DNA of 64,000 bases from Nitrosomonas sp. sh817. Its GTDB lineage: Bacteria > Pseudomonadota > Gammaproteobacteria > Burkholderiales > Nitrosomonadaceae. Shown piece by piece: positions 1-64,000 of the stretch (its first letter is position 1; each line of letters starts with the position of its first letter). Below the pieces are notes generated by a model, which searched no databases, was not told the DNA's origin, and saw nothing but the letters and a program-made list of their open reading frames with translations. Both the position numbers and the translations under genes were made by a program. The stretch is taken from assembly GCF_030908545.1 (NCBI RefSeq), contig NZ_CP133083.1:2551691-2615690 (forward strand), read 5' to 3'.

Positions 1-1
1 C

Positions 2-433
2 CAGGTGTTGCCGGGCGGCGGCACTACCGATTACGCCGTCGATATTTTTTACGCGGCAGTGCGGCAACGGCATTACGATTGCTTTTTGCGCGCGGATACG
101 CAACTCGATATGATGTACATGCCGGATGCGATTGCCGCGGCGATGCAGTTGATGCAGGCCGATGCCAGCCGGTTGATGCACCGCAACGGTTTCAATGTCA
201 CCGCGATGAGCTTTACCCCGGCGCAATTGGCGGCAGCCATTCAACAGCATTTACCGGATTTCACCATCGCTTACGCCATCGATCCGCTACGCCAAGCAAT
301 TGCCGATTCCTGGCCGCGCCATATGGACGATAGTGCCGCCCGCGCCGAATGGGGTTGGCAGCCGCGCTACGATTTATCAGCGATGGTGAATGATATGCTG
401 CGGCATATCACGGCGAAACTACGCAACAAATAA
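2..433 (+). CDS. NAD-dependent epimerase-type L-threonine 3-dehydrogenase, C-terminal part
   Basis: The reading frame is open from the left edge of the window, so the N-terminal Rossmann half is missing. The visible 143 residues contain the PGGGTTDYAVDIFYAA and MMYMPDAIAAA segments and a late IADSWPRHMDDSAAR motif followed by a WGW stretch, all characteristic of the short-chain (SDR-type) threonine dehydrogenases rather than the zinc MDR type. The enzyme oxidises L-threonine to 2-amino-3-ketobutyrate. It ends 12 bases before an alpha-oxoamine synthase of the Kbl type that would use this product, which strongly supports the assignment. Function is by family recognition. Confidence 0.85.
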   Translation, partial: QVLPGGGTTDYAVDIFYAAVRQRHYDCFLRADTQLDMMYMPDAIAAAMQLMQADASRLMHRNGFNVTAMSFTPAQLAAAIQQHLPDFTIAYAIDPLRQAIADSWPRHMDDSAARAEWGWQPRYDLSAMVNDMLRHITAKLRNK

Positions 434-445
434 CCGGAGGGTGTC

Positions 446-1669
446 ATGACGCTTGCAAAAATCGAACCGTTGTTCCAGGCAAAACTCAATCAATTGCAAC
501 AGCAAGGCGTGCGCAAGGGCGACGAAAAAATCGTCACCGGCGTGCTGCCGCCGTCCGATGGCTTCGGGCCGCGTTACCGGTTGCACGGTTATGAGGATCG
601 CGCTTTTCTGCGCATGAATTCGAATTCTTATCTGGGACTGGCGCGGCATCCGGCGGTGATCGAAGCGGAAACGCGGGCAGCCGAGGAATTTGGCGCCGGT
701 CCCGGCGCGGTGCGCTTTATCAGCGGCACGTATGCGCCGCACATCGAGCTGGAGCGGCGGCTGGCGGCGTTTCATGGCCGTGAAGCGGCGATGTTGTTCA
801 GCGCCGCGTATGCCACGATGGTCGGCGTGCTGCCGCAATTGATTTCCGAACAGACTTTAGTGGTCAGCGATGCGCTTAACCATAATTGCATCATCAACGC
901 GATCCGGCTGGCGCATTCAGCCGGCAAGGCAATTTATAAACACAGCACGATCGGCGAACTGGAAACGATTCTGAGCACCAACCGCGATCGCTTTCAGCGG
1001 GTGTGTGTTGTCACCGACGGCATTTTCAGCATGCGCGGCGATCATGCGCCGCTGGCCGAGCTCGATGCTTGCTGCGAACAACACCAAGGCGATTATCCCG
1101 AAGGAATCGTGACCATCGTCGATGATTCGCACGGCATCGGCGCATTCGGCGCCACCGGGCGCGGCACCGAAGAAGTGACCGGCACGCGCGCGGATGTGCT
1201 GATCGGCACGCTCGGCAAGGCGTTCGGCGTCAACGGCGGTTACGTCGTAGCCAGCACGGCCACTATCGCCTATTTACGAGAAACCGCGCCGCTGTATATC
1301 TATTCCAATCCGATTACCCCCGCCGAGGCCGCTGCCGCATTGGCGGCATTGGATGTACTGGAAAGCCCCGAAGGCTTACGTCTGCTCGAACAACTGCGCC
1401 ATTTCAGCCGTAAATTGCGAACCGGTCTGCAGCAGCTCGGTTTTGAAACACTCGACGGCGAGCATCCAATCGTGCCTATCTTCATTCGCGATACCGCGCA
1501 AACCGCGGCGTTGGTTACGCATCTGCTCGATCATAATATTCTCGCAACCGGTTTGAACTATCCGGTCGTGCCGCAAGGCGATCAGGAAATCCGTTTGCAA
1601 GTTTCCACAGAACACACCGAGAAAGATTTGGATTATCTGTTGGAAGTGCTGAGGTGTTTTAACAGTTAA
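446..1669 (+). CDS. kbl: PLP-dependent alpha-oxoamine synthase, likely 2-amino-3-ketobutyrate CoA ligase
   Basis: A 407-residue fold-type I PLP enzyme. The ATG is preceded by a GGAGG ribosome site 7 bases upstream. Visible landmarks are NSYLGLARHP (substrate entry), VSDALNHNCIINAIRL, the aspartate motif TIVDDSHGIGAFG and GTLGKAFG, in which Lys258 should form the PLP Schiff base. Kbl cleaves 2-amino-3-ketobutyrate with CoA to glycine and acetyl-CoA. It directly follows the threonine dehydrogenase, which favours Kbl over the related BioF, HemA or CqsA enzymes. Sequence identity to E. coli Kbl looks moderate by eye, so the substrate is inferred mainly from context. Confidence 0.8.
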   Translation: MTLAKIEPLFQAKLNQLQQQGVRKGDEKIVTGVLPPSDGFGPRYRLHGYEDRAFLRMNSNSYLGLARHPAVIEAETRAAEEFGAGPGAVRFISGTYAPHIELERRLAAFHGREAAMLFSAAYATMVGVLPQLISEQTLVVSDALNHNCIINAIRLAHSAGKAIYKHSTIGELETILSTNRDRFQRVCVVTDGIFSMRGDHAPLAELDACCEQHQGDYPEGIVTIVDDSHGIGAFGATGRGTEEVTGTRADVLIGTLGKAFGVNGGYVVASTATIAYLRETAPLYIYSNPITPAEAAAALAALDVLESPEGLRLLEQLRHFSRKLRTGLQQLGFETLDGEHPIVPIFIRDTAQTAALVTHLLDHNILATGLNYPVVPQGDQEIRLQVSTEHTEKDLDYLLEVLRCFNS

Positions 1670-1735
1670 TTGACAGTAAACCACGAATGATAACGGTATC
1701 AAGAACTATTATCGTTTATAATCAATAATTTGTTG

Positions 1736-1764
1736 TTGTTTTTGTGCTTCATGATTCGTATAAT
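1736..1764 (+). promoter_or_regulatory. Putative sigma-70 promoter of bacterioferritin gene
   Basis: TTGTTT (1736-1741), a 17-base spacer and a perfect TATAAT (1759-1764) lie about 90 bases before the bfr start codon. A second TATAAT at 1717-1722 has a weaker upstream partner. No convincing Fur box was found between them and the gene. Confidence 0.5.
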
Positions 1765-1857
1765 GCCGGGTGTTAGCACAAAACGTCGCTGGCGGCTGCC
1801 CATTTGAAGAATCAGCAGGCGCTGGCGGTTACTCAATAGCATGTGAGGAATACAATT

Positions 1858-2325
1858 ATGAAAGGCAATCCAAAAATCATCGACTTACTAAACAAGCTGC
1901 TGGCGGAAGAGCTGACGGCGATGGATCAATATTTCGCCCACTCGCGGATGTACGAAGATTGGGGATTCAGCAAACTGTACGAACGCATCAATCACGAAAT
2001 GGACGATGAAAAGCAGCACGCCGATCAATTGATTAAGCGGATTTTGTTGCTCGAAGGCGTGCCGGTGATCGGCAACCGCAGCCCATTGCGGATCGGCCGG
2101 GATGTGCCGGAAATGCTGCAAAACGATCTGGCGCTGGAACGCTCGGTGATTACCGCATTGCGCGACGCCATCGCGATTTGCGAACAAGAGCGGGACTATC
2201 AATCGCGCGAGATTCTCGAAGGCATGCTTGCCGAAACCGAAGAAGATCACGCGCATTGGCTGGAACAACAATTGGGATTGATCAACAGGGTTGGGCTGCA
2301 AAATTATTTGCAATCGCAAATGTGA
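1858..2325 (+). CDS. bfr: Bacterioferritin, heme-ligand-less type
   Basis: A 155-residue ferritin-like four-helix protein that oxidises and stores iron in a 24-mer shell. The start at 1858 (MKGNPKIIDLLN) has GAGGAA eight bases upstream and matches the usual Bfr N-terminus; an in-frame ATG 15 bases earlier has no ribosome site. Ferroxidase ligands Glu18, Glu51 and His54 are present, and a later EEDHAHW segment supplies the second Glu/His pair. The position equivalent to heme-ligating Met52 of E. coli Bfr is Lys (E51-K52-Q53-H54). It may therefore be a heme-free subunit that co-assembles with a second Bfr encoded elsewhere, as in bacteria with two Bfr types. Confidence 0.92.
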   Translation: MKGNPKIIDLLNKLLAEELTAMDQYFAHSRMYEDWGFSKLYERINHEMDDEKQHADQLIKRILLLEGVPVIGNRSPLRIGRDVPEMLQNDLALERSVITALRDAIAICEQERDYQSREILEGMLAETEEDHAHWLEQQLGLINRVGLQNYLQSQM

Positions 2326-2364
2326 TCGCATGTGAAGTATCGATGTAACCAGCAATACCCATGT

Positions 2365-2402
2365 AAGCGGCTTGCGTCATTTCCGGTGACTCCAAGCCGC
2401 TT
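2365..2402 (+). terminator. Hairpin terminator after bfr
   Basis: A perfect 10-base stem, AAGCGGCTTG (2365-2374) and CAAGCCGCTT (2393-2402), lies 40 bases after the bfr stop. There is no long T-run after it, so its efficiency as an intrinsic terminator is uncertain. Confidence 0.45.
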
Positions 2403-2424
2403 ATGCATTCCGTTTGATCAAATT

Positions 2425-2574
2425 GTTAAGAAAACACTGATTCATTGACTGCGTGAGCGAATCACTTTGTTGCGCGGCACTCGCCCCATCGCCTATCTTG
2501 TTGATATGTCTTAGTTGCTCGTTCCATGTGCCTCGCGCTTCATTTCGTTCGCCAGATTAATCAGCGTTCCCCTA
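2425..2574 (-). repeat. MITE-like repeat family A, copy 1
   Basis: About 150 bases with imperfect inverted ends that read close to TTAAGGAAACGCTGATTAAT. Related copies occur at 34304-34456, 38764-38915 and 44875-45025, with a truncated copy at 60309-60388. The internal sequence is shared as well (a TCGCTCAT/ACGAGCGA region, and a CATATCAA core), so this is a dispersed family rather than chance palindromes. There is no coding capacity. The right end overlaps the stop codon of pyrE. Confidence 0.85.
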
Positions 2575-3216
2575 GTAGCTGACGCCATACCGGTCCCGGT
2601 ACTGTTGCACCGCGTGAAGATGCTGCGACAATTCCGGGTGATGATGCAAATACGCCACCAAATCATCCAGATCAATGATCGAAGTAACCGGAAAACCGTG
2701 CGTTTGCTGCACTTCCTGCACCGCCGAAAGTTCGCCGGTGCCGCGCTCCATGCGGTCGAGGGCGATCACGACACCGCCGGGCGTTGCGCTCGCAGCTTTG
2801 ATCAATTCGACCGATTCGCGCACCGACGTGCCGGCGGAAATCACGTCGTCAACGATCAACACCCTGCCTTGCATCGGCGCGCCGACCAGCACGCCACCTT
2901 CGCCGTGGTCTTTGACTTCCTTGCGGTTGAAACAGAACGGATAGTTTTTATCCATTTCAGCCAGTGCGATAGCAATGGTGCTGACCAACGGAATGCCTTT
3001 GTACGCCGGACCGAACAAAGTATCGAACGGAAGCTCGGCATCAACGATCGCTTTGGCGTAAAATTGCCCCAGTTTGTGTAACGATTCGCCGTCGTTGAAT
3101 AACCCGGCATTGAAAAAATACGGCGACAAACGCCCTGCTTTGGTTTTGAATTCACCGAAGCACAGCACGTTGCGTTCGATGGCGAATTGGATAAACGCTT
3201 GCCGGAAATCGGACAT
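2572..3216 (-). CDS. pyrE: Orotate phosphoribosyltransferase
   Basis: A 214-residue enzyme of pyrimidine biosynthesis that joins orotate to PRPP to form OMP. The PRPP-binding motif [13 protein letters not shown] lies at residues 119-131 with Asp123 and Asp124; [10 protein letters not shown] and [13 protein letters not shown] are the other family landmarks. The start MSDFRQAF at 3216 gives normal family length; the frame stays open upstream through repeat DNA but that extension is not PyrE-like. The gene is divergent from xth. Its TAG stop lies in the terminal bases of a family A repeat, so the last residues may have been set by that insertion. Confidence 0.95.
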
Positions 3217-3240
3217 AACCAGAATCACTCTTAATAATAA

Positions 3241-3277
3241 AAAGATGCAAATTATAACGCTGAACTTAAACGGCATT
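3241..3277 (+). pseudogene. Orphaned duplicate of the xth translation start
   Basis: Bases 3245-3277 encode [11 protein letters not shown], almost the same as the [11 protein letters not shown] that begins the intact xth at 3514. At DNA level the two 33-base blocks differ at about seven positions, and four of the five changed codons are synonymous. The upstream copy then runs into repeat DNA, and its frame stops at 3526, out of frame with xth. It lies only 28 bases from the divergent pyrE start, where a normal xth start would be expected, so it is probably the original start region separated from its gene. Confidence 0.7.
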
Positions 3278-3363
3278 GTAGGGTGGATAAGTGCAACGCC
3301 ATCCACCATGACTTTTATTTCAACCGGATTGCCGGTGGATGGCGCTTCGCTTATCCACCCTAC
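3278..3363. repeat. Palindromic REP-like element
   Basis: Two 30-base arms, beginning GTAGGGTGGATAAG and ending CTTATCCACCCTAC, are inverted around a loop of about 24 bases with a few mismatches. The GTAGGGTGGATAAG type of palindrome is a familiar dispersed repeat in proteobacteria. It abuts a family B repeat and separates the two copies of the xth start. Confidence 0.75.
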
Positions 3364-3509
3364 TAACAGGCCGTTGAAAAAAGTTTTCGAGGCGACCGAT
3401 ACAAGGCAAAAGCAAGCGAAAAAGCGCAGTTTATGCGGTATAAATGAGCATTTTGAGCTTGTTTTTAACACCGTAGCGGCAACGCAGATAGTTTTTCAAC
3501 GGCCTGTTA
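3364..3509 (+). repeat. MITE-like repeat family B, copy 1
   Basis: 146 bases bounded by a perfect 17-base inverted repeat, TAACAGGCCGTTGAAAA (3364-3380) and its complement (3493-3509). A second copy in opposite orientation is at 11270-11409, with roughly four-fifths identity by eye across the whole length. It is non-coding and ends four bases before the present xth start codon. Confidence 0.85.
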
Positions 3510-3513
3510 AACG

Positions 3514-4287
3514 ATGCGGATCATAACGCTCAACCTCAACGGCATCCGCGCGGCGGCGAAAAAAGGCTTTTTCCCTTGGTTGGCGAAGCAAACCGCGGAT
3601 GTCGTGTGCGTTCAGGAATTAAAAGCGCAATTGCCCGATCTCTCTGGCGAAATGTTGTCGCCGGATGACTATCATGGCTATTTCCATTGCGCCGAGCAGA
3701 AAGGCTACAGCGGTGTCGGCATTTATACGCGCAAAAAACCGGATCGCGTCGTCGAAGGTGTCGGCATTACCGGCATCGATGCCGAAGGACGCTATCTGCA
3801 AGCGGATTTCGGCGAATTGAGCATCGTGTCGCTTTACCTGCCGTCCGGCTCGAGCGGCGAACACCGGCAAGCAGCGAAGTTCTATTTCATGGAACATTTT
3901 CTCCCGGTGTTGCAAAACCTGATGGCAAGCGGACGCCAAATTATTTTATGCGGCGACTGGAACATCGCGCACCAGGAGATCGATCTGAAAAACTGGCGCT
4001 CGAACCAGAAAAATTCCGGCTTCCTGCCGGAAGAACGCGCCTGGTTGTCGGATGTGTTCGATCGAGTCGGTTTCGTCGATGTATTCCGCCGTTTGAATAG
4101 CGAACCCGATCAGTACACCTGGTGGTCGAATCGCGGTCAGGCCTGGGCGAAGAATGTCGGCTGGCGCATCGATTATCAGATCGCCACCCCCGCGATTGCG
4201 CAAACCGCACGCAGTGTTTCGATCTTCAAGGATGAGCGCTTCTCCGATCATGCGCCGCTCATCGTCGATTACGACCATACCTTATGA
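3514..4287 (+). CDS. xth: Exodeoxyribonuclease III
   Basis: A 257-residue AP endonuclease / 3'-5' exonuclease of base-excision repair. Key residues are all visible: Asn7/Asn9 in TLNLNGI, Glu35 in QELKAQ, Asp148 and Asn150 in CGDWNIAH, Asp220 in WRIDYQ, and Asp245-His246 in SDHAPL. The ATG at 3514 is the only start that fits the family length, yet there is no Shine-Dalgarno sequence: the preceding bases are the end of a repeat. Its normal 5' leader seems to have been displaced (see the duplicate at 3241-3277), so expression may be altered. It overlaps ampG by four bases (ATGA). Confidence 0.95.
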   Translation: MRIITLNLNGIRAAAKKGFFPWLAKQTADVVCVQELKAQLPDLSGEMLSPDDYHGYFHCAEQKGYSGVGIYTRKKPDRVVEGVGITGIDAEGRYLQADFGELSIVSLYLPSGSSGEHRQAAKFYFMEHFLPVLQNLMASGRQIILCGDWNIAHQEIDLKNWRSNQKNSGFLPEERAWLSDVFDRVGFVDVFRRLNSEPDQYTWWSNRGQAWAKNVGWRIDYQIATPAIAQTARSVSIFKDERFSDHAPLIVDYDHTL

Positions 4288-5654
4288 CCGCCTCGATATC
4301 TTCCAGCTGGCTGCAAGCGCTGCGGGTTTATACCCACCCGCGCGTGCTCGGCATGCTGTCGCTGGGTTTTTCCGCCGGATTGCCGCTGCTGTTGATCATG
4401 GGCACGTTGTCGTTCTGGCTGCGTGAAGCGGGTATCGACCGCACCACCATCGGCCATTTGAGCTGGATCGGGTTGGCTTACAGCGTCAAATGGCTATGGT
4501 CGCCGCTGGTCGACCGGTTATCGCTGCCATTGCTGACACGCTGGCTGGGACGGCGGCGGGCATGGTTGCTATTGTCGCAAATCGTGATCGCTTGCGCCCT
4601 GGTGGGGATGGCGATGACCGATCCGGTGATCAATCTGACGCATCTGGTGTTTTTCGCGCTGGCCGTCGCATTTGCATCGGCTACCCAGGACATCGCATTG
4701 GATGCTTACCGCATCGAAGCGGTCGCGGTGGAACTGCAAGGCGCGATGGCGGCCACTTATCAAGCCGGTTACCGCGTCGCGATGATTCTGGCTTCCGCCG
4801 GCGTATTGTGGATCGCGGCGGCAGTCGATGTCAGTGCCGATGTATACGACCACGCGCCATGGCGCTTCGCTTATCTGATCATGGCGGCGAGCATGGCGGT
4901 CGGCATTGTCACCACGCTCATCATCCGCGAACCGGATGTGCCCTACAGCCGTACCGTTTCCGAAAACGAACAGATCGCGCAGCGCGCGCTGGCGCATTGG
5001 GCCTTGCCCGAGCGCGTTAAAGCGTTACTGATTTGGTTGTACGGTGCATTGATCGCGCCGTTCCGCGATTTTCTCGTGCGGCATGGCCGGAAAGCGTTGC
5101 TGATTCTCGGTTTGATCGCGATTTACCGTATCTCCGACGTCGTCATGGGCGTCATGAGTAACCCGTTTTACGTCGACATGGGTTACAGCAAAGACGAGGT
5201 TGCCGCCATTTCCAAAGTCTACGGCGTGATCATGACCATCGCCGGGGCGGCCATCGGCGGCGTGCTAACCGCAAAAATCGGCGTCATGCGCACCTTGTTT
5301 CTCGGCGCGGCACTGTCCGCCGCGACCAATTTATTGTTTGTTTGGCTAGCAGGACGCGGCCACGATGTCAGCGGTTTGATTTTCACCATTTCCGCCGACA
5401 ATCTGTCCGCTGGAATCGCTTCCTGCGCATTCATCGCCTACTTGTCAGGCTTGACCAATTCAGCCTACTCGGCGACCCAATATGCGTTATTCAGCTCGGT
5501 GATGTTGTTGCTACCGAAGTTTATCGCCGGTTTCAGCGGACAATTTGTCGATGCCTACGGCTACGAAAACTTCTTCATTGCCACTGCCATTTTGGGTTTG
5601 CCGGTGTTGATTCTGGTCTGGCTCGCCGGGCAAGCGGCCTTCACCACTGATTAG
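4284..5654 (+). CDS. ampG: AmpG-like muropeptide permease (MFS)
   Basis: A 456-residue inner-membrane protein with about twelve to fourteen hydrophobic helices. The N-terminal half has the AmpG pattern LGFSAGLPLLLIMGTLSFWLR (given here only as its hallmark of the family), then GLAYSVKWLWSPLVDR and DIALDAYRIE. AmpG imports GlcNAc-anhydro-MurNAc peptides for cell-wall recycling. The start overlaps the xth stop in an ATGA junction, which implies translational coupling. Confidence 0.85.
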   Translation: MTASISSSWLQALRVYTHPRVLGMLSLGFSAGLPLLLIMGTLSFWLREAGIDRTTIGHLSWIGLAYSVKWLWSPLVDRLSLPLLTRWLGRRRAWLLLSQIVIACALVGMAMTDPVINLTHLVFFALAVAFASATQDIALDAYRIEAVAVELQGAMAATYQAGYRVAMILASAGVLWIAAAVDVSADVYDHAPWRFAYLIMAASMAVGIVTTLIIREPDVPYSRTVSENEQIAQRALAHWALPERVKALLIWLYGALIAPFRDFLVRHGRKALLILGLIAIYRISDVVMGVMSNPFYVDMGYSKDEVAAISKVYGVIMTIAGAAIGGVLTAKIGVMRTLFLGAALSAATNLLFVWLAGRGHDVSGLIFTISADNLSAGIASCAFIAYLSGLTNSAYSATQYALFSSVMLLLPKFIAGFSGQFVDAYGYENFFIATAILGLPVLILVWLAGQAAFTTD

Positions 5655-5672
5655 CTATTGCTGCAATTTACT

Positions 5673-6875
5673 ATGTCTGAAGTTTCACACACAACAAGTC
5701 CTAAAACCGAATACCAATCGTTGATCCAGGCCGGCGAACTGAAACCGGATGCCGATCAAGCCCATGCGGTCGATGCGTTAGAACGCTTACACCGGGAATT
5801 ACTTGATTTACCGCTTAACAGCGCGCGCGGGGAGCGATCCAAATCCAACTGGTCCACCGTTTTGTTTGGTTGGCTCAACACCGGCAAACCGGTTCCGAAA
5901 GGCATTTATCTCTACGGCGGTGTCGGTCGCGGTAAATCGATGCTGATGGATTTGTTTTATGCCGCGACGCCGACCACATCGAAACGGCGCGTGCATTTTC
6001 ACGAATTCATGCTCGATGTTCACGATCGGCTCAAAACCTGGCACGAGCTTTCCGCACGCGAGAAAGTGCAGCAAGGCGGGCGGGCCAATGACGACGATCC
6101 GATGCCGTTCATTGCTCGCAAAATCATCCAGGAAGCGCGATTATTGTGCTTCGATGAACTGCAAGTGACCGACATCGCCGACGCCATGGTGCTCACGCGA
6201 TTGTTCAAAGAATTGTTCACACAAGGCGTGATCGTTGTTGCAACGTCCAACCGGCCGCCGGATGAATTGTACAAAAACGGCTTGAACCGCCAGCGTTTCT
6301 TGCCATTCATCGAGCAAGTGAAAGAAAAATTGGAAATTGTTCCGCTGCAAGGTCCGGTCGATTATCGTTACGACCGGTTGCAAGGCGCGCAGACTTATTA
6401 TTTTCCGGCTAACGAACAAACCAGCTCGGAGTTATCGGCAACCTTCTTCCGCCTGACCGACCGTCATGTCAAAGACCGTGACAAGGTGCCTAGCGAAGAA
6501 CTGCACGTGCAAGGCCGGACCTTGTTCGTGCCCAAAGCAGCCCGCGGCGTAGCGGTATTCTCGTTTAAGCGGCTGTGCGCCAACCCGCTTGGCACTGCCG
6601 ATTATCTCGCCATCGCCCGCGCTTATCACACCGTGATCATGGTCGCGATCCCGCAGTTCAATGAGCATAACAGCGACCAGGCCCGGCGCTTTATCCATTT
6701 AATCGACGCGCTGTATGAGCACGGCGTCAAATTTCTGTGTTCCGCCGCCGTGCCGCTAGCGGAACTGTACGTCGGCGGCGACATCGGCTTTGAGTTTGAA
6801 CGCACCGTTTCACGTTTGACGGAAATGCAGTCGGAAGCTTATCTTGTGAGGGGCCACGGCAAAGCCATTATGTAG
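5673..6875 (+). CDS. zapE: Cell division protein ZapE, AFG1-like ATPase
   Basis: A roughly 400-residue P-loop ATPase. With the start at 5673 (MSEVSHTT) the Walker A motif GGVGRGKS is at residues 82-89 and the Walker B LLCFDE near 157-162, followed by the AFG1 signature DELQVTDIADAM and TSNRPPDELYKNGLNR. In E. coli ZapE binds FtsZ and acts late in division; mitochondrial AFG1 homologues act in protein quality control. An in-frame ATG lies 15 bases upstream, and neither has a strong ribosome site. The 3' end overlaps the convergent cobS by eight bases. Confidence 0.9.
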   Translation: MSEVSHTTSPKTEYQSLIQAGELKPDADQAHAVDALERLHRELLDLPLNSARGERSKSNWSTVLFGWLNTGKPVPKGIYLYGGVGRGKSMLMDLFYAATPTTSKRRVHFHEFMLDVHDRLKTWHELSAREKVQQGGRANDDDPMPFIARKIIQEARLLCFDELQVTDIADAMVLTRLFKELFTQGVIVVATSNRPPDELYKNGLNRQRFLPFIEQVKEKLEIVPLQGPVDYRYDRLQGAQTYYFPANEQTSSELSATFFRLTDRHVKDRDKVPSEELHVQGRTLFVPKAARGVAVFSFKRLCANPLGTADYLAIARAYHTVIMVAIPQFNEHNSDQARRFIHLIDALYEHGVKFLCSAAVPLAELYVGGDIGFEFERTVSRLTEMQSEAYLVRGHGKAIM

Positions 6876-7665
6876 CGGCGCATGCCAATACACCCAGATA
6901 AAAAGAGACTTCGGTAAGCTGTTGCATGGCGCCTAAGCAATCGCCGGTGTAACCGCCAATGCGCTTTTTTAGAACAAGGCTAAACCACATCCACACAGCC
7001 GCCACGGGCACAATTCCCCAATACCAGGAGGACGGCAGCCACAGCAACGGTAATAATCCCAATAGAGCGGCCACGGCAAGATGGGTAAGCGGCATGCTGG
7101 TCGCGAGAGGTTTGGATTTACCCGAAAACTTCACATAGCGCTGCGTGGCCATCACCATCACGGAACAAAGTCGGCTTAAGCTATGGCCCGCAATCAACAA
7201 GACCGGCACCAGCAGCGGCGGAAAATGGTTCAACGCGGCAAATTTCAGCGACAGTACCAGCACAATACCCACCACACCATAGCTGCCGATACGCGAATCC
7301 TGCATGATTTGCAACACTTGCTCTTTTTCCCATCCACCGCCAAGACCGTCGATTGCATCGGTCAAACCGTCTTCATGAAACGCGCCGGTAAGCCATATCG
7401 TCGCAACCATACTGAGCAGTACCGAAATATCCTGCGGCAACACTGCGTTGGCAAGCGAGTAAACAATGGCTGCAAAAGCGCCTACGATAATGCCCACCAG
7501 CGGAAAATACTTGGCTGCCGTGTTCAACTCCTGCTCGTGAAAATCCGGCAATGCCGGTACCGGGATGCGCGTAAAGAAACCGATGGCCAGCAATAAGCCG
7601 CGCCATTCTTGCTGGAACCAGGAGCGATTCGGGGAAGGGGAAGGAGAATGCGACGGAGTCGTCAT
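6868..7665 (-). CDS. cobS: Adenosylcobinamide-GDP ribazoletransferase
   Basis: A 265-residue membrane enzyme that joins adenosylcobinamide-GDP to alpha-ribazole in the last steps of cobalamin assembly. Family landmarks are FFTRIPVPALPDF near the N-terminus, the acidic FHEDGLTDAIDGLGGGW motif, and multiple hydrophobic helices. The N-terminal 15 residues are Ser/Pro-rich and of low complexity. No other cobalamin gene and no cobalamin riboswitch is visible nearby, so this may be a salvage function or its partners may lie elsewhere. Confidence 0.92.
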   Translation of the reverse strand: MTTPSHSPSPSPNRSWFQQEWRGLLLAIGFFTRIPVPALPDFHEQELNTAAKYFPLVGIIVGAFAAIVYSLANAVLPQDISVLLSMVATIWLTGAFHEDGLTDAIDGLGGGWEKEQVLQIMQDSRIGSYGVVGIVLVLSLKFAALNHFPPLLVPVLLIAGHSLSRLCSVMVMATQRYVKFSGKSKPLATSMPLTHLAVAALLGLLPLLWLPSSWYWGIVPVAAVWMWFSLVLKKRIGGYTGDCLGAMQQLTEVSFYLGVLACAAT

Positions 7666-7832
7666 AGGCGATGAGTGTAGCGTCTGCGGTTTTTTTTAGC
7701 TAGTGGCAGCGCCACATGTCATTGCTTTGGGATCGTGTGATAAATACCATAGCTCACAGGCAACACTTGCCGCATAATAACCCGGCATTGTTCCAGCCGT
7801 TCCATCTATTTTTGGCGATAAAGGAGAAAGTC

Positions 7833-8846
7833 ATGATAGTTCTCAGAAAAAACACGATTTTTCAAGTTTTCCTGATCATTGTTACACTCGGTTATTTTCA
7901 GCCCGTCTGGGCGGAAAAGACATCCGGCGAATTCACGGCGCAGCAAACCTGCCCGGCTTATGTATCCAAAAATAAATCGACCAATCCGGATAATGCAAAA
8001 ATTCTGGCCGGAAGCAAATACGCGATTACCGAAGTGCTGACGGCGAATAATCCCGACTGGTATCGCGTGGTTGTACCTGCGGCCAATCCGCAAGAACGCT
8101 GGGTTAATGCCAGTTGCGGCCAGGCCCAACTGAGCGGTGGAGGGGGCGGCGGCGACAATAATGACGGCGGTGGCGGTAGCTGCAATACCGCGGGACAAGG
8201 CGATAGCTATGTATTGGCGTTGTCGTGGCAGCCGGCATTCTGTGAAACCAAACCCGATAAAGCAGAATGCAAAATTACCGACCCTAAAGTTTACCAAGCC
8301 AAACATTTCACGCTACATGGTTTATGGCCGAACAAAAAAAGTTGCGGCACACATTATGGATTCTGCGGTGATGTCAAAAACCAGAAAAGCAATTTCTGCG
8401 ATTACCCGGCTGTTCAATTGGATGACGCCCCCCGCACTTCATTAGCGGAAGTGATGCCGAGCGTAACCGCCGGTTCTTGCTTGGAACGGCATGAATGGCA
8501 CAAGCACGGTACCTGCGCTCAGTGGTCATTGGAAGACTATTTCGATTTGGCAGCCGACTTGACCCGCCAGTTTAACGATGCCGGCATGGCGTATTTCATG
8601 AACCGCAGGATCGGACAGCAGGTTCGCACCGATGATTTCATTAATCGCGTAACAGCGGTGCTGGGAACAGCCGCGAAGGACCGGATCAAGCTGAATTGCA
8701 ACCAAGGCATGCTGGTCGAAATTCAATTGAATCTATCCGCCAGTCTGACCCCTGGTATCGATCTGGAGAAATTATTGCCGGACGCGCCGGTTCAGGGCAA
8801 ATCGAATTGCGGCGAGACATTCCTGGTTGACGCCATCGGTCAATGA
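7833..8846 (+). CDS. Secreted ribonuclease T2 family protein with N-terminal SH3-like domain
   Basis: 337 residues. The ATG at 7833 has AAGGAG seven bases upstream and opens a signal peptide ending near VWAEK; the longer upstream frame has no ribosome site. Residues about 34-98 look like a bacterial SH3-type domain, followed by a Gly/Asp-rich linker (102-115), then the catalytic domain. Both RNase T2 active-site motifs are intact: HFTLHGLWP at 158-166 and HEWHKHGTC at 220-228. Cysteines in the catalytic domain suggest disulfides in the periplasm or outside. It would degrade RNA non-specifically, perhaps for nutrient recovery. Confidence 0.9.
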   Translation: MIVLRKNTIFQVFLIIVTLGYFQPVWAEKTSGEFTAQQTCPAYVSKNKSTNPDNAKILAGSKYAITEVLTANNPDWYRVVVPAANPQERWVNASCGQAQLSGGGGGGDNNDGGGGSCNTAGQGDSYVLALSWQPAFCETKPDKAECKITDPKVYQAKHFTLHGLWPNKKSCGTHYGFCGDVKNQKSNFCDYPAVQLDDAPRTSLAEVMPSVTAGSCLERHEWHKHGTCAQWSLEDYFDLAADLTRQFNDAGMAYFMNRRIGQQVRTDDFINRVTAVLGTAAKDRIKLNCNQGMLVEIQLNLSASLTPGIDLEKLLPDAPVQGKSNCGETFLVDAIGQ

Positions 8847-9012
8847 CTCAGGTACTAACCGGTCTTTGATGAGGATCATGCGCAAGATTCTTCACGTGTG
8901 AGCCTCATCATTCAGGCTGCAAGCATTCCAGAAACTAACCGTGCTCAACTGAAAAAAGCTTAAAATAAGTGTATTCTGAAAAAATCTTCAACCTGTTTAA
9001 AGACTTTCAATC

Positions 9013-9921
9013 ATGAATATTCTGATCACAGGCGCAACGGGATTCATTGGTCAGCAATTAGTACGGCGTTTGCAGCGAGGCCACCACATCATCACCGTAT
9101 TGAGCCGCAATGCCAAGAGAGCGAGCGAAATGCTTGGCGTACCGGCATATGATTGGGATTACGCCACGCAGGATGTCCCTTTTGAGGCAATAAAAGACTG
9201 TCAGGTTATCATCAACTTGATGGGCGAGAATTTGGGCGAAGGCCGTTGGACTAAAGCGCGCAAGCACGAGATTTATACCTCGCGTATCCTCAGCACCCGC
9301 AAGCTGGTTGCCGCCGCGCCGGACAGTCTGCACACTTTCGTGTGCGGCTCGGCGATCGGTATTTACCCCGGTACCGGCGACGATTGTTACGATGAGTCGT
9401 ATACCGTGCCGGAACAGCGCAGTTTCATGCAAACGATTTGCCATGATTGGGAACAGGAGGCGGCAAGGATCGAAAGCAACGGTGTGCGCCGGGTCAGCAT
9501 CCGCACCGGCGTGGTGCTCGGTCACGGCGGCATGCTGCAGAAACTGCTGCCGGTTTTCAAACTGAGTCTTGGCGGCCCTGCCGGCAATGGAAAACAATGG
9601 TTGCCTTGGATACACATCGATGACATTGTATCCGTCTACATTGCAGCCGCGCTGGATTCGCGTTATCAAGGTCCGGTCAATGCCGTGGCGCCTAACCCGG
9701 TACGTTACCGGGAATTCGCCACGGCGCTGGGTCATGCACTGCAACGTCCGGCTTTTTTCCCGGCACCGGCATTTATTTTGAAATTGGTATTGGGCGAAGC
9801 CGCTGCGCTGGCGTTAAACAGCTATCGCGTCACGCCGCGGCGATTGCTGGAAGAATTCGGTTTTCATTTCAAATATAGCGATTTACCGGCGGCTTTGGCG
9901 GATTTGCACCGGCCGCATTAA
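9013..9921 (+). CDS. TIGR01777 family NAD(P)-dependent epimerase
   Basis: A 302-residue extended short-chain dehydrogenase. The dinucleotide-binding GATGFIGQQL motif is at residues 7-16, and INLMGENLGEGRWTKARK and SAIGIYPG are typical of the YfcH/SulA-type TIGR01777 family. The C-terminal DUF1731-like tail (TPRRLLEEFGFHFKY) is present. The physiological substrate of the family is unknown. It lies 16 bases before the photolyase gene and is probably co-transcribed with it. Confidence 0.88.
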   Translation: MNILITGATGFIGQQLVRRLQRGHHIITVLSRNAKRASEMLGVPAYDWDYATQDVPFEAIKDCQVIINLMGENLGEGRWTKARKHEIYTSRILSTRKLVAAAPDSLHTFVCGSAIGIYPGTGDDCYDESYTVPEQRSFMQTICHDWEQEAARIESNGVRRVSIRTGVVLGHGGMLQKLLPVFKLSLGGPAGNGKQWLPWIHIDDIVSVYIAAALDSRYQGPVNAVAPNPVRYREFATALGHALQRPAFFPAPAFILKLVLGEAAALALNSYRVTPRRLLEEFGFHFKYSDLPAALADLHRPH

Positions 9922-9937
9922 TTCCGTTTAGCCGCAT

Positions 9938-11239
9938 ATGACGACACCGCTTGCTGTTTTCTGGTTCCGGCGCGATTTGCGCTTGCACGATAATGCCGGA
10001 CTCGCGCAGGCGCTGGCATCCGGCCATGCGGTGCTGCCGGTTTTCATTTTTGACTCGAACATTCTCAGCGGACTGCCCCAAGACGACGCACGCGTCACGT
10101 TTATTTTCGATACGCTGCAAGCGTTGCGCACGCAGCTGGAGCGGGATCACGGCAGCTCACTGGCGCTGTATCACGGCAAGCCGCTGGAAGTTTTCGAACG
10201 CATCCTGCATTCGTACCCGGTTGCGGCGGTATACACCAACCATGATTATGAGCCTTATGCGCGAGAACGTGACGACGCCTTACGGCAATGGCTGAAAACA
10301 CAATCGGTAACATTCCATAGCTTCAAAGACCAGGTAGTGTTCGAAAAGCGCGAAGTCGTGAAAGAAGACGGCGATCCTTATGTGGTGTATACCCCGTACA
10401 TGCGCAAATGGCGGTCAATGTTGAGTCAAATCGCACTGACGGTCTATCCCAGTGCCGAACGATTATCCGGGCTAGTCAAACAACTGTCATGCTCCAATCT
10501 GACGCTGGCGGATATCGGCTTTGTCCGTGCCGCAATCACCGTTCCGCCCTATCAGCTCGGTATCGGCATACTGGAATACTATGCCGCAGACAGGGATTTC
10601 CCGGCACGGCAGGGCACGTCGCAATTATCGCCGCATTTGCGTTTCGGCACCGTCAGCATCCGCCAGATTGTGCAGCAAACGCTTGAAATCAGTGACAGTT
10701 TTTGCAATGAACTGATCTGGCGGGAGTTTTTCAGTCAAATATTGTGGCATTTCCCGCAAACTGTGCATAAAAGCTTCAAACCGCAATACGATCGCATTCA
10801 ATGGCGTAACGATGCAACGGAATTTCAGCGCTGGTGCGAGGGCACCACCGGTTATCCATTAGTCGACGCCGGTATGCGCCAGCTCAATGCGACCGGATTA
10901 ATGCACAACCGCATCCGTATGGTTACCGCCAGCTTTCTGTGCAAGCACCTGCTGATAGACTGGCGCTGGGGTGAGGCTTATTTTGCGCGGAAATTGCTGG
11001 ATTACGACCTGGCCAGTAATGTCGGCAACTGGCAGTGGGTGGGCGGCTGTGGCGTCGATGCGGCACCCTATTTCAGAATTTTTAATCCAACCACGCAAAT
11101 TGAGAAGTTCGATCAACAGTTCGACTATATCCAAACCTGGGTACATGACTGGCACACACTCTCTTATCCGGCGCCGATGGTGGATCACGCAGCCGCGCGC
11201 ACGCGTTGCCTTCATGCTTACCGGGAAGCAGTTAGTTAA
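9938..11239 (+). CDS. phrB: Deoxyribodipyrimidine photolyase (class I CPD type)
   Basis: 433 residues. An N-terminal antenna domain begins VFWFRRDLRLHDN, and the C-terminal FAD domain carries WREFFSQIL, GYPLVDAGMRQL, MHNRIRMVTASFL and NVGNWQWVGGCGVDAAPYFRIFNP. It uses blue light to split cyclobutane pyrimidine dimers. It is somewhat shorter than the E. coli enzyme (472 residues), with compact interdomain loops. It follows the TIGR01777 epimerase at short spacing. Confidence 0.94.
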   Translation: MTTPLAVFWFRRDLRLHDNAGLAQALASGHAVLPVFIFDSNILSGLPQDDARVTFIFDTLQALRTQLERDHGSSLALYHGKPLEVFERILHSYPVAAVYTNHDYEPYARERDDALRQWLKTQSVTFHSFKDQVVFEKREVVKEDGDPYVVYTPYMRKWRSMLSQIALTVYPSAERLSGLVKQLSCSNLTLADIGFVRAAITVPPYQLGIGILEYYAADRDFPARQGTSQLSPHLRFGTVSIRQIVQQTLEISDSFCNELIWREFFSQILWHFPQTVHKSFKPQYDRIQWRNDATEFQRWCEGTTGYPLVDAGMRQLNATGLMHNRIRMVTASFLCKHLLIDWRWGEAYFARKLLDYDLASNVGNWQWVGGCGVDAAPYFRIFNPTTQIEKFDQQFDYIQTWVHDWHTLSYPAPMVDHAAARTRCLHAYREAVS

Positions 11240-11269
11240 GATAGATAGATAACAAATGGTATCTTCGTT

Positions 11270-11409
11270 TAACAAGCCGAAAACTATCCACGTTGCCGTT
11301 GCGGTGTTAAGAACTGACTCAAAATGCTCATTTATTGCATAAACTGCGCCTTTTCACCTGTTCTTGCCTTGTATCGGCTTTCTTGAAAACGTTTCTCAAC
11401 GGCTTGTTA
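11270..11409 (-). repeat. MITE-like repeat family B, copy 2
   Basis: An inverted copy of the element at 3364-3509. Ends are TAACAAGCCG and CGGCTTGTTA; the internal CAAAATGCTCATTTAT and GCCTTGTATCGG stretches are shared. It lies about 30 bases after the photolyase stop and 90 bases before an IS200 copy. The stretch 11410-11498 between them shows nothing recognisable. Confidence 0.85.
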
Positions 11410-11498
11410 ATAAAAAGTCGAAATAGCCAAAGAAAAAAACGCTGACACAACGTTTATTTAAAACCCGTTATCAGCCATTTTTTCTCCGGCGGCAAAAA

Positions 11499-12087
11499 CT
11501 AAACAACCACCGGCTAAAGCCGGTGGGTTTGAGTTACGGACTGAAAGTCCGGATACGCGTCGACTAAACGACGCGTCTTATTCCGGCTCCATTTTAAAAT
11601 TGTCGTTTGGATTTGGCTCAAAATGATGCTCCAAGTATTGTTTGATCATCTCTTCTGTCATCTGACCTACTGTCACGCAGAAATACCCTCGCGCCCAAAA
11701 ATGCCTTCCCCAGTACCGCTTCTTCAAGTGAGGAAATTCTTCAAACAGATAGCTCGATGTTCGTCCTTTTAGTCGCCTCATGATCTCACTCGGAGCCATC
11801 TCCGGCGGACAACTCACCAGAATACGCACATGATCCTTACTTACTACACCCTGTACAATTCTCATTTCAAATGCTTCACACGTCTGACGAACCAACTCTC
11901 GTACTCGTTCTGCTACTTCTCCCTTCAGAATCTTATATCTATACTTCGTTACCCATACAAAATGATATTCAATCTGATAAACCGTATGACTTCCATATCT
12001 ATAATCCATGCCACACCTCCTGTGTGGCATATTCTCGCAGCTAAAGCTGACCGGCTGAAGCCGGTGGTTTTAACCTTATGATGGACA
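11499..12087 (-). mobile_element. IS200-like element, copy 1 (complete length, catalytic His lost)
   Basis: 589 bases nearly identical to 40268-40857. Limits are taken from the second copy, where restoring the interrupted gene defines the ends. Both ends carry subterminal hairpins (CCACCGGCTAAAGCCGGTGG and ACCGGCTGAAGCCGGTGG) and there are no terminal inverted repeats or target duplications, as expected for IS200/IS605. Read on the minus strand, both copies sit directly after GTTTAT, which may be the target tetra- or pentanucleotide. Confidence 0.85.
11578..12009 (-). CDS. tnpA: IS200-type transposase TnpA with mutated HUH motif
   Basis: 143 residues of the Y1 HUH single-strand transposase family, which cuts and rejoins ssDNA as a dimer. 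The start at 12009 (MDYRYGSH) has AGGAGG upstream; that site sits in the loop of a GCCACAC/GTGTGGC hairpin (12010-12028), which could limit translation as known for IS200. The C-terminal EEMIKQYLEHH supplies the catalytic Tyr. The HUH motif, however, reads DHVRIL; the other copy in this window has DHVHIL, so one of the two metal-binding histidines is Arg here. The protein is full-length but probably catalytically dead. Confidence 0.9.
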   Translation of the reverse strand: MDYRYGSHTVYQIEYHFVWVTKYRYKILKGEVAERVRELVRQTCEAFEMRIVQGVVSKDHVRILVSCPPEMAPSEIMRRLKGRTSSYLFEEFPHLKKRYWGRHFWARGYFCVTVGQMTEEMIKQYLEHHFEPNPNDNFKMEPE

Positions 12088-12093
12088 ATAAAC

Positions 12094-12228
12094 TACCACC
12101 CACTGAAAGTAGGTGGGTTAGCGCAGCTTGGGTGCAGACGACTAAAGTCGTCTACCCGCACCAAGCTAAACGCGCATGAATCAACACATTTAAAGTCAAA
12201 GTCACCGTCTAAAGACGGTGGTTTTTAC
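12094..12228. mobile_element. Palindrome-associated IS200/IS605-like remnant without transposase
   Basis: Adjacent to IS200 copy 1 are hairpins with the same layout as IS200 ends but different sequence: CCACCCACTGAAAGTAGGTGGG, a nested stem with GACGACTAAAGTCGTC inside GCTTGGGTGC/GCACCAAGC, and ACCGTCTAAAGACGGTGG followed by TTTTT. There is no ORF between them. This looks like a short non-autonomous element (PATE) derived from a related IS. Exact limits are uncertain. Confidence 0.55.
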
Positions 12229-12703
12229 CAAATTTATGGAAATAAAGCACCGGAGCGATTCATTCAGCAGCGATGGATGAAATTTTGATCCGCTTGGTTG
12301 TTTCAAAAATCATCCAGAATATTCATTTGCAATCGATCACTAACTGTTTATTTTATGGGAAGAATCTTCATCAAAATCACAAAAAATTCACAGACCCCGC
12401 ACCATTTTCTTTGATAAATATACGGTTATCTGATGCATTAACAATTCCATCCTTTTTTTTTTAGTGTTATGCTTAATATGAATAAGTCGTTTTCTTATTC
12501 GATTTGAAACCATGTCTCTCTAATTTTAGGAGATCAATAGGTTACATAAGTTGGATGATTTTCTATTACAAGATCTTCTTCTGTAAAAGAAAAGGACATT
12601 GCGGAAAAAGATTTTAGGAGATGTGGCTTGTAGCTGATGAAGTTTCAACGTGACATTAAATTTGTTTATAAACATTATTATTTTAGTAACAAAGGAGATT
12701 CTC
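12229..12703. other. AT-rich intergenic stretch
   Basis: About 475 AT-rich bases with no convincing gene. A 63-codon frame at 12273-12464 has no ribosome site and no recognisable product. The last 15 bases hold the AAAGGAG ribosome site of the following lipoprotein gene. Confidence 0.6.
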
Positions 12704-12862
12704 ATGAAATACACAATTTTCGCAGCCGTCCTGTTAGCTTTTGTTAGTACAGCCGCATTATCTGGATGTGGCGAACCTAAACCATATAATAAACCGCCAA
12801 GCTTATATAAAGATCCTGAATCAGGCGAAAGACTGGGTGCTCCTGCCGGTAGTAAAGATTAA
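12704..12862 (+). CDS. Small lipoprotein of unknown function
   Basis: 52 residues. The ATG at 12704 has AAAGGAG six bases upstream. A lipoprotein signal peptide ends in the lipobox LSGC with the acylated cysteine at residue 21; the mature part of about 32 residues is Pro/Lys/Gly-rich (GEPKPYNKPPSLYK). Small single-domain lipoproteins of this type occur widely in proteobacteria without known role. It is a single-gene unit, bounded by a terminator 19 bases after its stop. Confidence 0.8.
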   Translation: MKYTIFAAVLLAFVSTAALSGCGEPKPYNKPPSLYKDPESGERLGAPAGSKD

Positions 12863-12880
12863 TCGGTTGATTGATTATCA

Positions 12881-12914
12881 AACGGCTCCTGTCAGTTTTC
12901 AGGGGCCGTTTTCT
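12881..12914 (+). terminator. Rho-independent terminator after the small lipoprotein gene
   Basis: AACGGCTCCTG and CAGGGGCCGTT form a stem of about ten pairs with a small bulge around a TCAGTTTT-region loop, followed by TTTTC. Confidence 0.75.
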
Positions 12915-13048
12915 ATTTAGGGGTATCACTAAATATTCATATTTACGAGCATCCAAACCTTCGATTGCTTAATCCGTCTCACCCCGGCTTGTTTAAGATA
13001 CTGAATTTATACAAGCTCCCTTAAGATTATTCAACGTTTAACATTTCA

Positions 13049-13801
13049 CTAGATGTTCAATTTATGAAAGATAAAATTGGGTAAATGCTGAATAATCAAC
13101 ATAATCAACCTCCATTTTGGTGGCGCGTACACGACCGGTTGGCCACGTTTAACCCCATCCACAATGTTTTTTGCAATTGCTTCGACAGAGGCTAATTTAG
13201 CGCCTTGAGCTTTCAAGTGCGCAGTCATCGGTGTGTCTGTCGGCCCCGGTTTAACCAGAACAACCTTGACACCGGTTCCCGCGAAGCGGTGTTGCAGGCC
13301 TTGCGCGTATCGCGTCACCAAGCCTTTGGCCGAACCATAAACATAATTGGACTTGCGCCCTCTGTCACCAGCCACCGACCCTACCAGTACCAAGGTACCG
13401 GAATCAGCCTTTGCCATATGCTTCGCAAACGCTTCGGCGAAAAGCAGCGGAGAAATTCCATTGATTTCCAACGCCTCCCGGCACGCCTGCAAATCATTCT
13501 GGCAAGCATCTTGTTCCGGCAGAGAACCATGCGCAATCAAAACAATATCAACGGCTTGCTGCTTAGCAATCTCGTCAACCGCCGTTTGAATGGCGGCCGT
13601 ATCGAGAAAATCCAGTTGTGTCACGTGAATATCCGCTTCGGGACTGCGCGCACCGATATCGGCAGCAACACGTTTAATCCGGTCGGCATCCCGTCCGATC
13701 AAAGTCAGGTCCACCGGTTGATCTTGCGCCCACAGTCTGACGCAGTGCTCGGCGATCGCCGACGTAGCACCGACGATGACAATCCGTTGCTTGTTGTTCA
13801 T
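13049..13801 (-). CDS. dprE2: Decaprenylphospho-beta-D-erythro-pentofuranosid-2-ulose reductase-like SDR
   Basis: A 250-residue short-chain dehydrogenase. The NADH-binding GATSAIAEHCVRLW motif is near residues 11-24, and the catalytic Ser and YxxxK are in VGSVAGDRGRKSNYVYGSAKG. This region is close to mycobacterial DprE2, the partner that reduces the keto intermediate to decaprenylphosphoryl-D-arabinose. It begins one base after the stop of the DprE1 homologue, so the two are translationally linked. The lipid carrier here would be a Gram-negative polyprenyl phosphate, which cannot be read from sequence. The 3' end (LPNFIFHKLNI) is amphipathic, possibly membrane-associating. Confidence 0.85.
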   Translation of the reverse strand: MNNKQRIVIVGATSAIAEHCVRLWAQDQPVDLTLIGRDADRIKRVAADIGARSPEADIHVTQLDFLDTAAIQTAVDEIAKQQAVDIVLIAHGSLPEQDACQNDLQACREALEINGISPLLFAEAFAKHMAKADSGTLVLVGSVAGDRGRKSNYVYGSAKGLVTRYAQGLQHRFAGTGVKVVLVKPGPTDTPMTAHLKAQGAKLASVEAIAKNIVDGVKRGQPVVYAPPKWRLIMLIIQHLPNFIFHKLNI

Positions 13802-13802
13802 T

Positions 13803-15104
13803 TCATGCTCCCATTAAACGGCGTGACAATCCCGAGCTGATACCGGGATCACGATACTTCAAAAATTCATGTAATCGCGGATAACCCGCTTCAAACAAAT
13901 CCCGGGGCATGCGGGCATCCTTGGCCGGATAAATCCTGCCCCCCGCTTCCCGCACAATGGCATCCATGCGTTCAAACAGCTTAAGCGTTTTCGCGCTCTT
14001 ATTTGGGAAATCCAGCGCCAGAGTAACACCGGGGCGTGGAAAACTCATCATCCCAACCGGCTGTCTATTGCCGAAAGTCTTTAGAACGGCGAGAAAAGAC
14101 CCTTCACCGGATTTGGCGATTTCACCCAGCATGGCTCGGGTCGCATCTTGCCCGGCTTCTCGTGGAACCACACTTTGGTACTGAAAGAACCCTTTCGGAC
14201 CATACATCCGGTTCCATTCAAGAAGATTATCCAGTGGATAAAAGAAAGACTCGTAATGGACAATGGCTGATCCTGCCTTCGACTTCTTGAGATTGTAGTA
14301 TGCCGCGTTGAATGGCCGCAGCGATAAGCTGTTTACCAGCGAAATAGGCGGCACGAAAGGCATGACCAGTTGCCGTTTTTTGGGTTCCGGCCGTTGCTCG
14401 CTATCCGAAAAATTGCCTCGCATGAAAAGCCCCCGGTTGCCGTTGCCGGAGACACAGTCGATCCAGGAAACGGTGTGCTCCCAGTCAACCTCGGAGCCAT
14501 CCGCGAGTTGGAAAAATTCATCCAAATCACCATAGGGAATCGTTTCGGTCTGCAACCACGGACTCGCAACCCGGCGCAATTGAATCTCCGCTTCCACGAT
14601 TATGCCCGTCAACCCCAATCCGCCAACAGTTGCAGCAAACCAATCCGGTTGAGTATGGGGGCCGCATTCGATTATTTCACCATCGGTACGAATCAATTTG
14701 ATTCTCTGAACATGATCACCGAACGAACCAAGAAGATGGTGATTCTTGCCGTGTACATCGTTGGCGATCGCGCCGCCAACTGTCACGAGCTGTGTGCCCG
14801 GCGTAACAGGCAGAATCCAGCCTCGCGGAATCACCAGCCGCTGGATATCTCGCAACAATACACCGGCCTCGCAAACCAGCCTTCCGGTTTTATCATCGAA
14901 AGCAATGAAGTGATCCAGGCCGGTAGTAAGCCAAAGCACGCCATCTGGATTAAGGCAAGCGTCGCCGTAACTTCGCCCCATGCCATGAGCCAACCCTGAA
15001 GGATATTCACGGGAAACGATACTCTTTACCCTCCCCGGATCATTAAGCACAACAACTCGATGAAGAGGTGCACTGAGACGGCCCCAGGAGGAAACTGTTC
15101 TCAC
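13803..15104 (-). CDS. dprE1: Decaprenylphosphoryl-beta-D-ribose 2-oxidase-like flavoprotein
   Basis: 433 residues, FAD-linked oxidase of the vanillyl-alcohol-oxidase fold. MGRSYGDACLN (flavin contact), TPGTQLVTVGGAIANDVHGK and NHHLLGSFGDHV closely match mycobacterial DprE1, and YPAKDARM keeps the active-site Lys corresponding to Lys418. The Cys387 position targeted by benzothiazinones appears to be Ala (LALDFP against ICVDFP in M. tuberculosis, from memory). With DprE2 it would epimerise polyprenylphosphoryl ribose to arabinose. It overlaps the gtrA stop by four bases and lies one base before dprE2, forming one operon. Confidence 0.87.
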   Translation of the reverse strand: MRTVSSWGRLSAPLHRVVVLNDPGRVKSIVSREYPSGLAHGMGRSYGDACLNPDGVLWLTTGLDHFIAFDDKTGRLVCEAGVLLRDIQRLVIPRGWILPVTPGTQLVTVGGAIANDVHGKNHHLLGSFGDHVQRIKLIRTDGEIIECGPHTQPDWFAATVGGLGLTGIIVEAEIQLRRVASPWLQTETIPYGDLDEFFQLADGSEVDWEHTVSWIDCVSGNGNRGLFMRGNFSDSEQRPEPKKRQLVMPFVPPISLVNSLSLRPFNAAYYNLKKSKAGSAIVHYESFFYPLDNLLEWNRMYGPKGFFQYQSVVPREAGQDATRAMLGEIAKSGEGSFLAVLKTFGNRQPVGMMSFPRPGVTLALDFPNKSAKTLKLFERMDAIVREAGGRIYPAKDARMPRDLFEAGYPRLHEFLKYRDPGISSGLSRRLMGA

Positions 15105-15508
15105 GACTCCCCCTTATCGCGGAAGACAAACCGCTTGTCGAGATGGTATTTAGTCAAATAGCCGATAGCCAAACCGATGACACCCCCCAAATAACGCATC
15201 TCTTTTGTTCCAAAAAGATAGTGAAAGCCAAACTCAAACCCCCAGAAAATTAAGGTTGTAGCCACCCCCATTAGCACATAGAGCGTGAAAACTTGACCGT
15301 CATGCGCCACGCTACGGGCACGAAAGTTGAAAATATACCGCTTATCGAGAACATACTTCACCACTAACCCGACCCCGGTTCCTATCGCCACCGATAGCAA
15401 GACATCATACGCTCCCGAGTACACGCGAATGAAAAAATCCTGGGCGCCAATATTCGCTGCTGTCGCGATTAGCGCAAGAATTGCATAGGTTATTGCCAGT
15501 TTCATCAA
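15101..15508 (-). CDS. GtrA-like membrane protein
   Basis: 135 residues with four hydrophobic helices in the GtrA/DPMS fold; DKRYIFNFR and LDKRFVFRD are the repeated GtrA motifs. GtrA proteins are proposed to flip or recruit polyprenyl-phosphate sugars; mycobacterial Rv3789, encoded beside DprE1, belongs to this family. It is the first gene of the gtrA-dprE1-dprE2 operon and overlaps dprE1 by four bases. The 194-base gap to the divergent UbiA gene probably holds both promoters. Confidence 0.85.
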   Translation of the reverse strand: MMKLAITYAILALIATAANIGAQDFFIRVYSGAYDVLLSVAIGTGVGLVVKYVLDKRYIFNFRARSVAHDGQVFTLYVLMGVATTLIFWGFEFGFHYLFGTKEMRYLGGVIGLAIGYLTKYHLDKRFVFRDKGES

Positions 15509-16116
15509 GTAAGATTTTAATTAAACTGCAAGAGCTTGCAGGTATAAGTGTATGGGGAAAAACTTGCAAAAAACCTTATTTTATTACAATTGCTATCCTA
15601 ATACTTTGAGTATTAATAAAAATACTGCAATAATCATGATCATTGACAATAAAGAATGATATTACCTCCAGCAATAACATCTGGACCCAAAAGCGTATAC
15701 CTATGAACGATACCAAACAGACTTACACGTTTTCTCAGCAGATGATCGGTGTAATTAAACTCATGCGGCCGAAGCAGTGGATAAAAAATAGCTTTGTTCT
15801 AGCCCCACTCTTGTTTACCGGTGAATTTCTTAATCCCGAAGCCGTGCAACAGGCCTTGCTGGCAACGTTGCTTTTCTGTTTGGCTTCTTCAGCAACTTAT
15901 ATTATCAATGATATACATGATATCGAGCATGACCGCCGTCACCCGAAAAAATCCAAAACACGTCCCTTGGCAACCGGTATTGTAACCATTCCCGCGGCAC
16001 TATTGACACTGGGCGTGTTATACGCAACATTAATCTGGGGATGGTTTTACTTCTCAAACGTGGTATGGGTGATCATAGCTTATCTCATCCTCAATCTGGC
16101 CTATACGTTTATACTA

Positions 16117-17236
16117 TTGACTCGGCACAATAATACTTGAAATTTATGAATCGCCCCCCATCTTGTTGAAATGGAAAAAGACGACGCAAGATATTCGACG
16201 CTGGAGCAACTGCATGAACGGCGCAAGCAAGTGGTGCGGTTGCATCGCAAGGGCTACGGCGTGATGCAAATTGTTGAGCTCAGTGGGCTTTCGTATCCGA
16301 CAGTTCGGTTTGCGATAGATCGGTATGAAGAAGGCGGATTTTCCGCCCTGAAGCCAGGGATGCGAGGCAAGCGTACTGGTCAAGGGCGGTCACTGACAGA
16401 GGAGCAGGAACAAGCCATCCGCAAGATCATTTGTGACAAGCGTCCGGAGCAACTGAAGATGGAATTTGCGCTGTGGAATCGGGCGGCGGTCATGCAACTG
16501 ATAGAGCGGGAGTACAGCATCAAGCTGTCGGTGCGCGGCGTAGGCAACTATCTGTCACGTTGGGGTTTCACTCCCCAGAAGCCGATCAAGAAGGCCTATG
16601 AGCAGCGGCCTGAAGCCGTACAAGCCTGGCTCAACGAGCAATACCCGGAAATTGAGAAGCGCGCCAAGGCGGAAGGCGGCGAGATTCACTGGGGCGATGA
16701 AACCGCCTTGGTCAATACCGATGTGCGCGGTCGTTGCTATGCTCCGGCAGGCAAGACGCCAGTCACCTACGCGGCTGGTGGTACGCGACAGAAGCTATCG
16801 ATGATTGCCGCAGTGACGAATCAGGGCAAAACACGCTGGATGATTATCGACGAGGCCTTCAACGCCGACAGGCTGATCGAATTCCTCGAAGCGCTGATCA
16901 AGGATGCCGGGAAGAAGGTATTCTTGATTCTCGACAATCTGCGGGTTCATCACAGCAAACAGGTCAAGGCATGGGTCGCTGAACGACAAGACAAAATCGA
17001 GCTGTTCTACCTGCCCAGCTATAGCCCGGAACTGAATCCGGAGGAACGCCTCAATGCCGACCTCAAGCATGCCATCGGGACGAAAGTGCCGGTGCGCACC
17101 AAGGCCAAACTCAAACTCGCTGCCACCGAACACATGGTTAAACTTGAACAATCACCCGAACGGGTCAAAAGCTTCTTTCAAGATCCGAGGGTCAAATATG
17201 CCGCTTGAAACTTCAAACTTCATCTGGCCGGATCAA
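16117..17236 (+). mobile_element. IS630-family element, copy 1
   Basis: 1120 bases flanked on both sides by TA (16115-16116 and 17237-17238), the IS630 target duplication. The imperfect terminal inverted repeats start TTGACTCGGC and end GCCGGATCAA. The copy at 41582-42701 is the same length in opposite orientation and seems to differ by one silent base in the region compared, so one transposed recently. Confidence 0.93.
16171..17208 (+). CDS. IS630-family transposase
   Basis: 345 residues. An N-terminal helix-turn-helix (GYGVMQIVELSGLSYPTVRF) recognises the ends, and the DDE catalytic domain has GDETALVNTDVRG, LILDNLRVHHSK and YSPELNPEERLNADLK, giving the Asp-Asp-Glu triad. It appears intact, with protein sequence identical to the second copy at 41610-42647. 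There is no ribosomal frameshift arrangement. It is transcribed in the same direction as the gene it interrupts. Confidence 0.95.
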   Translation: MEKDDARYSTLEQLHERRKQVVRLHRKGYGVMQIVELSGLSYPTVRFAIDRYEEGGFSALKPGMRGKRTGQGRSLTEEQEQAIRKIICDKRPEQLKMEFALWNRAAVMQLIEREYSIKLSVRGVGNYLSRWGFTPQKPIKKAYEQRPEAVQAWLNEQYPEIEKRAKAEGGEIHWGDETALVNTDVRGRCYAPAGKTPVTYAAGGTRQKLSMIAAVTNQGKTRWMIIDEAFNADRLIEFLEALIKDAGKKVFLILDNLRVHHSKQVKAWVAERQDKIELFYLPSYSPELNPEERLNADLKHAIGTKVPVRTKAKLKLAATEHMVKLEQSPERVKSFFQDPRVKYAA

Positions 17237-17705
17237 TAAAATATCAGCCGGTATTGGATATTTTTACGATCGCCATCGGTTTCGTGCTCAGAGTTTACGC
17301 CGGCGCCACGGCCTTGTCGGTGCCGGTTTCAGACTGGATGTTTATTACCACCCTCAGTTTGGCGCTTTATCTGGCTGCGGTCAAACGCCGCCAAGAATTG
17401 AGCCAGATTGGTGTGAAAAGCCGCAAGGTTCTGGAGAAATACTCGGTATCGCTCGTCGATCGGTATGCCGAGATCTCTGCAACCAGTGCATTGATTTTTT
17501 ATAGCATGTTTGTAATGTCAGCCAAATCCCAACTGGTTATCACTGTACCTTTGGTAATGTTCGGCATGTTCCGCTATTGGTACATCGTCGAAAAATTTGA
17601 AGGTGGTGAATCACCCACTGATGCATTATTGAGTGATTGGCAATTACTGCTGACGGTAGCCCTTTGGGTTGCTGCATGTGGTTGGGTGCTTTGGCCGGTT
17701 CAAGG

Positions 17706-18128
17706 ATGATCATGGATTTCTCTTATGCATTAACCCCCTTTCTCGCTTGGCTAACAGCCGGCGTCATGAAATTTATTATCAACAGTGTCAAGGCAAAACA
17801 ACTGGCATTCGGCCAAATCGGTTATGGCGGCTTGCCAAGTAATCATAGCGCCATTGTCAGCAGCATGGCCGCTCTCATTGCTTTAAAGGAAGGCATCGAT
17901 CACCCCGCTTTTGGCGTAGCTTTAACACTGGCATTCATTGTCATGCTGGACGCCAATAGTCTGCGCCGCCAGGTTGGAAAGCATGCCGCAATTATCAACA
18001 AGCTGGCGATCACCATGCCGGATCGTCCAACCTTGCGAGAGCGCATGGGTCACACCCGCATCGAAATCGCTGCGGGCGTTTTGGTGGGTATTGCGGTAGC
18101 AGCTTTTGTTACCGCCATCCTAAGTTAA
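17706..18128 (+). CDS. DUF212 / divergent PAP2 family membrane phosphatase
   Basis: 140 residues with several hydrophobic helices; GGLPSNHSAIVSSM is the divergent PAP2 active-site block and LDANSLRRQVGKHA is the second conserved block. Its start overlaps the UbiA gene's stop (ATGA), so the two were translationally coupled before IS630 landed upstream. In mycobacteria a PAP2-type phosphatase (Rv3807c) next to the DPPR synthase is thought to remove the 5-phosphate from DPPR. That role is inferred here from position. Confidence 0.8.
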   Translation: MIMDFSYALTPFLAWLTAGVMKFIINSVKAKQLAFGQIGYGGLPSNHSAIVSSMAALIALKEGIDHPAFGVALTLAFIVMLDANSLRRQVGKHAAIINKLAITMPDRPTLRERMGHTRIEIAAGVLVGIAVAAFVTAILS

Positions 18129-18296
18129 TTCGAGGCTGAAGGAAAATCGGCTCTTCACATTTTCGACATCAACTTTCAACACGATTCCTTGTCAGCGAAT
18201 CGATAAGAAAACAAAACATACTGCCAGGAACGGCTCAAATTAAAAGATTCGGCGGCACTTTAACATTGCTTACTCGAAATCCAGGAAACCTACGAA

Positions 18297-19865
18297 ATGA
18301 AATCTGACAAACTTGCATTCCGGTTCTTAATTGCAATCCTCATGTTTGCAATTGCTGGCGCAGCTTCCATGAATATGACGTACTTCTGGTACGATGAGCA
18401 CATGTACATTTCGGCCAGTGTCCTTGTTTCAAAAGGTTATGTACTCTACAAGGACTTTGCATACTTGCAGATGCCTTATCTCCCGTTACTCTATGGAAGT
18501 CTTTTCAAGATTCTCGACATAGAATCGCATTATTTTTTGATAGGCAAGCTAATCAGCCTTTTTTTTCTTGCGCTATCATCCTTATTTTTGTATTTGTTAT
18601 CGCGCCGGATCTTGCATGACGGATTTCTTTCCTTAGGTATCGTTATACTCTTTTTATTAAACTTTAGTATTCTCAGTTCAGCCGCACTGGCAACTAATTT
18701 CATCATGCCAGTGGCGTTTTCGATAATCAGTTTTTACCTATTTTATATTTCGTTTTTCGAGAATCAGATCAAGCTGCTTGGGATCATGTTTGCGGGCATC
18801 TGTCTCGCCCTTGCGATAGGAACAAAACTCACTTTCGCCACACTCACCGCTCCATTCGCACTGATGATTATTTGCTTCATGATAGGGAACAAAAATTCAT
18901 CTAAAGATTACAGAAAAAGTATTTTGTGTATTCTTTTTTATCTAACAGGAATTATCATTGGCTTACTCCCCGTTCTGCTATTCATTTCCGATCTTGAGTC
19001 CTTCATCTTTAACAATCTCGGATTTCATAATTTCAATACCCAATGGCGGCAGATAACTGATTTTGATGGACCAATGTCCTTATATTCAAAACTGCAATTT
19101 GCTTACAGGCACTTGTTCAAAACAGATAATTTGCTTCTTCTGCTGGCTATTTCTCTTGGATTTGGGCTATTGATCAAGAACTTTCAATCATTTAAAGATA
19201 TCTACAAACAACTGCCTGCGGGAACATCGCTAACTTTCTTTCTGGTTCTTATCGCGATTCTAACTGCGTTGACTCCAACACCTACTTGGTCACATTACTA
19301 TTCAATTCCCATAAGTTTTCTATTTATTCTACTCATCTTTTCCTTAGCATCCGATTCTGAAGAAAAATTAAGAATAAATAAGCAACTGATTGTTATATTT
19401 ATATTAGCATCCACTGTTTACAATGGACCAAGCTTATTAACATTCATTTCACGTTCAGCGCATCAAGAATCCTGGGTAGGTCTCAGATTACATACCATCT
19501 CCAAGGAGATGCGGCTTGCGCTTACAGAAAATGACATTTCTACTGATCGCAAGATTGCTTCTTTGTCTCCCATTTATGCCTTGGAATCAAATCTTCCGGT
19601 TTACCCTGAGTTCTCAACCGGTCCGTTTCTTTATAGAATCGGTAATCTCCTCACCGCTGAGCAACGTAAGCACTTTGTTGGAACCTCGACAAATAATCTC
19701 GATGATCTGTTTTCTCAAGCCCCGCCAGCAGCAATTATCATCGGTTCCGGTGAAGACGGAGATTTAACCGATTTAAATAAACCCCTGATCGAATACGCGA
19801 TAGCCAATAACTACAGAAAAATACCGATCACCGGATTCGGCGGCGAATTTTATATCATGCCTTGA
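18297..19865 (+). CDS. GT-C fold polyprenyl-phosphate glycosyltransferase
   Basis: 522 residues with about eleven hydrophobic helices and a periplasmic C-terminal part. The acidic pair in the first external loop (FWYDEHMYISASVLV), then YLQMPYLPLLYG, fit the ArnT/PMT (GT39/GT83) type that takes sugars from lipid carriers. AGGAAAC precedes the ATG. It follows the DPA genes by 170 bases on the same strand as the UbiA/DUF212 pair and is more AT-rich than they are, so it may have been acquired separately. It is a candidate arabinosyl- or pentosyltransferase; acceptor unknown. Confidence 0.75.
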   Translation: MKSDKLAFRFLIAILMFAIAGAASMNMTYFWYDEHMYISASVLVSKGYVLYKDFAYLQMPYLPLLYGSLFKILDIESHYFLIGKLISLFFLALSSLFLYLLSRRILHDGFLSLGIVILFLLNFSILSSAALATNFIMPVAFSIISFYLFYISFFENQIKLLGIMFAGICLALAIGTKLTFATLTAPFALMIICFMIGNKNSSKDYRKSILCILFYLTGIIIGLLPVLLFISDLESFIFNNLGFHNFNTQWRQITDFDGPMSLYSKLQFAYRHLFKTDNLLLLLAISLGFGLLIKNFQSFKDIYKQLPAGTSLTFFLVLIAILTALTPTPTWSHYYSIPISFLFILLIFSLASDSEEKLRINKQLIVIFILASTVYNGPSLLTFISRSAHQESWVGLRLHTISKEMRLALTENDISTDRKIASLSPIYALESNLPVYPEFSTGPFLYRIGNLLTAEQRKHFVGTSTNNLDDLFSQAPPAAIIIGSGEDGDLTDLNKPLIEYAIANNYRKIPITGFGGEFYIMP

Positions 19866-19892
19866 AACCAATTTGACTTATGCATCTGTAAT

Positions 19893-21080
19893 TTAAGAAG
19901 GAGAAGTTTCCAGTAATTGCGGCGCCACATTTTTTCCAGGCGCCAATTTGATGAGATTATCAACTACAACGCGATCACCTGTTTTTAATCCATCCATAAT
20001 GATCCAGTCCTTACCGATCCAATCTCCCGCGATTACCGGTCTCTGTACGATGGTATTTTTCTCATCGATCACATAAACATACCGACCAAAATCAGAAGTC
20101 AATACCGCGACCTGCGGCACCACGAAAACTGTTCTGGATTCCCTCGCAATCACGCGTACCCGTACAAATTGGCCGGGTAGAATGCGCTGATCGGCATTCT
20201 CAAAAGTAGCGCGCAATTGTTGTGTGCCCAGCAAAGGATCAATTTTACTGGCGGCAAAATTAATTTCGCCTTCCTGTTGATATTCCGAACCATCCGGCAA
20301 AATTAAGATAACTTTCTGAACATTATTGGGTTGCAAATGGCCGCCGAATTTCGTTAACTCATTATCCGAGAAACTGAATCGCACCCAGATCGGAGACAGC
20401 TGCGCCAATGTCGTTAACACGCTGCTATTGGCCGACACCAATGCACCTTCCGAGAAAAGCGACCGCCCCGTCACGCCATGGATAGGCGCTTTGACTGTGG
20501 TGTAAGACAAATTGAGCTGCGCTTGCTGAACACGAACTTTTGCCGCTTGCAAGCCAGCTACCGCTATCGCCAAATCCGCCGTTGCCAAATCATAAGCTCG
20601 CTGACTGACAAAGTTCTGCGCCAATAATTGCCGTTGGCGTTGTTCATCGCTTCTCGCTCGCATCACACGCACATCCTGCTCACGGAATTCCGCTTTAGCC
20701 TCAGCCAAAGCATTTTCGAAAGGCTCCGGATCGATCAGATACAATGCTTGACCGGCTTCGACTTCAGTACCTTCCGCGTACAGGCGTTTGAGGACAATCC
20801 CGCTGACTCGAGGACGAATTTCCACTTCTTTCGCGCCCTCCGCTTGTGCGATTGTTTCGAGACTCACCGGTATATCAACCGGTTGTGCTGTGATATAAGT
20901 AACCGATATCGCAGAATCCGGGCGTGCCGATGGCTGACCGGAGTCACTGGCATTGCAAGCGATCAACAAGAAACTGATTAAGCAGCACCCCAAAGAAGTC
21001 AAATAGCGCTTCGGAATTAATTTGGCGATACGTACACATTGCAGGTGAATTCCTGCAATCAAAAGATAATGATTCGTCAC
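19893..21080 (-). CDS. RND efflux periplasmic adaptor lipoprotein (AcrA/MFP family)
   Basis: 395 residues from this start. A lipobox (LIAC) places the acylated Cys near residue 42, so the true start may be further downstream. After it come lipoyl-like half-motifs (RPRVSGIVLKRLYAEG, YTTVKAPIHGVTGRS), a helical hairpin (about 115-190), beta-barrel and membrane-proximal domains. The adaptor bridges an inner-membrane RND pump and an outer-membrane channel. Neither partner is adjacent; the next gene on this strand is more than 3 kb away, so it is an orphan or its pump is elsewhere. Confidence 0.9.
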   Translation of the reverse strand: MTNHYLLIAGIHLQCVRIAKLIPKRYLTSLGCCLISFLLIACNASDSGQPSARPDSAISVTYITAQPVDIPVSLETIAQAEGAKEVEIRPRVSGIVLKRLYAEGTEVEAGQALYLIDPEPFENALAEAKAEFREQDVRVMRARSDEQRQRQLLAQNFVSQRAYDLATADLAIAVAGLQAAKVRVQQAQLNLSYTTVKAPIHGVTGRSLFSEGALVSANSSVLTTLAQLSPIWVRFSFSDNELTKFGGHLQPNNVQKVILILPDGSEYQQEGEINFAASKIDPLLGTQQLRATFENADQRILPGQFVRVRVIARESRTVFVVPQVAVLTSDFGRYVYVIDEKNTIVQRPVIAGDWIGKDWIIMDGLKTGDRVVVDNLIKLAPGKNVAPQLLETSPS

Positions 21081-21391
21081 ACGAAAATTTTCTTCAAGAA
21101 TTTAAAATTAACATCGATTCGATAATGGAAAACCACAAAAGCATAATAGGGTTCTGTATAATAACTGATGACAATAGCGTGATGGATAATGAAGTATTGC
21201 ACATGTGAAGAAAAGATATTCCTCGTAATTCTACCTGCCTGCAAATACACTGCTACACGAATTTTATTCTTTCAGAACTGTCCCAGGCAGTAAATTCCGG
21301 CTATTGGAATTGACAACTAAGTTAAAAATAATTGCACAACCTGATTATTATTTATTTTTTGTGATTAGATTAATTCTAAAGGTGCGTTGAT
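21081..21391. other. Divergent intergenic region between adaptor and multicopper oxidase genes
   Basis: 311 AT-rich bases between oppositely directed genes. It must hold both promoters. A TATAAT-like string occurs near 21158 and TTGCACAACC near 21332 but no clean -35/-10 pair or metal-responsive palindrome could be assigned by eye. Confidence 0.4.
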
Positions 21392-23101
21392 ATGCCTACC
21401 CATATATTTTTTGCCCTATTGACTTCCTTTCTCATGTCAGCGGCAATGACCGCGCAAGCATCGCTGAAGTTGCCCAGCACGGTAAAAGTTGATCGAGCCG
21501 CATTAACCTTCGAAGAACCGTGCGACCCGATTATTTCACCCGCTTGGCGCGAAGCGCAAGAAATCGAAGGTGTGAAAATTGAAGCATCCCCCGGTTGCAG
21601 CCCTGATAATCCCGCGTGGATCGCAGCGGCGGTCAAGGGCACTAATAATATTTCGATGGATACCCTGATGAAAACCGGCTTGTCGCCGGATGCCATCATT
21701 AAAACCGATGATCTGGACGGCGATGGCGATCCTGACCGGATCATTATCAAACTGGAAATTATGGAATTAAACGGCAAATCGCCCGACTTTCCAGGACTGG
21801 TGCCGACATTCGACATCGCACCCGGAATACAACCGGGTGCATGGGTATTCGCTCCGAAAACCAGCGGTATGTCGACCGAGAATTTTGAAAGCGTACGCGC
21901 CAATCCGCTGTTGAGACTGCCATCCCCGGTCATCCGGGTTGAAGTCGGCGATATTGTGCAAATCGTACTGGAAAACACGCATTACTTCCCTCATAGCATT
22001 CATTTGCACGGTGTCGACCATCCATTTTCCCACGGCGAGCATGGCGGCCAAGACGGTGTGCCGCAAACCAGCGAAGTTGAATTGATGCCCGGCGAGCGCC
22101 GGATTTATCAGTTCCAGGCGCGCCAGCCGGGAACCATGTTCTATCACTGCCACGTGCAAACGCATACCCACTTGGCAATGGGGCTGGCCGGTATGATCGT
22201 TATTGAAGAAAACCGGCCGAATAACTGGCTGCAAACTTTGAACATCGGTGCCGGTCATGTGCGCCACCCATCCGTCGCGGTTAAAGAGCAATACGATCAG
22301 GAATACGATCTGCATTATCACGCAATGGATAAAGAACTGGGCGAAATCATCCAGAAATACAACGATCCCCGGCTGATCGCCCGCGATATGAATCAACGCT
22401 ATGACATTACCGACGCCAGTGAAGATTACTATACGCTGAACGGTTTATCGTTCCCTTACACGCTCAGGGAATCGCTGATCATCGTGGAGCAGGATCAAAA
22501 AATCAAGCTGCGGATGTTGAATAGCGGTGGTGAACTGATCGCCGTCCATACCCATGGCCATCATGCCACGATCACGCATTATGACGGCGTGGAACATAAT
22601 CCGATTGCGCAGATCATGCGCGATGTCTTTGACATGGCACCAGCGCAACGCCTCGATCTGAAGCTGGAAACCATTGATGACGGCAAACATAGCTATGGCG
22701 AAGGTGATTGGCTAATTCACGATCACCGTGAAAAAGGCATTACCACCAACGGCATGGCCGAAGGCGGCAGTATGAGTTCGATCGTTTATAAATCCTATTT
22801 GAACGGTAACGGCTTACCCAAAGTCAGTCATTTCGGCATCGACTTAAGCGAATATTTCACCAAGGAATATTATCAAAGACGCTATCCGATCTGGCAGGAC
22901 CTTGACGATTGGGCAAGCCTTGGATCACCGGGTGAACGTGAAGGATTGATGCCTGCGACGCAAACCTCACTGATCTACGCATTGATCGGTTTACTGGCAG
23001 GATTGCTGATCTACCTGATTTTCGCCAAACGGGAACAAATCAAACTAAGCACGGTAGCAGCCGTTTCACGTTTAAGAAGCCCTAAAGGGGGTAATCAATA
23101 A
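21392..23101 (+). CDS. Membrane-anchored two-domain multicopper oxidase
   Basis: 569 residues: signal peptide (about 1-23), an unusual 150-residue N-terminal region with an acidic DDLDGDGDPDR calcium-binding-like loop, two cupredoxin domains and one C-terminal transmembrane helix (about 529-549). Copper ligands visible are HSIHLHG and FYHCHVQTHTHLAMG (Cys-type centre in domain 1), then HTHGHHATI and WLIHDHREKG in domain 2, where the HCH cysteine is replaced (HDH). It probably oxidises Cu(I) or reduces a small substrate in the periplasm. The stop overlaps the next start by one base (TAATG), so it works with the cupredoxin downstream. Confidence 0.85.
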   Translation: MPTHIFFALLTSFLMSAAMTAQASLKLPSTVKVDRAALTFEEPCDPIISPAWREAQEIEGVKIEASPGCSPDNPAWIAAAVKGTNNISMDTLMKTGLSPDAIIKTDDLDGDGDPDRIIIKLEIMELNGKSPDFPGLVPTFDIAPGIQPGAWVFAPKTSGMSTENFESVRANPLLRLPSPVIRVEVGDIVQIVLENTHYFPHSIHLHGVDHPFSHGEHGGQDGVPQTSEVELMPGERRIYQFQARQPGTMFYHCHVQTHTHLAMGLAGMIVIEENRPNNWLQTLNIGAGHVRHPSVAVKEQYDQEYDLHYHAMDKELGEIIQKYNDPRLIARDMNQRYDITDASEDYYTLNGLSFPYTLRESLIIVEQDQKIKLRMLNSGGELIAVHTHGHHATITHYDGVEHNPIAQIMRDVFDMAPAQRLDLKLETIDDGKHSYGEGDWLIHDHREKGITTNGMAEGGSMSSIVYKSYLNGNGLPKVSHFGIDLSEYFTKEYYQRRYPIWQDLDDWASLGSPGEREGLMPATQTSLIYALIGLLAGLLIYLIFAKREQIKLSTVAAVSRLRSPKGGNQ

Positions 23102-24075
23102 TGGTTAAGACAACGACTATCACTTTCTTGCTTGCCGGTTTTTTTGCCTTGAGTGCGAACGTCCATGCACAGCAACCGGCAAAACCCAGCGAGCACGATC
23201 ATGCGCAACATGATCATAGCGATCAAAAAACAACCAAGCAGGATGCGCATGACCACAGCGGTCACGACATGAGCAAGGACAGCGGCGTCGCGGTCGACCA
23301 TTCGAAAATGGATCACAGCGACCATGCGCACGATCATGACGTCGATCACAGCACACACGGCGTGCAAGCAACGGAACACGGCGATATGCAACACCATCAC
23401 CACATGGATCACGACCATATGATGGATCACGAAGGCACGATGATCATGGGGCAAAACCTGGATCAATTACCCAGCAGTTGCCGCAGCATTTCCGAAGAAG
23501 TGGAAATTACCGTCCGGGCCGGCAGAAAATATTCCGCAAAATTTCCCGGAACCGCTTTCGCTTTTGATCAGCAAGAATGGCATGTCAAGCCTTGCGCCAA
23601 AGTCACATTTCATTTCATCAACGAAGATAACATCCGTCATCAATTCATGATGCACGGCTTGCCGAAGTATCTCTATAAATATGGAATGTTCCACCTGGAA
23701 GTAACCGGTCCGAAAACGGTATCCGGCACGATCATTGTTCCCGGCGGAGACGACACCTACCTTGTTCACTGCGATATTTCCCATCACATGGAAAAAGGTA
23801 TGAAAGCACAACTGGTCGTTGGAAAAGGTGGCGCCGATATACCGGGTATCCCTGGATTGACGCATCACAATATCAACGATACTTACGAAGCGGAAAATTT
23901 GCCGAAGCTCTCGGATAAAGCCGATCAAAGCAAAATGGTCAGACAAATCACACAGTTCACTACCGATAATCTGCAAACGTATGGCATGATGCTGGCCGGT
24001 CTGCTGCTGGGATTATTCTGCGTTCCGTTGATCCGTAAAATCCCGTTGCGCCGCAACAAAGAAAATAAATCGTAA
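23101..24075 (+). CDS. His-rich cupredoxin-domain membrane protein
   Basis: 324 residues: signal peptide ending VHAQQ, a region (about 30-115) extremely rich in His, Asp and Met, a cupredoxin domain (about 130-250) and a C-terminal transmembrane helix near 297-313 followed by a basic tail. Likely type 1 copper ligands are His in NIRHQFMMHG and Cys/His/Met in YLVHCDISHHMEKGM. The repeat-like HDH/HSGH clusters would bind copper in bulk. Together with the coupled oxidase upstream this looks like a periplasmic copper-handling or electron-transfer module. A convergent His-rich frame on the other strand is an artefact of this composition. Confidence 0.85.
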   Translation: MVKTTTITFLLAGFFALSANVHAQQPAKPSEHDHAQHDHSDQKTTKQDAHDHSGHDMSKDSGVAVDHSKMDHSDHAHDHDVDHSTHGVQATEHGDMQHHHHMDHDHMMDHEGTMIMGQNLDQLPSSCRSISEEVEITVRAGRKYSAKFPGTAFAFDQQEWHVKPCAKVTFHFINEDNIRHQFMMHGLPKYLYKYGMFHLEVTGPKTVSGTIIVPGGDDTYLVHCDISHHMEKGMKAQLVVGKGGADIPGIPGLTHHNINDTYEAENLPKLSDKADQSKMVRQITQFTTDNLQTYGMMLAGLLLGLFCVPLIRKIPLRRNKENKS

Positions 24076-24098
24076 ACAAAAATTACTGGATTTATTTG

Positions 24099-24140
24099 AA
24101 CAACGGCCGGTTGTAATGTTGCAACCGGCCGTTGTTTTTT
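24099..24140 (+). terminator. Strong terminator after the copper operon
   Basis: CAACGGCCGGTTG and CAACCGGCCGTTG form a perfect 13-pair stem around TAATGTTG, followed by TTTTTT. Confidence 0.9.
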
Positions 24141-24168
24141 GGAGTCATTGAAGATACCAGTACCAAAC

Positions 24169-24203
24169 AAAAAACCTCGCTGCCATAGGCCGCGAGGTTT
24201 TTT
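24169..24203 (-). terminator. Bidirectional terminator after the PEP-CTERM lectin gene
   Basis: AAAAAACCTCGC and GCGAGGTTTTTT pair perfectly around a loop of ten or so bases. The A- and T-runs on both sides make it suitable for both strands; it ends the minus-strand gene at 24227. Confidence 0.85.
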
Positions 24204-24226
24204 AATGACTGGCAACTTAATAAAAA

Positions 24227-24769
24227 TTAACTTTTTCTCATCCGTCGTCCGGCAAAACCGATGATGCTCAAGCCCGCCAGCAACATGGCATAAGTTTCTG
24301 GTTCCGGAACCGGCGCGCTATATTCGACGATATAAGCAATTCCAGCGTCCGGCCGATCGTTCCAAAGTCCGCCGCCCCACGGGTTGTTATAAACCGCAAA
24401 ATCTTCGTTACCGACGTTGTTCGGCTCTCCAGGGCCCCAATTGGTATAAGTCAGCAAATCGCCTGCTTCCGGGCCGCTCGCCCAACGCCATTCGCCCTCC
24501 ACCGCTGCATCGCTGGCGCCCAACCAAGCAGCGCCGCCGCCCGTGAGTCCGTGCACGAAAGCATTTTCATCAGCCGATGTGATAGTAACCAGATGCCCGC
24601 CCAACCCTAAATGCGTGCGCGTCGAAGCTTCTGCCACCGCATCGCCAAAACTAAGCGGTGTTGACACCAATTCGTACCAATGACCGTTTCCAGCCCATTG
24701 CACCGGCGCTGCAACGACACCGGTCGCCGAAAGTAATCCCAATGACAAAATAACTGTTTTTAGTTTCAT
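24227..24769 (-). CDS. PEP-CTERM protein with C-type lectin-like domain
   Basis: 180 residues: signal peptide (MKLKTVILSLGLLSATG), then a C-type lectin fold with WLGASDAAVEGEWRWASG and NWGPGEPNNVGNEDFAVY and a late WNDRP, and a C-terminal VPEPETYAMLLAGL helix with an RRMRKS tail. The PEP-CTERM tail is the exosortase sorting signal for export to the surface or exopolysaccharide matrix. The lectin fold suggests carbohydrate binding. Its signal peptide and upstream DNA are nearly the same as those of the PEP-CTERM gene at 25777-26508, though the mature parts are unrelated. Confidence 0.92.
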   Translation of the reverse strand: MKLKTVILSLGLLSATGVVAAPVQWAGNGHWYELVSTPLSFGDAVAEASTRTHLGLGGHLVTITSADENAFVHGLTGGGAAWLGASDAAVEGEWRWASGPEAGDLLTYTNWGPGEPNNVGNEDFAVYNNPWGGGLWNDRPDAGIAYIVEYSAPVPEPETYAMLLAGLSIIGFAGRRMRKS

Positions 24770-25100
24770 TTTAACTCCCGATTTCTTAAATCATGATTCA
24801 TCAGATCAATTGCAGATCCATCAATATTTCATTGATCTCAAAGCAAAGCCCACTCACTCAAAATCTCGTTAATATTCGAAGAATCTCTTCGTCTTATTGA
24901 TATTGATAACTCACACCTATGGAAAAATAAGCTTTTCTCCATATAACCAGAAGTTTAACTTTTAACCAATCATCCTGGCTATCCATTTGTCCTAAGAAAA
25001 TACTAACTTTGTCCTATTTTTAAAATTAATTTTTCAGCTTGGAAGACGAATATGCTGAAATATTATTCAGGTCAATCAATCGACTGATCCGATTTCCTTA
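24770..25100 (-). promoter_or_regulatory. Conserved upstream module of PEP-CTERM gene 1
   Basis: This upstream stretch aligns by eye with 26509-26850, in front of the other PEP-CTERM gene. Best conserved on the minus strand are two TAGGACAAA-like direct repeats about 20 bases apart around TTAGTATTTT, a GATAGCCAG block, and a distal GGATCAG/TTGATTGA block. The conservation outside coding DNA suggests a shared regulator-binding site or a duplicated promoter. No clean sigma-54 promoter was found. Confidence 0.5.
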
Positions 25101-25114
25101 AAGCGATTCGACAA

Positions 25115-25250
25115 CTACCGGTATTTAACCTGCGACCATTCAACTGCCGTCGTTTCCAGCAAATCATGCCGCGCCAGGCGGTATTTCAGATTCAATTCGG
25201 ACGCCACTTTGTCGGCGGATGATGATGCGCGTGCCTTCGTCCTGAAACAA
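25115..25250 (-). pseudogene. Possible 3' remnant of an unknown gene
   Basis: The frame ending in TAG at 25115-25117 reads ADKVASELNLKYRLARHDLL then ETTAVEWSQVKYR and looks protein-like in composition, but there is no start or upstream domain. It could be the C-terminus of a decayed gene. I do not recognise the family. Confidence 0.3.
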
Positions 25251-25720
25251 ATTATGATGGATAATAAGTTAGGAAATGACAAGGAATTCGCACCTTGACA
25301 GATACATCAACACTAAAAACGAGTCCGGCATCCCTATAAAGTAGATCAATGAAGAATGAGAAAACGCCCAGTCGATCTCACGGAACTCTGGCAAAACGCT
25401 TTGATGGAATTGAAAAATGTCTCCGGATTTTGAGAAAATTCGAGCTTCACCCCGAATGACCGCGCTCCTGATAAACTAACGAGCATATTCAAGAACAAGG
25501 GATCAGAAACCAGAGGAACTCTGGTAAAAGCCTTGCACAAAAACATAAGGCTCGCCTACAGAAACAACACAATTAGCACCAAACCATACCAGTACTTCTC
25601 CACCATACTCACGGAAGTGAAATACAATGGAGTGTAAAGAATAGAGCAAATAGCGTTTTCCCATCCAAGCACAAGGAACGCAGCATACACACATGCGCGC
25701 AAGCGATAAGCGAACCGCCT
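25251..25720. other. Intergenic stretch without a supportable gene
   Basis: About 470 bases. Two minus-strand frames (25346-25546, 25503-25739) have Cys/Val-rich, unconvincing products and no ribosome sites. A GGAACTCTGG motif occurs twice (near 25379 and 25515), followed by imperfectly similar sequence, hinting at an old short duplication. Confidence 0.4.
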
Positions 25721-25756
25721 GCAAAAAGGCCGTTCCCAAAAGAACAGCCTTTTTGC
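25721..25756 (-). terminator. Terminator hairpin downstream of PEP-CTERM gene 2
   Basis: GCAAAAAGGC and GCCTTTTTGC pair perfectly around a 16-base loop about 20 bases after the stop of the minus-strand gene. Confidence 0.65.
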
Positions 25757-25776
25757 GTTCCAGAATCAGCTATAGG

Positions 25777-26508
25777 CTAAGAGAAAGATTCTGATTGGCC
25801 GCAAGAGCAACTGACCACAGCATCCTTCCGGCGAAGCCTTCCAAATGCGCTAGCGCCCCACAAAGCAGCAAGCCCCGCGCCAAACAGAGCGACCTGCGAC
25901 GGCTCGGGAACGGGAGAAGTCACGCTCTCCGCCGTCATGGAAAATTCATTCGGCCTCACATTGACGACGCCATAATCCACCCCAGGGGTACCCGACAGCA
26001 TAAACAGGCTGGAACCAGTACTGTAAATCCCGGTTACAATTTGAGTAAGTTCAGAGGCGGAAGTATCTCCGTCAAGGGAAAAAGTATCACCCGATCCCTT
26101 ACGCATAAAAACCGCGCTCCACCCATCTTTTCCATCGATAGTGTCGGCTGGATCAATGCCCAGAACCACACGAAGCATGTCATCGCTGCTGGGAGCGCCA
26201 GTTAACGTAACATTGTCATAAGCTTCAATAGTCATCGAGGTCACGGACAGTTCTTCCCCGCCCACATTGATGCTGCCGCTAATGCCGGACGTCACGGACT
26301 GAAGAATGGACGGAGCAGGATTGACATCCATCTCATCTATATTGCCAGCGACTGCAAGAGAAGCGGGCGTTCCGATAAGCCCATAATCCACACCAAAAGC
26401 AGTTTGCACCGGACCGGCTGCATCTAGAGTAAAGGTATAGGTCGGCGCAGCAACAGCACCAGTTGCCGAAAGTAATCCCAGCGATAACAAAATCGTTTTT
26501 AGTTTCAT
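25777..26508 (-). CDS. PEP-CTERM sorting-domain protein of unknown function
   Basis: 243 residues. The start at 26508 opens MKLKTILLSLGLLSATG, nearly the same signal peptide as the gene at 24227; the frame open upstream has no ribosome site and is not signal-like. The mature part is acidic, Ser/Thr/Gly-rich and predicted beta-rich with no recognised domain. VPEPSQVALFGAGLAALW followed by GRLRRK is the exosortase sorting signal. Unusually, about 13 residues (DAVVSCSCGQSESFS region) follow the basic cluster, so the stop may have been extended. Confidence 0.85.
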   Translation of the reverse strand: MKLKTILLSLGLLSATGAVAAPTYTFTLDAAGPVQTAFGVDYGLIGTPASLAVAGNIDEMDVNPAPSILQSVTSGISGSINVGGEELSVTSMTIEAYDNVTLTGAPSSDDMLRVVLGIDPADTIDGKDGWSAVFMRKGSGDTFSLDGDTSASELTQIVTGIYSTGSSLFMLSGTPGVDYGVVNVRPNEFSMTAESVTSPVPEPSQVALFGAGLAALWGASAFGRLRRKDAVVSCSCGQSESFS

Positions 26509-26850
26509 TCTAACTCTCAATTTTAATGACATGATTGATCGAACCAGGTATCGCGTACATCGACATTGCAGAGATTTCAGACTAAACCAACATACCCGGC
26601 ATTCTGGCAAAATTTGCAAAACCCTTTGACTGATTACTGCTCATAATCGATCCGTCGATAGAAAAAGGAAAAAAACCTTCCTCCATATAGCCAGAATTTT
26701 ACCTTATGACTAACCAAGCTGGCTATCGATTTGCCCTAAAAAAATACTAAATTTATCCTACTCTTATTCTTGCCACCTCTTTGAAAGGTAGCTACATGGA
26801 AACTTTTCCGGATCAATCAAACCGCTGATCCTAATTCCTTGCTTCTATCC
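26509..26850 (-). promoter_or_regulatory. Conserved upstream module of PEP-CTERM gene 2
   Basis: Aligns with 24770-25100 (see there). TAGGGCAAAT, TTAGTATTTTTT, GATAGCCAG and GGATCAG blocks are kept in the same order and spacing. The rest of the gap, 26851-27030, shows no recognisable feature. Confidence 0.5.
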
Positions 26851-27030
26851 AGCGGTCTCTTAGTCGGCTTAGTCGGTGATGATAGGCACCATGATCATTC
26901 GCTTCTTCCTCCGATGCGAATGCTCCACTTTTCTACAAATAATATCGCAAGTAGCAAATCTGCACTTAAATTGCCGGTTTGTTCATAGCACTTCCCGAAG
27001 AATTCGAAGCATTTCACGACTCGTTAACCT

Positions 27031-28188
27031 TCAAACCTTAAACCGCACCTGCACATCACCAATCACGGACCAGGTTGCAACGGCCTGTCTCAGTTCCTGT
27101 ACTAAGGCCGCTGCCTGATCGATGTTTTGCAAGATGGTGATCGGCAGATCGATGACCACATCGATCCGTCCGCTTAGGTAGTGCAGCGTCACTGCTTCGA
27201 CAGACACCTCCGGTAATCGCGGCCAGCGTTGTTTGAGTTCCTTGATAACTTGTTCGCGTGGCGGCAAATCGCTGCTGGGCGAGCTGGCTTCGTCGTTCTC
27301 CGGATCGATATGAATGGTCACGTCGGTGACTTCATCGATTTGCTCAAGTAACCGCTGGCGCACGGCATCGGCGATCTGATGACCTTCCGACACGCTTAAG
27401 CGGGGATCGACCTGGATATGCACGTCGACAAACGCATTACCGGCGCTTTTGCGCGTACGCAGGGTGTGGGCTGAGCGCACACCGTTGACGGCATGAATAT
27501 GATCGCGGATCGCGGATACCTTATCGGGTTCGAGCGCGCTATCGATCAATTCCTGCGTGCTTGAGCGCACCAGATCAAAGCCAATCTTGGCGATCATCGC
27601 CGCCACGATAACCGCCGCTACCGCATCGAGATACGCATGCCCGAGCATGACACCGGCAATCCCGATCAGTACCACAATCGACGAGAATGCATCGGAGCGG
27701 CTGTGCCAGGCATTCGCCATCAGCATTTCCGAACGCAAACGGCGCGCGGCGGCCATGGTATAGCGGTAAATCCATTCCTTCGAGACGATCGACACCACAG
27801 CAACCAGTGCGGCAACCACGCTGAACTCCAATAAAACATCAGGTTCGTTGAGCCGTTGCACCGCGCTGTAGGCGATGCCGATGCCGATGCCGGTCAGCAC
27901 CAAGCCAAGACTGACCGTTGCGACCGTTTCAATCCTGCCGTGACCGTACGGATGCGTTTCATCGGCGGCTTGATGCGAGTGCCTGGCGGCGTAGAGCACC
28001 ATGAAATCTGTCAACAAATCCGAAAACGAGTGAATGCCATCGGCGATCAACGCTTGCGAATTGGCTAACCAGCCCACCAGAATTTTGGCGACACCCAACA
28101 CAAAATCGAGCACCGATCCGATCAGCGTCACCTTGCGCACATCGCGGTAGCGTTGCTGTTGGCTGGCGATTTCTTGCGAAGTATTCAT
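27031..28188 (-). CDS. Cation diffusion facilitator family metal exporter
   Basis: 385 residues. Six hydrophobic helices; metal-site motifs ADGIHSFSDLLTD in helix 2 and NAWHSRSDAFSS in helix 5 give the His/Asp tetrad, with HPYGHGRIET between helices 2 and 3. A cytoplasmic ferredoxin-like domain follows (about 210-300). The C-terminus is longer than in FieF by roughly 90 residues and ends in a second alpha/beta-like segment (EVSVEAVTLHYLSGRIDVVI). It exports divalent metals (Zn, Fe, Mn or Co) in exchange for protons; the metal cannot be told from sequence. Confidence 0.9.
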   Translation of the reverse strand: MNTSQEIASQQQRYRDVRKVTLIGSVLDFVLGVAKILVGWLANSQALIADGIHSFSDLLTDFMVLYAARHSHQAADETHPYGHGRIETVATVSLGLVLTGIGIGIAYSAVQRLNEPDVLLEFSVVAALVAVVSIVSKEWIYRYTMAAARRLRSEMLMANAWHSRSDAFSSIVVLIGIAGVMLGHAYLDAVAAVIVAAMIAKIGFDLVRSSTQELIDSALEPDKVSAIRDHIHAVNGVRSAHTLRTRKSAGNAFVDVHIQVDPRLSVSEGHQIADAVRQRLLEQIDEVTDVTIHIDPENDEASSPSSDLPPREQVIKELKQRWPRLPEVSVEAVTLHYLSGRIDVVIDLPITILQNIDQAAALVQELRQAVATWSVIGDVQVRFKV

Positions 28189-28249
28189 CGTGCGTACCCT
28201 ATCGAAACGATCACACCAACGGCCGGTTCCCGGCCATGACTCAGAGCAA

Positions 28250-30691
28250 CTATTTATCCAGCCTTGACGGCAGCCGCCGGTGCTCGGTTTTCGGATGTTG
28301 CGTCAATTGGCAAGCACGGCGGAAAGTCAATAACGTTTTCTGCGCATGCCCAAGAACGGTATCGGATGAGTAGCCATGCGCATGCGCCAGTTCTATATTT
28401 CCCGCCGGTAAACCGGTCAGCAATTCCAGCCCTTGCGTGACATGTTCCATGGTGTAAATGGCAAACAATCCTTGTTTGACCGCTTCGACCACGGCGTGAT
28501 CCAGCATCAAGTGCTGACGGTTTTGATAAGGGATCAGCACGCCCTGCTCGCCGGTCAACCCGCGTTTCTCGCACAATTTGAAAAACCCTTCGATCTTATC
28601 GTTGATGCCGCCCACCGGCAGCACTTCACCGAATTGATTCAACGCGCCTGTCACCGCAATACCCTGCCTCAGCGGCACATCCGCCAGCGACGACAGTAAT
28701 GCATAAAGTTCCGCGCACGAAGCCGAGTCGCCTTCAACGCTGGTATATTCCTGCTCGAACACAATCGATGCGCTGAGCGCCAGCGGTGCAATATGCGCAA
28801 ATAAACCGGTCAGGTAATTTTGCAGAATCAGCATGCCTTTATCGTGGATCGGCCCGGACATGTCGACTTCGCGAGCGATATTGAGCACACCGTCTTCACC
28901 GGCAAAGGTGCGCGCCGTCACCCGCACCGGCGTGCCGAAACTGTGATCACCCAAGTCGATTTGCGTCAATGCATTCAACTGGCCGGTTTCCTCACCGGTT
29001 AATGCAATCGCGATTTCATCCTCGAGAATCGCTTCCTGCAAGCGCAAGTCCGGATAATTATGACGCAGCCGGCGAGCCTGCAGCGCTGCCGAAATATCCG
29101 CCACTTCCACCAAGCGGCCACGACGGGCGTTACATATCGCCGCGCTTTCCAGAATCAGCATTTCAATGCGGGCGAAAATCGCGCTCTGGCGTTTTTGATC
29201 TTCCACTTCCCGGTGCGATTCTTCAAGCAGACGGGCAACCGCAGTAGCGGAGAAATGCGGTAATTTAGCGGCTTCGCAGGCATGCGAAACAAAAACTGCC
29301 GATGCCAGATAAGTATCCCGGCTGGCAACAAAACTATCGGCAAAATCCACTTTCACCCGGAAGCGGCGCATAAATTCGGGATCGATTTCCTGTAAATCGT
29401 AGTATTGGTCACGCGATCCGATTAGAACAATTTTGACGTTTACGTCGACCGCTTCGGGCTCGAGCGATGCCGGTGCATTGGCAGCCCAGGCCGATCCCGG
29501 TTCTTCGATTTGCAACCGTTTACTGCGCAGGAATCGCCGCAACTTCACCCACAACGGACCGTCCGTCAACAAATCATTCAGATGCAACATCAAGAAACCA
29601 CCGTGCGCTTTTAACAGATTACCCACACGAATCCGCATGAAATCGGTCTTCAGCTTTCCATTCTCGAATTGATAATCGATGCTGCCAAATAAGGCATAAG
29701 CGGAAGGATTGTCTTCGATAAGAACCGGCGCGCCGCGCTCATCCGCATTGTCCACGACCAGATTGATTTGATAACGCGAAAATATCTGACTTAATTCCGC
29801 TTGCCGTTTCTCTTCATCGCCCGGATCGGTTTCGAACAACGCCAGGTTGGCGAGAATATCGGTTTCCATCTGCTCGAAATAGGCTTTCAACCGGTCTTGC
29901 TGCTTGAGCGGTTTGTGCAAACCATTTTGCACTTTCTTTAATGCCTGGCTAACAACCGGTTGCACGATGCGCTGCCGCAACGAAGCCAGCGCCTGGTCTT
30001 TTTCTTTCTCAATGCGTTTGAAGTCTTCAAAGTACTGCAGAATCGCGTCCCGCAGCGCCTGCTCGGATTGCTCGATCGCGCTCCGCCGCGCCTTTGGTAG
30101 CTTCAACAAATTCTCCGCCGTCAATATCTCGCCTTTTTCGTCCAGCAAAGTGAAAACGATTTGCTCATCTTCACGGTGTATCGCAAAGTGCAGCGATTCG
30201 GCGAATTTATCCAGCTTGTTATAGGCCTGGCCTGTTTCGGTTTTGAATTGTTTTTCGGCGCGTTCACTTTTAAGTTTGAAATTCTGTCCGCTCAAGCACT
30301 GTATGATTTCCGCCGGTAGTGACTTGGCCAGTTGCAGCAGCGATTGCCGTAACACACGCCCTTGCCCCGCGGGTAATCGCACCGCCTGCGGTTTGTCCGG
30401 CGCGACAAAGTTGTACAGATAACATAAATCCGGCGGCACGGGCAGATTTGCCGCTGCCGTTCGCATCGCCTGATGCAATAAGGAAGATCGCCCCGATCCT
30501 TCTTCGCCGAGTACGAATAAGTGGTAATCCGGTTGCATCATGCTTAGTCCGAAATGTGCCGCCAGCTCCGCCCGCTCCTGCCCGATCCACGATAACGGAT
30601 GTTGCAGCAGCGCCGAGGTATCCGGGAATCCTAACGCGGCCGGGTCGATGGTAAGGCGTAACTGGGAAAAATCAAGGAATTGGGTCGACAT
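28250..30691 (-). CDS. Lon-related ATP-dependent protease (LonH/YcbZ type)
   Basis: 813 residues. The N-terminal AAA region has a Walker A-like GEEGSGRSS at about 62-70 in which the usual Lys is Arg, then a long coiled-coil insert (about 180-290). The C-terminal S16 peptidase domain has EGDSASCAELYALLSSL with the catalytic Ser and GGINDKIEGFF with the catalytic Lys. The family (COG1067) is cytosolic and less studied than Lon. It is preceded by the divergent HDOD gene with a 330-base gap and followed by the CDF gene on the same strand 61 bases downstream. Confidence 0.88.
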   Translation of the reverse strand: MSTQFLDFSQLRLTIDPAALGFPDTSALLQHPLSWIGQERAELAAHFGLSMMQPDYHLFVLGEEGSGRSSLLHQAMRTAAANLPVPPDLCYLYNFVAPDKPQAVRLPAGQGRVLRQSLLQLAKSLPAEIIQCLSGQNFKLKSERAEKQFKTETGQAYNKLDKFAESLHFAIHREDEQIVFTLLDEKGEILTAENLLKLPKARRSAIEQSEQALRDAILQYFEDFKRIEKEKDQALASLRQRIVQPVVSQALKKVQNGLHKPLKQQDRLKAYFEQMETDILANLALFETDPGDEEKRQAELSQIFSRYQINLVVDNADERGAPVLIEDNPSAYALFGSIDYQFENGKLKTDFMRIRVGNLLKAHGGFLMLHLNDLLTDGPLWVKLRRFLRSKRLQIEEPGSAWAANAPASLEPEAVDVNVKIVLIGSRDQYYDLQEIDPEFMRRFRVKVDFADSFVASRDTYLASAVFVSHACEAAKLPHFSATAVARLLEESHREVEDQKRQSAIFARIEMLILESAAICNARRGRLVEVADISAALQARRLRHNYPDLRLQEAILEDEIAIALTGEETGQLNALTQIDLGDHSFGTPVRVTARTFAGEDGVLNIAREVDMSGPIHDKGMLILQNYLTGLFAHIAPLALSASIVFEQEYTSVEGDSASCAELYALLSSLADVPLRQGIAVTGALNQFGEVLPVGGINDKIEGFFKLCEKRGLTGEQGVLIPYQNRQHLMLDHAVVEAVKQGLFAIYTMEHVTQGLELLTGLPAGNIELAHAHGYSSDTVLGHAQKTLLTFRRACQLTQHPKTEHRRLPSRLDK

Positions 30692-31028
30692 GTTGTTTAA
30701 TCACAATAACGCGATGATATTTCACCGCTTGTCACTATTGTACCGATTTACGAGCGACACCGTTACTGCGAAAACCCCGGACAATCCCCACCTTCTGTTC
30801 CACAACCGCTCAGGAAAACACTGAATAGTAGTCTGCGCCGGATAAATGAGGTTGCATTTTCACGGCTTGCAATGTTTTCAGTGTAAACCATCAGGTTTTA
30901 TCAATATCAGAAAACCGGTAAATATCACCGTAAAGTTTTTTATGATCTGTCCGAATAAGCCGTGGCAACAAAACATAAGAAAGCTCTGAAAGAATTTGAT
31001 CCAGTAATAAATTGCTTGAGGAATGTCG
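30692..31028. other. Divergent intergenic region, lonH / HDOD
   Basis: 337 bases that must hold both promoters. There is a loose inverted repeat (ACACTGAA near 30816 and TTCAGTGT near 30877). No clear promoter or operator could be assigned. Confidence 0.35.
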
Positions 31029-32363
31029 ATGAATCGTGTCCTGATTTGTAACAGTCAACGCAACGAACTTGAAGCCATTCAAGCAGCGCTGCGCAACAGC
31101 TGCACATTGCATTTAATGTCGTCGTGGGACAACACACCTTTGGACTTTCAAGGAATTGATGCGATTATTCTCGATGTGAATTTCACCCAGGCGCAGGGAC
31201 TCGATTTTTTGATGGAAGTCTGCAGTCATCACTATATCCCGGTGCTGCTCATTTCTCCGCCGGACGATCCGCAATGCGCCATCGAAGCGCGCCGCATCGG
31301 CGCTTTCAATTATTGCGTCAAAACCGAGAGACTTTATTCGGTACTGGAAATGGCCGTGCGGGAAATGATCTTTGCCTACAATGACCAGCAAGAATTGAAG
31401 CACACCATCATGGCGCTTAAAGCGCGGGTTGCAATCCTGGAAGGACAACTGAAAGAAAAAACGGCTCAGACTTCGGCTTCGCCAGTAACTGCCAAGGCGA
31501 AACCGGATAATCAGCAGCAACGCGCATCCATGCTGCAGGAAATTGCCAAACGCTTGAATAACGGAGAGATAAATCTTCCCAGTTTCCCTAACATCAGCTA
31601 TGAATTAGAGGAACTGGTGCGGAAAGATGCCGGCATGGATGAAATAACCGCGTTACTAAGAAAAGACATGGTAATTAGCGCCAAACTGATCAGTGTTGCC
31701 AATTCACCGCGATATGGCGGACTTCGCCCGAGCCACACCGCCGAGCAAGCAATCAATGTTCTGGGTCTCAACACTTCGAAAGAATTCGTGGATATCATCG
31801 CGAACCGGGCTTTATATATGGCACGAAATCCAAAATACCAGGAAATCCTCAAAGATCTGTGGAGACACGGCGTAGCCTGCGCACATGCTTCCTACTTGAT
31901 CGCGCAACTGGCAAAGCTTTCGAGACCGAGAGAAGTGTTCTTCATGGGCCTGATGCACGATATCGGCAAACTGTTTTTAATACAGGTCATTTCGGAACTC
32001 CAAACCCGCAATGTCATCGATCCGCCTCCTTCGAAGAAATCACTGGACGATTTCCTGGAAAAATACCACGGACTTTTTGGCCGGAAACTTCTTGAAATCT
32101 GGAAATTACCTTCCGAAATTGCAGTTGTCGCGCAATTTCACGAAGCACTCGGGCAAGCAACCACGGTTACTCGCGAATTATTGGCGGTCGCATTAGGTAA
32201 CTTGTTAGCAAAACGTGCCGGATACGGCACCTACAACGTGAAAAAAGATGACGCAGAAGTCGAGCGCACCGCCAAATCCATCGGACTGGATGTTGCTCAC
32301 GTTCAAGAAATTCCCAAAGAACTCATTGTATTCATGGAAGAAACTGGATTGAGCTTTGACTAG
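31029..32363 (+). CDS. Receiver-HDOD regulatory protein
   Basis: 444 residues. The start at 31029 (MNRVLICNS) is six bases after GAGGA; the ATG at 31023 is too close to it. Residues 1-120 form a receiver-like domain with the phosphorylation-site Asp in AIILDVNF and the conserved Lys in CVKTE, but the acidic pair normally after the first strand is Cys-Asn, so phosphorylation is uncertain. A coiled coil (about 120-160) leads to an HDOD domain (about 175-400) with LPSFPNISYELEELV, MGLMHDIGKLF. HDOD proteins act in signalling, often with cyclic nucleotides or in stress control. Confidence 0.85.
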   Translation: MNRVLICNSQRNELEAIQAALRNSCTLHLMSSWDNTPLDFQGIDAIILDVNFTQAQGLDFLMEVCSHHYIPVLLISPPDDPQCAIEARRIGAFNYCVKTERLYSVLEMAVREMIFAYNDQQELKHTIMALKARVAILEGQLKEKTAQTSASPVTAKAKPDNQQQRASMLQEIAKRLNNGEINLPSFPNISYELEELVRKDAGMDEITALLRKDMVISAKLISVANSPRYGGLRPSHTAEQAINVLGLNTSKEFVDIIANRALYMARNPKYQEILKDLWRHGVACAHASYLIAQLAKLSRPREVFFMGLMHDIGKLFLIQVISELQTRNVIDPPPSKKSLDDFLEKYHGLFGRKLLEIWKLPSEIAVVAQFHEALGQATTVTRELLAVALGNLLAKRAGYGTYNVKKDDAEVERTAKSIGLDVAHVQEIPKELIVFMEETGLSFD

Positions 32364-32412
32364 CGCCAACCACTGCCATCAACACCCCGGAAGCAGCAAA
32401 ACCGCATGGGTA

Positions 32413-34170
32413 TCAAGCTGAATGACGTTGCCGCGTACTTTCCGCATGACAGCCGATATAGCGCTGGAATTTTTTCTCCTTGATAGCATCGATATGCACC
32501 AGAATCAGCGCATCGACGCAATTTGAGAACTGTGGATCGATATTAAATCCCAGAAACTCGCAACCGCCGGGTTCGCACAATTCGACATACTGTTTATACA
32601 GCACCGGCAGCTTGACATCGAATTCATCCAGCCTCTCTTTTAAAACCGCAATCGCCTGTTTGTACTGAGCTTCATCGGCTACTTTGCGGCATCCGGTAAA
32701 TCCCTCGATTGCGTCAAAACTAAATGGCAGTCTTGGTTCCACGAGCGGTTCGTTATTGCCGAATAAGGAATGATAAAAACCGGCGATTGTCTGCTGCGCC
32801 GCTTTGGGCAGCGATGTGCTCATCGATACCGGCCCGGTCAAATAACGGATTTCCGGATATTGATGCAAATAAGCGCCAATGCCATACCACAAATAATCCA
32901 AACTGCGTTTATTCTGATAACGAGGTTGGATGAAACTGCGCCCCAATTCCACCGATTGTTGCAGGTAGGGCAAAAAATCAGCGCCGAACTTGAACAAACT
33001 GTGCGTGTAAAGACCGTCTTCTCCTCGCGTCTTGAGAATTTCCGCAACTTCACCTATGCGGTACGAACCGATGATTTCCAGCTCATCTTCATCCCATAAA
33101 ATCAGGTGGCGGTAGTAGCGGTCGTAACTGTCGATATCGAGCGCGTTGCCGGTGCCTTCCTGCACCTGACGGAACGATAACTCCCGCAATCGCCCGATTT
33201 CCCGCATCACGCTGGAATTCGGCTGGTAGTCGAACAGATAAATATGTTTGCCGTCCTGCGTCTTGCCGATCAACTGCGACGCTTTCAATTCCTTGCGGAT
33301 CTGCTTGGTGCGCACCGGATGAATGATGTTCTCAACCGGCTTGAACAACTCTTTTTTCTTCTTTTTTCCGAGCAGATAAACTTGCTTGCGCATTAACTTC
33401 GCCGCGTCTTTTTTAGACAAATCCATCGCCGCGATCGATTCCCACGGAATCGGCTTGCCGATGCGGAACGAAATCTCGCCGCCTTGCTGGTTGAACATCT
33501 CGTTGACCAGCATCATCGTACCGAGCGGCTTGTAAATGCTCGACAAACCGTAAAACATCGCGGAATTCTTACCGCCGATATGCACCGGCACGATCGGCGC
33601 TTTGGTTTTCTTCGCCAGCGAAATAAAGCCGGACTTCCATTTGCCGTCGCGCACGCCTAGCGGTGAAATGCGTGATACCTCACCAGTGGGAAACACGATC
33701 ACCGCTTGCTCCGCCTCCAGCGCAGCGACTATCTGATTCATGCTGTCGCGATGTTTTGTAACTTGGGAGAAATTATCCACCGACAAAAACAAGCTTCTCA
33801 GCGGATCGATGCAATTCAACAAACTGGTCGCCACGATTTTCACATCGGTGCGAATTTCCGACACCAGTTTCAGCAGCGCCAAACCATCCAAGGAACCGAG
33901 CGGATGATTGGCCACGATCAGCACCCGCCGCTGATCCGGAATCCGCACCCGGTCTTTGCTGGAAACCTGAAACGCGAAATTGAAATGCTCCAGCACCGCA
34001 TCGTTGAATTCCAGCCCTTCCAAATGCCGGTGCGTCTCGATAAAACGATTGATCTCGTCCTGATGCAGCACGCGCTTCAACAGCGACGATGCCGCCTTCA
34101 TCAGCGGCTTATCATCCTGCGTAACCGCTCCCGGAAAATAACCTTTCAACATCGCATCGACATCCAGCAT
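32413..34170 (-). CDS. olsF: Bifunctional ornithine-lipid synthase-like acyltransferase
   Basis: 585 residues with two acyltransferase domains. Residues about 60-290 are PlsC-like, with VANHPLGSLDGLAL (HX4D-type) and FPTGEVSRISPLG. Residues about 300-550 are OlsB/GNAT-like, with RELSFRQVQEGTG and ELGRSFIQPRYQNKRSLDYLW. The fusion order fits OlsF of Serratia, which makes ornithine lipid alone by N- and O-acylation. Phosphorus-free membrane lipids help under phosphate limitation. The assignment is by domain architecture; a haemolysin-like or lyso-lipid acyltransferase role is the alternative. Confidence 0.75.
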   Translation of the reverse strand: MLDVDAMLKGYFPGAVTQDDKPLMKAASSLLKRVLHQDEINRFIETHRHLEGLEFNDAVLEHFNFAFQVSSKDRVRIPDQRRVLIVANHPLGSLDGLALLKLVSEIRTDVKIVATSLLNCIDPLRSLFLSVDNFSQVTKHRDSMNQIVAALEAEQAVIVFPTGEVSRISPLGVRDGKWKSGFISLAKKTKAPIVPVHIGGKNSAMFYGLSSIYKPLGTMMLVNEMFNQQGGEISFRIGKPIPWESIAAMDLSKKDAAKLMRKQVYLLGKKKKKELFKPVENIIHPVRTKQIRKELKASQLIGKTQDGKHIYLFDYQPNSSVMREIGRLRELSFRQVQEGTGNALDIDSYDRYYRHLILWDEDELEIIGSYRIGEVAEILKTRGEDGLYTHSLFKFGADFLPYLQQSVELGRSFIQPRYQNKRSLDYLWYGIGAYLHQYPEIRYLTGPVSMSTSLPKAAQQTIAGFYHSLFGNNEPLVEPRLPFSFDAIEGFTGCRKVADEAQYKQAIAVLKERLDEFDVKLPVLYKQYVELCEPGGCEFLGFNIDPQFSNCVDALILVHIDAIKEKKFQRYIGCHAESTRQRHSA

Positions 34171-34303
34171 CCAATGACTCCATAATGAAAATTGAATGCT
34201 GGATACGATAGTGGAGTTTTGTGACAGAATGATGACGATTGATACTCACATTGATTTATTTACTGAAACTTAATGAAATTAGCGAATTCATGAGGAACTC
34301 TAA

Positions 34304-34456
34304 CTTAAGGAGGCGCTGATTAATTCGGCGAGTGAGATGAAGCACGAGGCGCACGGAACGCAGCAACCGAGACATATCAACAAGATAGGCGATGGTGCGA
34401 GTACCGCGCAACGAAGTGATTCGCTCATGCAGCCAATTAATCAGCACTTCCTTAAG
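34304..34456 (+). repeat. MITE-like repeat family A, copy 2
   Basis: About 153 bases between CTTAAGGAGGCGCTGATTAA and TTAATCAGCACTTCCTTAAG, the best-preserved ends of the family. It lies between olsF and brnT; the rest of this 320-base gap (34171-34303) holds nothing recognisable. Confidence 0.85.
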
Positions 34457-34490
34457 TCAGATCGGACACCTACAGTGATATACTTTTACA

Positions 34491-34763
34491 ATGTTTTCAT
34501 TTGAATTCAATGAAGAGAAAAGTCAAAGCAATTTGGAAAAGCATGGCATTGACTTTATACAGGCGCAAAAACTCTGGAACGATCCATGCTTCGTTGAAAT
34601 TCCGGCAAAAACTGTTGATGAACCCCGGTTTATAGTGATCGGTCGAATTGCAGAAAAACATTGGTCAGCGGCAATCACATATCGAAACCGGAAGATCCGG
34701 ATTATTTCCGTTCGCCGTTCACGCACTGAAGAGATCATGATTTATGAAAGCAAAAAAATTTGA
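34491..34763 (+). CDS. brnT: BrnT family toxin
   Basis: 90 residues. FEFNEEKSQSNLEKHGIDF at the start and the C-terminal RIISVRRSRTEEIMIYE are the BrnT signature: a RelE-fold ribonuclease that blocks translation. Catalytic Arg residues near the C-terminus are kept. It overlaps the downstream brnA antitoxin by 20 bases, the standard order for this type II system, in which the pair represses its own promoter. Confidence 0.9.
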   Translation: MFSFEFNEEKSQSNLEKHGIDFIQAQKLWNDPCFVEIPAKTVDEPRFIVIGRIAEKHWSAAITYRNRKIRIISVRRSRTEEIMIYESKKI

Positions 34764-34977
34764 TACCGACTTTGACGACAACAAAGATTTAACCGCTGTC
34801 CTGGATATTTCCCAAGCGCGGCGCCCCCTGCAAAAGCAAAAACGAATCAATGTCAATTTTCCTGATTGGATGATTGATTCTCTTGATAAAGAAGCCAAAC
34901 GGCTCGGCGTCACGCGGCAATCGATTATCAAAATTTGGTTAGCCGAACGGCTTGAACGGTCTGTTTCTGGTGAATGA
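34744..34977 (+). CDS. brnA: BrnA/CopG-type antitoxin
   Basis: 77 residues with a C-terminal ribbon-helix-helix (KRINVNFPDWMIDSLDKEAK, then GVTRQSIIKIWLAERL). It neutralises BrnT and probably represses the operon. The ATG lies within the toxin's 3' end. Acidic N-terminal DTDFDDNKD would contact the basic toxin. Confidence 0.88.
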   Translation: MKAKKFDTDFDDNKDLTAVLDISQARRPLQKQKRINVNFPDWMIDSLDKEAKRLGVTRQSIIKIWLAERLERSVSGE

Positions 34978-35029
34978 CATAATGTTGTCACAGGAAATAT
35001 GAAACTTTCTCTACCGATTATTCAAACGC

Positions 35030-36125
35030 GGATTCAACTTCGAAGTGCAACACCTAGCGGTGGCTTGGTATAGCGCACCGTCTTTCCGAAGAACACCTCA
35101 AACGGGGTTCTGAATCCAAGCACCTTGCGCGGTCGATGGTTGAGTCTATCCACCGCCCATTGTACTTGTTCCTGGGTCACCTTAATCAATTCCATTCCCT
35201 TGGGGAAATACTGCCGCAGCAGACCATTGCTGTTCTCGTTCAAGCCGCGCTCCCATGAATGATAAGGATGAGCGAAGTAGATATCCACATTGAGTTTCGC
35301 AGCAATGGTTTCATGCTCCGCAAATTCTTTCCCGTTGTCGAATGTCATGGTGTGGCACTTGCGTTTATGGGGGCGCAGCAATCGCGTTACCGCCGCCGTT
35401 ACGCCCGATGCATGTTTGCCGGGCACTTGGGCTGCCAGAATGTAGCGCGACTTCCTCTCGGCCAGCGTAACCAATGCGCCTTGATGGTTCTTGCCGATTA
35501 CGGTGTCGCCCTCCCAGTCGCCTATGCGGTTCTTCTGATCCACGATCCCCGGACGCTCATCAATGCCGATCCGGTTCTTGATCGTGCCCCGGCGCTCTTG
35601 ACCGCTCGCATAACGCTTCCTGCGGGGCTTCTGGCAACGCAAATGCCGCCACAGGTCGCCACCTCGACGCTTGTCTGCATATATGTGCAAGTAGATCGTC
35701 TCGTGACTGATCTGCAACACACTTTCCAAAGCAAGTCGACGGGCCGCTTGCTCCGGACTCATGTCCAGCCGAACCAATCGCTCAACTTCCGTCCAGTCCG
35801 ACATTGATAAACGCTGGGCGTTGGCGCATTGTTTTCGGCGCTCGTTCCGTAATTCCTGCGCCTGCTTGGGATACCAGTCACGCCGACCCTTGTTCCGCCT
35901 GAATTCCCGCGAAATCGTCGACTTGCTCACGCCCACTGCATCCGCTATTCGCGATTGGTTCAAACCCGCCTTCTTCAAGCCGGAAATCTGGTATCGTTGC
36001 TCGCTGGTGAGCTGCTTGTAGTGCTTCATCTGTGCTCCTTCTACTTGGTCGTTTAAGAAGCTCCGATACTACCGCAGCTTGCTTCCTAAACTTCCTTACA
36101 AAAGTTGCACTTCAATTTTGAATCC
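35030..36125 (-). mobile_element. IS30-family insertion sequence
   Basis: About 1.1 kb bounded by imperfect inverted repeats: GGATTCAACTTCGAAGTGCA at the left and, read inwards from the right, GGATTCAAAATTGAAGTGCA. It carries one transposase gene. It lies between the brnTA and vapBC modules. No clear target duplication was identified. Confidence 0.85.
35034..36029 (-). CDS. IS30-family transposase
   Basis: 331 residues: N-terminal helix-turn-helix (GLNQSRIADAVGVSKSTISR) and a DDE catalytic domain with DWEGDTVIGKNHQGALVTL, TFDNGKEFAEHE and the late Glu in RGLNENSNGLLRQYFPKG. It appears intact. This is the only IS30 copy in the window. Confidence 0.95.
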   Translation of the reverse strand: MKHYKQLTSEQRYQISGLKKAGLNQSRIADAVGVSKSTISREFRRNKGRRDWYPKQAQELRNERRKQCANAQRLSMSDWTEVERLVRLDMSPEQAARRLALESVLQISHETIYLHIYADKRRGGDLWRHLRCQKPRRKRYASGQERRGTIKNRIGIDERPGIVDQKNRIGDWEGDTVIGKNHQGALVTLAERKSRYILAAQVPGKHASGVTAAVTRLLRPHKRKCHTMTFDNGKEFAEHETIAAKLNVDIYFAHPYHSWERGLNENSNGLLRQYFPKGMELIKVTQEQVQWAVDRLNHRPRKVLGFRTPFEVFFGKTVRYTKPPLGVALRS

Positions 36126-36178
36126 ACCAAACATAAGAAAGGGAAAGTGTTTCGAGCAGTTGAGTATTTATGTGAAAA

Positions 36179-36577
36179 TCACAAAACCGATGCATCTTTA
36201 AGCTGAAGATGTGCAACCCATGGATCGAAATCACGATCGGAGAAAAGCAAAGGCGTTTTGGTTTCGACGCAATACGTAGCGATAAGGCAATCGATGGTTT
36301 TTCGGATGGTAATGCCTTGTTTCCTGAGTGCGCGATAATTTTGAGCAGACTTAATCGCCAGATCGGTATTGCACAGCCGCACTTGCTGAAGCTCGGTCAG
36401 CAATGATTTGGCGATCCGGTAATCCTTGTCGCTCCTGAATCCTTGCAGCACTTCCGCCAGGATTAAATCCCCGATAACAATCACCGTACTGGACAGATAG
36501 TGATCTAGCTTCTCGGTCTCATCAGTCAGCTTGCCGTTGAAGAAATCCACCCATACGCTGGTATCGACCACTACCAT
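36179..36577 (-). CDS. vapC: VapC-type PIN-domain toxin
   Basis: 132 residues. The PIN fold's acidic cluster is present: Asp5 in VVDTSVWVDFF, a Glu in LAEVLQGF, Asp in TIDCLIATYC and the late SDRDFDPW. VapC toxins are Mg-dependent ribonucleases, often cutting tRNA. Its start abuts the vapB stop with one shared base, so the two genes are translationally coupled. Confidence 0.92.
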   Translation of the reverse strand: MVVVDTSVWVDFFNGKLTDETEKLDHYLSSTVIVIGDLILAEVLQGFRSDKDYRIAKSLLTELQQVRLCNTDLAIKSAQNYRALRKQGITIRKTIDCLIATYCVETKTPLLFSDRDFDPWVAHLQLKDASVL

Positions 36578-36768
36578 CAGTCCGTTCTCATGTCATCGAG
36601 ATTGCCGTCCCAGTTCAACTTACCTCGATATTGCCTGATTTTTTCCTGTTTTTTAATTCTTATCAGCGTTAACAAACCGAGCTCTACTGCTTCCTTTTTG
36701 GTCTTTACTCCCGTGAGTTTGATGACTTCATCCATCAATTGGTCGTCAATAACAATATTGGTTCTCAT
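36577..36768 (-). CDS. vapB: VapB-type antitoxin
   Basis: 63 residues. The start at 36768 (MRTNIVIDDQLMDEVI) follows GGAGGC and matches the DUF2191/VapB ribbon-helix-helix N-terminus; the open frame upstream is not needed. The C-terminal KLNWDGNLDDMR segment wraps the toxin active site in related pairs. First gene of the vapBC operon. Confidence 0.9.
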   Translation of the reverse strand: MRTNIVIDDQLMDEVIKLTGVKTKKEAVELGLLTLIRIKKQEKIRQYRGKLNWDGNLDDMRTD

Positions 36769-36851
36769 CACGCCTCCATGTGTATAGTCATGCATTATTC
36801 TACACATAGATTACAGAACATACTTATAAATTCTCTGTTGCTAGCGATTAA

Positions 36852-37601
36852 TTAGTCAATTGCCGCAGTAAACCATCGCTGAATAATTTCAGCCAACCAC
36901 CCCGGCTCATCCAACGGCAAATCATGCCCGGCGGATTCGTGCTCGACATAATCAGCATTCCAGGTTTGCATGAGTTTCTGGCTGCAGCGGTAATCGACCA
37001 GCCGGTCCGAACGACTGGTTACGACCAGCAGCGGTTGCTGCGGTTTGGCTGTCACTGAAAATCTCATGGCAGCAAGCAATTGGTTTTTGGCGCTGATTGG
37101 CGATACCGGATTTTGCCGTTGCCATTGCTGCCAGTTTTGAAGCAACTTGCCGTCATGCGAATAGCGATTGGAAGTCAACCGCAGAATATCCGCTTCCCTT
37201 TGCTCGGCGGAATGAAAAATCAGGGATAGAACATGCGGATAAGCCGTCCAGCGCAAGCGATGATAAAACGGTGACAGCGGTCTGGCACTGGTGTTAATCA
37301 GCACGGCCGTTTCGATTTCGGCAGGATAGCGCGTCATCCAATCGATGGCGATCATGCCACCCATCGACAAAGCGACCAGCCGGATAGGCTGGCTTAAATC
37401 GACTTGCTGGCGTAGCGCATCGGTCATACCAACGATGGTGTCCGGACTGGTTTCATGATTGCGCAAACCGTTGCCGGGAATGTCCGGCATACCGATCAAC
37501 GCGCCAGGAAATTGTTGCTGCAATTGGGCAGGAAACTCGCCCCAGTGCCGTGCTTCGCGCCATAAACCCCGCAGCAGCACGAAATGCGCCGGACGGTTCA
37601 T
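36852..37601 (-). CDS. Alpha/beta hydrolase
   Basis: About 249 residues. The nucleophile elbow is ALSMGGM (Ser near residue 95), with the acid probably in TSRSDRLVDY and the His in ESAGHDLPLDEP. The start at 37601 forms an ATGA overlap with the upstream M14 peptidase gene; an ATG nine bases earlier is equally open. Substrate unknown; the fold resembles small esterases of the pimeloyl-ACP esterase/menaquinone type. It works in an operon with the M14 protein. Confidence 0.82.
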   Translation of the reverse strand: MNRPAHFVLLRGLWREARHWGEFPAQLQQQFPGALIGMPDIPGNGLRNHETSPDTIVGMTDALRQQVDLSQPIRLVALSMGGMIAIDWMTRYPAEIETAVLINTSARPLSPFYHRLRWTAYPHVLSLIFHSAEQREADILRLTSNRYSHDGKLLQNWQQWQRQNPVSPISAKNQLLAAMRFSVTAKPQQPLLVVTSRSDRLVDYRCSQKLMQTWNADYVEHESAGHDLPLDEPGWLAEIIQRWFTAAID

Positions 37602-38626
37602 GGATACCATAGCGCCAGCGCTTGTTGTTCCAATTGCGCCGCATCGCTGCGGTCAAGCCAATTCTGGTATGACAATGTGGCGTGCAGCAGAAATTCCATC
37701 AAAATCAAATGACTTCTTAATACCCGGTTGAGCCGGTGCGGTTTGATCGGATGATACAAACCGAGCAGTTGCCGCAGTTGCAGCGGATTCTTGCGGATCC
37801 AACGCCACGAACCCATTTCCAGCGTCAGCGGTAGAAAAATTGCGTCATTTTGCAGTGATTGCAAATATAAAAAATCCCACAAATCGCCATGCACCAGATA
37901 ATGTTGCGATTGCGGCTCGAACAAATAATCCTGATGCGGGTAGGTTTGCATGAACAGGTTGCGCAAATAACAAACTTCCTTCAAATGCTTGATCGGCTCG
38001 AGTCTGCTGCGGGCGTACGGAAACCAGATTTGATTTCGGAATCCGAAGCCGGAATGGCAATCAAGCACCAGGCTGAACGGTGCGGGAAACACTTCCTGTG
38101 AAATATAATCGCACAGCGCCTGCGCTTCCAATTGCATCGGCGCATTGCTTTTGCCGCGATACCACGGCAAAGCGGGTGAAATCCGGTGACCGCCTGCCAG
38201 TAAAATGGTTTTTTCATAACTATCGACCGGCGCATTACGCATCAAATCGACGCCTTGTGAATTGGCGCGGGTGTTATTCAACATTCCGGCAGGATTGACG
38301 ATCGGCAGAAAATTTATCCGTACCCGTTGCAAAATGTCAGCAAAAACCCGGTCCCACTTCAGCCGCTCCAGCAACCCTTCCAGATAAGCAATGACGACTT
38401 GGGTGCCGATACGCTCCAGTCCATGAACACCGGCAACATACGTTACACAAGGCACGCCCGGATCGCGGTTACCCAACGTCAGGGCATAGACCGGCAGCAA
38501 TTCATCGCGATAGGGAATCTGGCAGATTATTTGACTCTGTAAAAACCCGGCATGCGGCTCTTGAACAATTGCCTCAATTTGTTCAAGTTCGGGAAACGAC
38601 CGGCTGGTAGTAGAGGGTGCGCGCAT
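37598..38626 (-). CDS. M14-family zinc carboxypeptidase / deacylase
   Basis: 342 residues. Zinc ligands are visible: GVHGLERIG (HxxE) near residue 72 and LDCHSGFG (His) near 190, with NPAGMLNNTRANSQGVDLMR between them containing the carboxylate-binding Asn/Arg. It is related to succinylglutamate desuccinylase/M14 peptidases with an extra C-terminal helical part. Likely acts in the cytoplasm since there is no signal peptide. It is translationally coupled to the hydrolase gene, suggesting successive hydrolytic steps on one substrate. Confidence 0.82.
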   Translation of the reverse strand: MRAPSTTSRSFPELEQIEAIVQEPHAGFLQSQIICQIPYRDELLPVYALTLGNRDPGVPCVTYVAGVHGLERIGTQVVIAYLEGLLERLKWDRVFADILQRVRINFLPIVNPAGMLNNTRANSQGVDLMRNAPVDSYEKTILLAGGHRISPALPWYRGKSNAPMQLEAQALCDYISQEVFPAPFSLVLDCHSGFGFRNQIWFPYARSRLEPIKHLKEVCYLRNLFMQTYPHQDYLFEPQSQHYLVHGDLWDFLYLQSLQNDAIFLPLTLEMGSWRWIRKNPLQLRQLLGLYHPIKPHRLNRVLRSHLILMEFLLHATLSYQNWLDRSDAAQLEQQALALWYP

Positions 38627-38763
38627 TGTCGATAACTGATTTACCGGAATCCCGATTATTAGAAAATTCAGATGTTACTTGAAACCGCACTGTCGAACTA
38701 CCGCACCGCGCGATGAAAACCGGCTGCTACTTACCTCGGCAGTCTGTTTGCATCCAGCGATAC

Positions 38764-38915
38764 TTTAGGGAAACACTGATTAATTCAACGAATGAGATGA
38801 AGCACGAGGCGCACGGAACGCAGCAACCGAGACATATCAACATGATAGGCGAGGATGCGAGTACCGCGTAACGAAGTGATTCGCTCGTGCAGTCAATTAA
38901 TCAGCGTTTCCTTAG
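38764..38915 (+). repeat. MITE-like repeat family A, copy 3
   Basis: About 150 bases from TTTAGGGAAACACTGATTAA to TTAATCAGCGTTTCCTTAG. Its right end supplies the TAA stop of the convergent flavoprotein gene (38912-38914). With 38627-38763, which shows nothing, it fills the gap downstream of the M14 gene start. Confidence 0.87.
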
Positions 38916-40078
38916 ATTTTGGCGGCATGCTTACGGCTTAATCCCGAAAGGTTCATTTCCAACTTACGCTTCAACGATGGCAGCCGGTTCAAGATGCGCA
39001 AAACAATGTTTCGTACACAGCGTTTCACAACATTTTGCATCGTGGCCACCCCCATCAACCTCCCAGCGATTTGCAGAACCTCTGCCGCCGCCGGTTTGCG
39101 TTTGAATTCATAGCGATCAAGATGGTAGTCGTCGCAACGCCCCGATATGACGTCGCCCAAAATGCGACCGAGAAGGCAAGCGTCCACCAATCCGGTATTC
39201 ATGCCCTGCCCGCCAGCAGGACTGTGCACATGCGCCGCATCGCCCATCAAAAACAAATGCCCTTTACGATAGCGCTCGGCCAAGCGATGATGCACCCGAA
39301 AGCGCGAACTCCAGATCACATTTCGAACCTTGGCGTCATATTCCGGGCCGCGGCTATCAATCAAGGCTTGAATATCCACAAGCTGAGGATGCTCCGGCGC
39401 GGTATCAACCGCTGCGACAATGCGGTAACGGTTTTCCTCGGGAAGCGGCGCCACCACGACCATGCCTTCGGGTGATAAGAACAACGATACTTCACTTTGC
39501 GACAAGGGCCAATCCATGTCGACATCTGCCAGTATAAAAGACTCATCGTAGGTTCCGCCTGAAAAACCAATGCCAGCCGTTTGCCTCACTAAACTGTGCA
39601 TGCCATCCGCACCAACGGCATACCGTGCCTGAACGGCGCTGGTGCCCTGTTGGTTTGCAATCCGCGCCGTCACACCACCTGTCGTCTGTGCTATCGCTTC
39701 AGCGACAGAACCCCAGCACACCGCCCCGCCTGCTTTTGATAAAGCCTCCAGAAGGATCCGTTCGGTGCGATCCTGCGGAATCATCAAAAGAAAAGGATGC
39801 TCGGTCGGCAGTTTATCGAAATTCAATTGCAGCAATTTCTGACCGCGGTCCCGCATGCAGAAACGGGTGACCTTCAAGCCTTTCTCCACCAGCGGCTGTG
39901 CCACACCAAGTTCGTCAAGCACATCCAGCGTATGCGCATGAATGACCGCCGCTCTCGATGTGTTTTCTATATCCAGCCTGCGTTCAACAACGATGCAATC
40001 GATACCTGCCTTTTTAAGCGATAGGGCCAGTGCCAGGCCGGTCGGGCCGGCACCTACGATGAGTACATCAGTTTTCAT
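38912..40078 (-). CDS. FAD-dependent aromatic-ring-hydroxylase-like monooxygenase
   Basis: 388 residues. The dinucleotide motif VGAGPTGLALALSLKKAG is at residues 8-25, the DG-type motif near VGADGMHSLVR, and the FAD ribityl motif GDAAHVHSPAGGQGMNTGL near 285. A group A flavin monooxygenase using NAD(P)H and O2 to hydroxylate a phenolic or polyketide-like substrate, also seen in antibiotic-inactivating enzymes. The stop is formed by the end of a family A repeat, so the natural C-terminus may have been altered. It is the last gene of the TetR-controlled operon, 18 bases after the hydrolase remnant. Confidence 0.87.
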   Translation of the reverse strand: MKTDVLIVGAGPTGLALALSLKKAGIDCIVVERRLDIENTSRAAVIHAHTLDVLDELGVAQPLVEKGLKVTRFCMRDRGQKLLQLNFDKLPTEHPFLLMIPQDRTERILLEALSKAGGAVCWGSVAEAIAQTTGGVTARIANQQGTSAVQARYAVGADGMHSLVRQTAGIGFSGGTYDESFILADVDMDWPLSQSEVSLFLSPEGMVVVAPLPEENRYRIVAAVDTAPEHPQLVDIQALIDSRGPEYDAKVRNVIWSSRFRVHHRLAERYRKGHLFLMGDAAHVHSPAGGQGMNTGLVDACLLGRILGDVISGRCDDYHLDRYEFKRKPAAAEVLQIAGRLMGVATMQNVVKRCVRNIVLRILNRLPSLKRKLEMNLSGLSRKHAAKI

Positions 40079-40267
40079 GAGGTATCTTCTCCCGATTTAA
40101 TTTGAGGCACTTGCCACAAAATCACTAAAGACTTCTGCTGCGCGATTCACCAGCACCGATAGGTGCCCATCCTCCGGATAAACTTTAAGTCTGGCATCCG
40201 GAATCCGATCTGCCAGGTACTTGGCCATTGCAGGCGGAGTATGCCGATCGTTACCGCCATGATACAA

Positions 40268-40857
40268 CTAAACAACCACCGGCTAAAGCCGGTGGGTTTG
40301 AGTTACGGACTGAAAGTCCGGATACGCGTCGACTAAACGACGCGTCTTATTCCGGCTCCATTTTAAAATTGTCGTTTGGATTTGGCTCAAAATGATGCTC
40401 CAAGTATTGTTTGATCATCTCTTCTGTCATCTGACCTACTGTCACGCAGAAATACCCATCGCGCCCAAAAATGCCTTCCCCAGTACCGCTTCTTCAAGTG
40501 AGGAAATTCTTCAAACAGATAGCTCGATGTTCGTCCTTTTAGCCGCCTCATGATCTCACTCGGAGCCATCTCCGGCGGACAACTCACCAGAATATGCACA
40601 TGATCCTTACTTACTACACCCTGTACAATTCTCATTTCAAATGCTTCACACGTCTGACGAACCAACTCTCGTACTCGTTCTGCTACTTCTCCCTTCAGAA
40701 TCTTATATCTATACTTCGTTACCCATACAAAATGATATTCAATCTGATAAACCGTATGACTTCCATGTCTATAATCCATGCCACACCTCCTGTGTGGCAT
40801 ATTCTCGCAGCTAAAGCTGACCGGCTGAAGCCGGTGGTTTTAACCTTATGATGGACA
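40268..40857 (-). mobile_element. IS200-like element, copy 2 (frameshifted)
   Basis: 590 bases, inserted in the hydrolase gene with no target duplication. The ends are fixed to within one base by restoring the interrupted reading frame. It is one base longer than copy 1 because of an extra A at 40458. Confidence 0.92.
40347..40779 (-). pseudogene. tnpA: IS200 transposase TnpA, frameshifted
   Basis: Compared with 11578-12009 it has one inserted base at 40458, which shifts the frame after HFWAR and replaces the part with the catalytic Tyr; translation ends at 40387. The HUH motif itself is intact (DHVHIL). Thus this copy has the right histidines and no tyrosine, while the other has the tyrosine and lost a histidine. 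Confidence 0.9.
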
Positions 40858-41581
40858 ATAAACCGGTATACGTATCCCTTCCAGGGCATAGCCGTGATTT
40901 CGTGCAATCAGTGCGGCATCCTGCATGACGCCACAGATTCCCGGCGCGTAGGCTTCCTTGAGACTAACGCCCAAGCGAGTCAACACCATTGTATTGCTCG
41001 CAAGGAATTGGCGGTCTGGTTCGGACAGCATCCCGGCCAATACCTTCACTGCTTTCTGCGCATCGCGCATGAACATCACGCGATCTATAAGCATCAAGGG
41101 AGCAATCAACCAAGGATGAATGCGCGCAAGTGCGAACAGTGCTTTGAGCATGGGCAATTCACCCTTGCGAATGGCGGCATCCTGCCTCGGCGCCATCCCC
41201 GATACCACGCCGACAAAGTTCAGCCGTGACGGAATGCTGTGGGCACATGCCAGCGCATAAGGCCCACCGCAGGAAGTACCGAGCACACCAAATCTTACGT
41301 GCCCAAGCTTATCTGCAAGTTGACACATATCGTTCGGCCAATCGGTTATTTTCCGCTTCGGCATTAAAGATGTTTTTCCGAAGCCCGGTCGTTCCGGCGC
41401 AACCACGAAAATACCCGCGGATTTGGCTTGTTCGTGAATCAGTGCAGCCTGATAACGGCTGCCGGGAAAACCATGCATGAAGTACAGCGGCTTACCTTCA
41501 ACCCGACCGTAACATGCATAAGCCAGCGTCCTGCCATCATTCAGCTTAAGCGTATACGTATCTGTCATATTCATCCTCTTA

Positions 41582-42701
41582 TTGATCCGGCCAGATGAAG
41601 TTTGAAGTTTCAAGCGGCATATTTGACCCTCGGATCTTGAAAGAAGCTTTTGACCCGTTCGGGTGATTGTTCAAGTTTAACCATGTGTTCGGTGGCAGCG
41701 AGTTTGAGTTTGGCCTTGGTGCGCACCGGCACTTTCGTCCCGATGGCATGCTTGAGGTCGGCATTGAGGCGTTCCTCCGGATTCAGTTCCGGGCTATAGC
41801 TGGGCAGGTAGAACAGCTCGATTTTGTCTTGTCGTTCAGCGACCCATGCCTTGACCTGTTTGCTGTGATGAACCCGCAGATTGTCGAGAATCAAGAATAC
41901 CTTCTTCCCGGCATCCTTGATCAGCGCTTCGAGGAATTCGATCAGCCTGTCGGCGTTGAAGGCCTCGTCGATAATCATCCAGCGTGTTTTGCCCTGATTC
42001 GTCACTGCGGCAATCATCGATAGCTTCTGTCGCGTACCACCAGCCGCGTAGGTGACTGGCGTCTTGCCTGCCGGAGCATAGCAACGACCGCGCACATCGG
42101 TATTGACCAAGGCGGTTTCATCGCCCCAGTGAATCTCGCCGCCTTCCGCCTTGGCGCGCTTCTCAATTTCCGGGTATTGCTCGTTGAGCCAGGCTTGTAC
42201 GGCTTCAGGCCGCTGCTCATAGGCCTTCTTGATCGGCTTCTGGGGAGTGAAACCCCAACGTGACAGATAGTTGCCTACGCCGCGCACCGACAGCTTGATG
42301 CTGTACTCCCGCTCTATCAGTTGCATGACCGCCGCCCGATTCCACAGCGCAAATTCCATCTTCAGTTGCTCCGGGCGCTTGTCACAAATGATCTTGCGGA
42401 TGGCTTGTTCCTGCTCCTCTGTCAGTGACCGCCCTTGACCAGTACGCTTGCCTCGCATCCCTGGCTTCAGGGCGGAAAATCCGCCTTCTTCATACCGATC
42501 TATCGCAAACCGAACTGTCGGATACGAAAGCCCACTGAGCTCAACGATTTGCATCACGCCGTAGCCCTTGCGATGCAACCGCACCACTTGCTTGCGCCGT
42601 TCATGCAGTTGCTCCAGCGTCGAATATCTTGCGTCGTCTTTTTCCATTTCAACAAGATGGGGGGCGATTCATAAATTTCAAGTATTATTGTGCCGAGTCA
42701 A
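41582..42701 (-). mobile_element. IS630-family element, copy 2
   Basis: 1120 bases flanked by TA on both sides (41580-41581, 42702-42703), inverted relative to copy 1. It is inserted in the TAA stop codon of the upstream glycosyltransferase gene; the element's own TATTGA replaces it, adding one Tyr. Confidence 0.93.
41610..42647 (-). CDS. IS630-family transposase
   Basis: 345 residues, identical to the product of 16171-17208; same helix-turn-helix and DDE motifs. It is intact and transcribed in the same direction as the operon it sits in, so read-through could still feed the downstream genes. Confidence 0.95.
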   Translation of the reverse strand: MEKDDARYSTLEQLHERRKQVVRLHRKGYGVMQIVELSGLSYPTVRFAIDRYEEGGFSALKPGMRGKRTGQGRSLTEEQEQAIRKIICDKRPEQLKMEFALWNRAAVMQLIEREYSIKLSVRGVGNYLSRWGFTPQKPIKKAYEQRPEAVQAWLNEQYPEIEKRAKAEGGEIHWGDETALVNTDVRGRCYAPAGKTPVTYAAGGTRQKLSMIAAVTNQGKTRWMIIDEAFNADRLIEFLEALIKDAGKKVFLILDNLRVHHSKQVKAWVAERQDKIELFYLPSYSPELNPEERLNADLKHAIGTKVPVRTKAKLKLAATEHMVKLEQSPERVKSFFQDPRVKYAA

Positions 42702-43933
42702 TAGTTTCGACACAAATCGTGGATGGCACGCACCGCGATCACCAAACCGTTTTCCTTGGAAACCGCTTCGCCCAATTTTGCAGCACGCGCGCTGACTTCC
42801 TCGCGCTCTATAAACTCGATGGCCTTTGTCAGTTCAGCCGCATTCATTTTGGCTGCTGTGACTGGCGCAGGCGCGATACCCAGTTTGGCCAGCCGGTCGG
42901 CCCAAAAAAATTGATCGCCGATGAAAGGCACGACGATGGAGGGCTTTCCTGCACGTGTCGCCGAGTGTGTAGTGCCGACTCCGCCATGATGAATGACTGC
43001 GGCAGTCTGCGGAAATAGCCAATCGTGCGGCACATTACCTATGGCAAGAATGTTGCCGGGCAGCGCGTTTTGTTCCAAACCGTTCCACCCCGGATAGAAA
43101 AGCGCACGACGGCCATTGAGCGACCGTACCAAGATATCGAGCATCTGCTTTTGATCAAATCCGCTCATGCTGCCAAACCCAATGTAAAGCGGCGGCGGTC
43201 CTGCATGCAAGAAATCCTCCAATTGATTTGGCGGTATCCAAGATCCTGCCGGTTGCAACCACTGTCCGCACATGCGGATATGCGCCGGCCAATCGGTCGG
43301 CTGCGGCAGCAAACTGGGAGAAATACCATAGAGCAGCGGAAAATCGGTCCAAAGCTTGTTACGTGCAGGCAAGCCGCAAACCGTTGCTCTCGCTTCATTC
43401 AGACCGTCCTTAAATGCTCGCCAAAACATGCCATTCACGAGATTGTGACTGGCACGGTTCAACCAGCCCGGTACCCAATTAGGCGGCAGAAAGGGAGAAG
43501 AAAATTCACACGTCGGCGTCATCGGGATTAAAGCTGCACCAATCGCAGGAATATTCAGACGTTCGGCAACTGAAAGAGCCACGAAACCGGCCATCCCGGA
43601 AAAAATGATTGCATCGCTGCCACGCGCACTCGCCAAAAGCTCGGCCATCCAGGCTGCGGTGTTCTCGTTGGCAATATTCGCCAAAAGCTTGGCGGTATCC
43701 TTAAAACCGGATTTCCGCGGCATCGTGTTTGGCCCCGCCATGCCCGCGGCCAAGCTTTTCCGGATATCGCCGGACAGTGCTTGCACCGGCACATTCAAAG
43801 CGTGAATCGACTCGAAAGTACCGGGATCCGCCAGCATCAGCGTTTCATAACCATTATCCATCAGCGCACGACTCAGCGCCGTCAGCGGACGGGTATCGCC
43901 TTCAGTGCCATAAGTCACGACAGTAAACTTCAT
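42698..43933 (-). CDS. UGT-like (GT1) glycosyltransferase
   Basis: 411 residues of the two-domain GT-B fold. The N-terminal TYGTEGDTRPLTALSRAL and C-terminal donor region FGSMSGFD, PHDWLFPQTAAVIHHGGVGTTHSATRAGKPSIVVPFIGDQ are the GT1/PSPG-like signature of sterol, macrolide and lipid glycosyltransferases. It transfers a sugar from a nucleotide donor to a small hydrophobic acceptor. First gene of the operon with hydrolase and monooxygenase, divergent from tetR. Its stop now comes from IS630, which leaves the enzyme essentially complete. Confidence 0.87.
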   Translation of the reverse strand: MKFTVVTYGTEGDTRPLTALSRALMDNGYETLMLADPGTFESIHALNVPVQALSGDIRKSLAAGMAGPNTMPRKSGFKDTAKLLANIANENTAAWMAELLASARGSDAIIFSGMAGFVALSVAERLNIPAIGAALIPMTPTCEFSSPFLPPNWVPGWLNRASHNLVNGMFWRAFKDGLNEARATVCGLPARNKLWTDFPLLYGISPSLLPQPTDWPAHIRMCGQWLQPAGSWIPPNQLEDFLHAGPPPLYIGFGSMSGFDQKQMLDILVRSLNGRRALFYPGWNGLEQNALPGNILAIGNVPHDWLFPQTAAVIHHGGVGTTHSATRAGKPSIVVPFIGDQFFWADRLAKLGIAPAPVTAAKMNAAELTKAIEFIEREEVSARAAKLGEAVSKENGLVIAVRAIHDLCRNY

Positions 43934-43957
43934 ATCTCAACCTCATTGACCTTTTAT

Positions 43958-43992
43958 AGGTATACGTCGTATACTTTAGCACGACGTATACT
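43958..43992. promoter_or_regulatory. Probable TetR operator between divergent genes
   Basis: GTATACGTCGTATAC (43960-43974) is palindromic except for its centre base, followed by a third half-site ACGACGTATAC (43981-43991). The pair lies between the glycosyltransferase start (43933) and the tetR start (44004), where it could block both promoters. Confidence 0.7.
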
Positions 43993-44003
43993 TTTTGGTC
44001 AAC

Positions 44004-44609
44004 ATGATAGAAATAACAAACAAAACGAGCAGACGAACCCGGAAGCGAGCAGCCATGCTGGAGCAAATCTCAGGGGCTGCGGCCAATCTGTTCGGAACCA
44101 AAGGCTTTGAATCGGTAACCATGGAGCTTATCGCAGCCGAAGCAGACGTATCCAAGCGTACGCTGTACAAGCACTTCCAGTCTAAAGATGCAGTATTGGC
44201 CTATATACTAGAAGCCGAACTGGCGCGTGACATGGCCACCTTCGAACTGAAACTGAAAAAAGAGTCGACTTTTCGCGGCAGCGTTTCGGCTCTGCTCGAA
44301 CAATCAGCGGCATGGTGCGAAACACATCCCGATTACTTGCTGCCGTTTATCCGCCACAAGTTCGCCACCTTCGATCCGGCGGCCGAACGGCTAAACCGCG
44401 GCGATATTGTGCAAACCTGGATCAGGCTGATTGCACAGGGGCAACGTATCGGTGAATTGAACAACCGTCTGCCAACCGAACAGCTGGCAATCTATTTCCA
44501 TTATCTTTATTTCGGAGCACTGATGCGCTGGATCACAAATCGCGATCTCAAGCTGAAAAATGAATTCGATATCATCGTCGCCTTGTTCATCGAAGGAGCA
44601 AAAGCATGA
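44004..44609 (+). CDS. TetR-family transcriptional regulator
   Basis: 201 residues. The helix-turn-helix is in ITMELIAAEADVSKRTLYKHF-type context (VTMELIAAEADVSKRTLYKH), with a ligand-binding helical domain after it. The ATG at 44004 is chosen over the TTG at 43995. It is divergent from the glycosyltransferase-hydrolase-monooxygenase operon and separated by a palindromic operator, so it very likely represses that operon and itself until a small ligand binds. Confidence 0.9.
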   Translation: MIEITNKTSRRTRKRAAMLEQISGAAANLFGTKGFESVTMELIAAEADVSKRTLYKHFQSKDAVLAYILEAELARDMATFELKLKKESTFRGSVSALLEQSAAWCETHPDYLLPFIRHKFATFDPAAERLNRGDIVQTWIRLIAQGQRIGELNNRLPTEQLAIYFHYLYFGALMRWITNRDLKLKNEFDIIVALFIEGAKA

Positions 44610-44628
44610 GATGTGTTCATCCGAGTAA

Positions 44629-44796
44629 TCAATCCGGTTCGTTAACACTAATCTCAGCGAACACTTGATCGATCCAGCCGATGGAAAATTTCTGGATGTT
44701 TACGGCAACGGCATGACGTTGAACGATTTCCGTTCCAACACCAGAATCGCAAAATTATCCCGCCGGCTGCTCGGCCGGGACATCACCGCAACATAA
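44629..44796 (+). pseudogene. 3' remnant of an unknown gene
   Basis: A frame open from 44629 to a TAA at 44794 reads LIDPADGKFLDVYGNGMTLN then DFRSNTRIAKLSRRLLGRD, a protein-like C-terminus, with no start codon and a stop just upstream. It is probably a decayed gene end. I do not recognise its family. Confidence 0.35.
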
Positions 44797-44874
44797 CCGG
44801 ACAATCCCGTCCGGTCATATCCCCCTGCTCTTTAGCCAGCAGCGCTGCTCACTTTTCCGCAGAGATTATCCTCG

Positions 44875-45025
44875 CTTAAGGAAATGCTGATTAATTGACT
44901 ATACGAGCGAATCACTTCGTTGCGCGGCACCCACTCCCTCGCCTATCAGATTGATATGTCCCGGTTGTTGCGTTCCGTGCGCCTCGCCCTTCATCACGTT
45001 CGTTGAATTAATCAGCGCTTCCCCA
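44875..45025 (-). repeat. MITE-like repeat family A, copy 4
   Basis: About 150 bases from CTTAAGGAAATGCTGATTAA to AATTAATCAGCGCTTCCCC, in the same orientation as copy 1. It lies 130 bases before the sulfur operon. The remaining 45026-45153 probably includes the operon's promoter, though no clear one was seen. Confidence 0.85.
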
Positions 45026-45153
45026 AAAATGAAATCCACAGTATCGCAAGTTTTGTTATACGAAAAGATGATAAGCAAATGAAAAACTATTAGTTCCAAG
45101 AATAAAGAAAGCTGTGTAAATTTGCGGCCTTCATAACTCTGATTGTTACAGAA

Positions 45154-45351
45154 ATGACACAGCTTTCAACAACACACAAAAGCGACCAGCTCAACGCAGA
45201 AGTCGTCCAGGAAATTGTGGATGCCGTCACCAGCATCGACTATGGCTCGGTTGAAGTGGTGATACACGACGGCAAAGTCGTGCAAATCGAGTGCCGCAAG
45301 AAAATCCGCATCAATCACAGCGGGTCAGGGCGTAAGGCATTGAAATCATGA
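45154..45351 (+). CDS. YezD-like DUF2292 small protein
   Basis: 65 residues. The core VVQEIVDAVTSIDYGSVEVV followed by IHDGKVVQIECRKKIR matches the YezD/DUF2292 family, often encoded with sulfate-uptake and cysteine genes. Function is not known; its size and single beta-alpha fold suggest a regulator or small-molecule binder. First gene of the sulfur operon, 144 bases before the porin. Confidence 0.85.
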   Translation: MTQLSTTHKSDQLNAEVVQEIVDAVTSIDYGSVEVVIHDGKVVQIECRKKIRINHSGSGRKALKS

Positions 45352-45495
45352 TCTTAGAAATACCGCCAAGATTCGCTTGCGGCAAATCAACCGGCACCAG
45401 CAATCAGTAATACCGGCCAGTAACACTGGGGGTAACAGCAAAAACAATATCCGTAACTCAACCGGTAGACCGGAGGGCTTACTCAGGAGAATACA

Positions 45496-47172
45496 GTGAG
45501 GTTTCTTAAGTTTTCTTTATCTATTGCGGCAGTCATCTTATCGACTGCCATTCCGGCGGCAGCGTCTTCGGACGGCAAGCCTGCCTTAGACTTTCAAAAT
45601 ATCCAGAAAAGCATTGTCCAATTGGCACAGCAAATCGTTGCCGAACCCAGCAAACCGGCGGACCAAGCGAAAGAAGTTGAAAAAACACTGCCGGGGATAG
45701 TACCGCAAGCGCAAAAACCGGCAACAGCACCGGCGGCTGCGCAATCAACCAGTTTTCATCGCCGCTCGGATAGCTACGCAACCAATCCGGAATCGGATCC
45801 GCCGCGCTACGTGCGCCGGTTAAGCGACATCGGTGTCGACGCATTTAAGGACATTACCTGGCTGGATATCGGTTTCGAACACCGCACCCGCTACGAGTGG
45901 CGCAACAACGATCTCCGGCGTGTCGAGGGCGGGGAAGACAATCCGATCTTTTTCCGGCATCGCGCTTGGCTGGGTATCCGGGATATTTTGGATCCGTTCC
46001 GTTTCGCGGTGGAATTCCAGGATTCCCGTGTCGTCAACAATAAATACGTAACAACCGACCAGGAAAGAAACGAATACGATTTAATCAACGCCTACGGTGA
46101 GCTTAATTTCAAGAAAGCACTCGGCGCCGACGATCGTGGCAATGACCGTCCGATCCGCTTCCGCGTGGGCCGGATGGCTTACGAGACCACCGACCGGCGC
46201 TTTATCGCCCGTAACGAATGGCGTAACACCACCAATACGTTTGAAGGTTTTCGTCTGAACTTCGGACGCGAAGCCAATGACTGGGAACTGGATTTATTCG
46301 GTTATCAGCCGGTACGGCGCGCGCAAACCAAGTTCGACATGTCCAACGAACGGCTTTGGTTCTTCGGCGCCATCGGTCACTGGCGCCGGTGGTCCGACAT
46401 CATCACGATACAACCATATTTCATGGGGCAGAAACAAAATGCCGACCCCAATGGCTTCACCGCCGCCAACCGCCTGGACCGGGAAATTTACATGCCGGGT
46501 TTCCGCACCTATGGCAAGGTCGGCGATCTGTTTGACTTTGACGTCAGCTACAACCATCAATTTGGCTACAGCGGACCGCTGCGGCAGGATGCGCAAGGTT
46601 ACACCATCGAAGTCGGCAAAACCTTCAATCATCCGTGGAAACCGCGCCTCACCGGTTTTTATGGTTACGCCAGCGGCGATAAAGATCCCAACGACGGCGT
46701 CGACAACCGTTTCGACCGCTTTTTCGGTTTCGCCCGGCCTTGGTCGGCGGATCACTACGTAGTCTATGAAAACTTGAAAGCACCGAAAATCCGGATGGAC
46801 TTGCAGCCAACGCAGAAACTGGGGTTTGAACTGACGTATGGCTGGTATTTCCTGGCGAGCAAACGCGATCGCATGTTTGATATTCTCGACGGCAACATCA
46901 GCCAAACCGTCAGGGATCCGGGCTTCAACCGGGACCGCACCGGCCAAAGCGGCGATTACGCGGGACACGCGCTCGAAGGACGGATACGCTATCAAGTATC
47001 GCCGAGAATCAATACCGTCTTGGGCTATACCCACTTTACCGCGGAAGATTTCGTCAAGAATCGTATTGCCGCAAGCCCGTCTTGCGCGACCGGACACGCG
47101 CATCCTTGCGTCGACCACCGCTCAGGAGACACCGACTTTCTGTACTTTGAAGTACTCATCAGCCTCTTATAA
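45496..47172 (+). CDS. Alginate-export (AlgE)-family outer-membrane channel
   Basis: 558 residues, starting at GTG with AGGAGA upstream. A signal peptide (to about AAASS) is followed by a Pro/Ala/Gln-rich linker (about 60-85) and a predicted 18-stranded barrel from about 120. DRRFIARNEWRNTTNTFEG and TYGKVGDLFDFDVSYNHQFG are typical of PF13372. In this operon, between DUF2292 and the sulfate-binding protein, it is more likely an anion or organosulfur entry channel than an alginate exporter. That is inference. Confidence 0.82.
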   Translation: MRFLKFSLSIAAVILSTAIPAAASSDGKPALDFQNIQKSIVQLAQQIVAEPSKPADQAKEVEKTLPGIVPQAQKPATAPAAAQSTSFHRRSDSYATNPESDPPRYVRRLSDIGVDAFKDITWLDIGFEHRTRYEWRNNDLRRVEGGEDNPIFFRHRAWLGIRDILDPFRFAVEFQDSRVVNNKYVTTDQERNEYDLINAYGELNFKKALGADDRGNDRPIRFRVGRMAYETTDRRFIARNEWRNTTNTFEGFRLNFGREANDWELDLFGYQPVRRAQTKFDMSNERLWFFGAIGHWRRWSDIITIQPYFMGQKQNADPNGFTAANRLDREIYMPGFRTYGKVGDLFDFDVSYNHQFGYSGPLRQDAQGYTIEVGKTFNHPWKPRLTGFYGYASGDKDPNDGVDNRFDRFFGFARPWSADHYVVYENLKAPKIRMDLQPTQKLGFELTYGWYFLASKRDRMFDILDGNISQTVRDPGFNRDRTGQSGDYAGHALEGRIRYQVSPRINTVLGYTHFTAEDFVKNRIAASPSCATGHAHPCVDHRSGDTDFLYFEVLISLL

Positions 47173-47197
47173 ACCCTGTCTTTAATGGAGAAATAGC

Positions 47198-48199
47198 ATG
47201 AATATTAAAAAACTGTTCACAACAAGCATCTTAACCGCAGGTCTCATCGTCAGCGGTCACGCGCTGGCTGAAAAAACCATCCTGAATGTCTCATACGACC
47301 CGACCCGTGAGCTCTATCAGGAATTCAACGCAGCTTTTGCCAAATATTGGCAAAGCAAAAACAATGAAACCGTCAAAGTGCAACAATCGCACGGCGGTTC
47401 CGGCAAGCAGGCGCGTTCCGTCATCGATGGTCTGGAAGCGGATGTCGTCACGCTGGCATTAGCCAGCGATATCAACGCCATCGCCGAGAAAGCCAAATTG
47501 CTGCCGGAAGATTGGCAACAACGGCTGGCGCTTAATAGCACCCCGTACACATCGACGATTATCTTCCTGGTGCGCAAAGGCAACCCCAAAGGCATCAAAG
47601 ACTGGGAAGACCTCGCGCGTCCGGGCGTGGCCGTCATCACGCCGAATCCCAAAACCTCCGGCGGCGCGCAATGGAATTATCTGGCCGCGTGGGAATACGG
47701 CAAGCGGCGTTTGGGCGGTGAAGATAAAGCAAAAGATTTTGTGGCCAATCTCTATAAAAATGTGCCCGTGCTGGATTCCGGCGCGCGCGGCTCCACCACC
47801 ACCTTTGTCGAGCGCGGCGTGGGCGATGTGCTGATCACCTGGGAAAATGAAGCATTCCTGGCATTGAAAGAATACGGCGCGGAGAAATTCGAGATCGTCA
47901 TCCCCTCGTTAAGCATACTGGCTGAACCGCCGGTAGCAGTGGTCGACAAAGTCGCCGACAAGCGCGGCACCCGCCAGATCGCCGAAGCGTATTTGCAATA
48001 CCTCTATTCGGATGAAGGACAGGAAATCGCCGCCAAGCATTACTATCGTCCTACGAACGCCAAGATAGCCGAGAAATATGCCGCGCAATTCCCCAAAATC
48101 GATTTGTTCACAATCGACGATGCCTTTGGCGGCTGGAAAAATGCGCACAAAGTGCATTTTGCTGATGATGCATATTTTGACCAGATTTATCTGAAATAA
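47198..48199 (+). CDS. sbp: Periplasmic sulfate-binding protein
   Basis: 333 residues with a signal peptide ending in HALA. The family signature [19 protein letters not shown] and then [33 protein letters not shown] and WENEA are those of Sbp/CysP, which bind sulfate or thiosulfate for CysTWA. It begins 25 bases after the porin and four genes upstream of its transporter components, with an encapsulin pair and two other genes placed between. Confidence 0.94.
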
Positions 48200-48249
48200 C
48201 GATCCAATAGCGCACCTAAAGGTGCGCTTCCAGAAATAAGGAATTGAAA

Positions 48250-48582
48250 ATGACAGTTCTAATTGTCGGTGGCGATTACATCACATCATTCAAGCATTTG
48301 CTTTCTACCCAGCAAGATAAACATATCGAGCATTGGGATGGCCGAAAAAAAGGGTTTATTAAAAAATCATTCCCGAATGAAACACAGCTCGTGATCGTCA
48401 TTTGCGACTTTGTCAATCATAGCCTGACACATTCGGTTAAGAAAAAAGCCAGCCGTAAAGGCATACCGCTGGTGTATTGCCACCGTTCAATTAACGAACT
48501 GAAACATAAACTGCAAGGTAGCGATCAAGCCGATGAAAGTTGTTGTTATCCAAACAGCAATTCATTCAGGAGACTGCATTAA
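48250..48582 (+). CDS. DUF2325 domain protein
   Basis: 110 residues. The start at 48250 follows AAGGA. VLIVGGDYITSFKHLL and LVIVICDFVNHSLTHSVKKKA and PLVYCHRSI match DUF2325, a small Rossmann-like family usually with conserved Cys/His, often seen beside metal or sulfur genes. Two C-terminal Cys (DESCCYPN) could bind sulfur or metal. Function unknown. It lies directly after sbp in the sulfur operon. Confidence 0.78.
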   Translation: MTVLIVGGDYITSFKHLLSTQQDKHIEHWDGRKKGFIKKSFPNETQLVIVICDFVNHSLTHSVKKKASRKGIPLVYCHRSINELKHKLQGSDQADESCCYPNSNSFRRLH

Positions 48583-48646
48583 TGATTTTGTTGTTTAACT
48601 GCAACCGGTCTCTCTTCATCAAAACATACGGCAAGGAGATACACCC

Positions 48647-49468
48647 ATGAATGCATCGGTCAGCTATTCAGCCAGCAATAAAGACGAATTTGAACTCATT
48701 CAATCGGCTACTGATTATTCGTTACTAAGAGACGAGCAGGGTTGGATCAGCGGACGTTTTTACCAGTGCGAACTAACCAGCGTCTTTCAACCGGTTTTCA
48801 ATCCCGGCAGAAGCCAAATCATTGGACACGCAGCGTATATTCGTTCCAAATCCAATAGCGAACCATCACTATGGCCATGGCAGGTTTTCTCCATGGCATC
48901 GAAAGACGAACAATTGATTGAATTGGATCGTTTATGCCGGGCGATTCATGCACTTAATTTTTATTTTAATAGTACTTCCAAAACGGACAAACTGTTCGTC
49001 GAGGTTCATCCGCGACTGTTAGAGAGCGTCAAGGACGACCATGGCCGTGCCTTTGAAAATTTTCTCGACTTGATCGGCGTAAAAACTTCTCAAGTTGTCA
49101 TTGAAATTCCACAGACGGTCAATCGCAACTGGAAATTGCTACAACACGTCATCACCAACTACCGCTCGCGTGGTTATCAAATCGCCGCCAATTACAGCGG
49201 CACACAAAGCGATTGGATGGTGGAACTTGGCAGTTTGTATCCGGATATTGTGCGGATCACTGCAGGAGACTTGACTCGCCATTCCGATCTCGTTTCACTG
49301 GTGGAGACTATCCACAGCTTCGGATCAAGCCTTCTGGTAAGAGACATCGAAACATCCATTCACTTGGTTACCGCCTTACGAAATCAAGCGGATTTTTTAC
49401 AGGGAAACATGCTCGGCGAGCCGCAACGAGCCATTCATGCGCTTGAGTCGACATTCATTTCAAAATAG
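48647..49468 (+). CDS. Degenerate EAL-domain protein
   Basis: 273 residues with AAGGAG upstream. The fold is an EAL domain (TSVFQPVFNP, LFVEVHPRLL, VVIEIPQ, FLQGNMLGEPQ), but the catalytic residues are lost: the EAL motif itself reads GHAAYIR at 60-66, the metal-binding Asn is His, and the DDFGTG loop is YSGTQSDW. It cannot be a c-di-GMP phosphodiesterase; it may be a c-di-GMP receptor or a protein-protein adaptor. It is embedded in the sulfur operon just before the encapsulin. Confidence 0.85.
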   Translation: MNASVSYSASNKDEFELIQSATDYSLLRDEQGWISGRFYQCELTSVFQPVFNPGRSQIIGHAAYIRSKSNSEPSLWPWQVFSMASKDEQLIELDRLCRAIHALNFYFNSTSKTDKLFVEVHPRLLESVKDDHGRAFENFLDLIGVKTSQVVIEIPQTVNRNWKLLQHVITNYRSRGYQIAANYSGTQSDWMVELGSLYPDIVRITAGDLTRHSDLVSLVETIHSFGSSLLVRDIETSIHLVTALRNQADFLQGNMLGEPQRAIHALESTFISK

Positions 49469-49568
49469 ATCAACCAATGAAGGAGCCAATATCAACCGAC
49501 ACCAAACTGAATCTTTCTAAACAAGCCGTCCGCACAATGATCACATTATTTAATCCGAGGAGAATGAC

Positions 49569-50486
49569 ATGACCGATATTCATCAAGCCCATACCGCATT
49601 AGGCGATGTCGCAGCAAGGACGCTTGCGAACGCCACTAAAACCGTTCCAATGATGGGAACTATCACGCCACGCTGGTTAACCCATCTGCTACATTGGGTG
49701 CCGGTCGAGGCAGGTATTTACCGCGTCAACAAAGTGAAAGACCCCGATCAAGTCGAAGTGGATTGCTCAGCCAAAGATGAGCGCGAGTTGCCTGCTACCT
49801 TTGTCGACTATGAAGAATGGGGCCGGGAATATGTCCTAAGCGCGGTCAATACCGTGTTGGATGTTCATACCCGCGTTTCCGATCTGTATAGCAGCCCGCA
49901 CAATCAAATCCGCGAACAGTTGCGCCTCACGATCGAGACTGCAAAAGAACGCCAGGAAAGCGAGCTGATCAATAACAAAGAATACGGGCTGCTCAATAAC
50001 GCCGCAAAATCAATGCGGGTGAAGACACGAACCGGCGCCCCCACCCCTGATGATTTGGATGAACTGATTGCACGTGTCTGGAAAGAACCTGGTTTCTTTC
50101 TAGCGCACCCGCAAGCAATCGCCGCGTTTGGCCGCGAGTGTACCCGCCGCGGCGTTCCACCCCCGACTGTTTCGCTGTTTGGTTCACAATTCCTGACTTG
50201 GCGCGGCATTCCATTGATTCCGAGCGACAAGCTCAATATCACCGGCGGTAAAACCAATATCCTGCTGCTGCGCACCGGGGAAAGCCGTCAAGGCGTGGTT
50301 GGATTGTATCAACCTGACTTGCCGGGCCAGCAAGGCATGGGTTTATCAGTACGTTTTATGGGTATCAATCACAAAGCGATTGCCTCTTATCTGGTGTCTC
50401 TCTACTGCTCGCTGGCGGTATTGACCGAAGATGCGCTCGGCGTGCTCGAAAACGTCGAAATAGGTAAATATCATGAGTACAAATAA
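49569..50486 (+). CDS. Family 2A encapsulin shell protein
   Basis: 305 residues, no transmembrane segment, AGGAG eight bases before the ATG. TITPRWLTHLLHWVPVEAGI then the long N-terminal arm, and VSLFGSQFLTWRGIPLIPSDKL with MGLSVRFMGINHKAIASYLV match SrpI-type Family 2A encapsulins (HK97-fold shells), a family long misannotated as a membrane antigen. It forms a nanocompartment that takes in a cysteine desulfurase cargo. The cargo gene follows with a 14-base overlap, so shell and cargo are made together. Assignment by family recognition; assembly is not demonstrated. Confidence 0.9.
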   Translation: MTDIHQAHTALGDVAARTLANATKTVPMMGTITPRWLTHLLHWVPVEAGIYRVNKVKDPDQVEVDCSAKDERELPATFVDYEEWGREYVLSAVNTVLDVHTRVSDLYSSPHNQIREQLRLTIETAKERQESELINNKEYGLLNNAAKSMRVKTRTGAPTPDDLDELIARVWKEPGFFLAHPQAIAAFGRECTRRGVPPPTVSLFGSQFLTWRGIPLIPSDKLNITGGKTNILLLRTGESRQGVVGLYQPDLPGQQGMGLSVRFMGINHKAIASYLVSLYCSLAVLTEDALGVLENVEIGKYHEYK

Positions 50487-52158
50487 TTTCGAGCAACCGG
50501 CCAGTGACACACTAAACACGACGGCCGGCTATCTGCCGGATGTGGAGTTACTCACGCGGCTGGCGAATGAATATTTTTCTGCGTTACCGGCTGCCGCTCC
50601 GGCTTCAACCGCATCGCCCGCTGCACCGGTTACTTCGCCGCCTGCACTGGAGATTCCCGTATTCCCGGCAGATCATTTCCATGCGGGGAATTCCGCGTTT
50701 CCTCCAACGGGTACCGGCAACCTCTCCAACGTAACCATTTCCGCTGTGCTAGCGGCCATCCCGCTACCGTTCGAGGAGGAATTGCGCAACCTGTTCCCGC
50801 CAGCACCGCTTAACCCTGATGCCCATGCCGGCATCCCGGGTCGCGCCGGCAACGATTCATCATTCTATTTCATCGATAGCCTCGTATCACCGCGCGCGGA
50901 TGAAGCAACCGTTAAATTCGCACCGGCGCATCCGCCGTTTGATGTGAATGCGATCCGGCGCGATTTCCCGGTGTTGAAAGAGCTCGTGCACGGACGGCCG
51001 CTGATTTGGCTGGATAACGCCGCCACGACGCAAAAACCGCAAGCCGTCATTGATCGCCTGTCGCATTTTTACCGCCACGAGAACTCCAATATTCACCGGG
51101 CGGCGCACGAGCTGGCAGCGCGCGCCACCGATGCCTATGAAGACGCACGCAAAAAAACCGGTCAGTTTCTCAATGCGCCGTCGGCTGACGAAATCGTATT
51201 TGTGCGCGGCACCACCGAAGGGATCAATCTCGTCGCGCAAAGCTGGGGACGGCAGCACATCCAGCAAGGCGATGAAATCGTGATCTCCTGGCTGGAGCAT
51301 CACGCTAACATCGTTCCCTGGCAACAGTTATGCAACGAAAAGGGTGCGGTATTGCGCGTTGCGCCGGTTGACGATCATGGTCAGGTTTTGCTGGATGAAT
51401 ATCAAAAACTACTCAATTCACGCACCAAGTTAGTTGCTTTTTCTCAAGTTTCTAATGCGCTGGGCACCATCACGCCTGCACAACAAATGATTGCGATGGC
51501 GCACCGTGTTGGCGCACGAGTGCTGGTAGACGGCGCGCAATCGGTTTCGCACATGCGCGTCGACGTGCAGCAGCTCGATTGCGACTGGTTCGTGTTTTCC
51601 GGTCATAAGGTATTCGCACCTACCGGAATCGGTGCGTTGTTCGGCAAAGCCGAATTGCTTAATTCGATGCAGCCCTGGCAAGGCGGCGGCAACATGATTG
51701 AAGACGTGACCTTTAAAAAAACCACCTACCAGTCCGCTCCTGCACGTTTTGAAGCCGGTACCGGTAATATCGCCGATGCCGTCGGATTGGGAGCGGCGAT
51801 TGATTATGTGCAGCGCATCGGCATCGACAACATCAGCCGCTACGAGCATCAACTACTGGTATATGCGACGCGCGGTCTCAGCACGGTTCCCGGTTTGAAA
51901 CTGATCGGCACGGCACCGGAGAAAGCCAGCGTCTTGTCTTTTGTCCTTAAAGGATTCAGTTCCGAAGAAGTTGGATCGGCATTGAATCGCGAAGGAATAG
52001 CGGTACGCGCCGGGCATCATTGCGCACAACCGATCTTGCGGCGTTATGGCCTAGAAACCACGGTTCGCCCGTCATTGGCATTTTATAATACCTGTGCGGA
52101 AATCGACTTTCTCATTTCTGCATTACTTCGCATCCAGGGAGGCCGCTCCAGTTTTTAG
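50473..52158 (+). CDS. Encapsulin cargo cysteine desulfurase with N-terminal targeting domain
   Basis: 561 residues in two parts. Residues 1 to about 155 are Pro/Ala-rich and disordered-looking, with short conserved-type blocks LPDVELLTRLANEYFSALP and FYFIDSLVSP, as in Family 2A cargo-loading domains. Residues from about 156 (FDVNAIRRDFPVL) form a SufS/CsdA-type PLP desulfurase; Lys379 in FSGHKVFAPTG binds PLP and Cys517 in GHHCAQP is the persulfide Cys. It converts cysteine to alanine and transfers sulfur; in the shell the sulfur can build up. It overlaps the shell gene and precedes cysT. Confidence 0.93.
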   Translation: MSTNNFEQPASDTLNTTAGYLPDVELLTRLANEYFSALPAAAPASTASPAAPVTSPPALEIPVFPADHFHAGNSAFPPTGTGNLSNVTISAVLAAIPLPFEEELRNLFPPAPLNPDAHAGIPGRAGNDSSFYFIDSLVSPRADEATVKFAPAHPPFDVNAIRRDFPVLKELVHGRPLIWLDNAATTQKPQAVIDRLSHFYRHENSNIHRAAHELAARATDAYEDARKKTGQFLNAPSADEIVFVRGTTEGINLVAQSWGRQHIQQGDEIVISWLEHHANIVPWQQLCNEKGAVLRVAPVDDHGQVLLDEYQKLLNSRTKLVAFSQVSNALGTITPAQQMIAMAHRVGARVLVDGAQSVSHMRVDVQQLDCDWFVFSGHKVFAPTGIGALFGKAELLNSMQPWQGGGNMIEDVTFKKTTYQSAPARFEAGTGNIADAVGLGAAIDYVQRIGIDNISRYEHQLLVYATRGLSTVPGLKLIGTAPEKASVLSFVLKGFSSEEVGSALNREGIAVRAGHHCAQPILRRYGLETTVRPSLAFYNTCAEIDFLISALLRIQGGRSSF

Positions 52159-52194
52159 CATGAGTCACACTAATTTACTTTACGAGGTTTCTAA

Positions 52195-53025
52195 TTGAGC
52201 ACATTCAAGCAGCACAGCATTCTGCCCGGTTTCAATCTGGCATTGGGATTCACGCTGTTGTACCTCAGTCTGATCGTCTTGATTCCGCTCTCGGCGGCAT
52301 TCATCCGCACAGCCGAGCTGACTTGGCCGGAATTTTGGGCGATTGTCACGACGCCACGGGTATTGGCTTCGTACCGTTTGACGTTCGGTGTGTCGTTCGC
52401 AGCCGCGCTGGTCAACGCGGTTTTCGGTTTGTTAGTGGCGTGGGTGCTGGTGCGTTACCACTTTCCCGGCAAGAAAATCGTCGATGCGTTAGTCGACCTG
52501 CCGTTTGCATTGCCAACCGCCGTGGCTGGGATTGCACTGACTGCGCTGTATTCCGGCAATGGCTGGATCGGTCAGCATCTTGAACCGCTCGGCATCAAAG
52601 TAGCATTCACGCCGCTGGGTATTTTTGTAGCGTTGACCTTTATCGGTTTGCCATTCGTGGTGCGCACGGTTCAGCCAGTGCTCGAAGACATCGAAGCCGA
52701 ATTGGAAGAAGCGGCGGCGACGCTCGGTGCCAATCGCTGGCAAACCTTCTCGCGCGTTATTTTCCCCGCACTCTTTCCCGCCTTGATGACCGGCTTTGCA
52801 CTGGCTTTTGCGCGGGCGATCGGTGAGTACGGCTCGGTTATTTTCATCGCCGGCAATATGCCGTTAATTTCCGAGATCACGCCGCTGTTGATCGTCACCA
52901 AACTGGAACAATACGACTACGCCGGGGCCACGGCATTGTCGGTCGTCATGCTGGTGATTTCTTTCATTCTGTTATTAATCATTAATCTGCTGCAATGGTG
53001 GAGCCGCCGCAGCGCGCAAGCTTGA
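52195..53025 (+). CDS. cysT: Sulfate ABC transporter permease CysT
   Basis: 276 residues, starting at TTG with GAGG seven bases upstream; no ATG is in frame nearby. Six hydrophobic helices, and the coupling EAA motif [21 protein letters not shown] near residue 165. Subunit of the CysTWA-Sbp importer of sulfate/thiosulfate. It follows the desulfurase by 36 bases. Confidence 0.95.
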
Positions 53026-53032
53026 GGACACG

Positions 53033-53914
53033 ATGACGACGACGATTACATTTCCGGTATCCGGTAAAACCTTCCGGCAGCGCGCGACCGAAGAGCCTGC
53101 CTGGATACGCTGGCTTTTGACCGGAATAGCACTGATATTTCTAACATTATTCCTTTTTGTACCACTGATTTCGGTTTTCTATGAAGCTTTCAAGAAAGGC
53201 GTAGATGTCTATCTGGCGGCAATCACCGACCCCGATGCGGTTTCGGCGATCAAACTGACGCTGACGGTGGCGGCGATTGCGGTACCGCTGAATCTGGTAT
53301 TCGGTATCGCCGCAGCTTGGGCAATCGCCAAGTTTGAATTCCGCGGCAAGAATTTGCTGATTACCTTGATCGATTTGCCTTTTTCAGTATCGCCGGTAGT
53401 TTCCGGACTGATTTACGTATTGGTGTTCGGTTTGCAAGGCTGGCTGGGGCCGTGGCTGGCGGAACACGATCTCAAAATTATTTTTGCCGTTCCCGGCATC
53501 GTGCTGGCAACCGTGTTTGTCACCGTGCCGTTCATTGCCCGCGAATTGATTCCTTTGATGCAGGCACAAGGCACCGAGGAAGAAGAAGCGGCAATCGTGC
53601 TGGGTGCCAGCGGCTGGCAGACGTTCTGGCAGATCACGTTACCCAATATCAAATGGGGGCTTTTGTACGGCGCCATTCTCTGCAATGCCCGCGCGATGGG
53701 CGAGTTCGGCGCGGTATCGGTAGTCTCCGGCCATATCCGCGGCAGCACCAATACCATGCCGCTGCATGTCGAAATCCTCTACAACGAATACAACTTTGCC
53801 GCTGCCTTTGCCGTGGCTTCACTGCTGGCCTTGCTGGCTTTGGTCACACTGGCGCTTAAAACAGCGATTGAGTTTCGCACCCAACAACATCAAACACGAC
53901 GAGGTGATGCATGA
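53033..53914 (+). CDS. cysW: Sulfate ABC transporter permease CysW
   Basis: 293 residues; six helices and the EAA loop [20 protein letters not shown] near residue 180, followed by [19 protein letters not shown], a CysW hallmark. Partner of CysT in the sulfate importer. It is followed by an ATGA overlap with cysA, so the two are coupled. Confidence 0.95.
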
Positions 53915-54999
53915 GCATTGAAGTTCTTAATCTTTCAAAACAATTCGGCAGTTTTACCGCACTGCACGATGTCAGCTTGCAAGTCCATTCAGGTGAATTG
54001 CTCGCGCTGCTGGGGCCATCCGGCTCCGGTAAAACGACGCTGCTGCGCGTAATCGCAGGGCTTGAAACCGCCGACAGCGGTCAAGTGCTGTTTCATGGTG
54101 AAGACGCAACCGATCAGCATGTGCGCGATCGTCAAGTCGGGTTTGTATTCCAGCATTACGCGCTATTCCGCAACATGACGATTTTCGACAACGTGGCCTT
54201 CGGTTTGAAGGTACGCCCGAAGAAATTCCGCCCGGCGAAAGCGGAAATCCGCGAACGCGTGATGAAACTGCTGCATCTGGTGCAACTGGATTGGCTCGCG
54301 GATCGCTATCCGCACCAGCTCTCCGGCGGCCAGCGTCAGCGCATCGCCTTGGCGCGGGCACTGGCGGTAGAACCGAAAGTGTTATTGCTCGACGAGCCTT
54401 TCGGCGCGTTGGATGCCAAAGTACGCAAGGAGCTACGCGCATGGCTTAGACGGCTGCACGACGATATGCACATCACCAGCGTATTCGTCACACACGACCA
54501 AGAAGAAGCGCTGGAAGTCGCTGATCGCGTGGTCGTGATGAACGAAGGCCGGATCGAACAAATCGGCACGCCCGACGAAGTCTACGAGCAACCCGCCAAT
54601 CCTTTCGTTTATGAATTTCTCGGTAATGTCAATTTATTTCATAGCCGCTTGCATCGCGGCCGAGCCTGGATCGGCGATCTCGAAGTCGATGCGCCGGAAC
54701 ACGCCGAAGCCGAAGAACTGGCAGCCATTGCGTATGTCCGTCCGCATGAAATCGAAGTTGAGCGCATCCGCAATGGCGAAGCGGCTTTAGCCGCGCACAT
54801 CGTGCATATTTTGTCCGTCGGACCGATCGTGCGCCTGGAAATGGTGCGCGACAACGACGAGCATAGGAATCCGGTACATGCCGAAATCAGCAAGGAACGT
54901 TTCCGTGAATTGCAATTGGTAAAAGGCGATAAAGTCTTTATCAAGCCCAAGCGGCTCGATTTATTTCCAAACTATTCTCAAAGCCAGTTGAAACATTAA
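53911..54999 (+). CDS. cysA: Sulfate/thiosulfate ABC transporter ATPase
   Basis: 362 residues. Walker [10 protein letters not shown] near residue 34, signature LSGGQRQR near 133, Walker [12 protein letters not shown], and the C-terminal TOBE-like regulatory domain (about 240-355). It powers sulfate import through CysTW. It begins four bases inside cysW. Confidence 0.96.
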
Positions 55000-55071
55000 T
55001 AAGGAGCTTCTCATTTCAATCCGGCATACCGGCTACTCATATGCAAAAAAGCGCTCATAAGGATTCACCGC

Positions 55072-56025
55072 ATGACCGATGAAATAATCATGCATGATGA
55101 TTCACAGCAGGAAATCAACCACCGGGAAATCGATAACATCGTATCGAAGTTACGCACGCTGCGGCTGGCATCGCTGGAACAACGGCAACGGCTCAACAAC
55201 CCGCCGAAACTTCCGTCCCGTAAAGCACTGACCTCGATTCTCGAGCGTCTCAGCGCCGTATTGTTCCCGAATCGATTGGGTGCATCAAGCATCTCCAGCG
55301 ACGGCATCGATTATTATGTCGGCCATACGCTGGATATTACGTTGCGCGACTTGCTCGATCAGGTCCATCATGAGTTGTACTTCGTCTCCGAGCAAGAAAA
55401 CGGCGGCAATGCTGCTCGTAGACAAGCAGCAGACATTGCAAACGCTTTTGCTCAACAGTTGCCGAATATCCGCAGCCTGTTGGAAAGCGATATCCGCGCG
55501 GCCTACGAAGGCGACCCGGCAGCTCGCAGTATCAACGATGTACTAGTTTGCTACCCTGGCGTGACCGCCGTTATTCATTACCGCATTGCGCATGAATTGC
55601 ATCAACTGGGAGTACCGTTGATTGCCCGTATGATCTCCGAAATCGCGCATTCACTAACCGGCATAGAAATTCATCCTGGCGCTCAAATCGATGGCAGCTT
55701 TTTTATCGATCACGGTACCGGCGTGGTGATTGGCGAAACCGCTATCATTGGGCGCAATGTCCGGCTATATCAGGCAGTCACACTTGGCGCCAAGCGCTTT
55801 CCGGTTAACGAACAAGGCATGCTGGTCAAAGGTATCTTACGTCACCCGATCGTCGAAGACGACGTGATAATCTATGCTGGCGCAACGATACTCGGGCGCA
55901 TCACCATTGGTCGCGGTTCGACGATTGGCGGGAATGTCTGGTTGACCCATAGCGTTCCACCCGGCAGTCATATCATGCAAGCGCAAACCCGTAGCGAAAT
56001 GTTTGAAGGTGGTGCCGGAATCTGA
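55072..56025 (+). CDS. epsC: Serine O-acetyltransferase EpsC
   Basis: 317 residues, longer at the N-terminus than CysE. The left-handed beta-helix hexapeptides occupy the C-terminal third, with the catalytic His214 in FIDHGTGVVIGE and the GIEIHPGAQIDG repeat start. It acetylates serine to O-acetylserine, the carbon acceptor in cysteine synthesis. EpsC is frequently a neighbour of Family 2A encapsulin operons. It lies 72 bases after cysA. Confidence 0.92.
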   Translation: MTDEIIMHDDSQQEINHREIDNIVSKLRTLRLASLEQRQRLNNPPKLPSRKALTSILERLSAVLFPNRLGASSISSDGIDYYVGHTLDITLRDLLDQVHHELYFVSEQENGGNAARRQAADIANAFAQQLPNIRSLLESDIRAAYEGDPAARSINDVLVCYPGVTAVIHYRIAHELHQLGVPLIARMISEIAHSLTGIEIHPGAQIDGSFFIDHGTGVVIGETAIIGRNVRLYQAVTLGAKRFPVNEQGMLVKGILRHPIVEDDVIIYAGATILGRITIGRGSTIGGNVWLTHSVPPGSHIMQAQTRSEMFEGGAGI

Positions 56026-56158
56026 CATCGGTTCAAATGGTTTACGTGATTGAAATCCCCTCTAATTAATTGAATAAAGATAGTAAATAACCTCACCATA
56101 CTCAAAGATGACTGACAAATCTACAACCGATCGAACAACTTCTATTTGAACAATCACA

Positions 56159-57094
56159 ATGAATTTTCAACAATTGCGCATCATCAATGAAACCGTGCGG
56201 CGGAATTTCAATCTGACCGAAGTGGCAAGCGCTTTATTTACGTCGCAATCAGGTGTCAGCAAACATATCAAGGATCTGGAAGATGAACTGAACATCGAGC
56301 TGTTTATCCGCAAAGGCAAACGGTTGGTAGGATTGACCGAACCGGGCAAGGAGCTGGTTAAAATCGTCGAGCGGATTTTGTTCGACACCCGCAATATCAA
56401 GCGTCTGGCGGAGCAATTCAGCAATCACGACCAAGGGCACTTAACGATCGCCACCACGCATACGCAAGCGCAATATATCTTGCCGCCGGTCGTCGCCGAA
56501 TTCAAGAAAGCGTTCCCAAAAGTTCATCTGATCCTGAACGAATCGAAGCCCGGCGATATTTTATCGATGCTGATCGACGGCCAAGCGGATATCGGCATCG
56601 CCACCGAGGCTTTGGAAAATGCCGCCGATCTGGTTTCTTTTCCATTCCACACCTGGCAACACATCGTCATTGTTCCTGCCGGGCATCCGCTGCAGTCCGT
56701 GCAACCGCTCACGCTCGAAGCCATCGCCGAATACCCGATCATCACCTACCACCAAGGACTCACCGGCCGGTCACGAATCGACCAAACCTTTGCCAAGGCT
56801 GGATTGATACCTGATATCGCCATGTCCGCCCTGGATGCGGACGTGATTAAAACTTACGTAAAATTGGGATTGGGCATCGGCATCATCGCGTCCGTCGCGT
56901 TTTCCACCGACCGCGACACCACGCTGGTGAAACTGGACAGCGAATACCTGTTTGAAAAAAACACCACTTTCATTTCCGTCCGCCGCAATCACTATCTACG
57001 CGGCTACGCCTACCGCTTTATCGAACTGTGCACCCCGGCGCTCAACGAAGCGGATATCCGCTTGAGCGTCAATCCGTCGACGGATGCGGAATAG
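56159..57094 (+). CDS. cysB: CysB-type LysR regulator
   Basis: 311 residues. N-terminal winged helix-turn-helix (NFQQLRIINETVRRNFNLTE then VASALFTSQSGVSKHI) and a periplasmic-binding-like effector domain (about 90-300). The CysB/Cbl family responds to O-acetylserine, made by the EpsC gene upstream, and activates sulfur uptake genes. Last gene of the sulfur operon or an independent gene (134-base gap). Confidence 0.92.
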   Translation: MNFQQLRIINETVRRNFNLTEVASALFTSQSGVSKHIKDLEDELNIELFIRKGKRLVGLTEPGKELVKIVERILFDTRNIKRLAEQFSNHDQGHLTIATTHTQAQYILPPVVAEFKKAFPKVHLILNESKPGDILSMLIDGQADIGIATEALENAADLVSFPFHTWQHIVIVPAGHPLQSVQPLTLEAIAEYPIITYHQGLTGRSRIDQTFAKAGLIPDIAMSALDADVIKTYVKLGLGIGIIASVAFSTDRDTTLVKLDSEYLFEKNTTFISVRRNHYLRGYAYRFIELCTPALNEADIRLSVNPSTDAE

Positions 57095-57155
57095 AAAGCC
57101 GTCCGCCTTACATTTAAAACGAAAAGACCTTTAAACCGGTATTACTTTGAAAACC

Positions 57156-57635
57156 CTAATGATGCGGATGATGCTCGTGTTTGTGAGTTTTTACCGGTTG
57201 TCCGGATGCCGGTGTTGCACGGATTTGATAGGCGTCATGACAGGCAACGCACTTGGCCATCGCGTCGCTCAATTGCCGCAGCGTAAGTTTGGGATCTTTC
57301 TTGGATTCCGCATCCACGGCAATTTGATCGAAATCCTGGTGCAGAGACATACCCAACTGCATGAATTCCTTGGGCAGCACGCCTTTGAGGTGATCCTCGG
57401 CTTTATGCGCCATGCCCAACCCCAAAGGACGGGCATGCTTGGAAACCGATGCCATGTCATCGGTTGAAAGCGCTGCCAGTATGTTTTGCGTGCCCGACAG
57501 CAATGCCCGCATTTCTTCCAGCACGTGGCCGCGCTGCGCTTCGGAAAGCGCGAGAATCTGGCGGCTGTCTTTTTCGGCTGCGATTGCAGACGTGGAAATC
57601 AACAAACAGGCAATGATCATTCGTGTTTTTTGCAC
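57156..57635 (-). CDS. Small c-type cytochrome with His-rich tail
   Basis: 159 residues starting at GTG with AAGGAG six bases upstream. Signal peptide (to about AIAAEK), then helical segments and one heme c motif Cys129-Val-Ala-Cys132-His133 near the C-terminus, the placement seen in class II (cytochrome c' type) four-helix proteins. The axial ligand may be a His or none. The tail HKHEHHPHH could bind metal. Periplasmic electron-transfer role assumed; convergent with cysB. Confidence 0.8.
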   Translation of the reverse strand: MQKTRMIIACLLISTSAIAAEKDSRQILALSEAQRGHVLEEMRALLSGTQNILAALSTDDMASVSKHARPLGLGMAHKAEDHLKGVLPKEFMQLGMSLHQDFDQIAVDAESKKDPKLTLRQLSDAMAKCVACHDAYQIRATPASGQPVKTHKHEHHPHH

Positions 57636-58189
57636 TTGATACTCCTTGATAGGAAAGACCGGAACCCGACTTTACCAGCTTAGCGCGTTTCGCCGCAACA
57701 AACCGGGATTTTCAATGAGTAGTCGAATTTGCTTCAATGATTTTGTTGCCAGGCTGGCAATGCATCGCGTCATTTCATTCGTCGCTATTGCCGATTCCGC
57801 GGATTTTTTTGGTCTCGCTCTCAATCCGCCCGAAATGTTCCTGAAATTTTCCCGAAGCAAGCTCGACCTCGAAAGCGTCGGCTATTTTTTTCACTAACAC
57901 CGTATGCTCAGGATTGGCATCGGCGTAGAGATGTTTGCTGAATTGCAATATCTGTTCATCTTCCTTCATCGTGACATCGAATTTCAATTCCCCAGAAGTG
58001 AAAGTGAGGATACGGCCGGTATATTCGTGAAATTTGTCTTCAACGATGTTGGCTTTTGTCCATCCTGTTTGTTGCTCCAAAAAAGCCAGGAATGCCGGCA
58101 GCATTGCTGCTTTCACCGGGTAGAGCGTGTAATAAGGAGAGGAGTATTCAACTTTGAAGCTACCGCTCCAGTAGATACCGTCTTTCAAG

Positions 58190-59178
58190 TCAAGCAATTT
58201 TTGGATAGTTTGGGTGATAAGGGAGTTGTGTTTTTATAACGCCGAAGCACAAATGGACCAGCTTGCGCATAGCAGCGCCGATAGCGGACATTTTGGATTT
58301 GCCTCTGGCGAGTAACCGTTCATAAAGCGCCTTGACATGGGGATTGTATTGTGTGGCGACCACTGCTGCCATGTATAGCACGGCTCGCACTCGCGCCGGA
58401 CCCGCCTTCGACAATCGGGCCCGGCCCAGCACCGTGCTTCCAGACTGCCGTTTTACGGGCACTAAACCCAAATAAGCTGCCACTTGTTCGGCAGATTCGA
58501 AACGGTTGCCGTGCATGATCGCCAGGAGGTTATTTCCCACTCGCTCACCTACTGCCGGAATACTGGTCAGCAGAACCATATCCCGCTTCAGACCGGGATG
58601 CCGGTCGATGTGATCGTCTATCGCTTGTTGCAGCCGTTTCAATTCTGCTTCAAGAAAGGCGATAGATTGAGCGATAGACTGGACAATCAGTTCAGGCGTC
58701 TCGATAGCTTCGCTCTTTTCTTGCCGGTTCAATTCTCGGTGCAAATCATCCGCCACCGCATTACGCCGGGCTAGTAGTGCTTGTGTAATGCACGGACTTC
58801 CACCGATGGCGGCTGCCATGCCGCGGGCTTGAGCAGCGCTCCATATTTCGCCAGTACAACACTATCCACACCATCCGTCTTAGTGCGTATCCCCAAGCCT
58901 CGACCAAAATCTTTAACTTGTGCCGGATTGATGATCGAAACCATTACCCCAGCATCTACTAAAGCCAAAGCAGCTTGCTCGTGATATACGCCAGTGGCAT
59001 CCATTACCACGTGCAGTTGCGCAGCCGACACACCTTGTTTGGCCGCCCACTCCAACAGTGCGCTCACGCCTGCTTTAGTGTTGGGAATGACCTTGGATTT
59101 ACGTTTATCACCTGCTTCGTTAAGTAAAAGGCAACAATCCAATTTGGCCTTGGCAATATCCATACCGAGATAAAACAT
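58190..59178 (-). pseudogene. IS110-family transposase, frameshifted
   Basis: The N-terminal half (59178-58771) has the DEDD domain (MDIAKAKLDCCLL, VVMDATGVYHE, DGVDSVVLAKY), and the C-terminal half (from about 58790 to 58190) has the Transposase_20 domain with the Ser (LTSIPAVGERVGNNLLAIM, LGLVPVKRQSGS). They are in different frames because of an extra CA/TG pair near 58782-58786; without it VEVRALQALLARRN is restored. The stop codon TGA and the last Ala codon lie at the boundary with the host gene. Confidence 0.88.
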
Positions 59179-59386
59179 GATGTTCTCCTGTTACAATATT
59201 TACCAACCTCGCCCACTTGCCTTGTGCATGCAGGGTTTATCCCTTGGCTACCGTTCAGTGTCTGTGCTGGCGTGGAAGATGAGAAGGAAGGCTTGATCTA
59301 CAGAACAAGGTCTTGCCTTAAGGGTGGACACAAGCTGCCTTCAACTCGGGTAGTGGTAGCTAACCACTACGAAAAGAAAGATACAA
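58195..59386 (-). mobile_element. IS110-family element
   Basis: About 1.19 kb with no terminal inverted repeats, bounded by a shared CAA (58195-58197 and 59384-59386). Limits come from restoring the interrupted gene. The region upstream of the transposase (about 59179-59386) is non-coding, as in IS110 types with a bridge RNA in the left end. Confidence 0.82.
59190..59380 (-). ncRNA. Candidate IS110 bridge RNA region
   Basis: The roughly 190 bases between the element's left end and the transposase start have no gene on either strand. In IS110-group elements this position holds the structured bridge RNA that pairs with donor and target DNA. Several short stems are visible, e.g. GTGGTTAGC/GCTACCAC near the left end. 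Assignment is by position only; the transposase being frameshifted makes it a relic here. Confidence 0.4.
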
Positions 59387-60308
59387 GGGTGCTTTTTCGA
59401 GCTTACGCAGACGCAAACGCTCACCTTGCGCCGATTTCTCCCACTCAAAAAACTTTTCAAACCATGCAAAATCCATTTCATCCACGCTGAGCAGGCGCAC
59501 CCCGGTATCATCAAATTTAACCGCGTAGCCACTGTCCTGCTCAATGTTATACACCACAAGAGCATGCTCGGAATCGGGCAAATCCTCGTCCGGCGTGTTC
59601 CAACTCTGGAATGCACCGCGAAAAACGATGCTTTTGCGATCAGGTGAGAACGCCAGCGTCCCATGCGGCGAAGGGAAGGAATAATTTTCGACAGCATTGT
59701 TGCTGGGATTAAAGCGCCGGATGCTGCGAGTCTGCACGTCGAGAACGGCATGCTTACTGACTAAAAGAAGCCGCCCGTCGGCGAGACCATCCAATTTATC
59801 CAAATCGCCGGTATCGCTTCTGGCAAACACCTCCAGGTAGGGTCCGGGCTGCCCGTTTTCGCTGTCCAGGAATTGCAGGGAGGCAAAATCGTGGTGTTGC
59901 TCCAAAATAGGTTCGACGGCGGGTTCGCCATTTTTCAAGTAAATCAGGTACAAACTCTGGCTGCCTGCTATCAAAGTCGGATCAGGTGCGCCGGGAAGGG
60001 TATAGACGCGCCACAAGTACGGCAGCCCCGTATTGCTCTGTAATGCGCTGGGAAAGACAATCGGCTTACCGTTGTAAAAAATTGTGTAGGCCACGTTTGT
60101 CTGGTTGACTATGCCGGAATTTAGATTGAACTGCTTGCTCTTAGTCGCTGTGACACGGACAGTAAAGGGTCCGTAGGCAATGTCTTTTTCGATGTGATTG
60201 ACGTCACCTGAGCGGCTGGAGATCGAATAGGCTGCAATGAGAACCACGGCAACCACGATGAATGCTATTTTCATAGATGTAGTTACTTTTTCTTTTTTCT
60301 GAAGTTTT

Positions 60309-60388
60309 TTAAGAAAACGCTGATTAATTGACTGCACGTGCAAATCGCTTCGTTGTGCGATATCACTCCTTCGCCCATCTTTATGTCG
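60309..60388 (-). repeat. MITE-like repeat family A, truncated copy 5
   Basis: About 80 bases beginning TTAAGAAAACGCTGATTAATTGACTG-like, matching the first half of copy 1, then diverging after ATCTTTATGTCGA. The rest is missing. It lies upstream of the split gene and 80 bases before the ars promoter. Confidence 0.75.
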
Positions 60389-60470
60389 AACACTCTTTAC
60401 CTCAGTTCAGTCCGGCCCAGACATGAAGGTACAATCGCTCGAAAGTATACTCGTAACTCAACCAGCATAA

Positions 60471-60503
60471 TTGACACAACCAATATTTCCAATATAATGG
60501 AAA
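60471..60503 (+). promoter_or_regulatory. ars promoter with overlapping operator
   Basis: TTGACA (60471-60476), a 16-base spacer and TATAAT (60493-60498): near-consensus. TTTCC (60486-60490) and GGAAA (60499-60503) form an inverted repeat around the -10. The arsR ATG begins at 60505, seven bases after the -10, so the transcript should start at or near the codon. Confidence 0.8.
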
Positions 60504-60504
60504 C

Positions 60505-60876
60505 ATGGAAATTAAAATTGCAATAAAAGCACTAACAGCCTTGGCGCACGAAACCCGCTTGACGATATTCCGGACGCTGGTTCAAGCCGGTGAATCCGGT
60601 CTTCCGGCTGGACAATTGGCGAAAGAATTGGGCATCCCGAATGCAACGCTCTCTTTTCATCTGAAAGAATTGGCGCATGCAGAATTGATAATCGCCCGGC
60701 AGGAAAGCCGTTTTATTTATTATTCCGCGAATTTCACAACCATGAATGCGCTATTGGGCTACCTCACCGAGAATTGCTGCGCCGGTATACCGTGCAGCCC
60801 AACCGAAGTTTGTTGTAATGAAAAAAATGACCTGGCATTGACCGCTGCGCATTTAACCAAGGAGACAACACAATGA
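60505..60876 (+). CDS. arsR: ArsR-family arsenite-responsive repressor
   Basis: 123 residues. Winged helix (LAKELGIPNATLSFHLKEL) and a C-terminal Cys cluster Cys91, Cys92, Cys97, Cys103, Cys104. The Cys placement after the last helix, not in the DNA-binding helix, is like the Acidithiobacillus type. It represses the ars operon until arsenite or antimonite binds. No ribosome site fits the ATG at 60505 given the promoter spacing, so the message is likely leaderless. Confidence 0.93.
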   Translation: MEIKIAIKALTALAHETRLTIFRTLVQAGESGLPAGQLAKELGIPNATLSFHLKELAHAELIIARQESRFIYYSANFTTMNALLGYLTENCCAGIPCSPTEVCCNEKNDLALTAAHLTKETTQ

Positions 60877-61298
60877 AACGTTTTCATATCCATATCGCCG
60901 TCGATAATTTAGAAAACAATATCCGCTTTTATTCGGCGTTATTCGGTAGCGAACCATCCGTCAGCAAACCAGATTACGCCAAGTGGATGCTGGATGATCC
61001 ATTCATCAATTTTGCCTTGTCCGAACGAGGCTCAAAACCGGGCTTGGATCATGTCGGAATTCAGGTCGATTCCGATGAAGCTTTGGCCGAAGTCAACCAG
61101 CGCTTGACGCAAGCCGGATTGCCCGCTGCGGAACAACAAAACGCGCAATGCTGTTATGCCGCGTCGAATAAATATTGGACGGTTGATCCGCAAGGCATCG
61201 CCTGGGAAGCGTTTCATTCGCTGACGGCGATTCCGGTATTCGGGCAAGATACCGCTATCCCCGCAAAAACCGGAACCTGTTGCGCGGCGTCATCATGA
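60873..61298 (+). CDS. arsI: ArsI/CadI-type VOC metalloenzyme
   Basis: 141 residues of the vicinal-oxygen-chelate fold. Candidate metal ligands are His5 or His7, His60 and Glu112, and the vicinal pair Cys93-Cys94 before NKYWTVDPQGIAWE is that of ArsI, a dioxygenase that splits the C-As bond of trivalent organoarsenicals. The C-terminus adds another Cys-Cys. The alternative name is CadI, a cadmium-induced protein; in an ars operon the C-As lyase role is favoured. It overlaps arsR and arsC by four bases each. Confidence 0.85.
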   Translation: MKRFHIHIAVDNLENNIRFYSALFGSEPSVSKPDYAKWMLDDPFINFALSERGSKPGLDHVGIQVDSDEALAEVNQRLTQAGLPAAEQQNAQCCYAASNKYWTVDPQGIAWEAFHSLTAIPVFGQDTAIPAKTGTCCAASS

Positions 61299-61792
61299 AT
61301 GTATTATTTCTCTGTACCGGAAACTCGTGCCGCTCTATCCTTGCGGAAGCCACTTTTAATCATCTTGCACCCGACGGCTGGAAAGCGATGAGCGCAGGCA
61401 GCAAACCGACCGGCCAGGTTCATCCGCGCTCTCTGGCCCTGCTTGAACGCGAAGGCATCGGAACCCAAGGGCTTTTCAGTAAATCGTGGGACAACTTACC
61501 GGCTACGCCGGATATTGTAATCACCGTCTGCGGCAATGCGGCCGGTGAAGCTTGCCCGGCGTATCTTGGCCCTGCGCTACGCGCGCATTGGGGAGTCGAT
61601 GATCCCGCGGAAGCGGCTGGAACCGAGGAGGAAATCAATGCAGCGTTCATCAAGGCTTATCAAACCTTTCGCGAAGGCATCGAGACTTTTTTATCGCTGC
61701 CACTCGACGAGCTGCAGCAAAATCCTTCCGCCTTCAGGACTAAGCTGGATTACATCGGCATTTTGAAATTCAAGCAATCCCAAGCAAAGTGA
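61295..61792 (+). CDS. arsC: Arsenate reductase, thioredoxin-coupled type
   Basis: 165 residues. P-loop Cys7-TGNSC-Arg13 (CX5R) at the N-terminus, and the pair Cys79/Cys87 that would relay the disulfide, as in the low-molecular-weight phosphatase type. It reduces arsenate to arsenite for export. The start at 61295 overlaps the arsI stop (ATGA); an upstream GTG/ATG is not needed. Confidence 0.92.
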   Translation: MNVLFLCTGNSCRSILAEATFNHLAPDGWKAMSAGSKPTGQVHPRSLALLEREGIGTQGLFSKSWDNLPATPDIVITVCGNAAGEACPAYLGPALRAHWGVDDPAEAAGTEEEINAAFIKAYQTFREGIETFLSLPLDELQQNPSAFRTKLDYIGILKFKQSQAK

Positions 61793-61831
61793 CAGCCACC
61801 GGCCTGAGTCCAAGCGCAAGGAGTGATTGAC

Positions 61832-63118
61832 ATGCTGATTGCCATACTCATTTTCATCGTCACGCTCGGGCTGGTCATTTGGCAGCCACGTGGCTTGGGT
61901 ATCGGCTGGAGCGCTATGCTCGGCGCTACCGCGGCTTTGCTGCTCGGCGTGATTCAATTCAGCGACATTCCGGCGGTGTGGCATATTGTCTGGAACGCGA
62001 CAGCAGCTTTCATTGCCATCATTATTATTAGTTTATTGCTAGATGAAGCGGGGTTCTTTGAGTGGGCAGCATTGCATGTAGCGCGCTGGGGGCGCGGCAA
62101 TGGGTATTTATTATTTGTGTATATTGTATTACTGGGTGCGGCGGTTGCAGCGCTGTTCGCCAATGATGGCGCAGCTTTGATTCTAACGCCAATTGTGATG
62201 GCGATGCTGCTGGCGCTTGGCTTTAGTCCGGCGGCTACGCTCGCTTTCGTCATGGCGGCGGGCTTTATCGCCGATACGGCCAGCTTGCCGCTGGTGGTAT
62301 CCAATTTGGTTAACATTGTCTCGGCTGATTATTTCAAAATCGGGTTTACCGAGTACGCTGCGGTGATGATTCCGGTCAATATCGCTTCGGTAACAGGCAG
62401 TCTAGGCGTGCTTTTTCTTTATTTCCACCGCAGCATTCCGGCCCGTTACGATGTCAATCAACTGAAGCCGCCTGGTGAAGCAATTCGCGATCCGGCAACT
62501 TTCCGCGCCGGCTGGGCCGTGATGGCGTTGCTGCTCATCGGTTTTTTAGGTCTTGAACCGTTGGGCGTGCCGATCAGCCTGGTAGCCGCCGCCGGTTCGT
62601 TAGTGCTGCTAGCGGTAGCCACGCGTAGCCATATCATCAACACACGCAAAATCGTGCGCGAATCGCCATGGCAAATCGTCATTTTTTCATTGGGAATGTA
62701 TCTCGTGGTGTATGGCCTGCGCAACGAAGGCTTGACCGGATACATTACCAATCTGCTCGATGTCTTCGCCAGCTATGGCGTGTGGGGCGCAACGCTTGGC
62801 ACCGGTTTTTTGGCCGCTTTCCTATCGTCGATCATGAACAACATGCCCGCAGTGTTGATCGGCGCATTATCCATCGACGCAAGCTCTGCAACCGGTACGA
62901 TCAAGGAAGCCATGATTTACGCCAACGTCATCGGTTGTGACTTGGGACCGAAAATCACCCCGATCGGCAGCTTGGCAACCTTATTATGGTTGCATGTGCT
63001 GGCACGTAAAAATATGGTAATTACCTGGGGATATTACTTACAAGTAGGGATTGTGTTGACGGTTCCGGTATTGCTCGTTACGCTGGCTGCCCTGGCCATG
63101 TGGCTGAGTGTTCAATGA
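61832..63118 (+). CDS. arsB: Arsenite efflux permease ArsB
   Basis: 428 residues with about twelve helices of the ArsB/NhaD superfamily. [21 protein letters not shown] and FFALNNMPAVL-like ([19 protein letters not shown]) are the family motifs; [17 protein letters not shown] follows near the C-terminus. It exports arsenite, alone or driven by ArsA. The start at 61832 is eight bases after AAGGAG; a GTG at 61823 is too close to the ribosome site. Confidence 0.95.
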
Positions 63119-63194
63119 GATTATCATCGCAAAACACAACAACCGAACAAAGTGAATTACATCAACCTTGTTACTTTTTTAATGGAGAATCAAA

Positions 63195-63545
63195 ATGGCA
63201 ACTATTCAAGTATTTGATCCTGCTTCGTGCTGTAGCTCAGGCGTTTGCAGTTCCGACGTAGACCAGGCATTGACCGCTTTTTCCGCCGATGTCGATTGGC
63301 TCAAACAGCACGATATCGCCATCGAGCGTTTTAATCTGGCGCAACAACCCATGGCTTTTGCGGATAATGCTACGGTGAAAGGATTCCTGGAACGATCTGG
63401 TGCAGAAGCGCTGCCACTTATTCTGGTGGATGGTGAAGTAGCATTGGCAGGCCGCTACCCGCAGCGCAGCGAGCTCGCGCGTTGGGCGAGCATCCCGCTG
63501 CAAGAAAAAGCGGAAGAATCGAGTTGTTGCGGAGGTTGTTGCTAA
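63195..63545 (+). CDS. arsD: Arsenic metallochaperone ArsD
   Basis: 116 residues. Vicinal Cys12-Cys13 and Cys18 bind arsenite and pass it to ArsA; the tail SSCCGGCC has four more Cys. GGAG precedes the ATG by about ten bases. It lies between arsB and arsA, an order less common than the usual arsRDABC. Confidence 0.95.
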   Translation: MATIQVFDPASCCSSGVCSSDVDQALTAFSADVDWLKQHDIAIERFNLAQQPMAFADNATVKGFLERSGAEALPLILVDGEVALAGRYPQRSELARWASIPLQEKAEESSCCGGCC

Positions 63546-63565
63546 CAGAAGCCTGAGCCAACCGC

Positions 63566-64000
63566 ATGAGCCAACTTGAATTTCTCGATCATCCGCCGCG
63601 ATTTCTGTTCTTTACTGGCAAGGGCGGTGTCGGCAAAACTTCATTAGCTTGCGCTACAGCGATTACGCTGGCCGATGCCGGTCAGCGGGTATTATTGGTT
63701 AGCACCGATCCGGCCTCTAACGTAGGCCAAGTATTCGGTATCACGATTGGAAATCAGATTACAGCAATTACCGAGGTACCTCGTTTAGCCGCTCTGGAAA
63801 TCAATCCGCAAGCAGCAGCACAAGTCTATCGTGATCGCATTGTCAATCCAGTTCGGGGCGTATTACCAGACACGGTCGTCAAAGGCATCGAAGAACAACT
63901 ATCCGGCGCTTGCACCACTGAAATTGCCGCTTTCGATGAATTTACCGCTTGGCTGGTCGATTCAGCGCTAACTGCGGATTACGATCATATTATCTTCGAC
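63566..64000 (+). CDS. arsA: Arsenite-transporting ATPase ArsA, N-terminal part
   Basis: The frame is open to the right edge (145 residues seen). P-loop TGKGGVGKTS at about 17-26 and the switch-type VSTDPASNVGQVFG follow the ArsA family. It energises ArsB with ATP after receiving arsenite from ArsD. It begins 20 bases after arsD. Confidence 0.92.
   Translation, partial: MSQLEFLDHPPRFLFFTGKGGVGKTSLACATAITLADAGQRVLLVSTDPASNVGQVFGITIGNQITAITEVPRLAALEINPQAAAQVYRDRIVNPVRGVLPDTVVKGIEEQLSGACTTEIAAFDEFTAWLVDSALTADYDHIIFD

What the first reader, a model, noticed from the sequence alone, without database searches (positions are those of the whole stretch)
45154..57094. Encapsulin nanocompartment embedded within a complete sulfate-uptake operon
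A Family 2A encapsulin shell and its cysteine desulfurase cargo lie between the sulfate-binding protein and CysTWA, all on one strand with EpsC and CysB after them. Sulfate import, O-acetylserine supply, regulator and sulfur-storing shell are thus physically one unit. Family 2A encapsulins with desulfurase and EpsC are known; having shell and cargo inserted inside the sbp-cysTWA set, with a porin and three other genes, makes a single sulfur acquisition and storage system that looks unusual, especially for an ammonia oxidiser.
Basis: partly seen in the sequence, partly recalled or inferred. Interest (0 to 1): 0.85.

Follow-up and report, generated by a model that had tools for sequence, protein, structure and literature searches.

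The report
Sulfur-storage shell inside sulfate-uptake operon
In a group of ammonia-eating bacteria, the genes for a tiny protein shell thought to hold sulfur sit inside the operon that imports sulfate, apparently under one shared control site, whereas in a sister group the two gene sets stay apart but carry copies of that same site.

Summary
Observation confirmed. In this Nitrosomonas genome a Family 2A encapsulin shell and its cysteine desulfurase cargo lie between an EAL-domain gene and cysT, in a one-strand run oscA–porin–sbp–DUF2325–EAL–shell–cargo–cysTWA–epsC–cysB (45154–57094). Shell, cargo and EpsC are ordinary members of known families. The order is not a one-off: 16 of 20 shell-bearing Nitrosomonas genomes in the family sample have it, 3 carry the cassette after cysTWA, 1 contig is too short. 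All 26 shell-less genomes that have cysT keep sbp–cysTWA, 17 with EAL directly before cysT; one filled/empty pair has 96–98% identical flanks.

The new part is regulatory. A 28-bp box lies upstream of oscA and occurs once in the 3.15-Mb genome. The wider control block is absent upstream of the shell in 21 of 21 embedded loci. In the Nitrosospira group, where the shell stands apart, the box lies upstream of the shell (9 of 9, up to 5 mismatches) and of the separate sulfate operon (6 of 6 genomes fetched). Import and shell thus look like one sulfur regulon, fused into one operon in Nitrosomonas. Sulfur storage is inferred from homologues; co-transcription and regulator binding are untested. New variant of a known kind.

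The parts
45070..45097 (+). 28-bp control box GATAAGCAAATGAAAAACTATTAGTTCC, only match in the own genome at up to 3 mismatches
45087..45130 (+). 44-bp conserved promoter-like block upstream of oscA
   Evidence: 16.9 bits with own and same-species rows left out, next best in the window -0.4
45154..45351 (+). oscA-like small protein, DUF2292
   Evidence: 52.6 bits, cut-off 22; ORF
45496..47172 (+). outer-membrane porin, Alginate_exp family
47198..48199 (+). sbp, sulfate-binding protein
48244..48582 (+). DUF2325 protein
48647..49468 (+). EAL-domain protein with degenerate catalytic residues
49569..50486 (+). Family 2A encapsulin shell
50473..52158 (+). cysteine desulfurase cargo with N-terminal loading region
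52195..53025 (+). cysT permease
53033..53914 (+). cysW permease
53911..54999 (+). cysA ATPase
55072..56025 (+). epsC, second serine O-acetyltransferase of the genome
56159..57094 (+). cysB-family LysR regulator

Best explanation
A sulfur-limitation operon that makes the sulfate importer and an encapsulated cysteine desulfurase together. Shown by sequence: one conserved control box upstream of the first gene; no second copy of the control block upstream of the shell, cysT, epsC or cysB; the same box in front of the separate shell operon and the separate sulfate operon of the Nitrosospira group. Inferred: a CysB-type regulator, perhaps the operon's last gene, acts at the box when sulfur is short; one long transcript gives porin, Sbp, shell, cargo, CysTWA and EpsC. 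Sulfate comes in and is reduced by genes elsewhere; EpsC supplies O-acetylserine for cysteine; the cargo, loaded through its N-terminal motifs, turns cysteine into alanine plus sulfur that is held in, or handed on from, the shell. In evolution, a shell cassette that elsewhere has its own control site sits in the operon of its regulatory partner without one.
For: Gene identities. Order in 16 of 20 Nitrosomonas shells, 3 of 20 with the cassette after cysTWA, 1 contig too short. Empty sites: 17 of 26 shell-less operons have EAL directly before cysT; in the pair G055/G027 flanks are 97.6% and 96.2% identical and break near the EAL stop and at the cysT start. Box: 1 match in the own genome, reversed-pattern control 0 in all 19 genomes. 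Control block absent upstream of the shell in 21 of 21 embedded loci (best -9.7 bits). Box upstream of the shell in 9 of 9 Nitrosospira-group loci: 7 with 0, one with 3, one with 5 mismatches; by weight matrix 7 of 8 tested at 3 bits or more against a mean of 0.02 for permuted matrices. Box upstream of the sulfate operon in 6 of 6 Nitrosospira-group genomes fetched for it. Two SAT genes in 11 of 16 shell genomes and 0 of 45 others (Fisher 1e-8). In a 300-genome order sample cysT is in 29 of 29 genomes with a shell over cut-off and 92 of 271 others (Fisher 3.8e-13; relatedness not removed, by genus 23 of 23 against 47 of 111). Close match to SrpI and counterparts of its cargo motifs. SrpI and its cargo rise on sulfur starvation in Synechococcus (PMC8049743, section 6).
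Against: No transcript data. What binds the box is unknown; CysB is a guess from neighbourhood. The EAL-shell spacer is 100 bp and the epsC-cysB spacer 133 bp, room for promoters of another kind. The control block has two sub-forms in Nitrosomonas; several embedded relatives (e.g. G029, G044, G046) lack the 28-bp form at 3 mismatches and are joined to it only by the 44-bp matrix, which assumes one site per row. Methylophilaceae-type loci have the block before cysT (8 of 12 rows, 6 of 10 once two duplicate loci are removed) but not before epsC-shell (0 of 13 rows, 11 distinct); Methylococcales 0 of 18 and the order sample 0 of 19 before epsC, so the shared site is local to Nitrosomonadaceae. 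EpsC is missing from 5 of the 15 embedded Nitrosomonas loci where it could be seen. Of 9 box places fetched outside shell loci, 2 lie before genes without a Pfam match and 1 before a weak, below-cut-off sulfur-transport match. SrpI and cargo knock-outs showed no growth defect, fed or starved. Three distant SulP genes exist, so CysTWA may not be the only sulfate route. One below-cut-off shell-like match (G354, 264 bits) lies in a genome without cysT.
Confidence: 0.68

Rival explanations
1. Neighbourhood without coupling: the shell pair landed in a co-oriented operon and is kept there by inheritance; it is expressed from its own unrelated promoter in the 100-bp spacer and its position means little.
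For: A single origin of the EAL-shell junction is not excluded: embedded types and the sister genus fall together in the shell+cargo tree (92% support, open forks). Spacer long enough for a promoter. In most of the order the shell is far from cysT (19 of 29 not within 10 kb on the same contig, some on other or short contigs).
Against: Two other placements (after cysTWA in 3 genomes; the sister genus without cysTWA in 2) also lie in the same operon and also lack their own block. The stand-alone form carries the same box. Linkage to cysT within 10 kb in 7 of 26 order-sample genomes outside Nitrosomonas, where about 0.1 would be expected for one cysT in a 4-Mb genome (my estimate).
Confidence: 0.2
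2. The shell is not a store but a protected, activated desulfurase that recycles cysteine sulfur to acceptors during starvation.
For: Encapsulation raises desulfurase activity in Synechococcus (PMC8049743 abstract and passages); a handing-on role is proposed in PMC8346489 (passages). Induction by starvation fits recycling more simply than storage.
Against: A sulfur-storing role of a related encapsulin has been published (recalled, paper not held). I did not look for a rhodanese or other acceptor by its own model; none of the twelve genes here is one.
Confidence: 0.4
3. Regulatory fusion is ancestral in the family, and the Nitrosospira group split it, duplicating the box.
For: The embedded form occurs in two genera and the separate form in one group; the root is not settled.
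Against: epsC-shell-cargo as a stand-alone cassette is the rule elsewhere in the order (25 of 26), which favours separate as the older state.
Confidence: 0.25

Closest known systems
Synechococcus elongatus SrpI/CyD Family 2A encapsulin (6X8M, 6X8T)
   Same: Shell aligns over residues 7-305; residues matching SrpI R192, G194, P196, F262 and Y273 are kept. Cargo has LTRLANEYFS and SSFYFIDS where the paper gives LARLANEFFS and AASPYYFLDG.
   Different: Here the pair lies inside a sulfate ABC-importer operon with one shared control box.
Family 2A desulfurase operons with serine O-acetyltransferase (PMC8346489, passages seen)
   Same: Shell, cargo and SAT.
   Different: Shell-cargo is parted from epsC by cysTWA; the passages seen name SAT and rhodanese as the enriched accessories. 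The supplementary neighbour tables of both papers could not be read, so earlier notice of cysTWA neighbours cannot be excluded.
Nitrosospira-group shell operon (shell-cargo-(epsC)-cysB) and its separate sulfate operon
   Same: Same genes and the same 28-bp box.
   Different: Two operons, each with a box, instead of one.
Pseudomonas oscA-sbp-cysTWA sulfur-starvation operon (recalled, not tested)
   Same: A small DUF2292-type gene leads a sulfate operon.
   Different: No encapsulin there as far as I recall.

Membership tests
Family 2A encapsulin | Shell over the Family 2A model cut-off, without the cNMP domain of Family 2B | tested here: met
   NF041162 537.2 bits against 380, residues 11-304; best Family 2B stretch covers residues 60-299 only, profile 210-449
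Family 2A encapsulin | Adjacent cysteine desulfurase cargo with an N-terminal loading region | tested here: met
   NF041166 898.2 bits against 800; motifs at 27-36 and 129-136 beside the published pair
Family 2A encapsulin | Cargo has PLP lysine and active cysteine | tested here: met
   SGHK 376-379 and RAGHHC 512-517; their roles are recalled from SufS
Family 2A encapsulin | Assembles into an icosahedral shell that loads the cargo | not testable with these tools
   needs expression and electron microscopy
Sulfur-storing encapsulin | Elemental sulfur inside the shell | not testable with these tools
   no biochemical data here
Sbp-CysTWA sulfate ABC importer | Sulfate-family binding protein, two permeases, ATPase | tested here: met
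   (CysA by Pfam only)
CysB regulon | Control box bound by the CysB-family protein | not testable with these tools
   box conserved; binder unknown
EAL phosphodiesterase | EAL glutamate, metal ligands and lysine | tested here: not met
   E62 position is Ala in 32 of 38 distinct homologues at 50% identity or more and the Lys position is Arg in 37 of 38; below 50% identity Glu and Lys are kept in 21 of 24 (positions from the YkuI alignment)

The most novel reading that the evidence does not exclude
An import-and-store operon: an exchangeable encapsulin cassette plugged gene-precisely into the sulfate importer's operon and gave up (or never had) its own starvation switch, so each burst of high-affinity sulfate import is matched by new sulfur-holding shells. 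The shells would catch the overshoot when sulfate returns, which would explain why a storage device is induced by starvation.
Probability: 0.35. Interest if true: 0.72.

Novelty: new variant of a known kind. Interest (0 to 1): 0.5.

Why it matters
Why a cell makes a sulfur-holding shell when sulfur is scarce is open. Here the shell is tied to the importer by position and by a shared control box, and near-identical relatives with and without the shell pair exist (G027 and G055), a natural experiment. It gives a defined promoter, a testable single transcript and matched plus/minus strains, in bacteria that drive nitrification.

Tried and rejected
Generic promoter/terminator scan: at shuffle level, not used. 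Rfam and tRNA scans of the window: nothing. DUF2325: no solved relative and no functional paper among 4 listed; it is named a possible secondary cargo in an anammox encapsulin system (PMC6934571 passage), which I could not test here. Claim that this is the genome's only sulfate route: dropped, because 3 distant SulP genes exist. Simple recent deletion as the cause of the empty G055 site: disfavoured, because its spacer resembles those of other empty loci and not the filled junctions (by eye); allele replacement fits better, direction unsettled. The backbone tree needs 9 changes of shell presence, so gains, losses or exchange cannot be told apart. EpsC tree: the operon copies of embedded loci form one clade with those of the cassette-after type next to them; the housekeeping copy of the own genome falls with other cassette EpsCs, so no clean storage-type EpsC class exists. 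A Fisher value for 7 of 8 against 0 of 19 used an outdated count and is not used. Phylum sample: 17 of 398 genomes over cut-off, 4 of them with long frames typical of Family 2B, too few outside the order to extend the cysT test. Paper searches for encapsulin with sulfate transport, Nitrosomonas, CysB, Nitrosospira and related terms listed no paper on this arrangement; most subscription papers are not in that library.
Full report
What is there. Twelve co-directional genes run from 45154 to 57094: oscA-like DUF2292, porin, sbp, DUF2325, EAL, Family 2A shell, desulfurase cargo, cysT, cysW, cysA, epsC, cysB. Identities come from Pfam and NCBIfam. Spacers are 25, 44, 64, 100, -14, 36, 7, -4, 72 and 133 bp after a 144-bp gap behind oscA. 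A best-matching named locus (L017, a Nitrosomonas MAG) is 97-100% identical across eleven of these proteins, so the host is Nitrosomonas.

Shell and cargo. The shell aligns over residues 7-305 with SrpI and keeps the residues matching SrpI R192, G194, P196, F262 and Y273. The cargo has a 152-residue leader, 51% Ala/Pro/Ser/Thr/Gly, with LTRLANEYFS at 27-36 and SSFYFIDS at 129-136. PMC8049743 gives LARLANEFFS and AASPYYFLDG as motifs of such leaders and shows the leader is needed for loading (passages). Over 33 sampled loci the leader is poorly conserved outside these motifs (mean share of the commonest residue 0.35-0.60) and the catalytic part well conserved (0.85).

How common is the arrangement. 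In a 61-genome genus sample the shell is in 16, cysT in 41, one copy each: 15 of 16 shell genomes (the exception is a 76% complete MAG) and 26 of 45 others. In the family sample 31 of 125 genomes have a shell over cut-off and one more a fragment: 20 Nitrosomonas, 2 of a sister genus, 9 of a group that includes Nitrosospira and Nitrosovibrio (plus the fragment). Of the 20, 16 have EAL-shell-cargo-cysT (G050 seen only as far as cysT; G028 read in L018, checked), 3 (G037, G038, G077) have cysTWA-epsC-shell-cargo-cysB, and G003 ends after the cargo. The sister genus has sbp-EAL-shell-cargo-epsC-cysB without cysTWA beside it (2 of 2). In the Nitrosospira group the shell operon is apart, followed by cargo and cysB in 8 of 9 (the ninth contig is short).

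Empty sites. All 26 shell-less genus genomes with cysT keep sbp-cysTWA; 17 have EAL directly before cysT and 9 have no EAL match there. G055 (empty) and G027 (filled) share 97.6% and 96.2% identical flanks; similarity stops near the EAL end and resumes at the cysT start. The G055 spacer looks like other empty spacers, not like the filled junctions (by eye). This suggests exchange of whole alleles. Shell presence needs 9 changes on the transporter tree; the shell+cargo tree groups embedded types with the sister genus (92%), apart from the after-cysTWA type and the Nitrosospira group.

Control box. In 37 of 51 loci given, those where oscA was found, a motif search that assumes one site per row places a 44-bp block 23-57 bp upstream of oscA. 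Left out with its same-species row, the own site still scores 16.9 bits; the next best place in the 64-kb window scores -0.4. The own form contains a 28-bp box at 45070-45097, matched once in the own genome at up to 3 mismatches; the reversed control gave 0 in all 19 genomes, and 16 of 19 had the box (the 3 without, G029, G044 and G046, carry the other sub-form of the block). Upstream of the shell the block is absent in 21 of 21 embedded loci of all three kinds (best -9.7 bits), and it is absent before cysT (14 loci), epsC (8) and cysB (6).

In the Nitrosospira group the box lies 204-524 bp upstream of the shell in 9 of 9 loci, 7 of them without mismatch. The matrix, trained without them, gave 3 bits or more in 7 of 8 against a mean of 0.02 for permuted matrices. 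Further box places in six of these genomes lie upstream of a separate porin-sbp-EAL-cysTWA operon, 6 of 6, with DUF2325 in 5. Three more places fetched were not such operons: one before a weak sulfur-transport match below cut-off, two before genes without a Pfam match. So shell and sulfate operon share a control site in both groups, and where they are fused one copy serves.

Wider. In a 300-genome order sample 29 genomes have a shell over cut-off, all 29 with cysT, against 92 of 271 others (p=3.8e-13, relatedness not removed; genera 23 of 23 against 47 of 111). cysT is within 10 kb of the shell in 10 of 29, 7 of them outside Nitrosomonas. epsC is directly upstream of the shell in 25 of the 26 non-Nitrosomonas genomes (the other contig is 3 kb). 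Of 80 named loci 43 hold cysT. The control block is found before cysT in Methylophilaceae-type loci (6 of 10 distinct) but not before epsC there (0 of 11), nor before epsC in Methylococcales (0 of 18) or the order sample (0 of 19).

EpsC. Genomes with two serine acetyltransferases number 11 of 61, all among the 16 with a shell (p=1e-8). The own operon copy is 68% identical to the genome's other copy. EpsC is not obligatory: it is missing in 5 of the 15 embedded loci where it could be seen.

Reading. Co-expression of importer and encapsulated desulfurase under sulfur limitation is the best-supported claim, by shared control site and conserved position. Whether the shell stores sulfur or recycles it is open. 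SrpI and its cargo rise in starved Synechococcus, yet knock-outs grew normally (PMC8049743 section 6). Storage in a related system is recalled, not read here.

Noticed in passing
48647-49468: The EAL protein between sbp and cysT has lost most catalytic residues in Nitrosomonas, while distant homologues, many of them in the same sbp-EAL-cysT position in methylotrophs, keep them: an enzyme turned into a likely non-catalytic part of the sulfate operon.
   Followed up: partly
48244-48582: DUF2325 protein conserved in the sulfate operon with and without the shell; DUF2325 is also named as possible secondary cargo of an anammox encapsulin system (PMC6934571 passage).
   Followed up: partly
L185, L187: Sister-genus operon holds sbp, EAL, shell, cargo, epsC and cysB but no cysTWA; what takes in the sulfate there is unknown.
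   Followed up: no
L196: G098 of the Nitrosospira group holds only a shell fragment with a stop; the gene appears lost.
   Followed up: no
L159: Two EAL copies in tandem before the shell in G041; tandem copies also in G018 and G038.
   Followed up: no
58190-59178: IS110-type transposase in two overlapping frames just downstream of the operon, and a DDE transposase at 41610-42647 upstream.
   Followed up: no
L249: In G105 a box match lies upstream of a weak Sulf_transp (YeeE-type) match, a possible further regulon member.
   Followed up: partly
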